A program made the translations under genes and the position numbers. From positions 62,001 to 126,000 of the forward strand of contig NZ_NWSX01000016.1 of the NCBI RefSeq assembly GCF_002531825.1: 64,000 bases of DNA, in the 5' to 3' direction. The notes beneath the pieces were generated by a model, which saw only the letters and a program-made list of their open reading frames with translations, was not told the DNA's origin and ran no database searches. Shown here piece after piece: positions 1-64,000 of this stretch. The stretch is from Rhizobium sp. J15. GTDB lineage: Bacteria > Pseudomonadota > Alphaproteobacteria > Rhizobiales > Rhizobiaceae. Within the stretch, counting starts at the first letter, position 1; each line of letters begins with the position of its first letter.

Positions 1-602
1 TCGGCATCGGCCGGCGGAACGAGCGTCTTCCAGTCCGGCCCGCCGAAGACGTCGTCGCCGAAGGAGAGGGTGAATTTGAAATCGTCCTTCTCCATGATCC
101 AGGGCGCACGCAGGCAGCAGGTGTTGATGCCGTACTGGATGGCGAACTGCTCGAGCATCACCTCTTCGAGCACCTTGGAGAGCGCGTAGCAGCCCGGATA
201 GGCGCGATGCGGCGTCTTTTCGGTCACCGGCCCGTCATGGCGATAAAAGAAATGGCCGATGCCGGCGTCGCCGCCGATGAGGATGAACTGTTTTGCCGCG
301 GGGCTGGTGCGGAAGGCTTCGAGCAGCCAGAAGAGGCCCTTGACGGTCACATTCATGACGTCGGCGGGCGTTTCCTTGCAGGTGGCGAGATGCAGGACAT
401 GGGTGACGCCGACCATTGCCGCTGCCACGGCATCGCCGTCGGCGATCGAACCCTTGACCACCTCGATACGGTCGGTTTCTTCGAGCGCGCGATTGTGACA
501 AAGCGCGCGAATGCGTGCATTGGAAAATCTCGGCTCGTCAAGCAGCCCAGCTATGAAGCGCCGCCCGACCTTGCCCGTAGCCCCGGTGACAAGGATCAGC
601 AT
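1..602 (-). CDS. NAD-dependent epimerase/dehydratase, SDR family (partial)
   Basis: The reading frame opens at an ATG (bases 600-602) behind a GGGAGAG ribosome site and runs off the left edge, so only about 200 N-terminal residues are present. The protein starts MLILVTGATGKVGRRF, the glycine-rich TGxxGxxG dinucleotide site of extended short-chain dehydrogenases. Further on, FYRHDGPVTE and the stretch GCYALSKVLEE carry the YxxxK catalytic pair (here YALSK). Extended SDRs of this kind act on nucleotide sugars, sugar acids or related polyols; the substrate cannot be read here. It is transcribed away from an ABC transporter pair starting at 859, and such neighbours in rhizobia often share a sugar substrate, which is inference. 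High confidence in family, low in substrate. Confidence 0.85.
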   Translation of the reverse strand, partial: MLILVTGATGKVGRRFIAGLLDEPRFSNARIRALCHNRALEETDRIEVVKGSIADGDAVAAAMVGVTHVLHLATCKETPADVMNVTVKGLFWLLEAFRTSPAAKQFILIGGDAGIGHFFYRHDGPVTEKTPHRAYPGCYALSKVLEEVMLEQFAIQYGINTCCLRAPWIMEKDDFKFTLSFGDDVFGGPDWKTLVPPADA

Positions 603-858
603 GCTCTCTCTCCCAGCAACAGCTAATATCCGCCCGTTTCCGGCGTCAATCTGTATTTATCGTACAAAATAGATTTTTGTGATGAGGAGCCGTTTTAGCG
701 GACACTTGATTGACGATTTCTGGTACTTTTGCATTAATGAACGTAATCGCTTTTCCGGGAGGAGATCGGCCGAGCGAGGTCGCAGGCGCCTAACTGGCAG
801 CCGGGTATCGGCAGCCGCCGGTGAGGGCAGGCCTGCAGCTTGCGGGGAGGGTAGTCGA

Positions 859-1602
859 CTGGCAGCGGTTCTCGAACTCACCAATATCTCAAAGCATTTC
901 GGCGCCATCCAGGCGGTGAACGACGTGTCGTTCACGCTCGAAGCCGGCCAGGTCGTCGGCCTGATGGGGGATAACGGCGCGGGCAAAAGCACGCTGGTCA
1001 AGATGATTGCCGGCAACTTCCGGCCGAGCGAAGGCACGATGCGCCTCGAGGGCAAGGAGATCGTCATGCACCGGCCGGTCGAGGCCCGCCAGCATGGCAT
1101 CGAGATCGTCCATCAGGACCTGGCGCTCTGCAACAATCTGACGGCGGCGGCCAACGTCTTCCTCGGGCGCGAGCTCAGGCGCGGCATCGGCCCCCTCAAG
1201 ATCCTGGATTACAAGACGATGTACCGGCGGGCCGGCGAGATCTTCAAGGAATTGAAATCGGAAACGCGGCCGCGCGATCTCGTCAAGCAGATGTCGGGCG
1301 GTCAGCGCCAGGCGGTGGCGATCGCCCGCACTATGCTGTCGGAAGCCAAGATCGTGCTGATGGACGAGCCGACGGCGGCCATTTCCGTCCGCCAAGTGGC
1401 CGAGGTGCTCAACCTGATCCGCGAACTGCGCGACCGGGGCATCGCGGTCGTCCTGATCAGCCACCGCATGCCCGACGTTTTCACCGTCGCCGACCGGGTG
1501 ATCGTCATGCGCCGCGGCAGGAAGGTGGCCGACAAATCGATTGCGGCGAGTTCGCCGGAGGAAGTCACGGGTCTTATCACAGGCGCCATCGAACAGGTTT
1601 GA
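859..1602 (+). CDS. Sugar ABC transporter ATP-binding protein (single nucleotide-binding domain)
   Basis: Cytoplasmic ATPase of a CUT2/ribose-type importer. Visible motifs are Walker A GDNGAGKST, the signature MSGGQRQ, Walker B IVLMDEP and the switch histidine in LISHR. At about 247 residues it has one nucleotide-binding domain, like XylG/FrcA-type short subunits and unlike the duplicated GguA at 22.4 kb. The frame is open from 679, but similarity to the family begins at LAAVLELTNISKHFG, and a GGGGAGGG ribosome site at 844-851 sits 7 bases before a CTG at 859, so I place the start there; an upstream ATG/GTG remains possible. The permease follows after 35 bases. No periplasmic binding protein gene is adjacent, so it must lie outside the window or be shared with another system. 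Confidence 0.85.
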   Translation: MAAVLELTNISKHFGAIQAVNDVSFTLEAGQVVGLMGDNGAGKSTLVKMIAGNFRPSEGTMRLEGKEIVMHRPVEARQHGIEIVHQDLALCNNLTAAANVFLGRELRRGIGPLKILDYKTMYRRAGEIFKELKSETRPRDLVKQMSGGQRQAVAIARTMLSEAKIVLMDEPTAAISVRQVAEVLNLIRELRDRGIAVVLISHRMPDVFTVADRVIVMRRGRKVADKSIAASSPEEVTGLITGAIEQV

Positions 1603-1637
1603 TCGGTTCGGCGCGATCGGGAGAAAAGAAGTCTGAG

Positions 1638-2636
1638 ATGGCCACCACCCTTGAGCAGACCATTGCGCAGAGAGAGAAAAGCCGGCTTTCGGAATTCGTC
1701 GGCAGCCAGACCTTCTGGGTGCTGATCGCCGTCCTTCTGGCCTGCCTTTTCCTGTCCTTCGCCACCGACTCCTTCGCCACGGCGAAGAATCTCTACAACA
1801 TCACCCGCAACGTCACCTTCGTCGCCATCATCGCGCTCGGGATGACGCTCGTCATCATCACCGGCGGCATCGATCTCTCGGTCGGCTCGGTGCTCTGCCT
1901 CTGCAGCATGGTGCTGGCGGTCACCATGAACGCCGGCTACAGCATCGAGGTCGGCATCGCAGCGGCGATCGGCACGGCGCTTCTGGTCGGTGCCTTCAAC
2001 GGGGTGATGATCGCCTATCTCGACTTTCCGCCCTTCGTGGTGACGCTTGGCATGCTGTCGGTGGCGCGCAGCCTCGCCATGGTCGCCTCCAACAACACCG
2101 TCGTCTTCCAGTTCGGTCCCGATCATGACCAGCTGCTGGCGCTCGGCGGTGGCGCCTGGTTTCTCGGCATCGCCAATCCGGTGCTCTACATGGTCATCCT
2201 GGCGCTGCTCACCGGCTTTGTGCTGCGCTGGACGCGGTTCGGCCGCTATGTCTTCGCGATCGGCGGCAACGAGCACGCAGCGACACTCACCGGCGTTCCC
2301 GTGCGCAGCATCAAGGTCGCCGTCTACATGATCTCGGCGCTCTCGGCCGGCATTGCCGGCATCGTCCAGACCGGCTGGCTCGGCGCCGTCACCACCAATA
2401 TCGGCGCCGGCATGGAACTCCAGGTCATCGCCGCCGCGGTCATCGGCGGCGCCAACCTCGCCGGCGGTGTGGGCACCGCTTTTGGCGCGCTGGTGGGAGC
2501 GGCGCTGATCGAGGTGATCCGCAACAGTCTCGGCCTGCTCGGCATCAATGCGTTCTGGCAGGGGACGTTTATCGGCGGGGCGATCGTGCTGGCGGTGCTG
2601 TTTGATCGGATACGGAATTTCAGGCAGAGCGAGTAG
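1638..2636 (+). CDS. Sugar ABC transporter permease, RbsC/XylH family
   Basis: Inner-membrane subunit of a ribose/xylose/galactose-type importer, about 332 residues. The hallmark segments [12 protein letters not shown] and the loop [14 protein letters not shown] (the coupling region that contacts the ATPase), followed by AAAVIGGANLAGG, are all present, with about 8-10 hydrophobic segments. The ATG at 1638 is chosen over an earlier in-frame start at 1599 because it follows GGGAGAAAAGAAG and the protein begins MATTLEQT, a normal cytoplasmic N-terminus. It forms an operon with the ATPase at 859. Substrate unknown; a pentose, polyol or branched sugar is likely from the family. Confidence 0.9.
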   Translation: MATTLEQTIAQREKSRLSEFVGSQTFWVLIAVLLACLFLSFATDSFATAKNLYNITRNVTFVAIIALGMTLVIITGGIDLSVGSVLCLCSMVLAVTMNAGYSIEVGIAAAIGTALLVGAFNGVMIAYLDFPPFVVTLGMLSVARSLAMVASNNTVVFQFGPDHDQLLALGGGAWFLGIANPVLYMVILALLTGFVLRWTRFGRYVFAIGGNEHAATLTGVPVRSIKVAVYMISALSAGIAGIVQTGWLGAVTTNIGAGMELQVIAAAVIGGANLAGGVGTAFGALVGAALIEVIRNSLGLLGINAFWQGTFIGGAIVLAVLFDRIRNFRQSE

Positions 2637-2698
2637 GCGCCGCCCCGATCGGACGGTCGGGCAACAGAAGCGAAACGACCGTCGAGCGCGCGGCCCGC

Positions 2699-3025
2699 CT
2701 ACGCTGCCGGTGGACGATAGCGGATCGACTTCGCCTTTTCCAAAGCGCGGATCGTATCGTCGACCTCGAGGAGGACGGTGGTTTCCATCGAGCTGAGCGC
2801 GCCTCCTGCGCCGATCGCAAGCGCGACAGCCGCCATCGATACGTTGTCCGGCGCTTCCCACAAATTCCACCCGTCATGCTCGCCGAAGGCGTACCAGAAC
2901 CCGTGGAGTTTTCCGCCTACGGATTCGATGTAGCTCCGTGCCGCCTCCCGGCGATCTTCGGGGTTTTCGATCATGCGCGCCCAGGTCTCGGGCGTGTAAC
3001 TGAAACGCGTGAGATACATGGCCAT
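2699..3025 (-). CDS. GYD-domain protein
   Basis: A 108-residue soluble protein beginning MAMYLTRFSYTPETWARM. It matches the small GYD family in size and pattern: an N-terminal beta strand followed by a helix with repeated ENPEDRREAARSYIE-type charge, then FGEHDGWNL, where family members have the G-x-xD signature, and a second beta-alpha unit. The fold is a ferredoxin-like dimeric alpha/beta barrel; the biochemical role of the family is not established. It is converging on the ABC permease (ends 63 bases apart) and is a single-gene unit. Confidence 0.75.
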   Translation of the reverse strand: MAMYLTRFSYTPETWARMIENPEDRREAARSYIESVGGKLHGFWYAFGEHDGWNLWEAPDNVSMAAVALAIGAGGALSSMETTVLLEVDDTIRALEKAKSIRYRPPAA

Positions 3026-3260
3026 GGTTTGCCTCCTCCGCCAGAGCGATACAGTAAACGCTCAAGCCGAAGGGAATGCCAGTCATTCGATGTGCGTATC
3101 GGGCTCTCCTGCGTTCGGTCGCAAAGCCGCCCACAGGGTCTGTCAAACGACGTATATTGTTTTGCCGATATTGGCCTTATAAGCAGTTCGGGGTTGGGGT
3201 GGAGCCGAGCCGTTCAGGCGCGCAACATGCGGTGTTTGCCCATCAGGCGTTTGGGTCGAG

Positions 3261-4889
3261 ATGATTTCATTTGCGGATACGGGCAAGGCACAGGATCTCC
3301 GCTTCGGCGATCTGGTCATCGATGAAGCCTGCATGTTTGCCCATCGCAATGGGCAGACGATCCAGTTCACCAGAAACGAGCGCGCTCTGCTGCTGGCTTT
3401 CACCGGCAATCCGCGCCGTCTCATGAGCCGCAACCGTCTGCTGGATGAGATCGCCCAGCCGGGCTCGGATGCATCCGACCGCAATATCGATTTTCTGGTC
3501 AACAGATTGCGGCTGAAGCTCGGCGACAACGCCAAGTCCCCCCTCTACATCGCGACCCAATATGGCGAGGGCTACGTCTGGATCGCCACTCCATCCCGGC
3601 CTGGCCCGATCGATGCCTTCATGATCATCGCTCCCAGCTTCGAGCTTGAGAAACATCCGCTGCGCCAGCAAGGCCTGTCGCTGGTGGACAGGCTCCGCGA
3701 CAGGATCGCACCGGCGATCGGCGCCGGCCGGAAGGTCGCCATTACGGAAAGAAACCTTCTCGCCGCCTATGACAAGGCGCGCTATCTACTGCAGGTGAGT
3801 TTTCATGCCGATGCCGGTTTTCATGGCGATAGCGGCCGGCTCAACTGTGCGGCCACGCTGCGGGAAATGCCCGCAAAGCGCATCGTCAAGGCCTTCCGCC
3901 TGCATCTCGATACCGCGGACGACCTGTCCTTCGTGAACGAGGCGGCGCGCCTCTCCGAAGGCGTTGTCGCAGCCCTGCAGCAGGCCCTGAACGACGCCTC
4001 CGACGGGCTCGGAGTACCCACGCATGAAACGCCTGAGGCTCGGTTGAAAAGCGCCTCACAGCTGCTGTCGACCTCGAACCCAAAATGGCTGGCCAGCGGC
4101 GAGCGGCTTGCCAGCAGCCGCGAGCAGGATCCCTTCGATGCAGACGCCGCGATCCAATGGGGCCTTCACCTCTTCGCGCGCCTTGTCCTCACCAATCCGT
4201 TCGGGGATCGCATCAGCCTGGAAGAGCGCGATCGCACCGAGAGCGAGATCGAAGGCGCCGTGCTGGAGTGCCTGCCCGAAATCGAGGACAAGCCGCTCTT
4301 GATGCTGGGGGCCGCCAAGCTTCTCTATTTCATCAATCGCGGCCATCTCGACCTTGCCGCCGAACTGGCCGAGCGGGCGCTCACCCGCACGCAGGATTCC
4401 ACCGCCGGCCTGCCCATTCTCGGGCAGCTCAGCTGCGCCCGCGGCCGTTTCGACGAAGCGGTCGCTTTCTTCGATCGGGGCATCAAGGCGGGCGAAGCGG
4501 GCACGGAGTTTCATCGCCATCTCAGGGTCTTGAAGTGCATTGCCCTGCTGGCTGCCGGCCACAGCCCTTCTTCGGCCGCCCTGGCCACCGATATACCGAA
4601 TCTCGGTTCGGATTGCCCGCCGCAGATCGCCTTGATGATCGGCTGGATGGCGGCGCAGCCGGATCGGAAACTGCCGGACGCCTCGGAACGGGCGCTTGCC
4701 GCCCTCGGGCCGGATTACGCCGCCGCGGCGATCGAATATCTCTACTTCACCTCCGCGCGCCACGTCACCTCGCAGGAGGGGCGCGCAAACGTCATGCGCA
4801 ACATGATCGCGCATGTCTCGCGCCTGTACGGCAGGCAGGCTATTCCCGATTTCGTCCTGCGCAGCATCGGTTCCGCCGCCGGCGCCTGA
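3261..4889 (+). CDS. Winged-helix (OmpR/CadC-type) transcriptional regulator with helical-repeat C-terminus
   Basis: A 542-residue protein. Residues about 12-110 form an OmpR-type winged helix: RNERALLLAF at the first helix, SDRNIDFLVNRLRLKLGD as the recognition helix, and TQYGEGYVW as the wing hairpin. There is no phosphoacceptor receiver domain before it. The remainder, from about residue 270, is alanine- and leucine-rich and reads like TPR repeats (for example LAAELAERALTRTQD and FDEAVAFFDRGIKAG), as in HilA- and CadC-like regulators. No transmembrane helix is seen, so the sensor part is probably cytoplasmic. It stands alone between a GYD gene and a small lipoprotein gene, so no target is suggested by context. 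Confidence 0.75.
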   Translation: MISFADTGKAQDLRFGDLVIDEACMFAHRNGQTIQFTRNERALLLAFTGNPRRLMSRNRLLDEIAQPGSDASDRNIDFLVNRLRLKLGDNAKSPLYIATQYGEGYVWIATPSRPGPIDAFMIIAPSFELEKHPLRQQGLSLVDRLRDRIAPAIGAGRKVAITERNLLAAYDKARYLLQVSFHADAGFHGDSGRLNCAATLREMPAKRIVKAFRLHLDTADDLSFVNEAARLSEGVVAALQQALNDASDGLGVPTHETPEARLKSASQLLSTSNPKWLASGERLASSREQDPFDADAAIQWGLHLFARLVLTNPFGDRISLEERDRTESEIEGAVLECLPEIEDKPLLMLGAAKLLYFINRGHLDLAAELAERALTRTQDSTAGLPILGQLSCARGRFDEAVAFFDRGIKAGEAGTEFHRHLRVLKCIALLAAGHSPSSAALATDIPNLGSDCPPQIALMIGWMAAQPDRKLPDASERALAALGPDYAAAAIEYLYFTSARHVTSQEGRANVMRNMIAHVSRLYGRQAIPDFVLRSIGSAAGA

Positions 4890-5114
4890 GCCATCGCTCA
4901 TATCTGTCTTTGCCGCCCGCGCCAGCCGGCATGCCGGTTTTCTGCGCCCTCAAATATTGAGCAAACAATCCTCTGATAGCCACGACCGCCGCTGCCCCTG
5001 GCGGTCACGTCCCTTCTGAAGACGAAGGCCAGGGCAACGGCTGTTGAATGATCACGAGCGCGGCGCGTCGAGCCAAGAGCCGCGTGCAATCTTTATCGAG
5101 GGGGCCATACTCGC

Positions 5115-5402
5115 ATGCCATTTCCAGTCAGGCGTATCCGATACAGTGTCGTTCTCTGCGCAACCCTTCTCATCGCTGCCAGCATTCTTGAGGGGTGCCA
5201 GCAGATGTCCGCGGACATTGAGCAGCGGAAGCTGGACGATAAAGCTCAAAAGGAGCTGTGGGACCAGGCACTGGCGTTCGGGCGAAGTGAATCAAACGGG
5301 AGTTCGATGAAGACGCCGACGCCGACGTCCACATCCAAGCCGACACCCGCACCCGCACCCGCACCCACGCCGCAGCCTGACCCCAACGGCTTGCCGCTCT
5401 GA
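5115..5402 (+). CDS. Small putative lipoprotein with Thr/Pro-rich tail
   Basis: A 95-residue protein with a basic start (MPFPVRRIRYS), a hydrophobic stretch, and ILEGC at the end of it, which resembles a lipobox although Glu at the -2 position is unusual. The mature part is a short charged helix followed by a TPTPTSTSKPTPAPAPAP-like tail that looks like a flexible or wall-spanning spacer. The codon choice of the tail (repeated CCCGCA/CCGACG) gives a low-complexity DNA stretch at 5310-5385. Function unknown. It converges on the murein peptidase gene that ends at 5503. Confidence 0.5.
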   Translation: MPFPVRRIRYSVVLCATLLIAASILEGCQQMSADIEQRKLDDKAQKELWDQALAFGRSESNGSSMKTPTPTSTSKPTPAPAPAPTPQPDPNGLPL

Positions 5403-5502
5403 AACCGGAGTCGTTGAGCAAAACGCGAGGCGGCGGTTCTTTGAACTGCTCGCCTTGCGAGACGCTTTGTCTCGGACGAGGCGCGTAACCTGACGATCGC
5501 GG

Positions 5503-6885
5503 TCAGCCCTCCGGGGACGACACCGCGAACCGGCTGGCATCGAAGGGGACGCTGGCAGCGACCGGGCCGCTGGCAGCGACCGGGATGACATCCTTACGCG
5601 GCGTCGCGACATTAGCCTCACGATGAACCGTGCGGGGGGAGACGCGCGGCGGGCTCAATGCAACGGTCTCGCCGGGAGAATGCAGCGCCCATGTCATCAG
5701 CGCGGTCTCGGAGGTCGATCCAAGGAAGTTTGCTTCTTCCCAGGAAGCGGTCATGGGCAGGGAGGCGATCATACCAGCGCCCTGCCTGGAAGCCTCCGGC
5801 GCAACGATGCGGGGATGGAAGCGGGCGTGATCAGGCAATGCCGAGGGCCGTCTCTCCGGAAGTGCGGCGATCGGGCCGATCGACGCAGTCTCCAGTTCGT
5901 CGTCCGCCTCCGCCTCGTCAGCGAGGGCAGGCGGGCGCATCGCCGGTATCGGAATCGGCAAGGATGCGAGATCTGGAGCGGAGCCTTTGTCCTCCCGCCC
6001 GGCCGCGCCGGTCTGCAGCGCGAGCGCATTCAACGCCCGGCTTTTCGGCGTCGGCAGAAGCGCCGTCACGAGCTTGCTGTCTTTGGCGTCGCTCGGCGAT
6101 GCGGCTACGTCTTCATCCTCTCCAGCGGTGCTGGCGATCTGGATCGCGGTGGGGCTGACGCGCCTCTTGTAGTTCGCGACCGCCTGATTGTATCCCGGCA
6201 GAGGCCGGCCATCGGCCGGAAGATGCATCGTCTGCCCGTTCGGGAATATCCGCGCGAGTTCCTGCCTGCTCATGCGGGGCCAGGCCCTGACATTGCCGAC
6301 GTCGAGATGCACGAAGGGCGATCCCGAGGTCGGATAATATCCGACGCCGCCGACCTGCATCTGCATGGCAGTGGCACGCAGAGTCGCAAGCTTCACGCCG
6401 GGAACATAGAAATCCATCGCCTTGCCCAGCATGTGCTGGCTCTTCTTGGCGACTCCAGTGCTGCGCGAACGGTTGCGAAGCATGTTGTTGGTGGCAGGGG
6501 AGCGATAGGCGGAAACGACGTGGATGTAGTCCCTGCCGCCGCTGCGCTTATACACCTCCCAGACCAGGTCCAGCAGCCGGGGATCCATTTTGGTCGGCTC
6601 GTTCCTTCGCCAGTCGCGCAGGAACCGATTGATCTGGGCAAGGCCCTTTGGATCGAACCTTCCATTCCGCTTGTAGGTAATCGTGGCCTTCTCGCCCGTA
6701 TGGGTAAAGAACAGCTTGAGGGCGCGATCTTCCGCCGAGGCGAGGGAGGCAGAGCCGATGAGGGCCGGGAGCGCAATCAGGGCCGGCAAGAGGGTCTGCG
6801 CCGCAAAGCGTTTTGCACGTGAGAGGAGCGTGGCAATGCCGCCCAAGGCTCCGTCCGACAAAACTTGCACTGGATACTTCAACAC
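5503..6885 (-). CDS. DUF882 / YcbK-like M15-family murein peptidase
   Basis: A roughly 460-residue exported protein. After a signal-like hydrophobic segment ending SASLASA, residues about 55-220 form the DUF882 domain related to M15 D,D-carboxypeptidases and endopeptidases. Putative zinc ligands are in SQHMLGKAMDF (H...D) and FVHLDVG (H-x-D). The family cuts peptidoglycan cross-links in the periplasm. The C-terminal half is low-complexity, rich in Ala/Pro/Ser, with no recognised domain. The frame opens with TTG at 6891; a GTG at 6885 is spaced better from AGGACGG and is used here. It is divergent from the region leading to ihfB. Confidence 0.8.
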   Translation of the reverse strand: MLKYPVQVLSDGALGGIATLLSRAKRFAAQTLLPALIALPALIGSASLASAEDRALKLFFTHTGEKATITYKRNGRFDPKGLAQINRFLRDWRRNEPTKMDPRLLDLVWEVYKRSGGRDYIHVVSAYRSPATNNMLRNRSRSTGVAKKSQHMLGKAMDFYVPGVKLATLRATAMQMQVGGVGYYPTSGSPFVHLDVGNVRAWPRMSRQELARIFPNGQTMHLPADGRPLPGYNQAVANYKRRVSPTAIQIASTAGEDEDVAASPSDAKDSKLVTALLPTPKSRALNALALQTGAAGREDKGSAPDLASLPIPIPAMRPPALADEAEADDELETASIGPIAALPERRPSALPDHARFHPRIVAPEASRQGAGMIASLPMTASWEEANFLGSTSETALMTWALHSPGETVALSPPRVSPRTVHREANVATPRKDVIPVAASGPVAASVPFDASRFAVSSPEG

Positions 6886-6891
6886 GAACAA

Positions 6892-7437
6892 ACCGTCCTA
6901 CACTAAACATTTGGCGACGGGCGGGAACTCCGCATCCATCGGGTTTAGTAAAGCCAGCTTATGGTCAATAAATTGCTAACGAGTGGGTGTGGAGGCTCGG
7001 TAAAGTTGAGGGTATGGGCAATGTGAGGCGCTATCGCCGCCTGCGGCTGTAGATCGGGGGAGCATCGCGTGCATTGTGTGGGGCTGTGCTATGCTGGCGT
7101 TCGGTGGCGGCGCATGGTCTTTGAGCGTTACCATCTGGTTCTCTAGATGGTTGTAGTCATTCTCGGCGCTTCTGATTACACGCCGATCATTGACTTGGTG
7201 CACACTGCTGCTGTTCTTCGTAGAAGTGATTCGATGACGGCCAAATCTTTATCACCTAATTCGTGTGGGCTTGGCAATCTCCCTTCAACGAAATTGATTT
7301 ATGCCACCTAACCACGGGAAAACCTTTTTATGGGGATACTACCCAGGCACCTTCGATACCATCACCTTGTTCCTTGACGGTTTTGTGTCCCTTTGGCAGC
7401 TTGGCGTTGAAAATATCTTATTGATTAGGGGGTACTC
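6892..7437. other. Intergenic region upstream of ihfB
   Basis: This 546-base stretch between the divergent murein peptidase and ihfB holds no convincing gene. A 75-codon minus-strand frame at 6976-7203 lacks a ribosome site and family resemblance. A short hairpin (ACCATCT at 7130-7136 pairing with AGATGGT at 7145-7151) is present. The ihfB promoter should lie within the last 100 bases: TTGACG at 7374-7379 is a possible -35, but no good -10 follows. AGGGGG at 7427-7432 is the ihfB ribosome site. From memory, chromosomal ihfB in rhizobia usually follows sppA; no sppA end is visible here. Confidence 0.5.
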
Positions 7438-7737
7438 GTGATCAAGTCAGAACTGGTTCAGATCGTTGCAGCGCGCAATCCGCATCTCTACCACCGCGAC
7501 GTCGAGAATATCGTGAACGCCGTACTCGATGAGATCACCGATGCCCTGGCAGGCGGAAACCGCGTGGAGTTGCGCGGCTTCGGCGCATTTTCGGTCAAGA
7601 ATCGCCCGTCCCGCTCAGGCCGAAACCCGCGCACGGGCGAAAGTGTTTTCGTTGAAGAAAAGTGGGTTCCCTTCTTCAAGACCGGTAAGGAACTGCGCGA
7701 GCGCCTGAATCCGGGCATCATCGACGAAGACGATTGA
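7438..7737 (+). CDS. ihfB: Integration host factor beta subunit
   Basis: A 99-residue nucleoid protein of the HU/IHF family. The start [17 protein letters not shown], the arm [10 protein letters not shown] with the DNA-intercalating proline, and the helix [10 protein letters not shown] are characteristic of IHF beta rather than HU. With IhfA it binds and sharply bends DNA, assisting recombination and sigma-54-dependent transcription. It starts at GTG 7438 behind AGGGGG. The neighbourhood is unusual: the gene downstream is a methylase on the other strand in a lower-GC block, so this ihfB lies at the edge of a possible acquired island. Whether it is the only copy in the genome cannot be judged here. 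Confidence 0.92.
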
Positions 7738-7881
7738 TTTCTGAGATGGCATCGAGCCATCCTTGAAAGCACCTTGAACCATGGCGGATTTGCCGTGGAC
7801 AAGATCAAAAAGATCGACAGAGCGGGGTTGTCGTGCCGCTGGCGTAGCTAGTCGCGCAATAATGATGCTTGGCTTATGGCT

Positions 7882-10773
7882 TTATTCTTCGTCGTCGTCG
7901 GGCTTGATCAGTTTCGAAGCCGCTAGGCCGCTTACTCCGTCACGTCCGGTCAGGCCCGGTTCGCGTACCAGCAATTCGCGGACAGGCGTAAGAGACGGCA
8001 ATGCAAGTGCATCGCAAATTGCCTGATCAATTTTCAGCCGAGTTGGGTCGGCATCCAGTTGAGCAAGAGGATGGAGGATAGATGAAGACAGCAAATCGTA
8101 GGTACTTGCAAGCTTGGCAGTCGTTGCAGCGTTGATACCGCGAACGTCAAGCACCGGCATCCCCTCCCAGGCAGGCTTCTTCATCTGCATCCATGCGCCC
8201 TGAGTGATGGCGCGTCGCCCGAAATAAAGCAGTAGTCCGAAGCTACTATTGAGCCACAATAGGAGCGCCTTTCGCTGATCTGCTGCAAGGCCTATATCCT
8301 TGAATGCCCACCAGGTATTGCCGAGTACATCTTGATCAAAGCCGGTAGCAATGACTTTGTGAGTATTCGTTCTCAGACGCGAAACGAGAAGGATATTTCC
8401 GGCTTTGTCCCAGACCGCCGTTGCGCTTTTGAGATTTCGCCCTTCTAGAGGCTTTGTGCGTGCGGTTAGAAAGGCGTTGGGCTTCTGTGCAATCTGTAAA
8501 ACCTTCTCAGCGTCATGATCCCAGAAGCCTGCATAAGGCGTCCATTGTGATACTGTGCGGTCAACCTCGAATGCATCAGTGATATCGCGCACATCGTACC
8601 CAAGAACGCCTATTTCACCGAGACGGCAAAGGGGTAGTACATGCTTCTTTGCCGTCCCAGGGAAAACGAGAGCGTTGTCCTTGACCAAATGCCAATGTAT
8701 CTGCGCAAGGTAGCTTTGCGAGAAGATAGCACTGGTCCAATTCTCGGCTCCTTCGGGCGCTGGCAGCGACGTGACCTCGCCTAAGATGCGCCCGCTTCCC
8801 TTGATGGTCGCCGTATTCCTCGTTTTGTCGACTTCTTTAAGTGCCACTGAAATTCGGGAGGCGGTGTCCAGAGCCTCGTGAATTGTGGTCGGATTGCGCT
8901 TCAAGGTGACGTAGCGGGTTTTTCCCGCTTTCTCTCCACTTTTGAGTTTTCTGGCGACGAACAAAAGCTCGGAAAGGTCGGTGTTTTCCGAAAAGTTCGT
9001 ACGGCTCGGATCGTGGCTCGTGATTACCATCTCAAGGTGATAGCGGTCTGCCAAGTACTTCCGCACGGCACCCCACGACTCACCGCTGGCGAGCGCGACA
9101 GGCAAAACGAAGGCCATCCGTCCGCCAGGTTTCAGGTGCTTGTCAGCAAGTGGTACGAACAGCGCGCCAAGTCCGGCAGTTGCGCTGATTCCGAGCTTCT
9201 TCGCCTGTCGAGACAGTTCCTTTTGCAGTTGGGGCCGATCCTCCGGAATAGAGCCAAAGAGACGGTTTCCGTAACGGCTGCTGACGAATGGGGGATTCAT
9301 CACGCAAAGGTCGAGTTTTGGCACCTTAGCATTCGCATAAGCTGATTTCGAGGCACCTGTCTGAACGGCGTCAAGATGCGTGTTGTCGAGCGCGAACTGC
9401 GTTTGAAGCTGGTCGCCGTCGAGGAAGTCAAGGCTGCCCAATCGCGCTGTACCGTGATCGACGCCAATTGGCATCACGAAAAGATTCATCTGACGGAAAG
9501 CGACCTCTGGCGCCAAGAGGGCGAGCGTTGAGGCAGTCAGATGGACGGCTGACGGTAGGATGTCGTAACCGTGGATGACGTTTTGCATCAACGTGCTATG
9601 CAGAACAGCTAGGTCCTTAGCTTCTATCGATCGATCCGTTTCGGCGCGGGTCTTGATATAGGCATCTGTTAGCGCCTGCGCTGACGCCATCAACAGCGTT
9701 CCGGTTCCGCAGGCAAGGTCGGCAACCTTGAACTCCGCGAGTTCGCGCGCGCCGCCGAAATCAATAGACCAATCGAGATCAAGCGCAACCTTCAAAAGGA
9801 GCGTGGCCGATGAAACTGAGGTGTAATAGGTGCCGAGATATTTTGCGTGGTGCAGGAGCCAATGATAGATGCGGCCCATGAGGTCGTGGCGAAGGGCTGC
9901 CTGTTCCGCACAAATCTGGTGGGCTTCGCCCAGCAGGGATTTAATATTCTCGGTCGTGGTGGCGCTAGCCGGAAGTTGATCGAGAATGCGTTCGCCAAGC
10001 TGGAAGATGGGAACGTAGTTGATGTTCTCCCAGATCCAGCGCCAATGCTTCGAAGTCGCGCCGACAAGGTCGGTTTCCTTGTTGAGGGTGCGAAGGGTTT
10101 CGACCCGCTCATCTGTCAACGAAAGCTGCTCTTGGAAAATGAAGGCGTTTGCCAGAACCAGCGCTGAAACTTTCGCCGCCGTCTCGCGCCGTTCGAGGGC
10201 CGCTTTGCTGTCCTCTTTCTTGGGGATGCCAATCCCGAGCAGTTTTGAAAGCCGGTCGCAGGCTCCGGGCTGGCCGATCCAGAGCTTGGCGATACCTTGA
10301 AGGTGAACCGAAAGGCGCTTCGCTGTCTTTTCGACAATATCATCCTGGATCAGTGATTCTTGGGCCCGTCTAAGGGATTCCATAAGCGCAGAAGGTGAGC
10401 CTTCGAACCAGCTATCGCTTTCGAAAGTCTCAGTGACGATCCGATAGCGAAGTTGGACCCCTGCCAACACGTCGATGATTTTCGTTGTCGGGGCAGATCG
10501 CAATTCGTGGGGATACACGGTTGCAACCGCGATGTGTGCGATGCCGGCCTTTACGCGCTTTCGAGCATCGCCAAGCACAACATCGTCAGCATTGGGCGTA
10601 TCTGCAAATTTTCCTTCGATGACAGCGCGAAGGCCTCGAAGCTGAAACAGCACATCTGGACGGTGTTTGCCGTGGACATGAATAGTCTCCGCGTCCGCTG
10701 TAACCCCGAGCTTCGAGATAAACAGCGCGAGCTGAGTATTTACGGCCTCTTCACGATTGCGATGACTACTCAT
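7882..10773 (-). CDS. Fused nuclease / N6-adenine DNA methylase (type IIG-like restriction-modification protein)
   Basis: A 963-residue protein. The N-terminus contains RPDVLFQ (about 38-44) and VIEGKF (51-56), the spacing of a PD-(D/E)xK nuclease (D40, E53, K55). Residues about 300-700 are an N6-adenine methylase: helical YLGTYYTSVSSATLL before the catalytic part, SAM-binding ADLACGTGTLL at 351-361, and catalytic NPPF at 493-496. The C-terminal 250 residues would hold the target-recognition domain (WWAFKDIG, LLLWLNSSFGLLLYFG). Such single-chain enzymes modify and cut the same site, so no separate endonuclease gene is needed. The start ATG has AGGA directly abutting it, so the initiation site is uncertain. 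GC content is visibly lower than the flanks, and it lies against the 3' side of tRNA-Arg, both signs of transfer. Confidence 0.8.
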   Translation of the reverse strand: MSSHRNREEAVNTQLALFISKLGVTADAETIHVHGKHRPDVLFQLRGLRAVIEGKFADTPNADDVVLGDARKRVKAGIAHIAVATVYPHELRSAPTTKIIDVLAGVQLRYRIVTETFESDSWFEGSPSALMESLRRAQESLIQDDIVEKTAKRLSVHLQGIAKLWIGQPGACDRLSKLLGIGIPKKEDSKAALERRETAAKVSALVLANAFIFQEQLSLTDERVETLRTLNKETDLVGATSKHWRWIWENINYVPIFQLGERILDQLPASATTTENIKSLLGEAHQICAEQAALRHDLMGRIYHWLLHHAKYLGTYYTSVSSATLLLKVALDLDWSIDFGGARELAEFKVADLACGTGTLLMASAQALTDAYIKTRAETDRSIEAKDLAVLHSTLMQNVIHGYDILPSAVHLTASTLALLAPEVAFRQMNLFVMPIGVDHGTARLGSLDFLDGDQLQTQFALDNTHLDAVQTGASKSAYANAKVPKLDLCVMNPPFVSSRYGNRLFGSIPEDRPQLQKELSRQAKKLGISATAGLGALFVPLADKHLKPGGRMAFVLPVALASGESWGAVRKYLADRYHLEMVITSHDPSRTNFSENTDLSELLFVARKLKSGEKAGKTRYVTLKRNPTTIHEALDTASRISVALKEVDKTRNTATIKGSGRILGEVTSLPAPEGAENWTSAIFSQSYLAQIHWHLVKDNALVFPGTAKKHVLPLCRLGEIGVLGYDVRDITDAFEVDRTVSQWTPYAGFWDHDAEKVLQIAQKPNAFLTARTKPLEGRNLKSATAVWDKAGNILLVSRLRTNTHKVIATGFDQDVLGNTWWAFKDIGLAADQRKALLLWLNSSFGLLLYFGRRAITQGAWMQMKKPAWEGMPVLDVRGINAATTAKLASTYDLLSSSILHPLAQLDADPTRLKIDQAICDALALPSLTPVRELLVREPGLTGRDGVSGLAASKLIKPDDDEE

Positions 10774-11041
10774 TCCTGCTCGCCAAAAACCTTAAAATTG
10801 TTCTCGTGCGATATCATATGGTTGCTGAAAAGCGAACCCTCTGTTGGGCACGACCAGATGCGAAGGCACAACATTCAGCTCGGCTGATTGATATTAATGT
10901 AGACCGTATTGGGCTCGGCGAATGATTGAGCCAAGGACGGTTTGCGAGGCGTAAGAGTTGCGTTAGCGCTCAGCCTACCGATATTGCCCTGTTTTAAGGG
11001 CAAAAAATTTGATAAGTCAGTTATTTCAGTAAGTTTGGAAA

Positions 11042-11115
11042 CGCACCCGACAGGATTCGAACCTGTGACCTTTGGAATCGGAATCCAACACTCTATCCAG
11101 CTGAGCTACGGGTGC
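11042..11115 (-). tRNA. tRNA-Arg (anticodon CCG)
   Basis: Read on the minus strand, the acceptor stem GCACCCG pairs with CGGGTGC, followed by discriminator G. The D arm GCTCAGCTGGATAGAGT, the anticodon stem TTGGA/TCCAA around loop TTCCGAT, and the T loop GGTTCGAATCC are intact. The loop gives anticodon CCG, reading CGG (Arg). No CCA is encoded. Its 3' end faces the methylase block at 7.9-10.8 kb, the side where tRNA-targeted elements insert; I found no second copy of the 3' end in the window. Confidence 0.95.
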
Positions 11116-11646
11116 ATGCCGAAGGCGGTTTGAATCGCCTGTCCGATGGGTGGTTCTTAGCCTAGCTTGCGGCTGGCTTCAATCGGGAAATTCTCAGAAA
11201 TACGGGTGCTTGCGGTTTGGCGGGTATTTTCATCCGTCAGGCCCGGGCGGCCGAGGGTTTGGTGCGTCGTCCGGTTTGCGGGTTGGCGCGCGTTTGCTGG
11301 CTGGTTTTGGCTTGATGCGGCTGAGAGGGCGAAGCCTGTATACAAAACAGAAGAGCCGATTTTCGGTCGCTTAAAAACCTCTCTTCCACTGGAGATGAGA
11401 GAAATCAGTCAGTTATCTCTGACAAGGAGGTTTTTAAGAAGGGGCAACATTTTAAAAAATAGATGGGAGGGGCAGAGGGCTTCGTCGGTTTGCGCATTTT
11501 TGAAAATGTTGGGCCTCCTTAAAAACGTCCTTCCAAACCTCTTTGCCAGCCGAAATGCATCGGGTGGAGAACCCACAAGCGTAAAAAAACTCCGCCGGCC
11601 TTGCGGGCGGCGGAGCTGGATGTTCCTGGCGATGATCTCGCGGCGA
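11116..11646. repeat. Non-coding stretch with nested inverted repeats
   Basis: No credible gene lies here. Between 11370 and 11541 the sequence is AT-rich and self-complementary: CTTAAAAACCTC (11370-11381) pairs perfectly with GAGGTTTTTAAG (11427-11438), and the 16-base segment 11445-11460 pairs with 11496-11511 at 15 of 16 positions. A third partial copy of the first arm (CTTAAAAACGTCCTTCC) begins at 11518. The stretch could form two adjacent long hairpins or one larger folded structure. It may be a repeat element, a transcript end, or an unrecognised small RNA. Confidence 0.6.
11583..11616 (-). terminator. Rho-independent terminator of the xylFHG operon
   Basis: On the minus strand the stem CTCCGCCG/CCGGCGGAG region closes around a short loop and is followed by seven T residues (plus-strand A run 11583-11589). 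It lies 31 bases after the stop of the ATPase gene at 11647. Confidence 0.85.
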
Positions 11647-12429
11647 TCAGATCAGCATGGCGCCGGGGCCGGGGATGGCTTTCGGCGGCACCTTGCCGAG
11701 GATGATCATGCCGAGCACCTCGTCCTTGGTCACGTCCTCGGTGCGGGCGTGGCCGACGACCTGGCCGTTCTTCATCACCGAGACGCGGTCGGCGAGGTCG
11801 AAGACGTCGTGGATGTCGTGGCTGATGAGGAAGATGCCGATGCCTTCCTTCTTCAGCTGCTTGATCAACTCGCCGACCTGCGCCGTCTCCTGGGGGCCGA
11901 GTGCCGCCGTCGGCTCGTCCATGATCAGGATGCGGGCGTTGAAGAGGATCGCGCGGGCGATCGCCACCGATTGCCGCTGTCCGCCCGAGAGCGCCTTCAC
12001 CGGCTCCTTGAAGCGCTTGAAGTTGGGGTTGAGCCGCCCCATCACTTCGCGGGCCGAGGCTTCCATCGCGACGTCGTCGAGCGTGCCCCAGCGGGTCTTC
12101 AGCTCGCGGCCGAGATAGAGGTTGGCTGCGGCGTCGACATTATCGGCGACGGCGAGGGTCTGGTAGATCGTCTCGATCCCGTATTTTTTGGCATCGCGCG
12201 GATTGCGGATGTCGGCCGGCTCGCCGTTGATCAGGATATCGCCCGAGTCGCGCTTGTAGGCGCCGGAGAGGATCTTGATCAGCGTCGACTTGCCGGCGCC
12301 GTTATGGCCGAGAAGGGCGACGACTTCGCCGGGGTAGAGATCGACCGAGGCATTGTCCACGGCATGGATGCCGCCGAAGGAGATCGAGATGTTTTTCAGT
12401 TCCACGAGGGGAGTGCGTTGATCAGCCAT
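11647..12429 (-). CDS. xylG: D-xylose ABC transporter ATP-binding protein
   Basis: A 260-residue single-domain ATPase with Walker [10 protein letters not shown], signature LSGGQRQ, Walker B ILIMDEP and the histidine switch LISHDIHD. It energises import through the permease encoded immediately upstream. The protein starts [20 protein letters not shown], at the ATG at 12427-12429. The xylG name follows from the XylF-like binding protein in the same operon; E. coli XylG has two such domains, whereas this rhizobial form has one, as in the FrcA/short XylG group. It is the last gene before the terminator at 11583. Confidence 0.85.
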
Positions 12430-12443
12430 GTCTAGGGCTCCTC

Positions 12444-13757
12444 TCACTTGGCACGGGAGCGGTATACGGTGTCGAGCCAGACCGCGACGACGAGGACGGT
12501 GCCGACGACGACGCTCTGCAGCGGCGTATCGACATGGGCGAGAACCATGCCCGACTGCAGCGACTGCATGACGAGCGCGCCGAGCATGGCGCCGGCGATG
12601 GTGCCGGTGCCGCCTGCGAGCGACGTTCCGCCGATGACGGCGGCGGCGATGGTGTAGAGCTCGTCGAGCGTGCCCTGCGCATTGGTGGCGGCGTTGAGGC
12701 GGGCGGTGGAGATCGCCGCCGCGACGGCTGCCAGAATGCCCATCAGCGCGAAGATGCGCACCGTGACCCAGCGGGTCTTGATGCCGGCGAGTTCGGCCGC
12801 CTCGGGGTTGCCGCCGATCGCGAAGACGTAGCGGCCGAAGCGCAGCCTCGTCGCGATAAAGGTCATGATGATGCCGACGACGATGGCGATCAGCACCGGC
12901 ACGGCGATGCCGTAAGGGATATCCAGGCCGGTTTCGGGCCAGGGGATATTGTTGGTCTCGGCATATTTCTTGGCGATGTTGATCGGCCAGTAATAGCTGT
13001 TGGCGATCCAGACCGCGCCGAGGATCAGCACGCAGCTCAAGGTGGCGAGGAAATATTCCGCCCAGATCGGCCGGCGCGGGAAGCCGAAGCGGCGGCGCTG
13101 GCGGCGCGAGCCGACGATGCTGGCGATGACGAAGAGGCAGGCGGCGATGCCGACGACCCAGCTCCAGGTGGCGCCGATCGAGCCCTCGGCGCCGCCGCCC
13201 ATGATGCGGAAGGTCTGGTCCATCGGGGCGACCGTCTGGCCGCTGGTGACGAGCCAGGTCGCGCCGCGCCAGACGAGCAGGCCGCCGAGGGTGACGATGA
13301 AGGAGGGAACGTTCAGGAAGGCGATGATGATGCCCTGGAAGGCGCCGATCAGGCAGCCGGCGATCAAGCCGACGAGAAGCGTGATCGCCCAGGTGAAGGG
13401 GCTGTCGAAGCCCAGATATTGCGGCAGGATCTGCGCTTGGGTCACGCCCATGATCATGCCGCAGAGGCCGAGCACGGAGCCGACCGACAGATCGATGTTG
13501 CGGGTGACGATGATCAGCACCATGCCCGTCGTCATGATCGCGATATCGGTCGTCTGGACCGAGAGGTTCCAGAGATTGCGCGGTGTCAGGAACAGGCCGC
13601 CGGTGATGATGTGGAAACCGATCCAGATGATGATGAGCGCGCCGATCATGCCGAGCAGGCGCGTGTCGATCTCTGTCGCGCGGAAGAAGCGGGTCACCGG
13701 ATTGGCTTCCGCCGTTCTCGGTCCGCTCGAAGTCGTTGATTTTACCATTTCGGCCAT
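12444..13757 (-). CDS. xylH: D-xylose ABC transporter permease
   Basis: A 437-residue inner-membrane protein, long for the family as XylH proteins are because of an insertion in the middle ([14 protein letters not shown] and following). Conserved segments include [14 protein letters not shown], the ATPase-contact loop [14 protein letters not shown], and [14 protein letters not shown]. It is 14 bases upstream of xylG and 257 bases downstream of xylF, separated from the latter by a strong stem-loop. The start at 13757 is ATG preceded by GGGGGAACGG. Confidence 0.88.
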
Positions 13758-13960
13758 GGGTTTGCCGTTCCCCCATTCTGTTTGGACGGGTACGCCGGCA
13801 TGCGCGAAACTGCCCTCGGCGTCATTCGTCTGTCTTCAATTGACCATCTCGATGATCCCTGCGGTCGCGCGGCTTCGCGGCATCGTTCCGGCAGGAATGG
13901 AAGATCCGCGATGGTGCGGCGAGGCGGAGAAAAGCTGGTCGTTTGCGTTCTCATCCGCAT

Positions 13961-13995
13961 CCGGCGCCGCAACGGTGTTTCCGCTGCGGCGCCGG
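13961..13995 (-). promoter_or_regulatory. Stem-loop between xylF and xylH
   Basis: CCGGCGCCGCA (13961-13971) is perfectly complementary to TGCGGCGCCGG (13985-13995), an 11-bp GC-rich stem with a 13-base loop, only 19 bases after the xylF stop. There is no T run, so it is more likely a 3'-end stabiliser or partial attenuator that keeps binding-protein mRNA above permease mRNA, as seen in other binding-protein operons. That role is inferred. Confidence 0.6.
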
Positions 13996-14014
13996 CAATT
14001 CCGGTTGCGCTCGC

Positions 14015-15055
14015 TTACTTGCAGGCGGCGACCGTGTCGGCCTTGACGCCCTGGCAAGCTTCAGCCTTGGAGATCCAGCCGGCGTCGATGACGACGTTCA
14101 GATTGTCCTTGGTGATGGCGAGCGGCTTCAGGAAGACCGACTGCATTTCGACGCCCTTCGGGCCGCCCTTGAAGGCCTGAACGCCGTCGATCTTGCTCAT
14201 GTCCTTGCCGCCGGCGAGGTCGAGAGCGATTTCAGCGGCGCGTGTGCCGAGTTCGCGGCTGTCCTTCCAGACGGAAACCGTCTGCGTGCCGAGGGCGATG
14301 CGGTTGAGCGCCGCCTTGTCGCCGTCCTGGCCGGAAACCGGAACGGAGCCGGCGAGGCCCTGGGCGTCGAGCGCTGCGATCGCGCCGCCGGCCGTGCCGT
14401 CGTTGGAGGCGACGACGGCGTCGACCTTGTTGTTGTTGGCGGTCAGGAACTGCTCCATGTTGCGCTGGGCGTTCTCCGGCAGCCAGCCGTCGGTATAGGC
14501 CTCGCCGACATTCTTGATCTTGCCGGCATCGATCGCGGCCTTCAGCACTTCCTGCTGGCCCGAGAACAGGAAGTCGGCATTCGGGTCGGAGGACGAGCCC
14601 TTGATGAAGACGTAGTTGCCTTCCGGCTTGGCCTTGAAGACGCCTTCGGCCTGCAGGCGGCCGACTTCCTTGTTGTCGAAGGTGATGTAGAAGGCGGCCG
14701 GGTTTTCGATCAGGCGGTCGTAGCCGACGACCGGAATACCTTCGGCGGCGGCCTTTTCGATCGCCGGGCCGATGGCGTCGGAATCCTGGGCGAGGATGAT
14801 CAGCGCGTTGGCGCCCTGCGAGATCAGCGATTCGACGTCGGTGAGCTGCTTGGCGGCGGAAGACTGCGCATCAGCGGAAATATATTTGGCGCCCTTGGCT
14901 TCGAGAGCCTTCTTGATGGCGGCTTCATCGGTCTTCCAGCGTTCTTCCTGGAAATTCGACCAGGAAACGCCGACGACGAGATCGGCAGCCATGGCGGCAG
15001 TATGCACGGAAACGAGGATGGCAGCCCCTGCCATCAGCTTCAAAATAGACTTCAT
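14015..15055 (-). CDS. xylF: D-xylose-binding periplasmic protein
   Basis: A 346-residue precursor with a signal peptide ([23 protein letters not shown]) and a mature type I periplasmic binding fold. [20 protein letters not shown] at the start of the mature chain, [19 protein letters not shown], and [12 protein letters not shown] are typical of XylF. It captures D-xylose for XylH/XylG. The ATG at 15053-15055 follows GGGAGGACATT. It is the first gene of the operon, divergent from the ROK regulator with a shared 227-base control region. Confidence 0.88.
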
Positions 15056-15140
15056 AATGTCCTCCCGAGTGAGTTGCGACCGGCCCAGCCCATGCTTCCT
15101 CCGGCCACCGCGATAAGCCTGTCGAGAAGGTTCGGATTTT

Positions 15141-15159
15141 TTTCTCGACAGTCGAGAAA
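15141..15159. promoter_or_regulatory. Perfect palindrome in the xylF / ROK regulator control region
   Basis: TTTCTCGAC-A-GTCGAGAAA has 9-base perfectly complementary arms around one central base. A further half-site GTCGAGAA stands at 15121-15128, 14 bases nearer xylF. The location between the transport operon and the divergent ROK regulator makes it the likely operator of that regulator. Confidence 0.7.
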
Positions 15160-15282
15160 TTTGATGTCAGAGATTTTTTCAACTGTCAACACTGCACTGC
15201 CGGCTTAATTCGCTTGCGCAACAGCGGCCGGAGATGCAGTGGAAACCAAGGGTGGGGCAAGCAGGAGGAGAGGGCGGCATTC

Positions 15283-16506
15283 ATGCTGACCAAGTCGAGC
15301 ACGGAGCTGGTCCGGCAGAGAAACAGCGTGCTCGTGCTGTCCGTGCTGCGCCGCCACGGCGCGCTCGCCCATACCGAGATATCCGACCATACCGGGCTTT
15401 CCTCGGCCACGATCTCGGCGATCACGGCCGATCTGGAAAAGGCCCAGATCATCGAAAAATCCGAGCAGCAGGCGGCGAGCGGCCGCGGCCGGCCGCGCGT
15501 GCTTTTGCGTCAGCGGCGCGACTGCGGCTACTTGATCGTCGTCATCATCTCCTCGGATGCGGTGCAATATTCGCTGGTCGATTATGCCGGCAAGCTGATC
15601 GACCGCTTCAGCGAGGAGCGCTCGCATGATCCTTCGGGTGCCGCCCGTTTCGCGGAAGGGGTGCGCGCCGGGCTGTCGCGCATTCTCGATCGTTCCAAGA
15701 TCACCCAGGAAAAGGTGCTGCTGATCTCGATCAGCAGCAAGGGGCTGGTGAATTCGACCGAGCCGGTTCTTCTCTGGTCGCCGATCTTCGGCAGCGAGCA
15801 GATCGATTTCGAATCGGCGCTGCGGCCCGATTGGCAGGCGAAGGTCATTCTCGACAACGAGACGCTGCTGGTTGCCGCGGCGCTGGGCGCACGCGAGGAG
15901 ATCGTCAAGGGCGCCGATTTCCGCTCGCTCGCCGCGCTTTCGCTCGGCCACAGCATCGGCCTCGGCATCGTCCGGCGGGGAGGGCCGACGGGGCAGGAGG
16001 TCTCGGCGCCGAATTTCGGGCATATGCTGCATATGGCGGGCGGCGGCCTCTGCCGCTGCGGCACGCGCGGCTGCATCGAGGCCTATGCCGGCTTCTACGC
16101 CATCCTGCGCAGCGCCTTCGAAGTGCCGCTCGATACGATCCCGGCCAAATTCGTGCCGGTGGCGGAACTCGACAAGATCGCCCTGCGCGCCCGCCAGGGC
16201 CACCGCACCTCCGCCTTCGCCTTCCGTCAGGCGGGGCTGGCGCTCGGCAACGGCCTGTCGCGCATGCTGAGCCTGACGGAGCGCATGCCGATCGCCATCA
16301 CCGGGCCGGGCACGCGTTATTACGACCTGCTCCGGCAAGGTGTCGAAGAGGGGCTCGGCCAGTCGCATATCGTGCGCATGGAGGGCATGCCGGAGATCCG
16401 GGTGGTCGCCGAAGAGCCGATCCTGGTCTTCGAGGGGCATCTCAACCGGGCGCTGTCGGTGATCGACCAGGATATCGTGGTCTCGGGTGTTCAGGGCGGG
16501 GAGTAG
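15283..16506 (+). CDS. xylR: ROK-family transcriptional repressor, XylR-like
   Basis: A 407-residue protein. Residues about 15-75 are a winged helix-turn-helix (LRRHGALAHTEISDHTGLSSATIS), followed by the ROK/actin-like domain with the zinc-binding motif CRCGTRGCIEAY near residue 265. In this family the ROK domain binds a sugar, which releases the repressor from DNA. I used ATG 15283; AGGAGGAG at 15263-15270 is somewhat far (12 bases). Its divergent position from xylFHG argues for control by xylose. It ends just before a pair of inverted repeats. The xylR name is by context; the effector is not proven. Confidence 0.8.
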   Translation: MLTKSSTELVRQRNSVLVLSVLRRHGALAHTEISDHTGLSSATISAITADLEKAQIIEKSEQQAASGRGRPRVLLRQRRDCGYLIVVIISSDAVQYSLVDYAGKLIDRFSEERSHDPSGAARFAEGVRAGLSRILDRSKITQEKVLLISISSKGLVNSTEPVLLWSPIFGSEQIDFESALRPDWQAKVILDNETLLVAAALGAREEIVKGADFRSLAALSLGHSIGLGIVRRGGPTGQEVSAPNFGHMLHMAGGGLCRCGTRGCIEAYAGFYAILRSAFEVPLDTIPAKFVPVAELDKIALRARQGHRTSAFAFRQAGLALGNGLSRMLSLTERMPIAITGPGTRYYDLLRQGVEEGLGQSHIVRMEGMPEIRVVAEEPILVFEGHLNRALSVIDQDIVVSGVQGGE

Positions 16507-16513
16507 GGCCAAA

Positions 16514-16648
16514 ACCCCTCCCCACAAGGGGGAGGGACTTACGCGCGGCGGCAGACTGCGGCAAGCATCGACCCTTTCTGCGGATGAAACGGTGAAAGGG
16601 AAGTCGTTAGGCACGGCAGGTTGGCCCCTCCCCCTTGTGGGGAGGGGT
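16514..16648. repeat. Pair of 23-base inverted repeats
   Basis: The segment 16514-16536 (ACCCCTCCCCACAAGGGGG then AGGG) is the reverse complement of 16626-16648, 23 bases, enclosing about 89 bases. Each arm is itself nearly palindromic. It lies between the convergent ROK regulator and inositol dehydrogenase genes. It looks like one of the short palindromic intergenic repeats common in rhizobia and could act as a bidirectional terminator. Confidence 0.75.
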
Positions 16649-16733
16649 CTTCAATACATTTTGTCATCAAACGCGAAATGGCCGGGCGTTTGCCCGGCCA
16701 TCTCATGCATGGCTTCCGGTCGGGAGAGGGCCG

Positions 16734-17726
16734 TCAGCCGAGCTTGATCAGCTTGCCTTCCTTGACGGACTGGACCGCGGCGTCGGCGAGCGCCAGCGCT
16801 GCGAGGCCATCGGCGCCGGAAGGCGAGATCTTCGTGCCCTTTTCGATCGCGGAGATGAAGGCTGCGATCTCGTTGGCATAGGCTTCGGTGTAGCGGGTCA
16901 TGAAGAAATCATGCAGCGGCGGGCGGGTGTAGCCGTCGCCGTTCGCCACTTCGATCGAGACCGGGCGCTGGTTTTCGGCTGCCGCCATGCCCTTGGCGCC
17001 GTGCACTTCGATGCGCTGGTCGTAGCCATAGGTGGCGCGGCGGGAATTGGAGATGACGGCCTGCTTGCCGGAGGCGGTCTGCAGGATCACCGAGACGCTG
17101 TCATAATCGCCGGCTTCGCCGATCGCCTTGTCGACGAGGACGGCGGCGGTCGCCAGCACCGAGACCGGCTCTTCGCCGAGCAGGAAACGGGCCATGTCGA
17201 AATCATGGATCGTCATGTCGCGGAAGATGCCGCCCGAGCGCTTGATGTAATCGACCGGCGGGGCGCCGGGATCGCGCGAGGTGATCGTCACCATTTCGAC
17301 ATCGCCGATCTTGCCGTCGTCGATGACCTTGCGCACGGCCATGAAATGCGGATCGAAGCGGCGGTTGAAGCCGACCATCAGCCTGGCGCCGGTTTCTTCC
17401 ACCACCTTGATGCATGCCTTGACGCGGGTGACGTCGAGATCGATCGGCTTTTCGCAGAAGATCGCCTTGCCGGCGCGGGCGAAGCGCTCGATCAGGTCGG
17501 CATGGGTGTCCGTCGGCGTGCAGATGACGACGGCGTCGATATCCTTGGCGGCTTCGATCGCCTCGATGGTGCGGACCTCGCAGCCATAGGCGGAAGCGAT
17601 GGCTTCGGCGGCCTGCGGAAAGGCGTCCGCGACCGCAACCAGCGTCGCATTGGCGTCGCCGCTGACGGCCTTCGCATGAACCTTGCCGATGCGGCCGGCG
17701 CCGAGAAGACCAAATCTCACTGTCAT
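16734..17726 (-). CDS. idhA: Inositol 2-dehydrogenase (Gfo/Idh/MocA family)
   Basis: A 330-residue NAD-dependent enzyme oxidising myo-inositol to scyllo-inosose. The N-terminal Rossmann site is RFGLLGAGRIGKVHA; the catalytic EKPIDLD lysine motif and the downstream GGIFRDMTIHDFDMARFL segment, with catalytic Asp and His, are typical of IolG/IdhA. The true start is ATG 17726 (MTVRFGLLG) behind GGGAGGT; the frame is open further upstream but without a ribosome site. A GGAA-N6-TTCC box at 17776-17789 matches the IolR operator described in Sinorhizobium, so induction by inositol is expected. It stands alone here, apart from other iol genes. Confidence 0.88.
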   Translation of the reverse strand: MTVRFGLLGAGRIGKVHAKAVSGDANATLVAVADAFPQAAEAIASAYGCEVRTIEAIEAAKDIDAVVICTPTDTHADLIERFARAGKAIFCEKPIDLDVTRVKACIKVVEETGARLMVGFNRRFDPHFMAVRKVIDDGKIGDVEMVTITSRDPGAPPVDYIKRSGGIFRDMTIHDFDMARFLLGEEPVSVLATAAVLVDKAIGEAGDYDSVSVILQTASGKQAVISNSRRATYGYDQRIEVHGAKGMAAAENQRPVSIEVANGDGYTRPPLHDFFMTRYTEAYANEIAAFISAIEKGTKISPSGADGLAALALADAAVQSVKEGKLIKLG

Positions 17727-17775
17727 TTCAACCTCCCTAGAATTCGGAACAAATAAACCGAATTGCCAAAAATCT

Positions 17776-17789
17776 GGAATTTTCATTCC
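17776..17789. promoter_or_regulatory. Putative IolR operator upstream of idhA
   Basis: GGAATTTTCATTCC fits the GGAA-N6-TTCC motif reported for the inositol repressor IolR in Sinorhizobium meliloti. It is 50 bases before the idhA start, and the flanking T and A extend the symmetry to 16 bases. A possible half-site GGAAC lies nearer the gene. Confidence 0.65.
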
Positions 17790-17922
17790 ACCTTCTCTGC
17801 GTCGCGTCAAGCCCGCGGCTCTTTCACATTTGCAAGATTCGAACTAAAGACAAGCGGCACATGCCGGGGGCATGCGCGATGCATGCCGGGGCATGCGTGA
17901 CATATGCGACCGTGGGACAAAG

Positions 17923-18204
17923 ATGCAACTGATCGATCCGAACCATCCGGCGTATCGCCGCCTCTGGGTGCGCATAGCCATCGTTGCCGTCTGCTTTGCC
18001 TGGGCCACGGTCGAGTTCGTCACCGGCGATCCCTTCTGGGGCGTGATCTCGGGCGGGGCCGGCGCCTATGCCTTCTATGTGCTGTTCTGGACCTTCGATC
18101 CGCAGCCGCGGACGACGGAGCCGGCCGTGCAGGCTGACGACGAGGAAGACGAAGAGCCCGCGGCGGCCACCGACAAGTCTTCGAAGGACGGACAGGCGGA
18201 ATAA
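17923..18204 (+). CDS. Small membrane protein, unknown function
   Basis: A 93-residue protein with two hydrophobic segments (VRIAIVAVCFAWATVEFV and FWGVISGGAGAYAFYVLFW) and an acidic, disordered tail (DDEEDEEP). The start at ATG 17923 gives MQLIDPNHPAYRRLW; an earlier in-frame ATG at 17872 lies inside an imperfect tandem repeat (ATGCCGGGGGCATGCGCG... at 17861-17900) and is less likely. It ends exactly next to the convergent J-domain-like gene. No function assigned. Confidence 0.65.
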   Translation: MQLIDPNHPAYRRLWVRIAIVAVCFAWATVEFVTGDPFWGVISGGAGAYAFYVLFWTFDPQPRTTEPAVQADDEEDEEPAAATDKSSKDGQAE

Positions 18205-18675
18205 TCAGCGCGCGAGACGCCGCAGCGCTTCGTCGATCAGCAGATTGGCGAGCATCATCCGCTTGGTCGCATTGTCGCGGAAGGGCAGGGCGACGCCGTC
18301 GGGATGATTGGCGCGGGCGAAGGCGCGGCGCTTCTCGCCAAGCGTCAGAGCCGTGTCGGCAGCGGAGATCGCCAGTTCGGCCGCGACTTCTGCCGGTGCC
18401 GTGCGGGTGAGATGGTCCGGCATCACAGGCTCTGGCTCGGGCGGCCGCGCCGGTTCCGCTGCGGTTGCGGCCGCGGCATCGAGTTCCAGATTGTCGAAAT
18501 AGGCTTGGCCGATGCGCTGCGAGGCGGCCGAGACACCTTGCATCACATCGAAGGCGAGGCCGGTGGCGAGACCGGACACGCGGTGGGCCGCCGGCGCCTC
18601 GGCCTCATCGTCCGGCTCTTCCTCCGCCTTCAGCCGCTCGAGGACTGATTGAAATACCGATTGTCCGAACAGCAT
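18205..18675 (-). CDS. J-domain-like small protein
   Basis: About 156 residues. The C-terminal 60 residues (ALTLGEKRRAFARANHPDGV...) contain an HPD tripeptide at 124-126 in the loop between two helices, as in DnaJ co-chaperones. The conserved tyrosines/leucines of a full J domain are only partly matched, so it is a divergent J-like protein. The N-terminal half is acidic and proline-rich. ATG 18675 follows GGAAGG; a further upstream start (18696) lacks one. It could stimulate an Hsp70 or be a relic of that fold. Confidence 0.55.
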   Translation of the reverse strand: MLFGQSVFQSVLERLKAEEEPDDEAEAPAAHRVSGLATGLAFDVMQGVSAASQRIGQAYFDNLELDAAAATAAEPARPPEPEPVMPDHLTRTAPAEVAAELAISAADTALTLGEKRRAFARANHPDGVALPFRDNATKRMMLANLLIDEALRRLAR

Positions 18676-18836
18676 GCGCCTTCCTCTCGGAGACATTAGA
18701 GCCTGGCAAGATGGCGCAGAGCTTGCCGGCAGCGGAGGAAGAGAAGGCCGATGTCGTCAAGCGCGGCGCGATGATGCGCGCCACGCTTGATGTCTTCATT
18801 TGATATGATCGCGATCCCCTGCGCACTCCGGCCCTG

Positions 18837-19712
18837 TCAGAGTGACAGTTCCCTGGCTTGCGCGTCGATCCTTTCGCAGGCATTCCCGAATGGATCGGGC
18901 ACCCTTGCCAGCGGCGAAACGCCGAGCAGGAGGAGCGCTTTCAAATGTGACCAGCCGCCTGCCAGCAACGGCGCAAAGGACGCCATCACGACGCGCTCGT
19001 CGCCATAGAGACGCCGATATTCCGCAAAGTTGCAGAAGTGCTCGTAATTGCTGTCATGCAGCCGGAAGGATTCGGCCGCAGCACCTTCGGCGAGGATAAC
19101 TTCATGGGTATCGAGCATGACCGCATAATAGTCGATCGACATGCCGGCGGCGGGCGTGACCGGTGCGATCGTCGTGCCGTTGACGAGGTCTTTCACCTGG
19201 ATCAGAACGCCGTTCAGGTACAGCGCATGGCCGGGCGACAGATAGAGATCCGAATGGGGGGTGTGTCCGTCCAGTGCGTGGCGGGAAACCCGGATCGGCA
19301 CGACGGATTTTTGCCAGTTCTTGCCGCTCTTCCTGAAGCTTTGGCGGCCGATCCACTTCACCGCGCGGGTGCTGCCGTCAGGAAGGGCAATGCGATCGCC
19401 GATGCTGAGATTCTCGATAGACTTCTCACCGCAATCGGTGAGGATCGCCGTGCCCCGCAGGAAGCAATTTGGGCCGCTGCCGCCGCCACTGGAGCCACCG
19501 CTTCCGCCTGAGCCGCCGCTCCCGCCAGAACCTCCGCGTCCACCGGAGCCGCCCCGTCCCCAAAGCCGCCCTAGGGCGTTGGCCGGAGAGGTGGAAATTG
19601 CCGTGGCCAAGGTTGCAATGCCGGCGAGACGAGCGCCGGCGGCTGCGGCGACACCCAGAAAATGTCTGCGCGCAGTGTTGCGTGGCAGCTTCGGATCTTC
19701 CTTCGATGACAT
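18837..19712 (-). CDS. Tat-exported Hint-domain protein
   Basis: About 291 residues. The N-terminus contains a twin-arginine signal (RRHFLG followed by an Ala-rich hydrophobic stretch ending SPANA). Residues about 50-85 are a Gly/Ser linker of repeated GGSGG units. From CFLRGTAILTDCGEKSIE the chain matches the Hint (hedgehog/intein) fold: initiating Cys, block with ENLSIGD, and LSPGHALYLNG with the conserved His. Hint domains cleave or rearrange their own peptide backbone at the Cys. Bacterial Hint_2 proteins of this type are often in secreted or surface proteins, with unknown roles. ATG 19712 is chosen after GGAGACC. Single-gene unit. Confidence 0.8.
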   Translation of the reverse strand: MSSKEDPKLPRNTARRHFLGVAAAAGARLAGIATLATAISTSPANALGRLWGRGGSGGRGGSGGSGGSGGSGGSSGGGSGPNCFLRGTAILTDCGEKSIENLSIGDRIALPDGSTRAVKWIGRQSFRKSGKNWQKSVVPIRVSRHALDGHTPHSDLYLSPGHALYLNGVLIQVKDLVNGTTIAPVTPAAGMSIDYYAVMLDTHEVILAEGAAAESFRLHDSNYEHFCNFAEYRRLYGDERVVMASFAPLLAGGWSHLKALLLLGVSPLARVPDPFGNACERIDAQARELSL

Positions 19713-19982
19713 GTCGGCGGTCTCCTGAAAAAACATTGATACCGGCCGATGTTACAATGGGTTGCATCCCGTTCAATTTCACCAGATTGCGCTGTAGCCT
19801 ACCAACAATGACGTAGGCATGGTCTGCCTGGTTCCCGAAAAACGCTGTTGCCGGCATCAAAAAGCAGAAGATTTATATTCTACCGATACGCGAAAGAATC
19901 GAACTGCGTAGGCGAGGGAGCGGTTGAATGGCTGGAAAACGGCCCATATAGCGTCTCGCGGGACGGGGCCGCCTTGGGGCCA

Positions 19983-20987
19983 TCAGCCCGCCTGCTTTCG
20001 GCTCTCCTCCAGAATGATGTCATAGAGCAGCCTGGCGCTTGGCGGCAGCGCCCGTTCCCTCGCGGTGATCAGGCTGTAAGGCTTGACGTTGATGTCGAAA
20101 TCGATCGGCAGCATACGCACGTCGGAGGCCTTGGCGCCCTGGCTGGCGAGGAAATGGGCGACGTCGATGGCGACGGGGGCGATCGCGTCGGTTTCGCAGA
20201 CGATGGCGCAGGTGAGCAGCAGCGAGGAGGTGTTGACGATGTTTTCGGGCAGGGGCACCCCGCGCGACAGGAAAATGTCCTCGATCGTGCGGCGCAGCAG
20301 CGTGCCGGGCGGCTGGAACACCCAGTCGTAATCCCTGACGTCGGCGAGGCTACTCGGCTTCTGTTTCAGCAGCGGATGGCCCTTGCGCACGATCAGGCAG
20401 GCCCGCTCGATACCGATCTCGGCCACCTCGAAGAGGCGCGGATTGAGATCGTCGGGAATGCGGCCGATGATGAAGTCGTGGCGGGCGGCGAGCAGCTCGC
20501 GGGCGAGCACGTTGCTGGTCTCCACCTGGATGTTGATTTCGATGCCGGGATAGGCCTTGCGCACCTTGTTGATCGCCGGCACCACGAGGCTCATGGCCGG
20601 CGCCGTCACCGCGCCGATGAAGACTGCGCCGCCCTTGCCGCTCTTCAATTCGCCGATCTCGCGGCTCGCCTCGCGCAGCTCCAGAAGGATCTTGCGCGCG
20701 CGTCTGGCAAGGGCCGCGCCGAAGGTCGTCAGCACCACGCCGCGGGCGACGCGCTCATAGAGCTGAGTCTTGGTGATCGACTCCATTTCGGACAGCATTC
20801 GCGACGCTGCGGGCTGCGAAATGTTCAGGACTTCCGCAGCTGCGGAAATCTGTCCGCTATCTTCGATTGCGACGATCATGCGCAGGTGATTCAGCTTAAG
20901 TCCCGCACGCAAAAGGCCGTCGTCGCCGAAGTTATCGCTGTGGATATCGACATGATCCATCGAAAATGGCTCGGAGATGATCGTCAT
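19983..20987 (-). CDS. gbpR: LysR-family regulator of the chvE locus
   Basis: A 334-residue LysR-type regulator: the N-terminal helix-turn-helix is at SGQISAAAEVLNISQPAASRMLSEME, followed by a substrate-binding domain. Divergent position immediately upstream of chvE identifies it as GbpR, known in Agrobacterium to control chvE in response to arabinose, fucose and galactose. I start at ATG 20987, which has GAGGAGG 8 bases upstream; a longer TTG/ATG start at 21017/21014 is possible. A palindrome at 21016-21030 just upstream is a likely autoregulatory site. Confidence 0.85.
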   Translation of the reverse strand: MTIISEPFSMDHVDIHSDNFGDDGLLRAGLKLNHLRMIVAIEDSGQISAAAEVLNISQPAASRMLSEMESITKTQLYERVARGVVLTTFGAALARRARKILLELREASREIGELKSGKGGAVFIGAVTAPAMSLVVPAINKVRKAYPGIEINIQVETSNVLARELLAARHDFIIGRIPDDLNPRLFEVAEIGIERACLIVRKGHPLLKQKPSSLADVRDYDWVFQPPGTLLRRTIEDIFLSRGVPLPENIVNTSSLLLTCAIVCETDAIAPVAIDVAHFLASQGAKASDVRMLPIDFDINVKPYSLITARERALPPSARLLYDIILEESRKQAG

Positions 20988-21015
20988 GGTTGCGGCCTCC
21001 TCGCCGCGCTCCATC

Positions 21016-21030
21016 AAAAGTAATACTTTT
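21016..21030. promoter_or_regulatory. Palindrome in the gbpR-chvE intergenic region
   Basis: AAAAGTA-A-TACTTTT is a perfect 15-base dyad fitting the T-N11-A size of LysR sites. It lies 29 bases before the gbpR start and about 230 bases before chvE. A consensus -35 (TTGACA, 21075-21080) for chvE is nearby, without a clear -10. Confidence 0.5.
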
Positions 21031-21257
21031 TAACGATATACCAAAATTGTTATGCACTTTACCACTTATTCTATTTGACAGTTATAGGAATCCATACCAG
21101 TTTGCCGCCGTGTGCTGGTTGGCACTCAACACGTGTGAGATCGTGGAGGAGACCTACTTCGTTTCTCACCATCTGAAGTAACTATCCAATACGGAACCTG
21201 CCACAGTTTCGGGGCGGACGATTTTTTGTCCGCCAATGTTTAACAAGGGAGAGAGAA

Positions 21258-22322
21258 ATGAAATCCATTATCTCATTGATGGCTGCGGCTGCCTTCGGCG
21301 TCGCTTCGTTTGTTATGCCTGCCATGGCGCAGGACAAGGGTCTCGTAGGCATTGCAATGCCGACGAAGTCCTCCGCTCGCTGGATCGACGACGGCAACAA
21401 CATCGTCAAGCAGCTCGAGGCCGCCGGCTACAAGACCGACCTGCAGTATGCTGACGACGATATTCCGAACCAGCTTTCGCAGATCGAAAACATGGTCACC
21501 AAGGGTGCCAAGGTTCTCGTCATCGCTTCGATCGACGGCACCACGCTTTCCGACGTTCTCCAGAAGGCTCACGACGCCGGCATCAAGGTTATCGCTTACG
21601 ACCGCCTGATCCGCGACTCGGCCAACGTCGACTACTACGCCACCTTCGACAACTTCCAGGTCGGCGTTCTGCAGGCCGGCTCCATCGTTGACGCCCTCGG
21701 CCTCAAGGATGGCAAGGGCCCGTTCAACATCGAACTCTTCGGCGGTTCGCCGGACGACAACAACGCCTTCTTCTTCTATGATGGCGCAATGTCGGTCCTG
21801 CAGCCCTACATCGACTCCGGCAAGCTCGTCGTGAAGTCCGGCCAGACCGGCATGGACAAGGTCGGCACGCTGCGTTGGGATCCGGCAACGGCCCAGGCCC
21901 GCATGGACAACCTGCTCTCGGCAAACTACACCGACGCCAAGGTCAATGCTGTCCTGTCTCCCTATGACGGCCTTTCGATCGGCATCATCTCCTCGCTGAA
22001 GGGCGTCGGCTACGGTTCGGCTGACCAGCCGCTTCCGGTCGTTTCCGGCCAGGACGCTGAAATCCCGTCGGTCAAGTCGATCATCGCTGGCGAACAGCAC
22101 TCGACGGTCTTCAAGGACACCCGCGAACTCGCCAAGGTCACGGTTGCCATGGTCGATGCCGTCATGTCCGGCAAGGAGCCCGAAGTCAACGACACGAAGA
22201 CCTACGACAACGGCGTCAAGGTCGTTCCGTCCTATCTGCTGAAGCCGGTTGCCGTCGACAAGACCAACTACAAGCAGATCCTCGTCGACAGCGGTTACTA
22301 CACCGAAGACAAGCTGAAGTAA
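21258..22322 (+). CDS. chvE: Multiple-sugar-binding periplasmic protein ChvE
   Basis: A 354-residue precursor with a signal peptide ending PAMA. The mature chain begins [20 protein letters not shown] and continues with [34 protein letters not shown] and [10 protein letters not shown], typical of ChvE/GBP. It binds L-arabinose, D-galactose and related sugars for import by GguA/GguB; in Agrobacterium it also signals sugar presence to VirA, and here no vir genes are seen. GGGAGAGAG precedes the ATG. Codon use is more biased than neighbours, suggesting high expression. A stem-loop follows before gguA. Confidence 0.93.
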
Positions 22323-22336
22323 GAAGTTAAACAGGA

Positions 22337-22368
22337 GGCCGGAGCCCGTGCTTGCGGGTTCCGGCCTT
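22337..22368 (+). terminator. Stem-loop / partial terminator after chvE
   Basis: AGGCCGGA (22337-22344) pairs with TCCGGCCT (22361-22368), and an inner CCG/CGG extends the stem. A short TTTT follows at 22372-22375. It probably limits read-through so that chvE mRNA exceeds gguAB mRNA. Confidence 0.65.
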
Positions 22369-22421
22369 CGATTTTATGATCGCCAGGCCGCTCGGCGGCT
22401 CAAGGCGCTGGAACTTTGACT

Positions 22422-23960
22422 ATGGACAACACCATCCTAGAAATGCGGAGCATCACCAAGACGTTCCCGGGCGTCAAGGCGCTGGAGAACGTGAACCTCA
22501 AGGTTCGCAAGGGTGAAATTCACGCATTGGTAGGCGAAAACGGGGCCGGTAAATCGACCCTGATGAAAGTGCTCTCGGGCGTCTATCCCACGGGAAGCTA
22601 TGAAGGCGACATCGTCTATGAAGGCGAGACACGTCACTTCAGAGTGCTGAAGGACTCCGAAGAAATCGGCATCGTCATCATCCACCAGGAACTGGCGCTC
22701 GTGCCGTTGCTGTCGATCGGCGAAAACATCTTCCTCGGCAACGAGAACGCCAAGAGCGGCATCATCAGCTGGGAAGAGACGTATAACCGCACGAAGCAGC
22801 TTCTCCAGAAGGTGGGCCTGCGCGAATCCCCGAACACGCTGGTGACCGATATCGGCGTCGGCAAGCAGCAGTTGGTCGAGATTGCCAAGGCGCTGTCGAA
22901 GAGCGTGAAGCTGCTCATCCTCGACGAGCCCACGGCCTCGCTGAACGAGAAGGATTCCGACGCGCTGCTCAATCTGTTGATCGAGTTCCGCAACCAGGGC
23001 ATCACCTCGATCATCATTTCCCACAAGCTGAACGAGATCCGCAAGGTCGCCGACCAGATCACGGTCCTGCGCGACGGCATGACCGTCAAGACGCTCGACT
23101 GTCACGCCGACGAGATCAGCGAAGACATCATCATCAAGAACATGGTGGGCCGCGACCTCGCCGACCGTTATCCGCCGCGCTCCGTGCCGATCGGCGAGAC
23201 GATCTTCGAAGTGAGGAACTGGAACGCCTATCACCAGCATCACCGCGATCGCCAGGTGCTGCACGACATCAACGTCAACGTCCGCAAGGGCGAGGTCGTC
23301 GGCATCGCCGGCCTGATGGGTGCGGGCCGCACCGAATTCGCCATGAGCGTCTTCGGCAAGTCCTATGGGCACAAGATCAGCGGCGAAGTCTTCGTCGACG
23401 GCAAGGCCGTTGATGTCAGCACCGTGCGCAAGGCGATCGACGCAGGTCTTGCCTATGTCACCGAGGACCGCAAACAGCTCGGCCTCGTGCTCAACGACAC
23501 GATCCTGCACAATACGACGCTCGCCAATCTCGAAGGAATCTCCAACAACAGCGTCATCGACGACATCAAGGAGATGAAGGTCGCGACGGATTACCGGTCG
23601 AAGCTGCGCATTCGTTCGCACGGCATCTTCCAGGAAACGGTCAATCTTTCCGGCGGCAACCAACAAAAGGTGGTGCTGTCGAAGTGGCTGTTCTCCGATC
23701 CCGAGATTTTGATCCTCGACGAGCCTACCCGAGGCATCGACGTTGGCGCAAAGTACGAAATTTATACTATCATCAACCAGCTTGCCGCCGATGGGAAGGG
23801 CGTTCTGATGATCTCATCGGAAATGCCCGAACTGCTTGGCACTTGTGACCGCATCTACGTGATGAACGAAGGACGCATCGTCGCCGAACTGCCGAAGGGA
23901 GAAGCAAGCCAGGAAACCATCATGCGCGCTATCATGCGCTCAGGGGAGAAGAGACAATGA
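22422..23960 (+). CDS. gguA: Sugar ABC transporter ATPase, duplicated nucleotide-binding domains
   Basis: A 512-residue cytoplasmic ATPase with two nucleotide-binding domains. The first has GENGAGKST and [10 protein letters not shown]; the second replaces Walker A with GLMGAGRTE but keeps LSGGNQQK and [10 protein letters not shown], the usual asymmetry of RbsA/MglA-type proteins. It works with GguB and ChvE to import arabinose/galactose-type sugars. ATG 22422 was chosen; a TTG two codons earlier is also possible. The stop overlaps the gguB start by four bases. Confidence 0.92.
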
Positions 23961-25162
23961 CTCCGGTCAACCCAGCAACCGAGGAAAGCAACGTCGTTTC
24001 CGTTGCCGACTACATCCGCGGCAACATTCGTGAATACGGCATGCTCATCGCGCTCGTCGCGATCATGGTATTCTTCCAGTTCTACACCGGCGGCATTCTC
24101 TTCAAGCCGGTCAACCTGACGAACCTGGTCCTGCAGAATTCGTTCATCGTCATCATGGCGCTCGGCATGCTGCTCGTCATCGTGGCGGGGCACATCGACC
24201 TTTCGGTCGGTTCGATCGTCGCCTTCGTCGGCGCGCTCGCGGCGATCTTCACCGTCTCATGGGGCATGAATTTCTGGCTCGCCGGATTGATTTGCCTCAT
24301 CGTCGGCGGCTTTATCGGCGCGGCGCAGGGCTATTTCATCGCCTATCACCGTATCCCGTCCTTCATCGTGACGCTCGCCGGCATGCTCGTCTTCCGCGGC
24401 CTGACGCTGACGGTACTGAACGGCAAGAACATCGGCCCGTTCCCGAAGGAATTCCAGGTCATCAGCACCGGCTTCCTGCCGGGCGATATGATCGACCTGT
24501 TCGGCACGCCCGTCCAGTCGACCTCGCTGATCCTGACGGTCATCCTGCCGGTCATCCTCTTCTACCTCGCCTGGCGCCGCCGCAAGGTGAATGAGAGCCA
24601 CGGCATCGACGTCGAGCCGATGGGCTTCTTCGTCGTCCAGAATCTGATCGTTTCCGGCGCTATTCTGGCGCTCGGCTACCTCCTGTCCAGCTACAGGGGC
24701 CTGCCGAACGTTCTCGTCGTCATGCTGGTGCTGATCGCGATCTACGCTTTCGTCACCAAACGCACGACGATCGGCCGCCGCATCTACGCCATGGGCGGCA
24801 ATGAAAAGGCGACCAAGCTTTCGGGCATCAACACGCAGCGCCTCAGCTTCTACACCTTCGTCAACATGGGCGTGCTCGCAGGTCTTGCCGGCATGATCGT
24901 GGCCCTTCGCCTGAACTCGGCAACGCCGAAGGCCGGCGTCGGCTTCGAGCTCGACGTGATCGCGGCCTGCTTCATCGGCGGCGCTTCGGCTTCCGGCGGC
25001 GTCGGCAAGATCACCGGTGCGGTCATCGGCGCATTCATCATGGGCGTCATGAACAACGGCATGTCGATCGTCGGCCTCGGCATCGACTTCCAGCAGATGG
25101 TCAAGGGTGCGGTGCTTCTCGCCGCCGTGTTCTTCGACGTTTACAACAAGAACAAGGGCTGA
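23957..25162 (+). CDS. gguB: Sugar ABC transporter permease
   Basis: A 401-residue inner-membrane protein with about ten hydrophobic segments. [17 protein letters not shown], the coupling loop [18 protein letters not shown] and [15 protein letters not shown] match GguB/XylH-type permeases. Its ATGA overlap with gguA indicates translational coupling. An internal hydrophilic insert ([16 protein letters not shown]) is typical of this longer branch. Confidence 0.92.
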
Positions 25163-25280
25163 GCGCCGACAGGCGCCAGTCCAGGCATTCGCAGTCATAT
25201 GAAAGATGGATTCCGGCTCCTCACGGAGCCGGACAGGCGGAGCTTTTGCTGTCTTCGCCGGAACGAGAAGGATCGAAGTC

Positions 25281-26276
25281 GTGCTTATTTCGCAAATCAA
25301 GGGTGCCAACGGAGAGATCGTCGTCGCCGTCCGCGAGCTGGGCGGCGCTGCCAAATCGGTCAAGAATGCCGGCAGCGTCTATGCGTTGGCGATGGAAGCG
25401 GCAGACGGCGGCAAGTCGCTCGCATCGGTCATCGAAGCCCATGGCTACGGCGATGCCGTCGATCTGGAGAAGGCCTATGCCGAAGGCCGTTTCCTGCCGC
25501 CGATTACCCATCCCGATGCTGCGCACCTGCATCTGACCGGCACCGGCCTGACCCATCTCGGCTCGGCCGCCACCCGCGATTCCATGCATAAGAAGACGAC
25601 CGAGGCGGCCGAGGAAACGCTGACCGACTCGATGAAGATGTTCAGGATGGGCCTCGAGAACGGCAAGCCGAAGGCCGGCGAAAAAGGCGTACAGCCCGAA
25701 TGGTTCTACAAGGGCAACGGCTATGGCGCTGCTGCCCCCGGTGCGCCGCTCGTCTCCCCTTCCTTCGCGCTCGATGGCGGCGAAGAGCCTGAGATGGCCG
25801 GCATTTACGTCATCGCCAAGGACGGCTCGCCCTTCCGCATCGGCTTTGCGCTGTCGAACGAGTTTTCCGATCACGTCACCGAGCGGATCAACTATCTCTT
25901 CCTCGCCCATTCGAAGCTGCGCCCGGCAAGCTTCGGTCCGGAGATCCGCATCGGCGCGGCACCGGAGGATATCCGCGGCACCTCGCGCATCAAGCGCGGC
26001 GACAAGGTGATCTTCGAAAAGCCTTTCCTGTCGGGCGAGGCGAACATGTCGCACACCTTCGCCAACCTGGAATATCACCATTTCAAATATGGTCTCTTCC
26101 GGGTTCCGGGAGATGTGCATGTCCATATGTTCGGCACGGCGACGCTTTCCTTTGCCGATGGCATCAAGACGGAAGAGGGCGACCTTTTCGAGATCGAAGT
26201 CGCCGAATTCGGCCTGCCGCTGCGCAACCCGCTGAAGGTGGCGGCCGAAGAAGAGATTGCCGTCAAGCAGCTCTGA
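25281..26276 (+). CDS. gguC: GguC; AraD1-family L-2-keto-3-deoxyarabonate dehydratase
   Basis: A 331-residue protein of the fumarylacetoacetate-hydrolase-like AraD1/GguC family. It begins VLISQIKGANGEIVVAVREL at GTG 25281, which follows AGAAGGA; KGNGYGAAAPGAPL and ISVIAKDG-like strands sit in the FAH-type fold. In the oxidative L-arabinose pathway AraD removes water from L-2-keto-3-deoxyarabonate to give 2-oxoglutarate semialdehyde. Directly downstream genes encode the semialdehyde dehydrogenase and arabonate dehydratase, which supports this role over the historical 'unknown function' label of GguC. The assignment is by family and context. Confidence 0.8.
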   Translation: MLISQIKGANGEIVVAVRELGGAAKSVKNAGSVYALAMEAADGGKSLASVIEAHGYGDAVDLEKAYAEGRFLPPITHPDAAHLHLTGTGLTHLGSAATRDSMHKKTTEAAEETLTDSMKMFRMGLENGKPKAGEKGVQPEWFYKGNGYGAAAPGAPLVSPSFALDGGEEPEMAGIYVIAKDGSPFRIGFALSNEFSDHVTERINYLFLAHSKLRPASFGPEIRIGAAPEDIRGTSRIKRGDKVIFEKPFLSGEANMSHTFANLEYHHFKYGLFRVPGDVHVHMFGTATLSFADGIKTEEGDLFEIEVAEFGLPLRNPLKVAAEEEIAVKQL

Positions 26277-26344
26277 TTTTCGAGGCCGGGCCGCGTCCGC
26301 GGCCGGGCCGTGTTTGTAAACGGTAAAGGAGGCTTGTTGAGCCC

Positions 26345-27778
26345 ATGACCATTTATCAAAATCTGATCGCCGGCGAATGGGTCGGCACGAACGCGACGAA
26401 GAACATCAACCCGTCGGATACGAACGAGGTCGTCGGCCTCTATGCCAGTGCCGATGCGCAGGATGTCGCCGATGCCATCGCCGCCGCGAAAGCTGCTTTC
26501 CCGGCCTGGTCGCGCTCGGGCATCTGGGAACGCCACGTCATCCTGAAGAAGGCCGGCGACGAGATCATGGCGCGCAAGGACGAGCTCGGCGCGCTGCTCG
26601 CCCGCGAGGAAGGCAAGACCCTGCCGGAAGCGACCGGCGAGGTCATCCGCGCTTCGCAGATCTTCGAATTCTTCGCAGGCGAAGCGCTGCGGCTGGCCGG
26701 CGAGGTCATCCCGTCGGTGCGCCCGAACATCGGCGTGGAGATCACCCGCGAGGGCCTCGGCGTCATCGGCATCATCACGCCGTGGAACTTCCCGATCGCC
26801 ATTCCGGCCTGGAAGATCGCGCCGGCGCTCGCCTATGGCAACACCATCGTCTTCAAGCCGGCCGAGCTGGTGCCCGCCTGTTCCTGGGCGATCGTCGATA
26901 TCCTGCATCGCGCAGGCCTGCCGAAGGGCGTTCTGAACCTCGTCATGGGCAAGGGCTCGGTCGTCGGCCAGGCCATGCTCGAAAGCCCCGACATTCACGG
27001 CATCACCTTCACCGGCTCCACCGGCACCGGCCGGCGGGTCGCGGCCGCCTCCATCGAGCATAACCGCAAGTTCCAGCTCGAAATGGGCGGCAAGAACCCG
27101 ATGGTCGTGCTCGACGACGCCGATCTTTCCGTCGCCGTCGAGGCTGCCGCCAATTCCGGCTTTTTCTCGACCGGCCAGCGCTGCACAGCATCGTCACGCC
27201 TGATCGTCACCGAAGGTATCCACGACAAGTTCGTCGCCGCATTGACCGAGAAGCTGAAGACGCTGGTCGTCGACAATGCGCTGAAGGCCGGCACCCATAT
27301 CGGTCCCGTCGTCGACGAGCGGCAGCTGAAGACCGATACCGACTATATCGAGATCGGCAAGAAGGAGGGCGCCAAGCTCGCCTTCGGCGGCGAGGTCATC
27401 TCCCGCGAAACGCCCGGCTTCTACCTGCAGCCGACGCTGTTTACCGAAGCGACCAACCAGATGCGTATCTCGCGCGAGGAAATCTTCGGACCTGTGGTCT
27501 CGGTGATCCGGGCGAAGGATTACGACGAAGCGCTTGCCATCGCCAACGACACGCCGTTCGGGCTTTCGGCCGGCATCGCCACCACCAGCCTGAAACATGC
27601 GACGCACTTCAAGCGCAATTCCGAGGCCGGCATGGTCATGGTCAACCTGCCGACGGCAGGCGTCGATTTCCACGTGCCGTTCGGCGGCCGCAAGGGTTCG
27701 TCCTACGGTCCGCGCGAGCAGGGCAAATACGCCGCCGAGTTCTACACAACCGTCAAGACGGCCTACACGCTGGCTTGA
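26345..27778 (+). CDS. 2-oxoglutarate semialdehyde dehydrogenase
   Basis: A 477-residue NAD(P)-dependent aldehyde dehydrogenase. WNFPIAIPAWKIAPAL and FTGSTGTGRR form the cofactor site, LEMGGKNP holds the general base Glu, and GQRCTASSRL holds catalytic Cys280. Several aldehyde dehydrogenases share these motifs, so substrate is inferred from position between gguC and arabonate dehydratase: it would oxidise 2-oxoglutarate semialdehyde to 2-oxoglutarate, the last step of the oxidative pentose route. Preceded by AGGAGG 68 bases after gguC. Confidence 0.85.
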   Translation: MTIYQNLIAGEWVGTNATKNINPSDTNEVVGLYASADAQDVADAIAAAKAAFPAWSRSGIWERHVILKKAGDEIMARKDELGALLAREEGKTLPEATGEVIRASQIFEFFAGEALRLAGEVIPSVRPNIGVEITREGLGVIGIITPWNFPIAIPAWKIAPALAYGNTIVFKPAELVPACSWAIVDILHRAGLPKGVLNLVMGKGSVVGQAMLESPDIHGITFTGSTGTGRRVAAASIEHNRKFQLEMGGKNPMVVLDDADLSVAVEAAANSGFFSTGQRCTASSRLIVTEGIHDKFVAALTEKLKTLVVDNALKAGTHIGPVVDERQLKTDTDYIEIGKKEGAKLAFGGEVISRETPGFYLQPTLFTEATNQMRISREEIFGPVVSVIRAKDYDEALAIANDTPFGLSAGIATTSLKHATHFKRNSEAGMVMVNLPTAGVDFHVPFGGRKGSSYGPREQGKYAAEFYTTVKTAYTLA

Positions 27779-27840
27779 GACGAAGCGAGATGACCCGGGC
27801 CGTACGAGGCGGTCCGGGGATATGCTGAAGGACAGAGATT

Positions 27841-29580
27841 ATGAAAAAGAAAGCGGAATGGCCGCGCAGGCTGAGGTCGCAGGAATGGTACGGCGGTACG
27901 AGCCGCGACGTGATTTATCATCGCGGCTGGCTTAAGAACCAGGGTTATCCGCACGACCTGTTCGATGGCCGGCCGGTGATCGGCATCCTGAACACCTGGT
28001 CGGATATGACCCCGTGCAACGGTCATCTCCGGGAACTCGCCGAGAAGGTGAAGGCGGGTGTCTGGGAAGCCGGCGGCTTCCCGCTCGAGGTGCCGGTGTT
28101 CTCGGCCTCCGAAAACACCTTCCGCCCGACCGCGATGATGTACCGCAACCTCGCCGCCCTTGCGGTCGAAGAAGCGATCCGCGGCCAGCCGATGGATGGC
28201 TGCGTGCTGCTCGTCGGCTGTGACAAGACCACGCCGTCGCTGCTGATGGGTGCCGCCTCCGTCGACCTGCCATCGATTGTCGTCACCGGCGGCCCGATGC
28301 TGAACGGCTATTTCCGTGGCGAGCGCGTCGGCTCCGGCACGCATCTGTGGAAATTCTCCGAAATGGTAAAGGCCGGCGAGATGACGCAGGCCGAATTCCT
28401 CGAGGCGGAAGCGTCGATGAGCCGTTCTTCGGGCACCTGCAACACCATGGGCACCGCCTCGACGATGGCGTCGATGGCCGAAGCGCTCGGCATGGCGCTG
28501 TCGGGCAATGCTGCGATCCCGGGCGTCGATTCCCGCCGCAAGGTCATGGCGCAGCTGACCGGCCGCCGCATCGTGCAGATGGTCAAGGACGATCTGAAGC
28601 CCTCCGACATCATGACGAAGCAGGCCTTCGAGAACGCCATCCGCACCAATGCGGCGATCGGCGGATCGACCAATGCCGTCATCCATCTTCTGGCTATCGC
28701 CGGCCGTGTCGGCATCGATCTGACGCTTGATGATTGGGACCGCTGCGGCCGCGACGTTCCCACAATCGTCAACCTGATGCCGTCGGGCAAGTACTTGATG
28801 GAAGAGTTCTTCTACGCCGGCGGCCTGCCTGTCGTGCTGAAGCGCCTCGGCGAGGCGGGCCTGCTGCACAAGGATGCGCTGACCGTCTCCGGCGAAACCG
28901 TCTGGGACGAGGTCAAGGAAGTCATCAACTGGAACGAGGATGTCATCCTGCCGGCTGAAAAGGCGCTGACGTCGTCCGGCGGCATCGTCGTGCTGCGCGG
29001 CAATCTCGCGCCGAAGGGCGCGGTGCTGAAGCCTTCGGCCGCTTCGCCGCATCTGCTGGTGCACCGGGGCAGGGCAGTCGTGTTCGAGGATATCGACGAC
29101 TACAAGGCCAAGATCAACGACGACAACCTCGACATCGACGAGACCTGCGTCATGGTCATGAAGAACTGCGGACCGAAGGGCTATCCCGGCATGGCCGAAG
29201 TCGGCAACATGGGTCTGCCGCCCAAGGTGCTGAAGAAGGGCATCCTCGACATGGTGCGCATTTCCGACGCCCGCATGTCCGGAACGGCCTACGGCACCGT
29301 CGTTCTGCACACTTCTCCGGAAGCCGCCGTCGGCGGACCGCTCGCGGTCGTCAAGAACGGCGACATGATCGAGCTCGACGTGCCGAACCGCCGCCTGCAT
29401 CTCGACATATCAGACGAGGAACTGGCGCGGCGTCTCGCCGAATGGCAGCCGAACCACGATCTGCCGACATCGGGCTACGCCTTCCTGCACCAGCAGCATG
29501 TCGAAGGCGCCGACACCGGCGCCGACCTCGACTTCCTCAAGGGATGTCGCGGAAACGCTGTCGGCAAGGACAGCCACTGA
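27841..29580 (+). CDS. araC: L-arabonate dehydratase (IlvD/Edd family)
   Basis: A 579-residue iron-sulfur dehydratase. Cysteines that ligate the cluster are in MTPCNGH, VGCDKTTP and SSGTCNTMG; the C-terminal swivelling domain has ISDARMSGTAYG with the active-site Ser. Length and the GGTSRDVIYHRGW-type start match pentonate dehydratases rather than IlvD of branched-chain synthesis. With gguC and the aldehyde dehydrogenase it converts L-arabonate to 2-oxoglutarate. Arabinose dehydrogenase and lactonase are not nearby. The araC symbol here is the pathway name, unrelated to the E. coli regulator. Confidence 0.85.
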   Translation: MKKKAEWPRRLRSQEWYGGTSRDVIYHRGWLKNQGYPHDLFDGRPVIGILNTWSDMTPCNGHLRELAEKVKAGVWEAGGFPLEVPVFSASENTFRPTAMMYRNLAALAVEEAIRGQPMDGCVLLVGCDKTTPSLLMGAASVDLPSIVVTGGPMLNGYFRGERVGSGTHLWKFSEMVKAGEMTQAEFLEAEASMSRSSGTCNTMGTASTMASMAEALGMALSGNAAIPGVDSRRKVMAQLTGRRIVQMVKDDLKPSDIMTKQAFENAIRTNAAIGGSTNAVIHLLAIAGRVGIDLTLDDWDRCGRDVPTIVNLMPSGKYLMEEFFYAGGLPVVLKRLGEAGLLHKDALTVSGETVWDEVKEVINWNEDVILPAEKALTSSGGIVVLRGNLAPKGAVLKPSAASPHLLVHRGRAVVFEDIDDYKAKINDDNLDIDETCVMVMKNCGPKGYPGMAEVGNMGLPPKVLKKGILDMVRISDARMSGTAYGTVVLHTSPEAAVGGPLAVVKNGDMIELDVPNRRLHLDISDEELARRLAEWQPNHDLPTSGYAFLHQQHVEGADTGADLDFLKGCRGNAVGKDSH

Positions 29581-29611
29581 GCTTGAACGCATCCGAGATT
29601 GGGATCGTTGA

Positions 29612-29637
29612 AAAGGCGGGGTGAGAGCCCCGCCTTT
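29612..29637 (+). terminator. Terminator of the chvE-gguABC-araC operon
   Basis: AAAGGCGGGG and CCCCGCCTTT form a perfect 10-bp stem around TGAGAG, with T residues at the 3' side of the stem. It lies 32 bases after the stop of the dehydratase. Confidence 0.85.
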
Positions 29638-29665
29638 GGCTGTTTGCGAAGCGCGAAGCTATTCC

Positions 29666-29768
29666 TTAAAGCGCGTCGCGATCTTTCAGATTCGCTCCTT
29701 GCGCTTCAGGTTTTGTTTGCATGTCGTTGCCGCAAAACCGCTGCACACTTTTGCGCGACATGCGTTAG
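29666..29768 (-). repeat. Dispersed ~105-bp repeat, copy 1
   Basis: The reverse complement of this segment aligns over its whole length with 34518-34624, including the internal stretches GCGCAAAAGTGTGC and GGAGCGAATCTGAAAGATC. The ends (TTAAAGCGCGTCGCG and CGCGACATGCGTTAG on the plus strand) are imperfect inverted repeats of each other. No coding capacity. Confidence 0.85.
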
Positions 29769-29836
29769 TCATGCTCGCGGGCGCGAGAGTACGTGCTGCG
29801 AGAGCGTGCGAGGGACGGAGAAGCTGCGGCAAATCT

Positions 29837-29856
29837 CTTCTCCCCTCGGGGAGAAG
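29837..29856. repeat. Short perfect palindrome
   Basis: CTTCTCCCC-TC-GGGGAGAAG, 9-bp arms, between the arabinose operon and the convergent transglutaminase gene. It lacks a T run on either side and resembles short palindromic units found between rhizobial genes. Confidence 0.55.
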
Positions 29857-29892
29857 GGGAAACGAGAGGCCGCGTTCTGTCCTTCGGAGCCC

Positions 29893-30717
29893 TCAGCTCT
29901 GGCTCTGGCTTTGCATCTGGCCGCCATCCTCCACCTTGACGGTGACCGACAGGGTTTCGCCCGGCGTGCCGATACGCATGCCTGAAATCGGCGCGGCGTC
30001 GCGGTAGCAGAGGCCGGAGGCGGTCCTGACGTAGCGGGCATCCGGGCAGATCTCGTTGGCCGGATCGAAGCCGACCCAGCCGAGGCCGGGAATATGCGCC
30101 TCGGCCCAGGCATGGGTCGCCGCCTGTTCGACCTTTTCTTCCATCATCAGATAACCGGAGACATATCGCGCCGGCACCTGCAGAGCACGGGCGGCGGCAA
30201 CGAAGACATGCGCATGGTCCTGGCAGACGCCGCTCTTCTTCTCCAGCGCCTGTTCCGCCGTCGTCGCCGTATCGCTGGTTCCCGGTTTGTAATCGACCGC
30301 CTCGTGGATGGCGGCCATCAGCGCATGCATGCGGGCGAGTTCGTTATCGCCGTCGACGCCCTTGATCAGTTCCTTCACCAGCTTGCCGCTCTTGGTCAGC
30401 GGCGTCTCGCGCAGGAAAAGCCAGAGCGGGCAGAAGCCGGTATGCGGGCCGATGACGCCGTTGAGATCTTCCGTTTCGACCTCGCCCTCGGCGAGAATGC
30501 GCGTCGTCTGCTGTTCGCCTTCCAGCGAGACCAGATTGACGTGGTTGCCGTACTGATCGTCATATTCCACTTCGGGGGTGGCGCCCTCGACCTTCAGCGA
30601 CCAGCCGAGCACCTTCTGGCCTGGCGTCGTCGGCGGCGTCAGCCGCAGCCGCTGCAGGGAGAATTTCGACGGCTCGTCGTAGCGGTATTCGGTGAGGTGG
30701 CTGATTTTCAGTCTCAT
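29893..30717 (-). CDS. Transglutaminase-like cysteine protease family protein
   Basis: A 274-residue protein. An N-terminal beta-rich region (MRLKISHLTEYRYDEPS) precedes the transglutaminase core with catalytic KSGVCQDHAHVFVAAAR (Cys), YLMMEEKVEQAATHAWAEAHI (His) and WVGFDPAN (Asp). These enzymes hydrolyse or form amide bonds. It is the last gene of a three-gene operon with alpha-E and ATP-grasp proteins, 12 bases after the alpha-E stop. That set is predicted to make and process a peptide-like modification; the substrate is unknown. Confidence 0.88.
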   Translation of the reverse strand: MRLKISHLTEYRYDEPSKFSLQRLRLTPPTTPGQKVLGWSLKVEGATPEVEYDDQYGNHVNLVSLEGEQQTTRILAEGEVETEDLNGVIGPHTGFCPLWLFLRETPLTKSGKLVKELIKGVDGDNELARMHALMAAIHEAVDYKPGTSDTATTAEQALEKKSGVCQDHAHVFVAAARALQVPARYVSGYLMMEEKVEQAATHAWAEAHIPGLGWVGFDPANEICPDARYVRTASGLCYRDAAPISGMRIGTPGETLSVTVKVEDGGQMQSQSQS

Positions 30718-30729
30718 ATTCTGATCCGC

Positions 30730-31671
30730 TTAAACGTAGAACCGGTAGCCGTCGGAAATTTCCATGCCGAGCTGGTTGTTGCGCGAGACGAAATCCTCCA
30801 GGAATTCGTGCAGGCCCTGATCCATGATGTCGCGGATCGCCCGCGTCTGCAGCGTGGTGCGGATCGCATCGGCGGTATCGTGGGCCGGAAGCCGCTCCTC
30901 GTAATCCTGGGCGAGATAGCCGAGATTGCTGACGATCTTCTCGTAGCAATAGGCAAGCGAGCGCGGCATCTGCACATTGAGGGTGAGGAAGTCGGCGATA
31001 TTCATCGCCCGGTATTCGCCGTCATAGGCCCAGCTATAGGCGCGGTGTGCGGAGACCGAGCGCAGGATCGATTCCCACTGCACATTGTCGAGCGAGGAGC
31101 CGACGGCCGAGACGGAGGGCAGCAGCACGTAATATTTCACATCGAGGATGCGGCTCGTATTGTCGGCCCGCTCGATGAAAGTGCCGATGCGGGCGAAGTT
31201 ATAGAGCTCGTTGCGCAGCGTCGAACCATGGAAGGCGCCGCGGATGAGGCCGGCGCGGCGCTTGATGACATCGATCACCTCGGGCAGGTCGGCGGCCTTC
31301 ACCCGCTTTTCGAGCAGCGATTTCAGCTCGATCCAGCATTCGTTGGTCGCCTCCCAGGTCTCCCGCGTCAGCGCGGTGCGGACCATGCGGGCATTGTTGC
31401 GGCCGGAGTCGATGCAGGACATGACGCTCGACGGATTGGAGCGATCGCGCAGGAGATAGTCGATCGCATCGGCATTGGTGAGCTTCGCGTGGCCCTCGTC
31501 ATAGGCCTCGCGCACGCCGGCGCTTTGCAGCACGCCGTCCCAGTTGTCGTCACCGGCGCTGCTGCGGGTCAGCGACATGCGCAGACCGGCATCGACCAGG
31601 CGGGCAATATTTTCGGCACGCTCGATGTAACGGAACATCCAGTAGAGGCCGTTTGCAGTTCTTCCGAGCAT
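30730..31671 (-). CDS. Alpha-E domain protein
   Basis: A 313-residue all-helical protein beginning [28 protein letters not shown], the signature start of the alpha-E family, with RADNTSRILDVKYY further on. The family occurs almost only beside circularly permuted ATP-grasp and transglutaminase genes, exactly as here. The start overlaps the ATP-grasp stop (ATGA). Biochemical function unknown. Confidence 0.9.
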   Translation of the reverse strand: MLGRTANGLYWMFRYIERAENIARLVDAGLRMSLTRSSAGDDNWDGVLQSAGVREAYDEGHAKLTNADAIDYLLRDRSNPSSVMSCIDSGRNNARMVRTALTRETWEATNECWIELKSLLEKRVKAADLPEVIDVIKRRAGLIRGAFHGSTLRNELYNFARIGTFIERADNTSRILDVKYYVLLPSVSAVGSSLDNVQWESILRSVSAHRAYSWAYDGEYRAMNIADFLTLNVQMPRSLAYCYEKIVSNLGYLAQDYEERLPAHDTADAIRTTLQTRAIRDIMDQGLHEFLEDFVSRNNQLGMEISDGYRFYV

Positions 31672-33080
31672 CAGTCCTCCAATACCCAGGTGTCTTTGGT
31701 GCCGCCGCCCTGGCTGGAATTGACGACCAGCGAGCCCTGCTTCAGGGCGACGCGGGTGAGCCCGCCCGGAATGATCTGAACCTTGTCTGATACGAGCACA
31801 TAGGGGCGAAGGTCGACATGGCGCGGCGCAATCCCCTTGTTGACGAGGATCGGCACGGTGGAGAGCGACAGCGTCGGCTGGGCGATATAATTGTTCGGCT
31901 TGGCCTTCAGCTTCTCGGCGAAATCGGCGCGCTCCTTCTTCGACGCCGTCGGTCCCACAAGCATGCCGTAGCCGCCTGAGCCGTGCACTTCCTTGACGAC
32001 CAGCTCTTCCAGGTGCTCCAGCACGTATTTCAGGCTGGAGGCTTCCGAGCAGCGCCAGGTCGGCACGTTTTCGAGCAGCGCCTTGCGGCCGGTATAGAAT
32101 TCGACGATCTCGGGCATGTAGGAATAGATCGCCTTGTCGTCTGAGATGCCGGTGCCCGGCGCATTGGCGATGGTGATGTTGCCGGAGCGGTAGACGTCCA
32201 TGATCCCGGGAATGCCGAGGGCGGAATCGGCCCGGAAGGTCAGGGGATCGAGGAAGTCGTCGTCGACGCGGCGGTAGAGCACATCGATCGCCTCGTAACC
32301 GCGGGTCGTGCGCATCTTCACCTTGCCGTCGATGACACGCAGATCCGAGCCTTCGACCAGCTCGACGCCCATCATGTCGGCGAGGAAGGAATGCTCGTAA
32401 TAGGCGGAATTGTAGATGCCGGGTGTCAGCACCGCCACGCGCGGCTTGCCGGTGCAGCCCGGAGGGGCGAGCGAGGCGAGGCTCTGGCGCAGGAGATAGG
32501 GATAATCCTCGACGCGCTGCACCTTGTTCTCATGGAAGAGTTCCGGGAACATCTGCATCATGGTTTCCCGGTTTTCCAGCATGTAGCTGACGCCGGAAGG
32601 CGTGCGGGCATTGTCCTCCAGCACGTAGAACTGGTCCTCGCCGGTGCGCACAATGTCGGTGCCGACGATATGGGTATAGACGCCGCCGGGCGGGCGGAAG
32701 CCGATCATCTCGGAGAGGAAGGCGACGTTGTTTTCGATCAGTTCGCGCGGAACGCGGCCGGCGCGGATGATCTCCTGCTTATGATAGATATCGTCCAGGA
32801 AGGCGTTGAGCGCGATCACCCGCTGCTCGATGCCCTGGGCGAGCTTGCGCCATTCGCGGGCCGAGATGATGCGGGGAATGATGTCGAAGGGGATGAGTTT
32901 TTCGGAACTGTCGGCGTGGCCGTAGACCGCGAAGGTGATGCCGGTCTTCCGGAAGATGTTTTCCGCATCGCGGGACTTGGCAATCAGATGCGCCCGATCT
33001 TGGCTGTTGTACCACTCGAAGTATTTTTCATAAGGCGGACGAGGACTCTCGTCCCCGGTAATCATTTCATCAAATGCCAA
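31671..33080 (-). CDS. Circularly permuted type 2 ATP-grasp protein
   Basis: About 469 residues. Conserved blocks include [70 protein letters not shown] and [17 protein letters not shown], as in the DUF404/DUF407 group. ATP-grasp ligases activate a carboxylate as acyl phosphate and join it to an amine. I place the start at TTG 33080 ([11 protein letters not shown]), 8 bases after GGGGAG; an in-frame ATG at 33140 has no ribosome site. First gene of the operon with alpha-E and transglutaminase. No Anbu proteasome-like gene, a common partner, is adjacent. Confidence 0.88.
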
Positions 33081-33311
33081 AGGTGCGGCTCCCCTTTTTT
33101 GTTCATTTGAATACAACGCAAATTGCAATGCAAGAACCATGCGCAGTTCGAGGAAAAGATTTTGCGGTGCGGGAAAGATGGGAGTTTTCGGGTGTTTGAG
33201 GCAGGGGTGGCCGGAATGGTGGACGGTTGCTCTGTAAAAACTGCGTAAAATCTGAGCAGATGATGGTTTTTCGTTCGGCCGATATGAGGAGGCGCGGCCT
33301 TTCCGCTTGCT

Positions 33312-33450
33312 CCCTCATTCCTGTGCCTGTCACAGGAATCCAGCCACGGCGCGTCTGCGCCGTGAACGACTCCATAGGCAGTTGAAGAGAGTCTCTCGCG
33401 CCCAAGGACTTGGGCGCGCTGGATCCCTGTGACGAGCACAGGGATGAGGG
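33312..33450. repeat. 139-bp structured palindromic repeat
   Basis: Within the 538-base gap 33081-33618, the 33-base arm 33312-33344 is complementary to 33418-33450 at 29 of 33 positions. Inside are two further perfect hairpins: CACGGCGC/GCGCCGTG (about 33345-33364) and CGCGCCCAA/TTGGGCGCG (33397-33418). The whole would fold as a cloverleaf-like structure. It resembles composite palindromic elements of rhizobia; I see no gene in the rest of the gap. Confidence 0.75.
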
Positions 33451-33618
33451 TGGGTGGGGATACGCCGGGACCCCTCCGGCCCGTATGTCCAGGGTTGAGG
33501 TGCGACGGTTGTCCCCAACCATCAACGAAATTTCAAATAAGCATCAACGCTTCGCCTTTGACCGCGGCCATCGGCTGCGGCTATCAGCACGGCGATCTCT
33601 TTTTGCCCGAGCCGCCCC

Positions 33619-34521
33619 ATGTCCCTCGACCGCTTTGCCCCCGCCGTCTTCGTTTTCCTCTGGTCCACGGGCTGGGTGGTGGCGAAATATGCCGCGCTGC
33701 ATTCCGAGCCCTTCACCTTTCTTTCGATAAGGTACGCGCTGTCGGCCCTGGCGTTCCTGGCGCTCTGCCTGGTGATGCGGGCGCAATGGCCGAAGAGCCG
33801 GGCCACGTGGCTGCGCGCCATCTATTCCGGCTTCTTCCTGCACGGCTTCTATCTCGGCGGGCTCTGGTGGGCGATCGCCAATGGCGTGCCGGCCGGCATA
33901 TCGGGCATCATCGCGGCGCTGCAGCCGCTGCTGACGGCGATGGCGGCTCCCTTCCTTGTCGGCGAGCGCTTGCAGAAGAGCCAGCAGTTCGGCCTCGGCC
34001 TCGGTTTCATCGGCATCGCCATCGCGATTTCGCCGAAACTCCTCGATCCGGCGACATCAGATCTCAGCCATGCGGCGGTGCCGCTGGCGATCAACCTCAT
34101 CGCCATGGGCTCCGTCACCTACGGCACGCTCTACCAGAAGAAACACCTGCAATCCGGCGACCTCAGGAGCATCGCGACGCTGCAATATGTCGGCGCGCTG
34201 ATCCTGACCCTGCCGCTGTCGCTGATCTTCGAGCAGCAGCATTTCGATGGTTCCGCGCAGGCCTACGGCGCGCTCATATGGTCGGTCTTCGGCCTGTCGA
34301 TGGGCGGCGTCGGGCTGCTGCTCTATTTGATCCGCCGGGGGCAGGTCTCGCGCGCCGCTTCGCTTATCTATCTGATGCCGCCGGCCGTCGCGCTGGAAGC
34401 CTTCATCGCCTTCGGGGAGCCGCTGACCCTGCCGTTGATTTTGGGCACGGTGGTCGTCGTGACCGGCGTCTATCTGACGAACCGCAGGGCGGCCGAGCGG
34501 CGGACGCCGGCTGAGGCCTAA
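33619..34521 (+). CDS. EamA/DMT-family inner-membrane exporter
   Basis: A 300-residue protein with ten predicted hydrophobic segments in two repeats of five, the drug/metabolite transporter pattern. FVFLWSTGWVVAKYA at the start, GIIAALQPLLTAMAAPFLVGERL at the end of the first half, and LIYLMPPAVALEAFIAFGE in the second are typical EamA sequences. Members export amino acids, metabolites or toxic compounds; substrate unknown. Its TAA stop lies within the first bases of repeat copy 2. Confidence 0.88.
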   Translation: MSLDRFAPAVFVFLWSTGWVVAKYAALHSEPFTFLSIRYALSALAFLALCLVMRAQWPKSRATWLRAIYSGFFLHGFYLGGLWWAIANGVPAGISGIIAALQPLLTAMAAPFLVGERLQKSQQFGLGLGFIGIAIAISPKLLDPATSDLSHAAVPLAINLIAMGSVTYGTLYQKKHLQSGDLRSIATLQYVGALILTLPLSLIFEQQHFDGSAQAYGALIWSVFGLSMGGVGLLLYLIRRGQVSRAASLIYLMPPAVALEAFIAFGEPLTLPLILGTVVVVTGVYLTNRRAAERRTPAEA

Positions 34522-34624
34522 AGCGTGTCGCGCAAAAGTGTGCGCGGTTTTGCGATAACGACACGCGAGAAAACAAAGACCTAAAGCACGGGGAGCGAAT
34601 CTGAAAGATCGCGACGTGCTTTAG
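34518..34624 (+). repeat. Dispersed ~105-bp repeat, copy 2
   Basis: Inverted relative to copy 1 at 29666-29768. Terminal inverted repeats are CTAAAGCGTGTCGCG and CGCGACGTGCTTTAG (13 of 15 complementary). The first bases provide the stop codon of the EamA gene, so insertion or expansion of the element may have set the present C-terminus. Confidence 0.85.
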
Positions 34625-34629
34625 ACAGC

Positions 34630-34655
34630 AAAAAGGCCGGGTTTCCCCGGCCTTT
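34630..34655 (-). terminator. Terminator of the DEAD-box helicase gene
   Basis: On the minus strand AAAGGCCGGGG-AAA-CCCGGCCTTTTT forms a stem of about 9 bp followed by T residues, 22 bases after the helicase stop. Confidence 0.85.
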
Positions 34656-34677
34656 CCACATTTCAGTCGATCGATGA

Positions 34678-36357
34678 TCAGGCGCGTTCGCGGCGCTGGC
34701 CACCATTGCGGGAGCCGGAGCCGCCGCGGCGATTGCCGCCATTGCCCTCGCGGCGCGGTTCGCCGCCCTGGGCCTGGTGCTGGCCGCGGTCTTCGCCGTG
34801 CTTGCGGGCCGGGCGGCCGTGGGCTTGGCGGCCGTTGCCGCGGTGATGACCGCTCGGCTCGCCATTGGCATGATGGCCGTTGGGGCCGCCATGCGCAGGG
34901 CGATGCTGCTTTGCCGGACGGAAATCGGAGGTCGAGACCAGATCATTGTCGGGGCCGAGATTGGGGGCCGCTTCGCCGCGGCGCTGGCTGCGGAAATCTT
35001 CGTTGCGGGCCGTGCGCTCAGGGCGCGGACGGCGCTCGCGGCGTTCCTCGCCTCCGGCGCGGACTTCGCTGCCTTCGCCGTCACGGCGCTGGCGGCTGCC
35101 GCGATGCTCCGAGCGGTTGGCGTCGCCACGGCCTTCGCCACGACCCTCACCACGGCCCTGGCCGCCGCGGTTGCGGTTGTTGCCATTGCCGTTGCCGCGG
35201 CGGGGGCCGCTGTTGCTGATATTGGCCGGCGGTTCGCCGCTTGCGACCGATATCTCGATGCCCATCAGGCGCTCGATATCGCGCAGCAGCTTGGCTTCGT
35301 CAGGGGCGCAGAAGGCAATCGCGATGCCGTCGCGGCCGGCGCGCGCGGTGCGGCCGATGCGATGGACGTAAGCGTCGGGCACCTCAGGCAGATCGTAATT
35401 ATAGACGTGGCTGACGGCCGGGATGTCGATGCCGCGGGCGGCGACGTCGGTGGCGATCAGCGTCTTGATGCTGCCGTCGCGGAAGGCCTTCAGCGCCCGC
35501 TCGCGCTGGCCCTGGCTCTTGTTGCCGTGGATCGAGGCGACGGAATAGCCGATATTGTCGAGATGCTTCATCAGCTTCTCGGCGCCGTGCTTCGTGCGCA
35601 GGAAGACGATGGCGCGGCCGTCCGGGTTTTCGGTCAGCGACTTGCGCAGCAGCTCGGTCTTGTCGTTCTTGCCGCCGACGAAATGGACGTACTGCTCGAC
35701 CTTGTCGGCAGCTTTGCCGGGCGGCGTCACTTCGACCTTGACGGGATCGACGAGATAATCGCCGGCGAGATCGGCGATCGCCTTCGGCATGGTGGCCGAA
35801 AACAGCATGGTCTGGCGCTTCTTCGGCACCAGCTTGGCGATCTTGCGCAGATCGTGCACGAAGCCGAGGTCGAGCATCTGGTCGGCTTCGTCGAGCACGA
35901 GATAGCGCACCGTCGTCAGCGTGATGGCGCGGCGATTGACGAGGTCGAGCAGGCGGCCGGGGGTGGCGACCAGGATATCGGTGCCCTTTTCCAGCTGAAG
36001 CTGCTGCTTGTTGATCGAGACGCCGCCGACGACGACATTGATGCGCAGCGGCGACTTGCGGATGAACTTCTTCAGATTGTCGGCGATCTGGTTCACCAGC
36101 TCGCGCGTCGGCGCGAGGATCAGCGTCCGCGTCGTGCGGTTGTCGGGACGGCGCTCGTCGGCGAGCAGCTTTTCGATGAGCGGCAGGCCGAAGGCGGCGG
36201 TCTTGCCGGTGCCGGTCTGGGCAAGGCCGATCAGGTCGCGGCCGGCGATGAGAAGAGGGATGGCCTGTTCCTGGATCGGCGTCGGCGTTTCGATGCCGAG
36301 CTGGAACAAGGTAGCGACGATCGGCTTGGAGACACCAAGCGATTCAAAATTGGTCAA
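34678..36357 (-). CDS. rhlE: DEAD-box ATP-dependent RNA helicase, RhlE-like
   Basis: A 559-residue helicase. Q-motif TPTPIQEQAI at 24-33, motif I AQTGTGKT at 46-53, Ia PTRELVNQ, Ib TPGR, motif II DEAD at 156-159, motif III SAT at 187-189, and motif VI HRIGRTARAGR. From about residue 375 the tail is Arg/Gly/Asn-rich with RGEGRGEGRG-type repeats, a disordered RNA-binding extension. It would remodel structured RNA in ribosome assembly or RNA decay. Monocistronic, with its own terminator. Confidence 0.92.
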   Translation of the reverse strand: MTNFESLGVSKPIVATLFQLGIETPTPIQEQAIPLLIAGRDLIGLAQTGTGKTAAFGLPLIEKLLADERRPDNRTTRTLILAPTRELVNQIADNLKKFIRKSPLRINVVVGGVSINKQQLQLEKGTDILVATPGRLLDLVNRRAITLTTVRYLVLDEADQMLDLGFVHDLRKIAKLVPKKRQTMLFSATMPKAIADLAGDYLVDPVKVEVTPPGKAADKVEQYVHFVGGKNDKTELLRKSLTENPDGRAIVFLRTKHGAEKLMKHLDNIGYSVASIHGNKSQGQRERALKAFRDGSIKTLIATDVAARGIDIPAVSHVYNYDLPEVPDAYVHRIGRTARAGRDGIAIAFCAPDEAKLLRDIERLMGIEISVASGEPPANISNSGPRRGNGNGNNRNRGGQGRGEGRGEGRGDANRSEHRGSRQRRDGEGSEVRAGGEERRERRPRPERTARNEDFRSQRRGEAAPNLGPDNDLVSTSDFRPAKQHRPAHGGPNGHHANGEPSGHHRGNGRQAHGRPARKHGEDRGQHQAQGGEPRREGNGGNRRGGSGSRNGGQRRERA

Positions 36358-36650
36358 GGCATAACCTTTCGGGGCGCCAAAACGATATCGCCGGAGCGCA
36401 CCATGCGATCCGGTTTCATTCTGGCGTCAAGAACCCCGCGTGAAGTGGGAACTTGCAAGTTGGAAAAAGCTTTCCAGCGCTTCTGGCCGCTGATGGGAGT
36501 GCGGCGCTCTATCGAAATGCGCTTTTGTCCCTTCTTCCTGCGTTTCGTATTTTCTAGCAGGGGCACGCTCACGCGGCGGCCGGAAGGGTGAAAGCTGAGC
36601 CGCATTTGGGCTAATTCGTGTGGAAAGTCAAGTGCAGTGCACAAAAAGCC

Positions 36651-37766
36651 TTAACCGGCATCCGTCGACGGCATTCTGAGGACGAAGCTTTCCGATGCGC
36701 TTTCGGCACCATTGACGAGGACGGCGATGCGGTGTTGCCCGGGATAATAGCGCCGGGTCGTGATCGGCCGCATGGCGTGGCGGCGCTCGATCGCCCGGCT
36801 CTGGCCGGGCGCCAGCGTGATCGTCTTGCACTTGAAAACCTTCGGTGACAGCGAGCCGTCCGCCTTCACGTGGTGGATGGCGTAGTCGATCATCAGCGCG
36901 TGCTCGACCGCGCCGGCATTGGTCACGCGGATCTCGAAATCCAGCCCTTCGCCGAACATGACCTCGCTGCTGAGAAGGCGCAGTTCGCATGTCAGCGCGG
37001 TCGCCGCACCGAAACCGAAATTGGCAAGCGCCTGCGCATGGCCTTTCTTCAGGAGCGTGCGAGAGGCATGTTTCAGCAACCAGCGGCGCTCGGGCGAAGC
37101 GCCGTCGATGTGGGTTGCGATGAAGGCGGCGACGAGATCGGGATGATCCTTGGCAATGTCGTTCAGGCTGTTGGCGACGGATCGGCGCACATAGTCCTCC
37201 GGATCGTCGATCAAAGCGGTCAGGATCGGCAGGATCGGCGCGGGATCTTTCACAAGTTGCGGCAGGCGCATGGCCCAGGGCAGGCGCGGCCGCGTTCCCT
37301 CGCTCGCCAGCCGGCGTACATGCCGGTCGGGATCGCCGACCCAGCCGGAGATGCTGGCCAGCGCCCGCTGCTGGTCGCGATGGATGAAAGGACGGATGCC
37401 GAATTCGGCGGTGAAATGCGGCGTCAGCGCCTTGAGGAGATCGAGGCCGAGATCGAAATGATCGGGGCCGCGCGTGGCGATGAACTGATTGACCGGCAGC
37501 AGCATCCAGCCTGTCAGACCGGGCCTGCCCGATGCCGGCAGGCTCGCCTTCAGGATTGCGGCTGCTTGCGGAAAATCATCGGGAAGCGTGGCGAACAGCG
37601 CGTCGCGGATCAGGGCAGAGCGCTCCATCAGCTCCAGCGCCTCCAGGCCATCAGTCGCGAGCGCAACGAAACGGGCCTTGTCGAAGGAGGACGCATGGGC
37701 GGCGATGCGATTGGCCATGTCGGCGACCAGCGCCTCGTGCAGCAGGTTCTTGAGCGGTTCCGGCAT
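36651..37766 (-). CDS. HEAT-repeat DNA alkylation repair protein (AlkD-like)
   Basis: A 371-residue helical-repeat protein. Residues about 1-240 show HEAT-like helix pairs (VGDPDRHVRRLASEGTRPRLPW and DDPEDYVRRSVANSLNDIAKDHPD), the pattern of AlkC/AlkD-type DNA glycosylases that hold damaged DNA in a curved solenoid. The C-terminal 120 residues look like an immunoglobulin-like beta domain (FEIRVTNAGAVEHALMIDYAIHHV), as in AlkC-type members. Enzymatic activity is inferred from family. Confidence 0.75.
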   Translation of the reverse strand: MPEPLKNLLHEALVADMANRIAAHASSFDKARFVALATDGLEALELMERSALIRDALFATLPDDFPQAAAILKASLPASGRPGLTGWMLLPVNQFIATRGPDHFDLGLDLLKALTPHFTAEFGIRPFIHRDQQRALASISGWVGDPDRHVRRLASEGTRPRLPWAMRLPQLVKDPAPILPILTALIDDPEDYVRRSVANSLNDIAKDHPDLVAAFIATHIDGASPERRWLLKHASRTLLKKGHAQALANFGFGAATALTCELRLLSSEVMFGEGLDFEIRVTNAGAVEHALMIDYAIHHVKADGSLSPKVFKCKTITLAPGQSRAIERRHAMRPITTRRYYPGQHRIAVLVNGAESASESFVLRMPSTDAG

Positions 37767-37838
37767 GCTGATCCTCCCTCTGTGGGAGGATTGGACCGGC
37801 GCCGCCGGGAGGTCAAGCGGCGCCGGATGTGGTCTTCT

Positions 37839-38147
37839 CTATTCCGGGCAGACCTTCACGCGATAAGGCTCGCCCCAGCGATCGTGCCGCCATTCGATAT
37901 GGCAGTAGGACGGCCGGTAATAGGTCCGGTAGACGGGGTAGGGACGATAGGCGGGGTAGGCCGGATAAACCGGGTAGGCGGGGCGGGCGGCTTCCGACAG
38001 CAGGGCGCCGCCGACGACGCCGGCGGCGAGGCCGCCCCAGAAGGCATCGCGCGGATGGGCATCGGCAGTGGTGGCGGTGGCGAGCGAGGCGCCGGCAAAG
38101 GTCAGCGCGATCAGGCCCGTCGCCATGGTCTTATGAAAAACGGACAT
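37839..38147 (-). CDS. Small exported Tyr/Pro-rich protein
   Basis: A 102-residue precursor with a signal peptide ending TTADA. A Gly-rich hydrophobic segment (FWGGLAAGVVGGALL) is followed by repeats of YPAY/YRPYPVYRTYYRP and a C-terminal CHIEWRHDRWGEPYRVKVC with two cysteines that may form a disulfide. Similar short proteins are widespread in rhizobia without known function. ATG preceded by GGAAAATACC. Confidence 0.7.
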   Translation of the reverse strand: MSVFHKTMATGLIALTFAGASLATATTADAHPRDAFWGGLAAGVVGGALLSEAARPAYPVYPAYPAYRPYPVYRTYYRPSYCHIEWRHDRWGEPYRVKVCPE

Positions 38148-38489
38148 GGTATTTTCCTTGATTTGGACCGGCTTCTATAAAGCCATCTCCAGACTCGGCC
38201 CGGATCGCGGCGGAGCGATGGCCGCGCAAGCGCTTGCGGCATTAAATTTTCGTCATGATTTCAAGGGGTGCCGAGGCGGCAAGGTGCTGATCGAACCGCG
38301 TGGGATCGCCGCTGATAAGGGCGTTCATTCAGTTTTCTGCGGGATCGGAGTGCCGATCGAAGGTATTTCGGCTCATCGAGCCGACGTGCAAAATTTCGCG
38401 GCGCAAATTTATGGTTAAAACCTTGTTAAAAGCCTTGGCGTTATAGTCTTTGTAGTTGATATTTCATTCATTGCGGGAGCGACAATTTC
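38148..38489. other. Control region of the hybrid kinase gene
   Basis: A 342-base gap between divergent genes. It becomes AT-rich from about 38400; TATAGT at 38442-38447 could be a -10 element, with no clear -35. GGGAG at 38475-38479 is the ribosome site for the TTG start at 38490. Nothing else recognisable. Confidence 0.4.
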
Positions 38490-41400
38490 TTGAAATCAGC
38501 CGGGGACATACTGGAATTGGCTTGCCGCCGGATCGCCGATCTGGACACCCCGGCCTATGTCAAGAACAGCGAGTTGCGCTATGTCGCCGTCAACGAGGCC
38601 TATGCCGAGTTTCTCGGCCGAGAGATTTCCGACTTCATCGGCAGGCGCAGCCGCGAGCTGTTCGACCGGCCCGAGGAAGAGGACCGCGAGGACAAGGAGC
38701 GCCGCGCGCTGGTGTTCGGCACCGAGGAAAACGCCATCTGCTTCGACGCGGCGAGCCTCCAGCATGAGCGCATTCAGATCGAAAGCTTCTCGCCGTCGCC
38801 GGAGCGGATCTACGTGCTCGGCATCTTCGAAGCCCGCGAGCGCCGTGCCGCCGGCAACAGCGAGACCGGCGGCAGCTCTCGGACTGTAAACGATTCCGAT
38901 CTTGCCCAGGTGCGCGAGGCGCTGGAAAAGCTCGATCATCCAATCGGCATCTTTGCGGCAGACGGCCGCCCGCTGGTCGTCAACGCCGTCTATCGCGGCG
39001 GTGCAAGGCCTGCGGCCGCCGGCGATTCGGCGTGGGGCGACAGCATCAACGAACTCGACGCTCTGCGCACCGTGCTTGAGGATCTGCCGGTTGCCGTCTT
39101 CGTACGCGACGACAGGCATCGCCTGATCTATGCCAACAAGTATTATGAAACCTTCAGCGGCCGCGCCCGCTCCGAGTATCTGGGAATGACCGAACACGAA
39201 ATGTTCGGGCCGGAAGGTGCTGAGCCGATCTACCAGGAAAACCTGCTGGCGCTCAGGGACGGCATTTCGGTGGAGCTCGAGAGCGAGATGCCGAGCATAA
39301 GCGGCCACGTCTATCCCGTCATTTCGCGCGTCAACCGCGTCATGACGGCGGATGGGCGAACCTATGTCGTGGGCTCCTTTTCCGACATCTCGCCCCTCAA
39401 GGAGCGCGAGAAGGCGCTGATCGAGTCCCGCAAGCAGGAAGAAGTGTTGCATCGGGATATCGAGAGCATCCTGCGTTCGCTGCCGATCGGCGTGCTGATC
39501 CTCGATAACTACCACCGCATCCTCTACGTCAACGACGAATTCTACAGCATCTGGGAACTGCCGCTCGACGATCGCTTCGACGGCCGTCCCTTCATCGACG
39601 TCATCCGCCGGAATTACGAACTCGGGCGTTATGACGGAACGCAGACGCCCGAAGAAATCTATGCCTTCCGCCAGCACCTGTTCGAAGCCGAAGAGCCGGA
39701 GCCGATCGAGGTCGGCTGGACAGGCGGCAAATCGGTCATCTTCGACAGCCGGCGCATCTCCAACGACCGCATCCTTCTGACCTATGCCGATATTTCGGCG
39801 GTGCGCGAGCGGGAAAAGGAAATTCACGAGACCCGCGCCGCGCTGGAGCGGGTCGGCGAAATGATGCGCGATGCGACGCACGCCATGTCGCAGGGGCTTG
39901 CCATCGTCCAGGACGGCATCATCAAGATGTCCAACGAGGCGATGGCCGATATCCTGCAGATCCCGCCGCATTATATCGCGGCCGGCGAAGGCTGGCTCGG
40001 CATGTTCGAATTCTGCGCGGCGCGCGGCGATTTCCACGACGCGGCGGACGAGATCCTGCAGGAGTGGCGCGCCAATATCGCTGCCAGGCAGCCGATTTCC
40101 ACGGTGTTCCATGTCGGCGGCGAGCGCTGGGTGAACATGGAGGCGACGGTCAGCACCGGGCAGCATTGGGTGGCGCTGTTTACCGACGTGACCGATCTGA
40201 AGAGCCGCGAGGAGGATTTGCGCCATCTCCTGTCGCGCGCCGAAGCCGCCGACCGCGCCAAGACCGAATTCCTCGCCAATATGAGCCACGAGATCCGCAC
40301 GCCGATGAACGGCGTGCTCGGCATGGCGGAACTGCTTGCCAAGACCAATCTGGACACGCGCCAGAAGACCTTCATCGACATCATCGTCAAATCGGGCAAC
40401 GCGCTGCTGACGATTATCAACGACATCCTCGACTTCTCGAAGATCGATGCAGGGCAGATGAAACTGCGCAGAGCCGCCTTCGACATCGTTGAAGCGGTGG
40501 AAGACGTGGCGACGCTTCTGTCGTCGCATGCCGCCGAAAAGAATATCGAGCTCCTGGTGCGGGCGGCACCGGATCTGCCGGCCGCGGTGATCGGAGATGC
40601 CGGACGCTTCCGCCAGATCGTCACCAATCTGGTCGGCAACGCCGTCAAGTTCACCGAGCGCGGCCATGTCTTCGTCGATGTCGGCTTCCAGGCGGCCGCC
40701 GGCGGCGAGATCATGGCGAGCATCCGCATCGAGGACACGGGTATCGGTATCCCTCAGGAGAAGCTGGAATCGGTCTTCGACAAGTTTTCGCAGGTCGATG
40801 CCTCCTCGACCCGGCGGCATGAGGGAACGGGACTTGGCCTGGCGATCACGGCCGGTCTCGTCGATCTCTTCGGCGGCTATATCAATGTCGAGAGCGAATG
40901 GGGCAGGGGCTCGGTCTTCACCGTCAACCTGCCGTTTGCGGTGGCGGCCGCCCGCCTCGAGCCGAAGCCGCTGCCGATCAACGTGCAGGGCGCGCGCATC
41001 CTCGTCGTCGACGACAATGAGGTGAACCGGCGCATCCTCACCGAGCAGCTTTCGCTCTGGGGCTTCGACGGCGTGGCCGCCGAGGGCGGCGGCACCGGCC
41101 TTGCGATCCTGGAGGCGGCGGCCGATCTCGGCGTGACCGTCGATGCCGTCGTGCTCGACTATCACATGCCCGATATGAACGGCGCCGATGTCGCCCGCCG
41201 GCTGCGCGCCGATCGCCGCTTCACCGAGCTGCCGATCATCTTCCTAACCTCGATGGATATCTCAGGCACGGAAAAGGAATTCGCGGCGCTGAACGGCCAG
41301 GCGCATCTGATGAAGCCGGCGCGCGCCAACGTGCTGCGCAACACCGTCGTCGAGGTGGTTCGCGCCCGGCGCGTGAAGCAGGCTTCGGAAGCCGAGATTG

Positions 41401-41876
41401 CCCGGCTGCAGGCCGAAGCCGCCGTGCCGGTCCCTCAGCCTGCGCCTCAGCCCGCGCCGCAGAAGCGGGCGGCTGACTTCGTGGATGTGCTCGTCGCCGA
41501 AGACAACGAGGTCAACCAGATCGTCTTCACCCAGATCCTGCAATCGACGGGGCTTACCTTCCTTGTCGTCAACAACGGGCAGGAGGCCGTCGCCGCCTGG
41601 GAGAGCCATACGCCACGCATCATCATGATGGACGTCTCGATGCCCGTCATGAACGGCCATGAAGCGACCCGGACGATCCGCGAACGGGAAAAGGGGCAGG
41701 GGCACCGCGTGCCGATCATCGGCGTCACCGCCCATGCGCTGGAAAGCGACCGCGAACTCTGCCTCGATGCCGGCATGGACGACTACATGTCGAAACCGAT
41801 CAGCCCCGAGCTGCTGGAAGAAAAGATCCGGCAATGGCTCGGCAAGGGCGAGCAGCAGGTGCTTACGAGCTACTGA
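38490..41876 (+). CDS. Hybrid histidine kinase: multiple PAS, HisKA-HATPase, two receiver domains
   Basis: A 1128-residue cytoplasmic sensor. About four PAS-type segments occupy residues 15-570 (for example DTPAYVKNSELRYVAVNEAYAEF and DLPVAVFVRDDRHRLIYANKYYE). The phosphoacceptor is H600 in NMSHEIRTPMNG; the ATPase domain has NAVKFTERG and GTGLGLAI. Two receivers follow: the first with D890 in LDYHMPDMNG, the second with D1048 in MDVSMPVMNG; both keep the acidic pair and lysine. No transmembrane helix, so the signal is internal (redox, ligand or protein). No response regulator gene adjoins. Start TTG 38490 after GGGAG. Its 3' end overlaps convergent parE by 7 bases. Confidence 0.9.
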   Translation: MKSAGDILELACRRIADLDTPAYVKNSELRYVAVNEAYAEFLGREISDFIGRRSRELFDRPEEEDREDKERRALVFGTEENAICFDAASLQHERIQIESFSPSPERIYVLGIFEARERRAAGNSETGGSSRTVNDSDLAQVREALEKLDHPIGIFAADGRPLVVNAVYRGGARPAAAGDSAWGDSINELDALRTVLEDLPVAVFVRDDRHRLIYANKYYETFSGRARSEYLGMTEHEMFGPEGAEPIYQENLLALRDGISVELESEMPSISGHVYPVISRVNRVMTADGRTYVVGSFSDISPLKEREKALIESRKQEEVLHRDIESILRSLPIGVLILDNYHRILYVNDEFYSIWELPLDDRFDGRPFIDVIRRNYELGRYDGTQTPEEIYAFRQHLFEAEEPEPIEVGWTGGKSVIFDSRRISNDRILLTYADISAVREREKEIHETRAALERVGEMMRDATHAMSQGLAIVQDGIIKMSNEAMADILQIPPHYIAAGEGWLGMFEFCAARGDFHDAADEILQEWRANIAARQPISTVFHVGGERWVNMEATVSTGQHWVALFTDVTDLKSREEDLRHLLSRAEAADRAKTEFLANMSHEIRTPMNGVLGMAELLAKTNLDTRQKTFIDIIVKSGNALLTIINDILDFSKIDAGQMKLRRAAFDIVEAVEDVATLLSSHAAEKNIELLVRAAPDLPAAVIGDAGRFRQIVTNLVGNAVKFTERGHVFVDVGFQAAAGGEIMASIRIEDTGIGIPQEKLESVFDKFSQVDASSTRRHEGTGLGLAITAGLVDLFGGYINVESEWGRGSVFTVNLPFAVAAARLEPKPLPINVQGARILVVDDNEVNRRILTEQLSLWGFDGVAAEGGGTGLAILEAAADLGVTVDAVVLDYHMPDMNGADVARRLRADRRFTELPIIFLTSMDISGTEKEFAALNGQAHLMKPARANVLRNTVVEVVRARRVKQASEAEIARLQAEAAVPVPQPAPQPAPQKRAADFVDVLVAEDNEVNQIVFTQILQSTGLTFLVVNNGQEAVAAWESHTPRIIMMDVSMPVMNGHEATRTIREREKGQGHRVPIIGVTAHALESDRELCLDAGMDDYMSKPISPELLEEKIRQWLGKGEQQVLTSY

Positions 41877-42175
41877 TCCTTTCGAGGAAACAGGATGCTC
41901 TCGAAATCCTGAGCACCGTTCAGGATATGCATGATCTCGATCCGATCTTGGTCGACGCGATAGAAGATCAGATAGTTGCCGTGAGGACGGCGACGGATGC
42001 CGGTGTGTTCGTAGCGTGGCACCAATGAAAAACCGTTCGGCGCGTCCGCCAGACGTTCACATCGGTCCACCAGCTCATCGACGAAACTCACCGTCCGCTG
42101 CGGATTGTCCATTGCGATATAATCGGCGATACGCTCAAGGTCCGCCTCCGCTCGGGCGGTAATGAAGACGATCAC
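41870..42175 (-). CDS. parE: ParE-family toxin
   Basis: A 101-residue RelE/ParE-superfamily protein: ITARAEADLERIADYIAMDNP at the N-terminal helix pair and RRRPHGNYLIFYRVDQDRIEIMHILNGAQD in the beta sheet, typical of ParE. ParE toxins target DNA gyrase. The start overlaps the antitoxin stop by four bases, and the stop overlaps the histidine kinase end. Confidence 0.88.
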   Translation of the reverse strand: MIVFITARAEADLERIADYIAMDNPQRTVSFVDELVDRCERLADAPNGFSLVPRYEHTGIRRRPHGNYLIFYRVDQDRIEIMHILNGAQDFESILFPRKDQ

Positions 42176-42420
42176 GAACGGCCGTCATATTTTGCCTTAA
42201 GGCGGGCGGCGACATCCCTGATGGGCTTGATGCGGCCGGCCTCCGCGTCGGCGATTCCCTGGCCGATTGCTAAATCAAGCGCTATCAGCCGTTTTTCCCG
42301 CTCCTCAACAAGTCGGATACCTTCGCGCAGAACTTCGCTGCGAGAGTTATAACGTCCCGATTTCACGAGTTCGCTTACATAGTTTTCGAGCTGCTGTCCG
42401 AGGTTCGCGCTGCTTGCCAT
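42172..42420 (-). CDS. parD: ParD-family antitoxin
   Basis: An 82-residue ribbon-helix-helix protein: LGQQLENYVSELVKSGRYNSRSEVLREGIRLVEERE is the classic ParD N-terminus, with a C-terminal tail that should wrap ParE. ATG 42420 (MASSANLG) is chosen over an upstream start at 42468. TTATC and GATAA around 42440-42458 form a 19-base imperfect dyad that may be the autoregulatory operator. Confidence 0.88.
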   Translation of the reverse strand: MASSANLGQQLENYVSELVKSGRYNSRSEVLREGIRLVEEREKRLIALDLAIGQGIADAEAGRIKPIRDVAARLKAKYDGRS

Positions 42421-42490
42421 ATCCGTTCCTTTTGGGGAATTATCGCATGAATTGATAACTGTTAGCAATACGCGATGGAGTCAGCAAATC

Positions 42491-43216
42491 CTATCGGGCC
42501 GCCTTCACACCGCAGAGCATTTCCCGCTTGCCGGCGAACCCCTTGCGGCGTTCCACGACAAAGCCGGCGGCGATGAGATTGCGGCGCACGAAGCCGGCTG
42601 CGGCATAGGTGGCGAAGGTGCCGCCGGCGGCGGTCTTTTCGTTGACCGCGCGCATCAGTTCCTCCGACCACATGTCGCCGTTGCGCGACGGGGCGAAGCC
42701 GTCGAGATACCAGGCGTCGAAGCCGGGTCTTGCCGCGGTGACGCCGTCGAGTGCGGCGCCGCAGACGACGCTGAGCCGCGTCTGATCGTCGAGATCGAGC
42801 GAGACGGTACCATCGGGCGTTTGCGGCCAGGCGGCCGTCAGGGCTTCGCGCTCGGCATCGATCTCCGGCCAGTGCGAAAGCGCCCGGGCGATCTCTTCGA
42901 CGCGCATCGGATGGAGTTCGAAGGAGATGAAATGCAGATGCTGGCCGGCGGCGCGGTGCTGCTTCCATTGCCGCCATGTTTCGGCGAAGTTCAGGCCGGT
43001 GCCGAAACCGAGTTCGCCGATCACGAATGCCTGCTGCCCGCTCCAGCGCTCCGGCAGGCCATTGCCGGCGAGGAAGACGTGGCCGCATTCCAGCCGTCCG
43101 TCGGTCTGGCAATAAAAATGATCGCCAAAGGCTGTGGAATAAGGCATATCGCCGTCGCGCCATTCGAGCGGCTGCGGCGCGCCCGCGCCAATCTGATCTG
43201 GGTTCACCTCTGTCAT
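42491..43216 (-). CDS. mnmD: MnmD-type tRNA (mnm5s2U34) methyltransferase
   Basis: A 241-residue SAM-dependent methyltransferase. IGELGFGTGLNFAETWRQW is the SAM site, and WYLDGFAPSRNGDMW the conserved substrate block of the MnmC N-terminal domain. It would complete mnm5s2U at the tRNA wobble position. In enterobacteria this domain is fused to an FAD oxidase domain; here the oxidase is a separate, divergent gene. The start codon shares bases with that gene's start (CATG at 43214-43217). AGGA is about 15 bases upstream, so initiation may be weak. Confidence 0.85.
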   Translation of the reverse strand: MTEVNPDQIGAGAPQPLEWRDGDMPYSTAFGDHFYCQTDGRLECGHVFLAGNGLPERWSGQQAFVIGELGFGTGLNFAETWRQWKQHRAAGQHLHFISFELHPMRVEEIARALSHWPEIDAEREALTAAWPQTPDGTVSLDLDDQTRLSVVCGAALDGVTAARPGFDAWYLDGFAPSRNGDMWSEELMRAVNEKTAAGGTFATYAAAGFVRRNLIAAGFVVERRKGFAGKREMLCGVKAAR

Positions 43217-44393
43217 GGAAAAAGCCGATAGTCCTCAGCCGGTCTCAGGTCAATCATCCTGCGAATTGCTGATCGTCGGCGGCGGCATCATGGGCCTCTG
43301 GGCGGCCGTCCATGCCGAGCGCCGCGGCATCGGCACCCTTCTCGCCGATGCCGGCAGGCTGGGTGGAGGAGCGAGCGGCGGCCTGCTCGGCGCGCTGATG
43401 CCGCATATGCCCGACCGCTGGTCGGAGAAGAAGCAGTTCCAGTTCGATGCGCTGGTCTCGCTCGAAGCTGAGGTCGCCGCGCTGGAAGCCGAGACCGGGC
43501 TTTCGGCCGGTTACCGCAGGTCAGGGCGGCTGATCCCGCTGCCTAAGCCGCATCTCAACCCTATAGCCCGCGGCCACTCCGAGGACGCCGAGCGCCACTG
43601 GCGGGCAGGCGAGCGCCGGTTCCACTGGCATGTACTGGAAAAGCCACCGGTTGACGGCTGGGTCGAGGCCTCTGCCGGCGAGAGCGGCTTCGTGCATGAC
43701 ACGCTTGCCGGCCGGGTCGCCCCGCGGTCGCTGATTTCAGCGCTCGCCGCCTTCCTGCAGCGGGCAAAACATGTGCGCATCATGGAAAATGCTGAAGTCG
43801 CCGATCTCGATCCGGACCGAGGCACGGCGGAGATCGGCGGCAAAACCGTCACGTTCGGCCGCTGCATCCTGGCTGCGGGCCATCGATCCTTTCCTTTGCT
43901 GCAGGACCTGACATCAGGGCTGAAACAGCCGCTCGGCCAGCCGGTGAAGGGGCAGGCGGCGCTGTTGAAGGCAGAGATCGATCCGGCGCTGCCGACGATC
44001 TTTCTCGACGGGCTCTATGTCGTCGCGCATGAAGGCGGGCACGCGGCGATCGGCAGCACCAGCGAAAACCGCTTCGGCGATCCCACATCGACCGATGCCC
44101 AGCTCGACGCGCTGATCGAGGCGGCGCGGGCGATCGTGCCGGCGCTTCGCAGCGCGCCCGTCGTCGAACGCTGGGCGGGGCTGCGCCCGAAGGCGATCGA
44201 CCGTGATCCGATGATCGGCCGCCATCCGGATCATCCCCGGCTCGTCGCGTTGACCGGCGGCTTCAAGGTCAGCTTCGGTCTTGCCCACCGGCTGGCGGAG
44301 GCGGCGGTTTGTATCGCAGGCGATACGGATTGCGGATTTTCGCTGCCGGAAAGCTTTGCGATTTCAAGCCATATCGCCGTGGCTTCACGTTAA
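43215..44393 (+). CDS. FAD-dependent oxidoreductase (DAO / MnmC C-domain type)
   Basis: A 392-residue protein with a Rossmann site LLIVGGGIMGLWAAVHAERRG and GGGASGGLLGALMPHMP after it. The D-amino-acid-oxidase fold continues to a C-terminal GLRPKAIDRDPMIGRHPDHP. Sitting back to back with mnmD it could be the oxidase half (MnmC1) that removes the carboxymethyl group from cmnm5s2U, though glycine-oxidase-like activity is equally compatible. No good ribosome site precedes the ATG at 43215; a TTG at the first Rossmann strand (codon LLIVGGG) is an alternative start. Confidence 0.75.
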   Translation: MEKADSPQPVSGQSSCELLIVGGGIMGLWAAVHAERRGIGTLLADAGRLGGGASGGLLGALMPHMPDRWSEKKQFQFDALVSLEAEVAALEAETGLSAGYRRSGRLIPLPKPHLNPIARGHSEDAERHWRAGERRFHWHVLEKPPVDGWVEASAGESGFVHDTLAGRVAPRSLISALAAFLQRAKHVRIMENAEVADLDPDRGTAEIGGKTVTFGRCILAAGHRSFPLLQDLTSGLKQPLGQPVKGQAALLKAEIDPALPTIFLDGLYVVAHEGGHAAIGSTSENRFGDPTSTDAQLDALIEAARAIVPALRSAPVVERWAGLRPKAIDRDPMIGRHPDHPRLVALTGGFKVSFGLAHRLAEAAVCIAGDTDCGFSLPESFAISSHIAVASR

Positions 44394-44507
44394 ACGTGAA
44401 TTTCGTGCGGCTGCGTTTCGTTATTCTGTCATGCAAATCACCTATCTGCTTGCGCATCGGCAGCGCCTGAAGTCACCGGCGCTCACTTCCTTGATGGAGG
44501 AAATTGC

Positions 44508-45215
44508 ATGCGCTATGCCATTTGCTTCACGCCCCCGGCGAGCGACCCTTTGTCGCTCGTGGCCGCCAATTGGCTTGGCCGAAACGTGTTTTCAGGCGAG
44601 ATGGTGGAGCCGCCGGCGGTTCGCGGCCTCGGCATTCACGAGATCGCATTCCACACCGCCGTACCGAGACGCTATGGTTTCCACGGCGTTCTGAAGGCGC
44701 CGTTCCATCTGTCTTCCGATATGTCGGAATCGCAACTCCTGCGCGATCTCATGCGTTTTTCCGGAACGGTTCTTCCCTTCCGGATGCCGCGTCTGGAAAT
44801 TGCCCGGCTCGGCAATTTCTACAGCCTGCTGCCGAGCGCTGCCTGCGAGCAGATCCAGTATCTCGCTTCGGCGATCGTGCAGGAATTCGATCGGTTCCGC
44901 GCGCCACTCAGCGAAGCCGAGATCGAGCGGAACGACCCGGACGGCCTTTCAGCCGCCCAGTTCGCCAATCTCCACCGCTGGGGCAATCCCTATGTGATGG
45001 ATGAGTTCCGATTCCATATGCCGGTGACGGGTCCGGTCAATACACTCGACATGCCGCGCATCGAGCCGGCGCTGCGGGCGATCTTCGGGCCTGTCCTCGG
45101 TGAGCCGGTCATGGTTTCCAACGTCGCGCTGATGATCGAAGAGGGCACCGGCGGTCCGTTCCGCGTTCACTCGCTGCATCCGATGGGCAAGGTCAGCGCG
45201 CGCAAGATCGCCTGA
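44508..45215 (+). CDS. DUF1045 protein, 2H phosphoesterase-like
   Basis: A 235-residue protein. RRYGFHGVLKAPF and FRFHMPVTG carry two H-x-[TVP]-like motifs, the pattern of 2H (LigT-like) phosphoesterases to which DUF1045 is related. Members are often near phosphonate genes, but here the gene precedes the purine operon by 112 bases. The ATG follows GGAGGAAATTGC. Substrate unknown. Confidence 0.75.
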   Translation: MRYAICFTPPASDPLSLVAANWLGRNVFSGEMVEPPAVRGLGIHEIAFHTAVPRRYGFHGVLKAPFHLSSDMSESQLLRDLMRFSGTVLPFRMPRLEIARLGNFYSLLPSAACEQIQYLASAIVQEFDRFRAPLSEAEIERNDPDGLSAAQFANLHRWGNPYVMDEFRFHMPVTGPVNTLDMPRIEPALRAIFGPVLGEPVMVSNVALMIEEGTGGPFRVHSLHPMGKVSARKIA

Positions 45216-45327
45216 GCAGGTGACTTCTAAGCATCTGTGAAACAAGGATAAATTTCACCGCGCAGTTTCCGTCTCGACATTCCGGCTGCGGATGATACCG
45301 TTCCCCGTCTTTTCAGAAGGTGATTTA

Positions 45328-46251
45328 ATGGTATCTGAGACCTATCCGCGCAATCTCGTCGGCTACGGGCGCCAGACGCCCGATCCGAAATGGCCCGATG
45401 AGGCGCGCATCGCCGTGCAGTTCGTCATCAATTACGAGGAGGGCGGCGAAAGCTCGATCCTCGACGGCGATCCGGCATCCGAATGCCTGCTGTCGGAAAT
45501 CGTCGGTGCGGCGGCCTGGCCGGGGCAGCGCAATCTCAACATGGAATCGATCTACGAATATGGTTCGCGCGCCGGTTTCTGGCGGCTCTGGCGGTTGTTT
45601 ACCGATCTCAAGGTGCAGGCGACCGTCTATGGCGTGACGCTGGCCATGGCGCGCAATCCCGAGGCCGTCGCGGCGATGAAGGAAGCCGGCTGGGAGATCG
45701 CCAGCCACGGCTACCGCTGGCTGGAATACAAGGATTTCCCCGAGGATCTGGAGCGCAAGCACATTCTCGAAGCCGTGCGCCTGCACACCGAACTCACCGG
45801 CGAGCGGCCCTACGGCATGTATCAGGGCAAACCATCGGACAATACGCTGCGGCTGGTGCAGGAGGAGGGCGGTTTCCTCTACTCCTCCGATTCCTATGCC
45901 GATGACCTGCCTTTCTGGGTGAAGGGCGTCGACGGGAAGCCTTTCCTGATCATTCCCTATACGCTCGAAACCAACGACATGCGTTTCGCAACACCGCAGG
46001 GCTTCAACACGGGCGATCAGTTCTTCACCTATCTGAAGGATGCCTTCGACACGCTCTATGAGGAAGGCAAGAACGGCAGCCCGAAAATGATGTCGGTCGG
46101 CCTGCATTGCCGTCTCGTCGGACGTCCGGGCCGGGCGGCCGCGCTGAAGCGGTTCATCGAATATGTGCAGAAGCACGACAAGGTGTGGATTCCGCGCCGT
46201 ATCGAGATCGCGGAACACTGGCATAAGCATCATCAGCCGGACGCGCTCTGA
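45328..46251 (+). CDS. puuE: Allantoinase PuuE (polysaccharide-deacetylase fold)
   Basis: A 307-residue enzyme. YPRNLVGYGRQTPDPKWP, NYEEGGE and ESIYEYGSRAGFWRL are hallmarks of PuuE, the metal-independent allantoinase. It hydrolyses allantoin to allantoate. ATG 45328 follows AGAAGGTGA; an upstream ATG at 45292 lacks one. First gene of a tightly packed operon with uraD, a HepT-like gene, allA, uraH and a phosphoesterase. Confidence 0.92.
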   Translation: MVSETYPRNLVGYGRQTPDPKWPDEARIAVQFVINYEEGGESSILDGDPASECLLSEIVGAAAWPGQRNLNMESIYEYGSRAGFWRLWRLFTDLKVQATVYGVTLAMARNPEAVAAMKEAGWEIASHGYRWLEYKDFPEDLERKHILEAVRLHTELTGERPYGMYQGKPSDNTLRLVQEEGGFLYSSDSYADDLPFWVKGVDGKPFLIIPYTLETNDMRFATPQGFNTGDQFFTYLKDAFDTLYEEGKNGSPKMMSVGLHCRLVGRPGRAAALKRFIEYVQKHDKVWIPRRIEIAEHWHKHHQPDAL

Positions 46252-46751
46252 TGCTGCCGCGCGAGGATTTTGTTTCCCGCTTCGGCGGTGTCTTCGAACA
46301 TTCGCCCTTCATCGCCGAACGCGCCTATGACGCCGGCAGCGTGAAGGAGCCGTTGACCGCATCAACCGTGCATGCGGCCCTTGCCGCTGCCTTCCGCGCC
46401 GCAAGCCCGGAGGAGCGTCTCGGCGTGCTGCGCGCCCATCCCGATCTTGCCGGGCGGCTCGCCATCGCAGGCGAACTCACCGAGGACAGCCGCAAGGAGC
46501 AAGCCGGCGCCGGGCTCGACCGGCTGAGCCCGGCCGAACATGCCCGCTTCACCGAGCTCAATTCGGCCTATGTCGAAAAATTCGGCTTTCCCTTCATCAT
46601 CGCGGTCAAGGGGCTCGGCAAGGACGATATCCTCTCGGCCTTCGAGACGAGGATCGGCAACGGCCGGGATGAGGAATTGGCGACCGCGGCTGCGCAGGTC
46701 GAGCGGATCGCGCTGCTGCGCCTGGCATCGATGCTGCCGGAGGCCGAATGA
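46251..46751 (+). CDS. uraD: OHCU decarboxylase
   Basis: A 166-residue enzyme that decarboxylates 2-oxo-4-hydroxy-4-carboxy-5-ureidoimidazoline to S-allantoin. FEHSPFIAERAYDAG with its His, LRAHPDLAGRLA, and NSAYVEKFGFPFIIAVKG are diagnostic. Its start shares one base with the puuE stop (TGATG). Confidence 0.93.
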   Translation: MLPREDFVSRFGGVFEHSPFIAERAYDAGSVKEPLTASTVHAALAAAFRAASPEERLGVLRAHPDLAGRLAIAGELTEDSRKEQAGAGLDRLSPAEHARFTELNSAYVEKFGFPFIIAVKGLGKDDILSAFETRIGNGRDEELATAAAQVERIALLRLASMLPEAE

Positions 46752-47110
46752 AGGAGCGGCGCGCGATCGACTATCTCAATGAGATGTATGAGGCGGCGTC
46801 CGAAGCGTTGTCTTTCGTCGGCGGAATGGATGGGGCGGCCTTCGCCGGGGACAAGCTCACCTTCAAGGCGGTGGCATTCTGCCACTTCACCATCGGTGCT
46901 GCGGCGTCCCGCCTGCTGGTGGCGCATCCGGAATTTGCCACCGAGCATCCCGACCTGCCGTGGACGAAAATCTGCGGCACGGGCAATCGCATTCTCGAGG
47001 ACGTCTTCGATCTCGATCCCGTCGAGATGTGGGAGGCGACCTATCGCACGCTGCCGGAATTGCTTTCGGCGATCGACGCGATCCGCAACTGGCATGCCCA
47101 AGGCGAGTGA
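46748..47110 (+). CDS. HepT-like (DUF86) small helical protein with degenerate active site
   Basis: A 120-residue helical protein resembling HepT, the RNase-like toxin of HepT-MntA systems, in length and helix pattern ([42 protein letters not shown]). The catalytic Rx4HxY motif should be near residue 81, but reads R81 ILED V86 F D88, lacking both His and Tyr. No MntA nucleotidyltransferase is adjacent. The start overlaps the uraD stop. The inactive motif and position in a purine operon suggest a repurposed structural or nucleotide-binding role. Confidence 0.6.
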
Positions 47111-47114
47111 AGCC

Positions 47115-47615
47115 ATGTCCGAATTTCTCGACATCCGCCCGCTCAGCCGATCCGCCTTCGCTCCCTTCGGCGAGGTGATCGAAGCCGATCCGGCTTCGAT
47201 GCGGCTTATCAATGGCGGCACGACGGAGCGTTTTCATGCCTTGGCCGTGGCGGAGGCGGCGGGCGAGGGCGCGCGCGTCATCGTCAACCTGTTTCGCGGC
47301 CAGCCGCGCAGCTTTCCCTATGCCGTCGACATGATGGAGCGCCATCCCCAGGGCAGCCAGAGTTTTTCCCCGGTTTCGGGCCGCCCCTTCCTCGTCGTCG
47401 TTTCCGAGGACGAGAACGGACGCCCTGGCAGGCCGCAGGTGTTTCTGGCGCGCGGGGATCAGGGCGTGAACTACCGCCGCAATGTCTGGCACCATCCGCT
47501 GATGACGCTCGGCGAGGCTTCGGATTTCCTGGTCGTCGACCGCGACGGGCCGGGCAACAATCTCGAGGAATTCTTCTTCGAGACCCCCTTCATCATCAGA
47601 GAGCCAGCCCTATGA
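47115..47615 (+). CDS. allA: Ureidoglycolate lyase
   Basis: A 166-residue cupin-like enzyme converting ureidoglycolate to glyoxylate and urea. [28 protein letters not shown] with its metal-type His, and [14 protein letters not shown] are characteristic of AllA. ATG 47115 gives [11 protein letters not shown]. It ends with an ATGA overlap into uraH. Confidence 0.92.
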
Positions 47616-47968
47616 CCGGACTGACCACCCATGTTCTCGACACCGCTCTCGGCAAGCCGGCCGAGGGCATAAGGATCGATCTCTTCCGGATCGACGGCGA
47701 GATCCGCAGGCATGTGACGACGGTCAAGACCAATGCCGACGGCCGGGTCGATGGTGGCCCGATTCTATCTGGCGAAAATTTCCATGTCGGGACCTATGAG
47801 CTGGTCTTCCACGCCGGCGATTATCTCAGAGCCTGCGGCACGCCGCTGCCGCATCCGGCTTTCCTCGATCTCGTGCCGATCCGCTTCGGCATTGCCGATG
47901 TCACCGCGCATTATCATGTGCCGCTGCTGATCTCGCCCTATGGCTATTCCACCTATCGAGGCAGCTAG
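47612..47968 (+). CDS. uraH: 5-Hydroxyisourate hydrolase
   Basis: A 118-residue transthyretin-like enzyme. [17 protein letters not shown] (first His), the Arg/His in [12 protein letters not shown], and the C-terminal [19 protein letters not shown] ending are diagnostic. It hydrolyses 5-hydroxyisourate from urate oxidation to OHCU, the substrate of uraD. Confidence 0.95.
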
Positions 47969-47970
47969 AG

Positions 47971-48711
47971 ATGAGATTTGCCGCGATCGCCGACATTCAC
48001 GGCAACCATCTGGCGCTCGAGGCGGTGCTTGCCGATATTCGGGCGCAGGGTATCGAGGAGATCGTCAATCTCGGCGATTTCTTCAGCGGACCGCTGGAGG
48101 CGGGCCGGACGGCGGAGATTCTGATACCGCTCGGGCTGACTTCGGTTCGCGGCAACCACGACCGTTATCTGATCGAGCAGGCCCCTGATGCCATGCATCT
48201 GTCGGATGCCGCCGCCTACCGGCAATTGAAGCCATCCCATCTCGATTGGCTGCGCAGCCTGCCATTCGATACGGTCTATCGCGGCGAGGCCTATCTCTGC
48301 CATGCGACGCCGAAGGACGACAATCTCTACTGGCTGGAATCGGTGTCGCCGCAGGGCTATATCTTCCCGAAGCCGATCGAAGCGATCGAGGCGCTTGCCG
48401 AAGGCATCGACCTGCCGCTGATCCTCTGCGGCCACAGCCATGTCCCGCGCGCCGTCCGTCTCTCGGACGGCCGTCTGATCGTCAATCCCGGCAGCGTCGG
48501 CTGCCCGGCCTATGACGACGATCTGCCGCACTATCACAAGGTCGAAGCCGGCCATCCGCTGGCCGGCTACGCCATTCTCGAGAAGACGGGTGCGGCATGG
48601 ACATGGCAGTTCAGGAACGTCGCCTATAACAATCTTGCCATGTCGAGGCTGGCGGCGGAAAACCGCCGGCCCGAATGGGCGAGCGCGCTGGCGACGGGCT
48701 GGCTGAGATAG
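47971..48711 (+). CDS. Metallophosphoesterase (calcineurin-like)
   Basis: A 246-residue protein. AAIADIHGNHLALEAVL (DxH), NLGDFFSGP (GD), VRGNHDRY (GNHD) and CGHSHVPR (GHxH) give the complete two-metal site. Related proteins hydrolyse diverse phosphoesters. It begins two bases after uraH, so belongs to the operon, though its substrate is unknown and it may not serve purine breakdown. Confidence 0.88.
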   Translation: MRFAAIADIHGNHLALEAVLADIRAQGIEEIVNLGDFFSGPLEAGRTAEILIPLGLTSVRGNHDRYLIEQAPDAMHLSDAAAYRQLKPSHLDWLRSLPFDTVYRGEAYLCHATPKDDNLYWLESVSPQGYIFPKPIEAIEALAEGIDLPLILCGHSHVPRAVRLSDGRLIVNPGSVGCPAYDDDLPHYHKVEAGHPLAGYAILEKTGAAWTWQFRNVAYNNLAMSRLAAENRRPEWASALATGWLR

Positions 48712-48733
48712 TCCACACCCGCCCGCGCTGCGA

Positions 48734-50506
48734 TCATTCCTTCTCGGGCGCCGAAGGAGTGATCCTCTTTGCCGGGGATGCGGCAGGCGCGACCGGAGCA
48801 GTCGATGCTGCCGGCTTCACCGGAGCCGCGGGCGCTAGCGCCGGCTTTGCCGGTGCTGCGGCCGGTTTTGCGCCATCGAGGTTTCCAAGCAGGGATGAGA
48901 TGGCGTCGTCGCCTTCGAAGCCGGCTTCCTTCAGAAGCTTGTCGAGGATCGGCTTGTTGGCCTGGTAGGCAAGCAGTTGGCTGGCCAGTCCGTCGCCCAT
49001 GCCGATGCCGTTTCCGCCGTTCGCGCCGCCGCGGCCGAGCATGCCGCCGGTGTCGAAGATCCTGATATCGGAGATCTTTTCGATCGGTTTGACCGCCTCG
49101 GCGAGTGCTTCTGGAATGATACGGATGCGCTCGCGGGTGATCTCGAATTCGATGATGGCGGCGCTCAACTTGTTACGGGCGTCGTTGAGCAATGCCTCGC
49201 TCTCGGCCGCGGCCTTGCCGGTTTCGAGAATACCCTTGGCCTTGATGATCGCCGCGTCCGCTTCGGCGGTCGCCAGCGTCTTGATGGCTTCCGCCTGGTC
49301 GATCGCGGCCTGCTTCTCGGCCTCGGCGCCGACGGTCACGGCCGTGGCTTCGGTTTCGGCTTTCTTGCGCGCGTCGATGACCGCGATCTGCTTTTCGCGT
49401 TCGGCGATCTCGATCGCCTTGGCGGTGCCGACCTTTTCTTCTGCCGCAATCGCGGTGGCGCGGGCCGTTTCGGCGGCCGCCTTCGCCTCGGACTCCTCGC
49501 GGCTCTTGTTGGCGACGGCGATGGCGCTTTCCTGGGCGACGATCTGAAGGTCACGCTTGGCTTCGGTGTCGCGCTGCTGGACGGCGCGGGCGGAATCGAT
49601 GTTTGCGCTTTCGCGGGCCTGCTTGGCGGCCGCCTCGCGCTCGGCGATTGCCTGTTCCGCGGCGATGCGGGCTTCTTCCTCGGCACGTATTGCCGCCTGC
49701 TCCTGCTGGGCGGTCTCGGCGCGCGTCGCGGCGGATTTATTGGCGATGTCGCGTTCCTGGTTGAGCTCGGCTTCGCGCTTGGTTCGTTCGATGGCGAGCG
49801 ACTGCTGGCGGGCCTCCAGGTCCTTCTGGGCGATGGCGACTTCGGTATCGCGGACGATTTCGTTCCGCTCCTTCTTGCGACCCTCGGTGATGCGGGTCAG
49901 CGCCGCGAGACCCTGCGCGTCGAAGAAGTTGTTGGCGTTGAAATGCTTGATGTCGGTCTGGTCGAGACGGGTGAGCGATACGGATTCGAGCTCGAGACCG
50001 TTCGACTGGAGGTCGGCGCCGACGGCTTCCTGCACGGCCTTGACGAAATCCATGCGCTGTTCCTGCAGCGCGTCGAGATTCATGGTCGCCGCCACCGAGC
50101 GAAGGCCGTCGACGAATTTCGCTTCGATCAGGATGCGGAGCGCTTCGGCGTCGTTGGTGCGGCTGCCGAGCGTCTGGGCGGCCAGCGCAATCGAGGAGCC
50201 GTCGGGCTTCACGCGCACATAGAATTCGGCGCCGATATCGACGCGCATGCGGTCCTTGGTGATCAGCGCATCGCCTTCGCCGCGGCGGACTTCCAGCCGC
50301 AGCGTCTTCAGGTTGACCCTGGCGATCGAGTGGAAGATCGGCAGGACGACGGAGCCGCCGTCGAGCACGACTTTCTGGCCGCCGAGGCCGGTGCGCACAT
50401 AGGCCTCGTCGCGGCTGGAGCGCGTGTAGAGAGAGGCGAGGACAAAACCGATGCCGAAGATCAGGACGATGCTAATGCCGGCCGGTAGAATAATGTCATA
50501 CATCAT
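48734..50506 (-). CDS. Flotillin-like SPFH-domain membrane protein
   Basis: A 590-residue protein with an N-terminal hydrophobic anchor (IILPAGISIVLIFGIGFVLA), an SPFH domain at about 30-200 (MRVDIGAEFYVRVKP), a long Glu/Ala-rich coiled coil at about 220-440 with EAEKQAAIDQAEAIKTLATAEA-type repeats, and a Pro/Ala-rich tail. Flotillins (YqiK) organise membrane microdomains. Its gene overlaps yqiJ by four bases, the usual bacterial pairing. Confidence 0.92.
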   Translation of the reverse strand: MMYDIILPAGISIVLIFGIGFVLASLYTRSSRDEAYVRTGLGGQKVVLDGGSVVLPIFHSIARVNLKTLRLEVRRGEGDALITKDRMRVDIGAEFYVRVKPDGSSIALAAQTLGSRTNDAEALRILIEAKFVDGLRSVAATMNLDALQEQRMDFVKAVQEAVGADLQSNGLELESVSLTRLDQTDIKHFNANNFFDAQGLAALTRITEGRKKERNEIVRDTEVAIAQKDLEARQQSLAIERTKREAELNQERDIANKSAATRAETAQQEQAAIRAEEEARIAAEQAIAEREAAAKQARESANIDSARAVQQRDTEAKRDLQIVAQESAIAVANKSREESEAKAAAETARATAIAAEEKVGTAKAIEIAEREKQIAVIDARKKAETEATAVTVGAEAEKQAAIDQAEAIKTLATAEADAAIIKAKGILETGKAAAESEALLNDARNKLSAAIIEFEITRERIRIIPEALAEAVKPIEKISDIRIFDTGGMLGRGGANGGNGIGMGDGLASQLLAYQANKPILDKLLKEAGFEGDDAISSLLGNLDGAKPAAAPAKPALAPAAPVKPAASTAPVAPAASPAKRITPSAPEKE

Positions 50507-51150
50507 GACTGCTCCCTGAAAGATTGATTGTCCGCGCCGGCCGGATCGGCGAGTGCGGGAATGGCGATAAACACATCTGCCTTGCGATCGACGAGGAGAA
50601 CCTCAGTGCCGATCTTCAGCGGGCCCTCGTCCTTGGCGGCCTTGGCTCTCAGAACATGCCAGTTTCCATGCTGGTCCTTGACGCGGACGCGCCCCGGCAG
50701 TCCCTGGTCGAGCGGGCCGAGCGACACTTCCGCGGTCCGGCCGATGAAGGTGTCGAGATCGACGGCATAGGTCTCGTCGTGCGGGACGATCCGCGCCACC
50801 GTCCGGCTCGAGGCCCGGACCATGGGGAAGGTGAGCACCAAGGCGGGAACGGCGGCGACGGCGGCCGGCAGCGGCGCCCAGAAAGCGACGGCGACCGCCT
50901 GTATGGCGAAGCCGGCAATGGCGAAGAAGCCGAGCGTCATCATCAGGAGAATGAGCAGGGGAACGCCGCCGACATTGAGCCAGGACAGGTAGCCCGCAAT
51001 GCCGTCATGGCCGTGGAAATCCGGTTTTCCGAGAAGCTCGGTGATCGAAAAACCCATGACGGTCGCCAGCATCTCGATCACGGTCAGGCCGGCAAGCACG
51101 GCGGCGGCGATCGCAAAGGGAAGGCATTCAGGAGCGAGGAAAAGTCCCAT
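50503..51150 (-). CDS. YqiJ-like membrane protein with OB-fold domain
   Basis: A 215-residue protein: three to four hydrophobic segments in the first 115 residues, then a cytoplasmic OB-like beta barrel (GRTAEVSLGPLDQGLPGRVRVKDQHG). YqiJ/NfeD-type proteins accompany flotillins and are thought to be partners in the membrane. Start 6 bases after the upstream gene's stop. Confidence 0.85.
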   Translation of the reverse strand: MGLFLAPECLPFAIAAAVLAGLTVIEMLATVMGFSITELLGKPDFHGHDGIAGYLSWLNVGGVPLLILLMMTLGFFAIAGFAIQAVAVAFWAPLPAAVAAVPALVLTFPMVRASSRTVARIVPHDETYAVDLDTFIGRTAEVSLGPLDQGLPGRVRVKDQHGNWHVLRAKAAKDEGPLKIGTEVLLVDRKADVFIAIPALADPAGADNQSFREQS

Positions 51151-51155
51151 CGGCG

Positions 51156-52295
51156 TTACCGGTTATCCGCCTTGAAACGCGCGAGGCGGGCCTCGATCGC
51201 CTGCTCGCGGTGCAGTCGGTCGAGTTCGTCCAGTTCGGAACTATGAGCCTGTTCGCCGGATGGAACGCCGGTCAGCCGCGAGACCGCCGCGGCGGCGCGG
51301 GCAGCATCTGCGCCCGGCGTCGGTCTGCTCTGGCCGGCGAGAGCCTCTTCGGGATGCTTGGCGATGCTGCGCTTGAAATCGGCAAGGCGGGCGTCGGCCT
51401 CGCGGCGCGTGGCGAGCACCGCCTGCAGGGCTTTCTGGCCTTCATCCACCTGCTCGCGCGCATCGGCCAGCGCCTTGTCGAGCGCTGCGATCTGGGATTC
51501 GAGATCGATCTGACGGGCGACGCCGGCCTTTGCGAGATCGTCGCGCCCGGAGGAGACCGCGATGCGGATCTTCTCATCCAGCGCATTCATGTCTTCGACG
51601 ATTTCGTCCTTGCGGCTCTGGATGCGATATTCCTCGGCGCGCGCCTTGCCGAGGTCGGTGCGGGCTTCCTCCGCAGCCGCATCGATCTCGCGGATCGCCT
51701 GTTCGATGACCGCGATCTTGTTGACGCCCTCCGCCTTGTCGATCGCCGCATTCGCGATGCCCGCGATCAGGCGACCCATGCGTGAAAGAATGCCTTCATT
51801 CGTCATGTTTTCCTCCATCCGAGCGGAATTCGGCGTGACGCCGATGTTAATCTCGTAGCGATCATGGTCTGCTACAAGGTATGCGGGAAAAATACTCTCC
51901 CATCCCTTGGAATACCCCGCGACGTCGAAGGGCACGGCAACGCGTCCGTGCACCGTGGCGATCGTCAGGTCCGAGGGGCCTTTGATGGCGAAGAGCTTAT
52001 CGTCGAGTGGCAGCTGCAGCGGCTCGGGGATGATGCCCCGATTGGCGGCGAAATCGCGAAGGCCGAGCGTCACCAGCCGCGCCGGCAGGCCGGTCCGCTC
52101 GCGGACGGTTTCATAGGCAAGATCATGCAGGACGACGAGATTGGCGCCCGCTTTGTCGTCGATGAGTTCGGTCAGGATGCCGATCATCCTGCGATAGGCG
52201 GTAATGGTGTCATCAAGCGCCTGGCGGGCCTGCTCGTCAGGCGCCAGCATGTAGCGCAGCAGCGATGGATGCGGTGTCTTGCTCGTGGGTGCCAT
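51156..52295 (-). CDS. Fusion of a TnpB N-terminal-like segment with a PspA/IM30 domain
   Basis: A 379-residue frame with no internal stop. Residues 164-379 are PspA/IM30: long coiled-coil helices from ILSRMGRLIAGIANAAIDKAEG with ESQIAALDKALADAREQVDEG. PspA polymerises on membranes under envelope stress and is expected beside flotillin/YqiJ. Residues about 12-153 instead resemble the N-terminal part of IS605-family TnpB: LHDLAYETVRERTGLPARL (56-74), DDKLFAIKG (98-106), HGRVAVPF (116-123) and RYEINIGV (146-153). The resemblance stops where TnpB's RuvC nuclease would begin. An internal ATG at 51804-51806 has a strong GGAGG 6 bases upstream, so a short PspA of 216 residues can also be made. The long form's start (ATG 52295) has no clear ribosome site; a hairpin at 52309-52329 precedes it. 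Confidence 0.75.
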   Translation of the reverse strand: MAPTSKTPHPSLLRYMLAPDEQARQALDDTITAYRRMIGILTELIDDKAGANLVVLHDLAYETVRERTGLPARLVTLGLRDFAANRGIIPEPLQLPLDDKLFAIKGPSDLTIATVHGRVAVPFDVAGYSKGWESIFPAYLVADHDRYEINIGVTPNSARMEENMTNEGILSRMGRLIAGIANAAIDKAEGVNKIAVIEQAIREIDAAAEEARTDLGKARAEEYRIQSRKDEIVEDMNALDEKIRIAVSSGRDDLAKAGVARQIDLESQIAALDKALADAREQVDEGQKALQAVLATRREADARLADFKRSIAKHPEEALAGQSRPTPGADAARAAAAVSRLTGVPSGEQAHSSELDELDRLHREQAIEARLARFKADNR

Positions 52296-52395
52296 GGATA
52301 AAAACATAAAGCACCGCTTTTGTGCTTTCAAGAGGAGGCGTACGAAAAATACAACCTTTGTTGAACTTGTCGTTGGAAGAAGGAGAGATCACAAG

Positions 52396-52530
52396 ATGCG
52401 TTTACTGAGCAATTCGCAAAAGCAGCGTTCGACACCGTTTTCGGATCACATTGCCCGCCGACGAACCGGCGGCGGATCGGTTCCGCTTCCTATCTGCCCG
52501 CCGTGCGCGCCTCGCGAATACCGGCGCTGA
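52396..52530 (+). CDS. Possible small ORF, unknown
   Basis: A 44-codon frame starting MRLLSNSQKQRSTPF behind a strong GAAGGAGAGATC ribosome site, in the gap between two divergent/convergent genes. Its 3' part overlaps the convergent phosphatidyltransferase gene by 41 bases. No family resemblance, and the product is basic and proline-rich near the end. It could be a leader peptide or chance. Confidence 0.3.
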   Translation: MRLLSNSQKQRSTPFSDHIARRRTGGGSVPLPICPPCAPREYRR

Positions 52531-53101
52531 TACGGTTGATAGTAGTCCATACGAGAAGGAGAGCCACCACGGCCCAAAGCCACACGGTCCATGCTGCAAA
52601 CGTACCGCCAACCGCGACAAAGACGCCAAGCGCGCCGAAAAGCACCGCGCGGTCGCTCTTGCCCAGCGGTCCGTCGTAACGCCGGCTGGCGCCGACCGTT
52701 TGACTGAGAATGCCGGCAAATTCCGTCAGCACCGAGAGGAAAATGACAGCCATGGCCGGCATCAGGCCGTTCGGATCGATCAGTGCAAACGGCAAATACA
52801 GGGCGATATCCGAGACGACATCGCCGATCTCGTTGAGATAGGCGCCCAGAATGCTCTTTTGCCCATGTTCGCGCGCGAGCATGCCGTCAATCGCATTGAG
52901 GCCCATGCGCAGGAGAAACCATATGGGCACGAGCAGGAACAACTGCGGAAGCGGAACGATGCTGAGAAAAAGGCCGAGTGCAACGGAGACGGCGGCAGCA
53001 ACCGATGTCACCTGATTGGCGGTGACGCCTCGCGCCGCCAGCGCGCGCACCAGAGGGCGAAGGATATTCTGAAACCGGGACTTCAATTGATAAACAGACA
53101 T
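52490..53101 (-). CDS. CDP-alcohol phosphatidyltransferase family protein with altered motif
   Basis: A 203-residue membrane protein with about five hydrophobic segments. The family motif D-x2-D-G-x2-A-R-x8-G-x3-D-x3-D is present as N69-AI-D72-G73-ML-A-R77-x8-G86-x3-N90-x3-D94, so two of four catalytic/metal-binding Asp are Asn. Normal members transfer a phosphatidyl group from CDP-diacylglycerol to an alcohol. The changes suggest either a different substrate/metal arrangement or a subfamily rule. It is divergent from the hydrolase-methyltransferase fusion at 53301, with which it probably forms a lipid cluster. Confidence 0.75.
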   Translation of the reverse strand: MSVYQLKSRFQNILRPLVRALAARGVTANQVTSVAAAVSVALGLFLSIVPLPQLFLLVPIWFLLRMGLNAIDGMLAREHGQKSILGAYLNEIGDVVSDIALYLPFALIDPNGLMPAMAVIFLSVLTEFAGILSQTVGASRRYDGPLGKSDRAVLFGALGVFVAVGGTFAAWTVWLWAVVALLLVWTTINRISAGIREARTAGR

Positions 53102-53300
53102 GCTACCTCAGTGGAGTTTCGTGGCATCAGAAAAATCTATCCCAGCTCCGGCGGTGCAGATCGTCGTACTTGCGGGGAGCCGATACTTCATGTCGGTTCT
53201 CGTATAGGGCTTACATTTGCGACTAGACTTTTGCAATGAATGCAAATCAGTGTTCCGCTAATGGTTGCAACTCATCCACCGATCAGAACTGGAGAAGACC

Positions 53301-55085
53301 GTGCTGCAAACTGCCGATAGTGGGCAACCGTCATCGACGGCGAGACCGATGCATGAATCCGAATTCGTCTCGCACGATGGGACGCGACTCTTTTATCGGA
53401 TGTGGCCTGCGACCGGCACTTCACCGAAGGGCGCCATCATTCTTCTCCATCGCGGTCATGAGCATAGCGGCCGCGTCGCCCATCTCGCTGCCGAGCTCGG
53501 TCTCGATGATTTTGCCTTCTATGCCTGGGATGCACGCGGCCACGGGCGCTCGCCGGGAGAGCGTGGCTATTCGCCATCTTTCGCTGCGTCGGTGCGCGAC
53601 CTCGATTGCTTCGTCCGCCATGTCAGCGAGACGAGCGGTACCGCCGTCGAAGACATCGCCGTGATTGCCCAAAGCGTCGGCGCGGTCCTCGCCACCACCT
53701 GGGTGCATGACTATGCGCCGCAAATCCGAGCGCTCGTGCTCGCCTCGCCGGCCTTCAGCGTCAAGCTCTACGTGCCTTTTGCCAGGGAAGGCATTGCGCT
53801 CTGGGAAAAGCTCAAGGGGACATTCTTCGTCAATTCCTATGTCAAGGCGAGGTTTCTGACGCATGATCCCGAGCGCATCGCCTCCTTCGAGGCCGATCCG
53901 TTGATCACCCGGCCGATCGCCTCCAACATTCTGCTGCAGCTTTATGAAGCGGCCGCCCGCGTCGTCGACGACGCCCGCGCCATCACCGTTCCCACCCAAT
54001 TGCTGATCTCCGGCAGCGACTGGGTGGTGCGACATGCGCCGCAGCATCGGTTCTACGAAAACCTCGGCAGCCGCATCAAGGAGCGGCATGTGCTTCCCGG
54101 CTTCTATCATGACACACTGGGCGAGAAGGACCGCGCGATTGCGCTCGCCGAGGTCCGTCGTTTTATCGATGCGCGTTTCGCCGAGCCCCGGGCGCCCGCC
54201 GATCTTCGCACCGCCCATGTCCAGGGCTATACCAAGGATGAGGCCGACCGGCTCGCGAGCCCTCTGGACGCCATGTCCCCGCGCGGCATCTACTGGGCGC
54301 TCAGCCGTCTCAACATCAGGCTCGGCGCGCTGGTGTCGGAAGGCATAAAAACCGGGGTCAAGACCGGTTTCGATTCCGGCTCGACGCTCGATTACGTCTA
54401 TGAGAACCAGCCGCGGGGACTCGGTCCCGGCGGGCGGTTGATCGACAAGGTGTTCCTCGAGGCGATCGGCTGGCGCGGCATCAGGCAGCGCAAGCTGCAC
54501 TTGCAGGAACTGATCGAGCATGGGCTGCAGCGTTTGAAAGCAGCCGGCCGCAGCACCCATATGCTCGACATTGCGGCTGGGCATGGCCGTTATGTCCTTG
54601 ATGCGATCGAGGCGGCTGCCGTGCGTCCCGAGAGTGCGCGATTGCAGGATTATTCCCCCATCAATGTCGATGCCGGCCGCAACAGCATTGCCACGCGGGG
54701 CTTGAGTGATTTCGTGAGCTTTCGCCAGCAGGATGCCTTTGACGGCGAAGGGCTGGCCGCAATCACGCCGGCTCCGGATCTCGCAATCGTCTCCGGCCTT
54801 TACGAGCTTTTCTCCGACAATGGGATGATTGCCGCTTCGCTCGACGGGATCGCCCGCGCGATGCGGCCCGGTGGTCTGCTCGTCTACACCAACCAGCCAT
54901 GGCATCCGCAACTGGAGATGATCGCCCGCGCCCTGACCTCCCACCGCGGCGGCCAAGCGTGGGTGATGCGGCGGCGGACGCAGGAAGAAATGGACCAGCT
55001 GGTCGCCGCAGCCGGTTTCCGCAAGATCGAACAGCGCATCGACCAGTGGGGCATTTTCACCGTCTCGCTGGCGGAAAGAATTTGA
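53301..55085 (+). CDS. Bifunctional alpha/beta hydrolase - SAM methyltransferase
   Basis: About 594 residues with two enzymes in one chain. Residues about 15-300 are an alpha/beta hydrolase like monoacylglycerol/lysophospholipases: LLHRGHEHSGRV oxyanion region, AQSVG nucleophile S125, and GFYHDTLGE His. Residues about 380-594 are a class I methyltransferase with LDIAAGHGRYVLDA (D423) and MRPGGLLVYTNQPWHP. The GTG at 53301 is chosen with GGAGAAG before it; TTG 53265 and ATG 53349 are alternatives. It lies 10 bases before the PAP2 fusion, so one operon. The combination points to editing of a phospholipid or its head group; the substrate is unknown. Confidence 0.82.
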   Translation: MLQTADSGQPSSTARPMHESEFVSHDGTRLFYRMWPATGTSPKGAIILLHRGHEHSGRVAHLAAELGLDDFAFYAWDARGHGRSPGERGYSPSFAASVRDLDCFVRHVSETSGTAVEDIAVIAQSVGAVLATTWVHDYAPQIRALVLASPAFSVKLYVPFAREGIALWEKLKGTFFVNSYVKARFLTHDPERIASFEADPLITRPIASNILLQLYEAAARVVDDARAITVPTQLLISGSDWVVRHAPQHRFYENLGSRIKERHVLPGFYHDTLGEKDRAIALAEVRRFIDARFAEPRAPADLRTAHVQGYTKDEADRLASPLDAMSPRGIYWALSRLNIRLGALVSEGIKTGVKTGFDSGSTLDYVYENQPRGLGPGGRLIDKVFLEAIGWRGIRQRKLHLQELIEHGLQRLKAAGRSTHMLDIAAGHGRYVLDAIEAAAVRPESARLQDYSPINVDAGRNSIATRGLSDFVSFRQQDAFDGEGLAAITPAPDLAIVSGLYELFSDNGMIAASLDGIARAMRPGGLLVYTNQPWHPQLEMIARALTSHRGGQAWVMRRRTQEEMDQLVAAAGFRKIEQRIDQWGIFTVSLAERI

Positions 55086-55095
55086 GGGCAAGCCG

Positions 55096-56424
55096 TTGGG
55101 GCAAGCAGATTCTACTCTTTCCCAGGCAGGGCCGGTCGCGAAGCGGGCGGCGCTCTGGCTCGTCTTCCTGGCGCCGTTCTTCTATCTGACCTATGGCGGT
55201 GCCAACTGGCTGGCATCGCAACGCGCTCATGTGCCGAACATCGCCTTTGGATGGGAAAGCGCCATTCCGTTCCTTGCATGGACGATCATTCCATATTGGT
55301 CGATCAACCTGTTCTACGCACTCTGCCTGTTCATCAACACGACGCCGCGCGATGTGGATATGCTCGCGAGGCGTTACCTGACGATCCAGATCATAGCGAT
55401 CGCCTGCTTTATCGCGTTTCCGCTCGAAGCAACCTTCGTCCGGCCGGCCACCAGCGGTCTGCCCGGTTTCATGTTCGCCGTCCTCGGCGGTTTCGACAAG
55501 CCGTTCAACCAGGCGCCGTCGCTGCATGTCGCGCTGCTGGTGGTGATCTGGGACCATCTGCGCGGCCGGCTGCCGCGCCGGGCGCGGCTTCTCTGGCACT
55601 TCTGGTGCTTTCTGATCGGCGCTTCCGTGCTGACGACGTGGCAGCATCACGTCATGGACATACCGACCGGCATGATGCTCGGTCTGTTTGCCGCCTGGCT
55701 CTTTCCGCGCGATGCCGGCTCCCCTCTTGCGAATTTTGCTTTGAGCGGCGATCCGAAGTCGCGCCGTCTTGGACTCTGCTATCTGTGCGGTGCCGTCGCA
55801 TTTCTCGGCCTCACAGTGTTCTGTACTCCTCTATCGCCCGCGGCACTTCTGTTGCTCTGGCCGGCCGTTGCGCTGGCGGTGGTCGCCGTCGGATATTTCG
55901 GCGCCGGGCCGCAGATATTCCTGAAACGCGCCGACGGCCGGGCCGCGCTTGCCAGCCGCTGGCTGCTGGCGCCCTACCGGCTCGGCGCGATCATCAACGT
56001 TTGGCTCTGGACGCGCAAAATGCCGGCATCCGTGGCGATCGCCGATGGCGTCCATCTCGGCCGTTTTCCGCGTCGCGATGAGGCCAACCGTTTTACCACG
56101 GTGATCGACATCACCGGCGAACTGCAGCGTCCGAGCGGGACGCTTGCACGCTGGTGCAGTTTTCCCGCCCTGGATCTTACCGGCCTCGACAAGGTCCAGG
56201 CGCGCGCCGCGGCCGATGTCATCGAAGCTGCGCGCCATCAGGGGCCGGTGCTCGTCTGCTGTGCGCTCGGTTTCCAGCGCAGCGCCTGCGTCATCGCAGG
56301 CTGGCTGGTCATCAGCCGGCGTTGCGAAAATCCAGCCGAAGCGTTGCAGCTGATCGAACGCGCGGGACGGCGTGTTTATCTGCCCGCCGAAACGATCCAC
56401 GCCGTGACCGAGGGCTCGCAATGA
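55096..56424 (+). CDS. PAP2 phosphatase fused to dual-specificity phosphatase
   Basis: A 442-residue membrane protein. Six hydrophobic segments with a PAP2-like core: FDKPFNQAPSLHVAL and TTWQHHVMDIPTGMMLG hold the His residues of the lipid phosphatase site. The soluble C-terminus is a dual-specificity phosphatase with C389-x5-R395 (CALGFQR). TTG 55096 after GAGGG starts it. Fusion of two phosphatases suggests sequential removal of phosphates from one lipid, e.g. a phosphatidyl-polyol phosphate. The stop overlaps the next start (ATGA). Confidence 0.85.
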   Translation: MGQADSTLSQAGPVAKRAALWLVFLAPFFYLTYGGANWLASQRAHVPNIAFGWESAIPFLAWTIIPYWSINLFYALCLFINTTPRDVDMLARRYLTIQIIAIACFIAFPLEATFVRPATSGLPGFMFAVLGGFDKPFNQAPSLHVALLVVIWDHLRGRLPRRARLLWHFWCFLIGASVLTTWQHHVMDIPTGMMLGLFAAWLFPRDAGSPLANFALSGDPKSRRLGLCYLCGAVAFLGLTVFCTPLSPAALLLLWPAVALAVVAVGYFGAGPQIFLKRADGRAALASRWLLAPYRLGAIINVWLWTRKMPASVAIADGVHLGRFPRRDEANRFTTVIDITGELQRPSGTLARWCSFPALDLTGLDKVQARAAADVIEAARHQGPVLVCCALGFQRSACVIAGWLVISRRCENPAEALQLIERAGRRVYLPAETIHAVTEGSQ

Positions 56425-56861
56425 CGCAGTGGAAAACCGCGGCCTCCGTGGCTGCGCGAAATCTCGGCCGCAATGCGATGTTCTGCGGGCTGGCAGCGCT
56501 GTTGCCGCTAATCGCCGGCCCGGTCAGCGCGGGATATCGGGGTTTTGCCCCAGCGCTCGGCTGGCTTCTTGTGCTCGTTTTCTGCGGGATCGTGCTTGCG
56601 CTGGCGGTCCATCTCCTCTTCGACGCGCTGTTGTTTCGCCTCGCGTCGAGCCACGAGACGGAGGCCGCCGGCCTTGCCGCCATTGACGACCTGCTGTTCC
56701 GGATGCAGCTTCGCAAGCCTGACGGGACGGCGCGTGGCTTGGAGAAGCGGATTGCCGGATCGCGCCGCATCGTCTGGCGGCAGCGTCTTGCGCTCGTCCT
56801 CTCTCTCGTGATTTTCGCGATCCTTCAGCTCAATGCGAGCGGCGGCCAGCCGCCGGGCTGA
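56421..56861 (+). CDS. Small membrane protein of the lipid cluster
   Basis: A 146-residue protein with three hydrophobic segments (MFCGLAALLPLIAGPV, FAPALGWLLVLVFCGIVLALAVHLLFDALLF and a C-terminal LALVLSLVIFAILQL) and a basic middle loop. No family recognised. The four-base overlap with the PAP2 gene implies coupled translation and joint function. Confidence 0.7.
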   Translation: MTQWKTAASVAARNLGRNAMFCGLAALLPLIAGPVSAGYRGFAPALGWLLVLVFCGIVLALAVHLLFDALLFRLASSHETEAAGLAAIDDLLFRMQLRKPDGTARGLEKRIAGSRRIVWRQRLALVLSLVIFAILQLNASGGQPPG

Positions 56862-56932
56862 TTAGCATGCCGTTGCGTGCCTGGCGGGGGCTTGCCCGTC
56901 ATGTGCGTTCAGCCGGTGCCGATTTCTCTGTT

Positions 56933-58075
56933 TCAGGCTTGTCTCGATATGATCGACGCGTTCACGTCGTTGATGTGGCGCTTGCCGCAGAGCGCCATGG
57001 TGATGTCCATCTCCTTGCGGATGATGGAGAGCGCCAGCGTGACGCCCTCCTTGCCCATGGCGCCGAGCCCGTAGAGGAAAGGGCGGCCGATATAGGTGCC
57101 TTTCGCGCCGAGTGCCACGGCCTTCAGCACGTCCTGGCCGGAGCGGATGCCGCCGTCGAGATGGATTTCGATGCGTTCGCCGACGGCATCGACGATCGCA
57201 GGCAGCATGCCGATCGAGGAGGGAGCGCCGTCGAGCTGGCGGCCGCCATGGTTCGAGACGATGATCGCATCGGCGCCGGTGTCGGCGGCTGCCCTGGCGT
57301 CCTCCGGGTCGAGCACGCCCTTGATGATCAGCGGGCCGCCCCATTGTTCCTTGATCCAGGCGACATCGGCCCAGGAGAGCCGCGGGTCGAACTGCTCATG
57401 CGTCCATGCGGCGAGCGAGGTGATACTGGAGACGTTCTTGGCATGGCCGATGATATTGCCGAAGCTACGGCGTTGCGTCTTCAGCATATCAAGGCACCAG
57501 AAGGGCCGGGTCGCCACCTGCCAGACATGTTTCGGCGTGAATCTCGGTGGCGCCGACAGGCCGTTGCGCAGGTCCTTGTGGCGCTGGCCGAGGATCTGCA
57601 GATCGGCCGTCAGCACCAGCGCGGAGCATTTGGCGGCCTTGGCGCGGTTGATGAGGCCGAGGACGAAATCCTTATCCCTCATCACGTAGAGCTGGAACCA
57701 GAAGGGGCGCGTCGTCACCGACGCGACGTCCTCGATCGAGCAGATGCTCATCGTCGACAGGGTGAAGGGAACGCCGAATTCTTCCGCCGCGCGCGCTGCC
57801 AGCATCTCGCCATCGGCATGCTGCATGCCCGTCATGCCGGTCGGCGCGAGAGCCACAGGCATCGACACCTTCTGGCCGATCATCGTCGTTTCCAATGTGC
57901 GATCGGTCATATCGACCAACACCCGCTGGCGCAGCTTGATCCGGCTGAAGTCGCTCTCATTCGCCCGATATGTGGATTCCGTCCAGGCGCCCGAATCCGC
58001 ATAGTCGAAAAACATCTTCGGCACGCGGCGCTGGGCAAGCTTTTTCAGATCGGCGATTGTGAGCGGAGTGGCCAT
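56933..58075 (-). CDS. lldD: FMN-dependent alpha-hydroxy-acid dehydrogenase, LldD-like
   Basis: A 380-residue flavoprotein. VPKMFFDYADSGAWTE, ALAPTGMTGMQHADGE, WFQLYVMRD, VSNHGGRQLDGAPSS (with the catalytic His) and LDGGIRSGQDVLKAVALGA are the FMN-binding and active-site blocks of L-lactate dehydrogenase. It would oxidise L-lactate or a similar 2-hydroxy acid to the oxo-acid, passing electrons to quinones. ATG 58075 precedes MATPLTIADLKK; the longer upstream frame is not supported. Confidence 0.88.
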   Translation of the reverse strand: MATPLTIADLKKLAQRRVPKMFFDYADSGAWTESTYRANESDFSRIKLRQRVLVDMTDRTLETTMIGQKVSMPVALAPTGMTGMQHADGEMLAARAAEEFGVPFTLSTMSICSIEDVASVTTRPFWFQLYVMRDKDFVLGLINRAKAAKCSALVLTADLQILGQRHKDLRNGLSAPPRFTPKHVWQVATRPFWCLDMLKTQRRSFGNIIGHAKNVSSITSLAAWTHEQFDPRLSWADVAWIKEQWGGPLIIKGVLDPEDARAAADTGADAIIVSNHGGRQLDGAPSSIGMLPAIVDAVGERIEIHLDGGIRSGQDVLKAVALGAKGTYIGRPFLYGLGAMGKEGVTLALSIIRKEMDITMALCGKRHINDVNASIISRQA

Positions 58076-58181
58076 GAATTGAACCTTCACATCTGAATGC
58101 GGCGATCCGGCGTAACATGGAATTCGTGTGAGTGTTACGGGAAATTGGAAGATCCATGCCGGCGCTAATGGGATAGTGGGA

Positions 58182-58367
58182 TCATTCCTCCCAGGCGATT
58201 TCCGGTCGTTTCGGACCCATTTGCGGATGTCGTCCCAAAGAGGAAATACGCTGTTCGATGCGGTCGATGATGGTATCGGCCATCGTCTGGCCGCTGCTGC
58301 CGGCAATCCACAGCCAAATGTTTAGAATGTCCGAGCGGGCTCGGCCCGAGTAAAAAACCGCGGCCAT
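58182..58367 (-). pseudogene. Truncated ParE-like toxin
   Basis: A 61-codon frame, AVFYSGRARSDILNIWLWIAGSSG through RISSLGRHPQMGPKRPEIA, matches the N-terminal two thirds of ParE, then meets a TGA and no remaining C-terminal beta strands are found in other frames downstream. The toxin is probably inactive. The intact ParD-like antitoxin lies just upstream on the same strand (stop to start 3 bases). Confidence 0.7.
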
Positions 58368-58370
58368 CAA

Positions 58371-58631
58371 TCAGGCTTTGGATGCGGCAAACCGCCGGCG
58401 CCCTTCGGCTTTCACGGCATCGATGTCCAGAGGGGCGAAATCTCCGCTTTGCATTCCATCGCGCCACGCATTCCGCAGGCGTTCGACTTCGCGGGCTTTT
58501 GCACTGTCGCGCTCCTCAAGCAGCCGCAGGGCTTCGCCCACGACGTCGCTCGAAGAGCTGTAATCGCCGGAATCGATCTTTCTCTTGATGTAGCTCGCCA
58601 GTTCATCCGGCAATGAAACAGTCAGGTCCAT
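58371..58631 (-). CDS. ParD-like antitoxin, paired with truncated toxin
   Basis: An 86-residue ribbon-helix-helix protein: MDLTVSLPDELASYIKRKIDSGDYSSSSDVVGEALRLLEERD. ATG 58631 after GAGGAGAAACC. Still intact although its partner is broken; it may repress its own promoter or cross-act on the ParDE pair at 42 kb. Confidence 0.82.
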   Translation of the reverse strand: MDLTVSLPDELASYIKRKIDSGDYSSSSDVVGEALRLLEERDSAKAREVERLRNAWRDGMQSGDFAPLDIDAVKAEGRRRFAASKA

Positions 58632-58645
58632 GAGGTTTCTCCTCA

Positions 58646-59992
58646 TCAAACTATGGGAAGATCGGCGGATTTTTGCAAGTTCGCTCGGAGGGCCTTTTTC
58701 AACGCAACGCCCGACACATAGGTTTCGACGACTGCCCGGTCGTCGCCCATCGTCTGCAGGAGGAAGAGTTCCTCGGGCAGAGTCTTCACCGTTTCCATCT
58801 TCAGCGCCATGGCCGGGGTCGCGGCCGCGTCGAGGACGACGAGATCGGCCTCGGTGCCGGGGTCCAGCGTGCCGATTCGGTCGGCCAGCGACAGTGCCTC
58901 GGCATTGCCGCGCGTCATCAGGTAGTAGCTTTCCAGCGGGTTCAGCCGTTCTCCGAGGAGTTGCTGGATCTTGTAGGCCTCGTCCATGGTTTTGAGCATC
59001 GAATAGCTGGAGCCGCCGCCGATATCGGTTGCGACGCCGATGCGGACCGGCTTTTCACGGCGCGCCAGCGCCTTCAGCGGGAACAGGCCGGAGCCGAGGA
59101 AGAGGTTCGAGGTCGGGCAATGGATGGCGACCGAACCCGTCTCGCTCATGACATCGGCTTCGCGCTCAGAGAGGTGGATGGCATGGCCGAAGAGGCTTTT
59201 CGGCCCGAGCAGGCCGTAGCGGGCGTAGATGTCGGTATAGTCGATCGCTTCGGGATAGAGCTCGCAGGTGAATTTGATCTCGTCGTGATTTTCCGAAAGA
59301 TGCGTCTGGATGTGCAGATCGGGAAATTCGCGGGCAAGCGCTGACGTCGCTTCCATCTGCGCCGGGGTCGAGGTGATGGCGAAGCGCGGGGTGATAGCGA
59401 CGTGGTTGCGGCCCTTGCCGTGCCAGTCAGCGATTACCTGGCGGGTCTCGTCGTAACCCATCTCGGGCGTGTCGAGCAGGCCCTGCGGGGCGTTGCGGTC
59501 CATCATCACCTTGCCGCCGACCATGCGCATGTTGCGTTTCACCGCCTCGGCGAAGAAGGCGTCGGCGGAGGTCTTGTGCACGGAGCAATAGGCGACCGCC
59601 GTCGTCGTGCCGTGGCGGATCAGTTCGTCGTAGAAATGCGTGGCGATCCTCTCGGCATGCGCGCTTTCGACGAAGCGGCATTCCTCGGGAAAGGTATAGG
59701 TGTTCAGCCATTCGAGCAGGTTGGCGGCATAGGAGGCGATCACCTGCATCTGCGGAAAATGCAGGTGCATGTCGATGAAGCCGGGCATGATCAGATGCGG
59801 GCGATGGTCGATCTCGGCCGTGCCTTCGGCGGCCTTCGCCTTGACGTCGGCATAGGAACCGGCTGCGGCGATCAGCCCGTCTTCGATCAGCAGGCCGCCA
59901 TCCTCCTCGTAGAGATAGCTCTGGCTGTCGGCCAGGCTCAGCGGCGCGCGATGAAAGGAAAGCAGGCGGCCGCGCAGGAGTGTTGTCGTCAT
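58646..59992 (-). CDS. guaD: Guanine deaminase
   Basis: A 448-residue amidohydrolase. PGFIDMHLHFPQ holds the first zinc histidines; TFPEECRF, MDRNAPQGLLDTPEMGYDET, QTHLSENHDEI and LFGHAIHLSEREA follow in the order typical of GuaD. It converts guanine to xanthine, feeding xanthine dehydrogenase (xdhC at 63.1 kb). The start overlaps the stop of puuD by four bases. Confidence 0.93.
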   Translation of the reverse strand: MTTTLLRGRLLSFHRAPLSLADSQSYLYEEDGGLLIEDGLIAAAGSYADVKAKAAEGTAEIDHRPHLIMPGFIDMHLHFPQMQVIASYAANLLEWLNTYTFPEECRFVESAHAERIATHFYDELIRHGTTTAVAYCSVHKTSADAFFAEAVKRNMRMVGGKVMMDRNAPQGLLDTPEMGYDETRQVIADWHGKGRNHVAITPRFAITSTPAQMEATSALAREFPDLHIQTHLSENHDEIKFTCELYPEAIDYTDIYARYGLLGPKSLFGHAIHLSEREADVMSETGSVAIHCPTSNLFLGSGLFPLKALARREKPVRIGVATDIGGGSSYSMLKTMDEAYKIQQLLGERLNPLESYYLMTRGNAEALSLADRIGTLDPGTEADLVVLDAAATPAMALKMETVKTLPEELFLLQTMGDDRAVVETYVSGVALKKALRANLQKSADLPIV

Positions 59993-61227
59993 TGTTTCTT
60001 GCCTTCGACTGCGCTTTCGAACCAGGCGACGAGCAGCTTGCGTTCGTCCGGCGTCATATCGGTCACGTTGCCGGGCGGCATGGCATGGCTGCGCCCCGCC
60101 TGTATATAGATTTCTCGGGCATGGGCGGCAATTTCCGCGTCGTTTTCGAGTATCACGCCCTTCGGCGGCCGCACGACGCCCTCATAGGCGGGTTCCCCCG
60201 CATGGCACATGGAACAGCGCGTCGAGACCATCTGCTTGACGGCAGGAAAATGCGGATCGCCGGCGAATTGCTGGAAGGCGGGCGCTACCGCCGCCGCATC
60301 CGTCTCGCCCGTCAGCAGCTTCGGCACGGTCGAAAGCCACATGATCAGGATGAAAAGGATGACGGTGACGATCCAGGTCCAGGTCGGCCGGCCTTTCCTG
60401 GCGTGGGTGGTGTTGAACCAGTGGCGGATGGTGACACCCATCAGGAAGACCAGCGCCGCGATCACCCAGTTGAACGCCGTGCCGAAGGCGAGCGGATAAT
60501 GGTTCGACAGCATGAAGAAGATGACGGGCAGCGTCAGGTAGTTGTTGTGGAGCGAACGCTGCTTGGCGATCTGGCCGTATTTCGGATCGGGCGTGCGGCC
60601 GGCGATGAGATCGGCAACGACGATCTTCTGGTTGGGGATGATGATCATAAAGACATTGGCCGACATGATCGTCGCGGTGAAAGCGCCGAGATGCAGGAAG
60701 GCGGCGCGGCCGGTGAAAAGCTGCGTATAGCCCCAGGCCATGAAGACGAGCACGGCATAGAGCACCGCCATCAGCCCCCAGGTGTTGCGTCCGAGCGGGG
60801 ATTTGCAGAGCAGGTCATAGACGAGCCAGCCGAAGGCGAGCGACGCCAGCGAGATCGCGATGGCGACGGGCGGCGTGATGTCGAGCACATCCCGGTCGAT
60901 GAGGAAGAGGTCGGCGCCGCCGTAATAGACGATGCAGAGCATCAGAAAGCCGGAAATCCAGGTGAAATAGCTCTCGTATTTGAACCAGGTCAGGTGTTCC
61001 GGCATCTGCGCCGGCGCCACCAGATATTTCTGGATATGATAGAAGCCGCCGCCATGGACCTGCCATTCCTCGCCATAGGCGCCGGGCGGCAGATGCGGGC
61101 GTTTCACCAGTCCGAGATCGAGCGCGATGAAATAGAAGGACGATCCGATCCAGGCGATCGCGGTGATGACATGGAACCAGCGCGCCGCGAAGGCCAGCCA
61201 TTCCCATGCTATGGCATATTCATACAT
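59989..61227 (-). CDS. puuD: Urate hydroxylase PuuD, membrane-bound with cytochrome c domain
   Basis: A 412-residue membrane enzyme. About nine hydrophobic segments begin with EWLAFAARWFHVITAIAWIGSS, the DUF989 signature. A C-terminal c-type cytochrome follows with heme motif CSMCH at 338-342 and axial Met near 383 (AMPPGN). It oxidises urate to 5-hydroxyisourate and passes electrons to the respiratory chain without making H2O2. UraH at 47.6 kb takes the product. Confidence 0.93.
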   Translation of the reverse strand: MYEYAIAWEWLAFAARWFHVITAIAWIGSSFYFIALDLGLVKRPHLPPGAYGEEWQVHGGGFYHIQKYLVAPAQMPEHLTWFKYESYFTWISGFLMLCIVYYGGADLFLIDRDVLDITPPVAIAISLASLAFGWLVYDLLCKSPLGRNTWGLMAVLYAVLVFMAWGYTQLFTGRAAFLHLGAFTATIMSANVFMIIIPNQKIVVADLIAGRTPDPKYGQIAKQRSLHNNYLTLPVIFFMLSNHYPLAFGTAFNWVIAALVFLMGVTIRHWFNTTHARKGRPTWTWIVTVILFILIMWLSTVPKLLTGETDAAAVAPAFQQFAGDPHFPAVKQMVSTRCSMCHAGEPAYEGVVRPPKGVILENDAEIAAHAREIYIQAGRSHAMPPGNVTDMTPDERKLLVAWFESAVEGKKQ

Positions 61228-61567
61228 CGAGTTCCCCTATCTTCCTCCGACTCGTGACATTGCGGAAATTTTGGCGGGGAGGGAAGAGGAGATTGAAGAA
61301 CCGCACATGACGCCGGTTTCGCCAGCGGCGATCCCCAGGCAGCAATGGCATGATCGCTGCGCTTTATAGTGATCAGCGCATCGGCGATCTATTGTCATGT
61401 GCCTAAAAGCTGCCGAGAAGACCATGCAGTATTACTGTCTCATACTAGATCTGCTAAATTAGCGGATCGCGAACTATCATGAGCGGATACAGTTAGGTTG
61501 CAGGCCGCCGGAATGAAATAAGAACAGTTGGAAATCGGCGGCGCATTCATCGACGGAGAAGATGCCC
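61228..61567. other. Control region between puuD and a small secreted-protein gene
   Basis: A 340-base gap between divergent genes with no convincing coding frame. It must contain the promoters of the puuD-guaD operon and of the gene at 61568. No clear operator symmetry or riboswitch-like structure was recognised. Confidence 0.4.
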
Positions 61568-61900
61568 ATGCGCAGCATTCTGACGTGTTTGATGGTGGCT
61601 TACGCATCGTTGGCGACAGCTCACGACGCACCTTCGGGGTGGAGTTATGACCCCTACTGTTGCAACGGCGACAGTCATAGTGGCGATTGCCAGATGATTC
61701 CGTCCAAAACCGTGGCGGTGACACCGAACGGATATCGCGTGACATTGATGCCGGGCGACCACCGGCTGGTCACGCATGCCCACGTCTTCCTGCTGCCTAT
61801 GACGAAGGCGATGCAATCCGGCGATGGCGATTATCACCTCTGTCTGTTTCCGAACGAGAACACGCCGCGCTGCTTCTACGCCCCGGAAATGGGCTTCTGA
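61568..61900 (+). CDS. Small secreted Cys-rich protein, unknown
   Basis: A 110-residue precursor with a signal peptide ending ATAH. The mature part has six cysteines (YCCNGDSHSGDCQ, LCLF, RCFY), enough for disulfides in the periplasm. ATG 61568 is chosen since GGAGAAG is at proper distance, rather than ATG 61562. Conserved hypothetical of rhizobial type; function unknown. Confidence 0.75.
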   Translation: MRSILTCLMVAYASLATAHDAPSGWSYDPYCCNGDSHSGDCQMIPSKTVAVTPNGYRVTLMPGDHRLVTHAHVFLLPMTKAMQSGDGDYHLCLFPNENTPRCFYAPEMGF

Positions 61901-61954
61901 AGCCGCAACCGTCGCTGGTCAGGCCCGGGGTGAGTTCTCCCGGGTCGTAGTGCT

Positions 61955-62851
61955 TTAATTCCCGGCGGCCTTCATCTCGTCGAGGATCCAATTGCGGAAG
62001 GCCTTGATCTTCGGCACGTTGCGGCGATTTTCGGGATAGGCGAGCCAATAGGCCTTGCCGTCGCTGCGCGTCAGCTCGAAGGGCTGATAGAGCCGGCCGA
62101 GCGCGATCTCGGCCGCATAGAAGGCCGGGTTGAGGATGGCAACGCCATGGCCGGCCATCGCCGCATCGGCTTCAACCGCCTGCGAGCCCAGCTGATTGCG
62201 CGGGCGCCGATCGAGGTCCGTGTCGGTGACGCCGGCCGCTTCGAACCATTGCTTCCACCAGATATCGCCGGCGTCGAAGAGATCGAACTTCAGGAGATCG
62301 CGCGGTTCCCGGATGCCGCCGGCCGCTTCTGCCAGCTTCGGGCTCAGCATCGGCGTGAATTCCAGGCCCATCAGCCGGTGCAGGGCCAAACCCGGCCAAT
62401 TGCCGTCGCCCCAGCGGATGCCGACGTCGATCTGCTCGCGGGTGAAGTCGATGATATCCGAGGTCGCCTGAAAGCGCACGGCGATCGCCGGATGCTTCAG
62501 GTGAAAGGAGCCGAGCCGCGGCGCCAGCCATTTCGAGGCGAAGGTATGGGTCGAACTGATGGCGAGCGTGCCTTCGACGCTGTCGCGCGCCGTCGCCATC
62601 GCGTCATGCAGCATGGCGAAGGCTTCGGTCACTTTCGGGGCCAGCCGCTCGCCGGTGTCCGTCAGTGCGATCTGGCGGGGACGGCGCAGGAAGAGCGGCT
62701 CGCCGACATTGTCCTCCAGCAGCTTGATCTGGTAGCTGACGGCCGTCTGCGTCATGCCGAGCTCATCGCCGGCCTTGGTGAAACTGCCGAGCCGGGCGGC
62801 GGCCTCGAAGACGCGTAGCGCATTCAGCGGAAACTGTTTCGAGAGTTTCAT
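61955..62851 (-). CDS. LysR-family regulator, GcvA-like
   Basis: A 298-residue regulator. FPLNALRVFEAAARLGSFTKAGDELGMTQTAVSYQIKLLE is the GcvA-type helix-turn-helix; IDVGIRWGDGNWPGL and VAILNPAFYAAEIALGRL are in the effector domain. Divergent from the small gene at 62953. Target unknown; purine genes on both sides make them candidates. Confidence 0.85.
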   Translation of the reverse strand: MKLSKQFPLNALRVFEAAARLGSFTKAGDELGMTQTAVSYQIKLLEDNVGEPLFLRRPRQIALTDTGERLAPKVTEAFAMLHDAMATARDSVEGTLAISSTHTFASKWLAPRLGSFHLKHPAIAVRFQATSDIIDFTREQIDVGIRWGDGNWPGLALHRLMGLEFTPMLSPKLAEAAGGIREPRDLLKFDLFDAGDIWWKQWFEAAGVTDTDLDRRPRNQLGSQAVEADAAMAGHGVAILNPAFYAAEIALGRLYQPFELTRSDGKAYWLAYPENRRNVPKIKAFRNWILDEMKAAGN

Positions 62852-62952
62852 GGATAAGTTCTCTTGATGCAGGCAGACGGTCGTTCGATTGGAATTGCAG
62901 CATTTTTGGCAGCAAACTGCAACTCATACCATCAAACGGACGAGGTGATGTC

Positions 62953-63156
62953 ATGGATTGCCACACTATCGAAGAGAGCCGGCCACAGCCGATCAGCGGT
63001 GTTTTTCCGCGCTTTGCGGGCTGGTTGTCGGGCAGTGCCAAGCGTTTCTGCCGTCTGCCGCGGCTCGATCTCTCCGCTATGCCGGACCGCGTCAAGCGCG
63101 ATCTCGGTTTCCTCGACGGGCGCGATCCCTATTATGAAGACGAGCGCATGCGATAG
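62953..63156 (+). CDS. Small DUF1127-like protein
   Basis: A 67-residue basic protein. The C-terminal LDLSAMPDRVKRDLGFLDGRDP resembles the YjiS/DUF1127 pattern (helix ending in LRDIGL). Its last 25 bases overlap the convergent xdhC end. DUF1127 proteins in related bacteria include RNA-binding and phosphate/carbon-related small proteins; role here unknown. Confidence 0.6.
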   Translation: MDCHTIEESRPQPISGVFPRFAGWLSGSAKRFCRLPRLDLSAMPDRVKRDLGFLDGRDPYYEDERMR

Positions 63157-63947
63157 GCTGAAAGCGCCGTCAGGATCTCGGCTGCGGTCATGGCGGCGAT
63201 GACTTCGGGGCGCTTGTCCCTGACGGCGGAACCGCCGATCGGCAGCGTCAGCCGCTCCATCCAGCCGCGCTCGCCGCCGCCTTCGCGCAAAAGCCAGCTT
63301 GCGAAGGTGGCGCGCTTGGTCGCCGAGCCGATCATGCCGACATAGGCAAGGTCGGTCCGCTCGAGCGCCTGGCGGGCGATGAGGAAGTCCAGCGCATGGT
63401 CATGGGTCAGGATGACGACCGCGCCGCCAGCGGCAACATCCTTGACCAGCGCTTCCGGCATCGGCACGAGCCGCGAGCCGATGCCCGCCGGCAGGTTGGC
63501 AAGCTCTTCCTGCCGCGTTTCGACGACCGTGACCGACAGCGGCAGCGGCGCAAGGGCTGCGGCCAGCGCCCGGCCGACATGGCCGGCGCCGAAGAGCAGC
63601 ACTTCCGGCAGGCGCTCGATTTCGCCGGCAAGCCTTGCCTCGAGCTCATTTCTCAGTGTTTCCGTCAGCCGGCGGAACCTCAGCTGCGTTCGCCCACCGC
63701 AGCATTGGCCGATCTCGGGCCCAAGCGGGATATCCATGGCAGCCGCGCCGCCGGTTCCCGCCAGCATCGCCCGCGCGTTGTGGATCGCCATGAATTCGAA
63801 CTGCCCGCCGCCGATCGTGCCCCACAGCGCGGTTGGCGAGACGAGCATGAAGGCGCCGGTCTCGCGCGGGGTGGAGCCCTGGGTGGCGGTGATGTCGACG
63901 AGGACGCTGTCGGGGTGGGCGGCGAGGAAGGTGGGGAGGTCGGTCAT
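63132..63947 (-). CDS. xdhC: Xanthine dehydrogenase accessory protein XdhC
   Basis: A 271-residue molybdenum-cofactor chaperone. ITATQGSTPRETGAFMLV, WGTIGGGQFE and PEIGQCCGG in the first half bind the cofactor; LLFGAGHVGRALAAAL starts the Rossmann half. It inserts sulfurated Moco into xanthine dehydrogenase. xdhA/xdhB presumably lie upstream beyond the right edge. Confidence 0.92.
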   Translation of the reverse strand: MTDLPTFLAAHPDSVLVDITATQGSTPRETGAFMLVSPTALWGTIGGGQFEFMAIHNARAMLAGTGGAAAMDIPLGPEIGQCCGGRTQLRFRRLTETLRNELEARLAGEIERLPEVLLFGAGHVGRALAAALAPLPLSVTVVETRQEELANLPAGIGSRLVPMPEALVKDVAAGGAVVILTHDHALDFLIARQALERTDLAYVGMIGSATKRATFASWLLREGGGERGWMERLTLPIGGSAVRDKRPEVIAAMTAAEILTALSAYRMRSSS

Positions 63948-64000
63948 GGGAGGATGGCCGATGGGTGCGAAGCTGAGCTATCCCCCTCTGTCCAGCCGGA

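What the first reader, a model, noticed from the sequence alone, without database searches (positions are those of the whole stretch)
51156..52295. TnpB N-terminal-like segment fused in frame to PspA in a flotillin operon
Seen: one uninterrupted 379-codon frame whose last 216 residues are PspA/IM30 and whose first ~150 residues contain LHDLAYETVRERTGLPA, DDKLFAIKG, HGRVAVPF and RYEINIGV in the order and spacing found in the N-terminal (wedge-type) part of IS605-family TnpB. The similarity ends where RuvC would start. Known: TnpB is an RNA-guided nuclease; nuclease-dead TnpB descendants have been repurposed as regulators, but those keep most of the chain. Inference: an RNA- or nucleic-acid-binding wedge domain captured by a membrane-stress protein, a use I have not seen described. 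The internal strong ribosome site would allow a fusion and a short PspA from one gene.
Basis: partly seen in the sequence, partly recalled or inferred. Interest (0 to 1): 0.78.

Follow-up and report, generated by a model that had tools for sequence, protein, structure and literature searches.

The report
TnpB DNA-reading lobe fused to PspA
In rhizobia and their relatives, the DNA-reading half of a transposon's RNA-guided nuclease has been joined to a membrane-stress protein at the head of a membrane-repair operon, and sequence evidence suggests that it now works, without any guide RNA, as the operon's own switch by reading one palindromic site in the promoter.

Summary
The 379-codon frame is real. 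Residues ~11-153 are the complete REC lobe (WED+REC) of TnpB/Cas12f: the top 49 structural rows are all TnpB/Cas12/Fanzor, and a profile search of 398 genomes reached one true TnpB (E 1.8e-8). Residues 164-379 are PspA. RuvC is absent and no guide RNA was found. The gene heads a PspA-YqiJ-flotillin operon in 72 of 72 genome-contig loci. It co-varies with residue 73 (Arg if a half-site has C at position 5, else Gln; 99 of 100 rows), which aligns with a TAM-reading residue of ISDra2 TnpB. In one genome PspA is lost but lobe and operator remain; operons without the lobe lack the operator. Best reading: a guide-free DNA-binding autoregulator coupled to PspA as membrane-stress sensor. Homology and fusion are well supported; binding, sign of regulation and stress coupling are inferred. 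Counter-evidence: few independent switches (sign test not significant), one exception, post hoc classes, lost positive charge. No description was found in the papers searched.

The parts
52326..52331 (-). -35 element TTGAAA of the predicted promoter
   Evidence: scan; CTTGAAA, TTGTAAA, TTGAAAA or ATTGAAA at this place in 84 of 100 rows
52308..52328 (.). predicted operator, perfect inverted repeat AAAGCAC-N7-GTGCTTT
   Evidence: exact form once in the own genome, 25-base form with the -35 end once with up to 3 mismatches; arms change together in relatives
52303..52308 (-). -10 element TATGTT, 17 bases after -35 and 7 bases before the ATG at 52295
   Evidence: implies a leaderless or nearly leaderless mRNA (inference)
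51156..52295 (-). fusion gene, 379 codons: TnpB REC lobe + PspA (an in-frame ATG also lies at 52307)
   Evidence: same open frame in 86 of 86 loci
51837..52265 (-). TnpB REC-lobe domain, residues 11-153
52077..52079 (-). codon of Arg73, aligned with TAM-reader F77 of ISDra2 TnpB; co-varies with the operator
52068..52070 (-). codon of Thr76, aligned with TAM-reader Q80 of ISDra2 TnpB
51812..51816 (-). internal Shine-Dalgarno GGAGG, 5 bases before the PspA ATG
   Evidence: sequence; such a site present in 98 of 98 rows tested
51156..51806 (-). PspA/IM30 part, possible short product of 216 residues
50503..51150 (-). YqiJ-like membrane protein with OB fold
   Evidence: Pfam YqiJ_N 1.4e-17 and YqiJ_OB 1.1e-13
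48734..50506 (-). flotillin (SPFH/Band 7)
   Evidence: Pfam Flot 8.1e-27 and Band_7 1.3e-15

Best explanation
The first part of the protein is a TnpB REC lobe that lost its nuclease half and its guide RNA and was kept as a sequence-specific DNA-binding domain. It reads, with the surface that reads the TAM in TnpB (Arg73/Thr76 at the start of the third helix), a palindrome lying between the -35 and -10 boxes of its own promoter, probably as a dimer or PspA-held oligomer, and so represses the operon. The PspA part senses membrane stress; when it goes to the damaged membrane it takes the lobe off the operator and PspA, YqiJ and flotillin are made. A strong internal ribosome site gives extra free PspA. 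Shown by computation: fold, homology, in-frame fusion, operon, operator single in the genome, covariation, a stand-alone lobe with operator. Inferred: DNA contact, dimer, repression rather than activation, release by membrane stress, leaderless mRNA, two products.
For: Fold and homology; link to annotated TnpB through a 176-residue Thermobacillus protein. The retained piece holds the TAM-duplex cleft of ISDra2 TnpB (PMC10097598, passages). One frame in 86 of 86 loci; purifying selection, dN/dS 0.09-0.38 in 7 pairs. Repeat in the promoter spacer; exact form in 7 of 198 order genomes, 5 of them at this operon, against 3 genomes for the backward control pattern. Covariation: 87 of 87 rows with C at position 5 in at least one half-site have Arg73; 12 of 13 rows without have Gln73; residue 73 ranks first of the lobe columns by mutual information; 0 of 200,000 columns simulated on the tree give such a two-state split. 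Stand-alone lobe with operator and Arg73, followed by YqiJ and flotillin, no PspA in the 11 kb fetched (L175/L183), same fold. Four PspA-YqiJ-flotillin operons without the lobe have no such repeat at two or fewer mismatches in the 8.5-10 kb fetched. In 24 diverse loci no gene outside the operon recurs in more than 3.
Against: Independent switches are few: 4 operator changes, 3 residue changes; independent-pairs test 2 same way, 1 no difference, p 0.5; L175 and L176 sit on long, unresolved branches and could be one switch. The two classes (C or no C at position 5) and the three contrasts were chosen after I had seen the pattern. L065 has T in both half-sites yet keeps Arg73. The lobe is not basic, unusual for a DNA-binding domain. 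Mutual information alone is less striking: 610 of 200,000 simulated columns reach it, though all with more than three residue types. The family profile finds nothing in PDB sequences; Foldseek E-values are modest (best 4.9e-3). Some members score other NCBIfam models better than the transposase model (NF047927, 9 of 27, best 5.6e-4; TIGR01486, 7 of 27, best 2.3e-3); not followed up, taken as chance. A linked regulator under 90 residues would have escaped. No binding or expression data.
Confidence: 0.72

Rival explanations
1. The lobe is a TnpB remnant used as a protein-binding or structural domain of PspA (for example docking to YqiJ or flotillin); the palindrome is bound by an unlinked regulator.
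For: Loss of positive charge; WED and YqiJ both contain OB folds; fusion to PspA in all but one of the rows; the lobe is a folded, conserved domain.
Against: Repeat single in the genome, no linked regulator of 90 residues or more, operator base and residue 73 change together, lobe persists without PspA but with the operator, operons without the lobe lack the operator.
Confidence: 0.15
2. The lobe binds RNA: the inverted repeat is a hairpin at the 5' end of the mRNA (or an attenuator), bound by the lobe to control translation.
For: TnpB lobes take part in RNA binding (PMC10097598 passages); the repeat scores as terminator-like in the window; 10 rows with a T.G half-pair that RNA would tolerate against 3 with C.A (table; L064 and L141 are one place).
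Against: The hexamer that follows the repeat lies 5-7 bases before the first in-frame start codon in 87 of 100 rows (its likeness to TATAAT varies), so the repeat would not be transcribed if that is the -10 box; the scaffold-binding partner RuvC is gone; charge is lost; no Rfam match.
Confidence: 0.1
3. It still works with a guide RNA encoded elsewhere, as TldR proteins do.
For: TnpB descent; TldRs regulate promoters (PMC13418256 passages).
Against: TldRs have a mutated RuvC domain and need a guide; here the chain passes into PspA, or stops, where RuvC would begin, and no RNA family is found around the operon.
Confidence: 0.03

Closest known systems
TnpB (IS200/IS605), ISDra2 TnpB
   Same: REC lobe fold (WED+REC), TAM-reading positions aligned
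   Different: no RuvC, no TNB zinc finger, no guide RNA found; fused to PspA in an operon
TldR, TnpB-like nuclease-dead repressors
   Same: TnpB descendants acting (here presumably) on promoters
   Different: TldRs have an inactivated RuvC domain and need a guide RNA (PMC13418256, passages); here only the lobe and a fixed palindrome
PspA-YqiJ-flotillin (band-7) operons
   Same: PspA with YqiJ-like and flotillin genes in one neighbourhood (PMC11237479, passages)
   Different: the passages name PspA fusions to NlpC/P60 and PspAA; the main text has no occurrence of TnpB or transposase
PspF-PspA control in Gammaproteobacteria
   Same: PspA controls its own operon through a DNA-binding partner (recalled; PspF itself described in PMC11237479 passages)
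   Different: here DNA-binding part and PspA would be one chain, and the part is not an AAA+/HTH protein

Membership tests
TnpB/Cas12 superfamily | REC lobe: WED OB barrel with inserted helical REC | tested here: met
   sequence link
TnpB/Cas12 superfamily | RuvC nuclease domain | tested here: not met
   chain passes into PspA after residue ~163; in L175 it stops
TnpB/Cas12 superfamily | guide RNA encoded at the locus | tested here: inconclusive
   no Rfam match at E<=1 in 48000-53500; no RNA data
TldR | inactivated RuvC kept, with guide RNA | tested here: not met
   RuvC absent; guide not testable
PspA/IM30 | PspA_IM30 coiled-coil domain | tested here: met
   Pfam PF04012 E 4.1e-14, above cut-off
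YqiJ-flotillin operon | YqiJ and flotillin genes downstream | tested here: met
   72 of 72 genome-contig loci; Pfam in the window
autoregulatory DNA-binding protein | a dedicated operator-like site at its own promoter | tested here: met
   (by sequence)
autoregulatory DNA-binding protein | physical binding to the operator | not testable with these tools
   only covariation

The most novel reading that the evidence does not exclude
A TnpB REC lobe has become a new kind of transcription-factor DNA-binding domain that needs no guide RNA, and its fusion to PspA makes a one-chain membrane-stress switch: bound to its promoter palindrome at rest, pulled off to the membrane under stress. The TAM-reading helix has been re-tuned (Arg/Gln 73) along with the operator.
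Probability: 0.55. Interest if true: 0.93.

Novelty: categorically new. Interest (0 to 1): 0.87.

Why it matters
The TnpB descendants I know of (Cas12, Fanzor, TldR; recalled, TldR also) use RNA guides. A lobe that reads DNA on its own would show that the TAM-reading half of the nuclease is a separable DNA-binding module, would give a natural series of lobe/operator pairs for learning how TAM and PAM specificity is set, and would reveal how the PspA-flotillin membrane operon is controlled in rhizobia.

Tried and rejected
Sequence-only searches were nearly blind: no Pfam match to the lobe, TIGR01765 at E 0.09 below cut-off (2 of 27 members, best 0.031), HTH_OrfB_IS605 in 1 of 27 (E 0.24), PHROGs one weak match (E 0.38), PDB sequences none. 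Other NCBIfam scores among the 27 members (NF047927 in 9, TIGR01486 in 7) were not followed up.

No relatives in viral contigs (30 stretches matched a pattern, none confirmed) or phage records.

CIRCE/HrcA was considered for the palindrome (recalled consensus, spacing differs) and dropped; a heat-shock sigma factor is possible from CTTGAA (recalled) and was not tested. Two genomes have the exact palindrome elsewhere (G131, G007); neither is among the 11 of 199 order genomes with a lobe, and I take these sites as chance, since the backward control hits three genomes. Two weaker sites (3 mismatches) lie elsewhere in the window, 3 sites in all against 1.41 expected.

The gene before PspA in lobe-less operons looks ribbon-helix-helix-like to the eye only; Pfam gave nothing of that kind.

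The Thermobacillus 176-residue lobe (L115) has its nearest relatives in Paenibacillus (52.9%, hypothetical), Geobacillus (46.8%, no annotation) and Parageobacillus (45.9%, TnpB); probably a truncated TnpB.

The tree's independent-pairs test did not reach significance. The 100 rows hold at least two places twice (L083/L173 and L064/L141), so at most 98 places; other duplicates of one place, the TnpB loci and the lobe-less loci were left out before that count. The tree used 63 of the 100 rows. The 86 loci also hold L064/L141 twice. Loci came from searches with the lobe, so frequent presence of the lobe in them says nothing; the test of presence is.

Full report
Observation. The frame window:51156-52295:- is one open reading frame of 379 codons. 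Its last 216 residues are PspA/IM30 (Pfam PF04012, E 4.1e-14 for the part alone). Downstream lie a YqiJ-like gene (50503-51150) and a flotillin (48734-50506), both confirmed by Pfam. The genome is a Rhizobium judging by its relatives (lobe 95% identical in Rhizobium redzepovicii).

What the first part is. No sequence library names it clearly: Pfam none, NCBIfam TIGR01765 (transposase N-terminal domain) E 0.09. An AlphaFold2 model from 27 sequences (pLDDT 85.6, pTM 0.81) shows one strand, three helices and six strands. Foldseek against PDB ranks ISDra2 TnpB first (E 4.9e-3, probability 0.99); VIA-align, a second look at Foldseek's best 1000 chains, gives TnpB, Cas12f, Cas12k, Fanzor and other Cas12 in all of the first 49 entries, Z 10.8 to 5.5 over 127-149 residues; the 50th is unrelated, Z 4.0. 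The aligned part of ISDra2 TnpB is residues 2-182 (8bf8, 8h1j), that is WED plus REC, ending just before RuvC at 185 (domain limits: PMC10097598, passages read). Sequence evidence agrees once a profile is used: among 398 genomes of the phylum the profile of 26 family members hits 10 genomes at E <= 0.01, nine with the PspA fusion and one with a full-length TnpB (E 1.8e-8), whose RuvC and zinc parts match Cas12f in PDB (E 6.8e-22). BLAST also links the lobe to a 176-residue Thermobacillus protein (E 3e-5) that is 46% identical to an annotated TnpB.

Distribution. 72 loci in genome contigs; 11 of 199 genomes of the order (all 11 fused); 6 of 385 of the class; in three other alphaproteobacterial orders 4 of 17, 8 of 76 and 1 of 10 genomes. 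Plasmids carry it too: 11 records of the order Hyphomicrobiales. It is patchy. All 72 genome-contig loci and the 10 family loci among the 11 stretches fetched have lobe, PspA, YqiJ and flotillin. Lobe and PspA share one frame in 86 of 86 loci, and the lobe is under purifying selection (dN/dS 0.09-0.38 in 7 Rhizobium pairs; PspA 0.09-0.13). Of 15 genomes with a close PspA among 198, ten have the lobe and five plain PspA; four of those five are PspA-YqiJ-flotillin operons.

The promoter. In front of the fusion lies TTGAAA-17-TATGTT and, filling the space between, a perfect inverted repeat AAAGCAC-N7-GTGCTTT (52308-52328). The arrangement recurs: the repeat ends 10-12 bases before the first in-frame start in 87 of 100 rows; a Shine-Dalgarno is absent before the fusion start in 98 of 100 rows and present before the internal PspA start in 98 of 98 rows tested (the two others are the stand-alone lobe L175, and L135, where my pattern missed the start). 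The hexamer after the repeat lies 5-7 bases before the start in 87 of 100 rows, with varying likeness to TATAAT; so the mRNA should begin at or near the start codon, which is inferred. The exact repeat occurs once in the 6.67 Mb genome and its 25-base form once with up to three mismatches. In the order it occurs in 7 of 198 genomes, five at this operon; the backward control pattern occurs in 3. L135 has no clear repeat at the usual distance.

Covariation. Among 100 rows (at most 98 places) the operator base at position 5 of the half-site and lobe residue 73 go together: C/C with Arg 74 of 74; C in one half only, Arg 13 of 13; G/G with Gln 7 of 7; T/T with Gln 4, Arg 1 (L065); G/T with Gln 1 of 1. 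Residue 73 ranks first among the lobe columns by mutual information (0.983) and is the only column with the same switch in three contrasts: L139 against eleven other Rhizobiales rows, L175 against three relatives of its genus, L176 against seven of its order. The classes and the contrasts were set after I had seen the pattern. On a tree built without the helix (63 rows) the operator class needs 4 changes and the residue 3; the pairs test (2 same way, 1 no difference) is too small to be significant. Simulation along that tree gave no column of 200,000 with such a clean split. In an alignment with TnpB lobes, residue 73 falls on F77, residue 76 on Q80 and Tyr61 on Y52 of ISDra2, three residues that read the TAM in the cryo-EM structure. 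The two closest TnpB-like sequences (L105, Thermobacillus) have Gln at 73, as the Gln73 members do.

Natural experiments. In G920 the lobe stands alone (171-codon frame in L175), keeps operator and Arg73, and is followed after 17 bases by YqiJ and then flotillin; no PspA lies in the 11 kb fetched. Its model has the same fold (pLDDT 90.8; 50 of 50 listed VIA rows TnpB/Cas12/Fanzor, Z 11.3 to 6.6). In the lobe-less operons no such repeat is found at two or fewer mismatches; L159 and L160 have three-mismatch sites away from the promoter shown. In two of them (L158, L161) another inverted repeat built of CATTTG/CAAATG lies at the promoter of a different first gene, as if first gene and operator were exchanged together. 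In 24 diverse loci (frames of 90 residues or more, about 5 kb on each side) no gene outside the operon recurs in more than three.

Mechanism. The simplest account is that the lobe is the operon's own regulator: it uses the TAM cleft to read the palindrome between -35 and -10, where binding would block RNA polymerase. PspA would be the sensor that draws it to a stressed membrane. Binding, repression and release are inferences. Against it stand the lobe's lack of positive charge (median -2, range -9 to +6, against +8 to +24 in 16 TnpB lobes), the small number of independent switches and the one exception.

Literature. A search for PspA with TnpB gave five papers, none on this by title and abstract start; PspA, flotillin, operon and Rhizobium together gave none; YqiJ/YqiK/flotillin/PspA gave four, listing only. 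Two surveys of PspA systems have no occurrence of TnpB or transposase in the main text (PMC11237479 and PMC9239133, searched by term, passages seen). Searches on TnpB as guide-free factor or truncated TnpB gave nothing that fits by listing (passages of PMC8987985). TldR are described as RNA-guided repressors with an inactivated RuvC domain (PMC13418256, passages). Only open PubMed Central papers were searched; most subscription papers and preprints were not.

Verdict. A real and well-conserved fusion of a TnpB REC lobe with PspA; most likely a guide-free DNA-reading regulator of a membrane-stress operon.

Noticed in passing
L115:4001-4531 (Thermobacillus composti plasmid pTHECO01): Stand-alone 176-residue TnpB lobe annotated as hypothetical, ending where RuvC would begin, before an S-layer-domain gene; probably a truncated TnpB.
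   Followed up: partly
L158, L161 upstream of PspA: PspA-YqiJ-flotillin operons without the lobe begin with a different ~170-residue gene (ribbon-helix-helix-like by eye, no Pfam match of that kind) and a different palindrome of CATTTG/CAAATG in the promoter.
   Followed up: partly
L176 (G948:C22), within about 50 bases before the start codon: Two tandem operator-like repeats, an imperfect one between -35 and -10 and a perfect one after -10 (reading of the sequence).
   Followed up: no
window 46748-47110: HepT-like gene (so named in the syntenic plasmid record) inside the urate-degradation cluster; no MntA partner looked for.
   Followed up: no
L116:8599-9816 (Agrobacterium plasmid): IS701-family transposase next to the operon; the operon lies in different neighbourhoods and on plasmids in several genera.
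   Followed up: no
window 52490-56424: Next to the operon: phosphatidyltransferase-like, alpha/beta hydrolase-methyltransferase and PAP2-like frames, a possible lipid-metabolism cluster (reading by eye).
   Followed up: no
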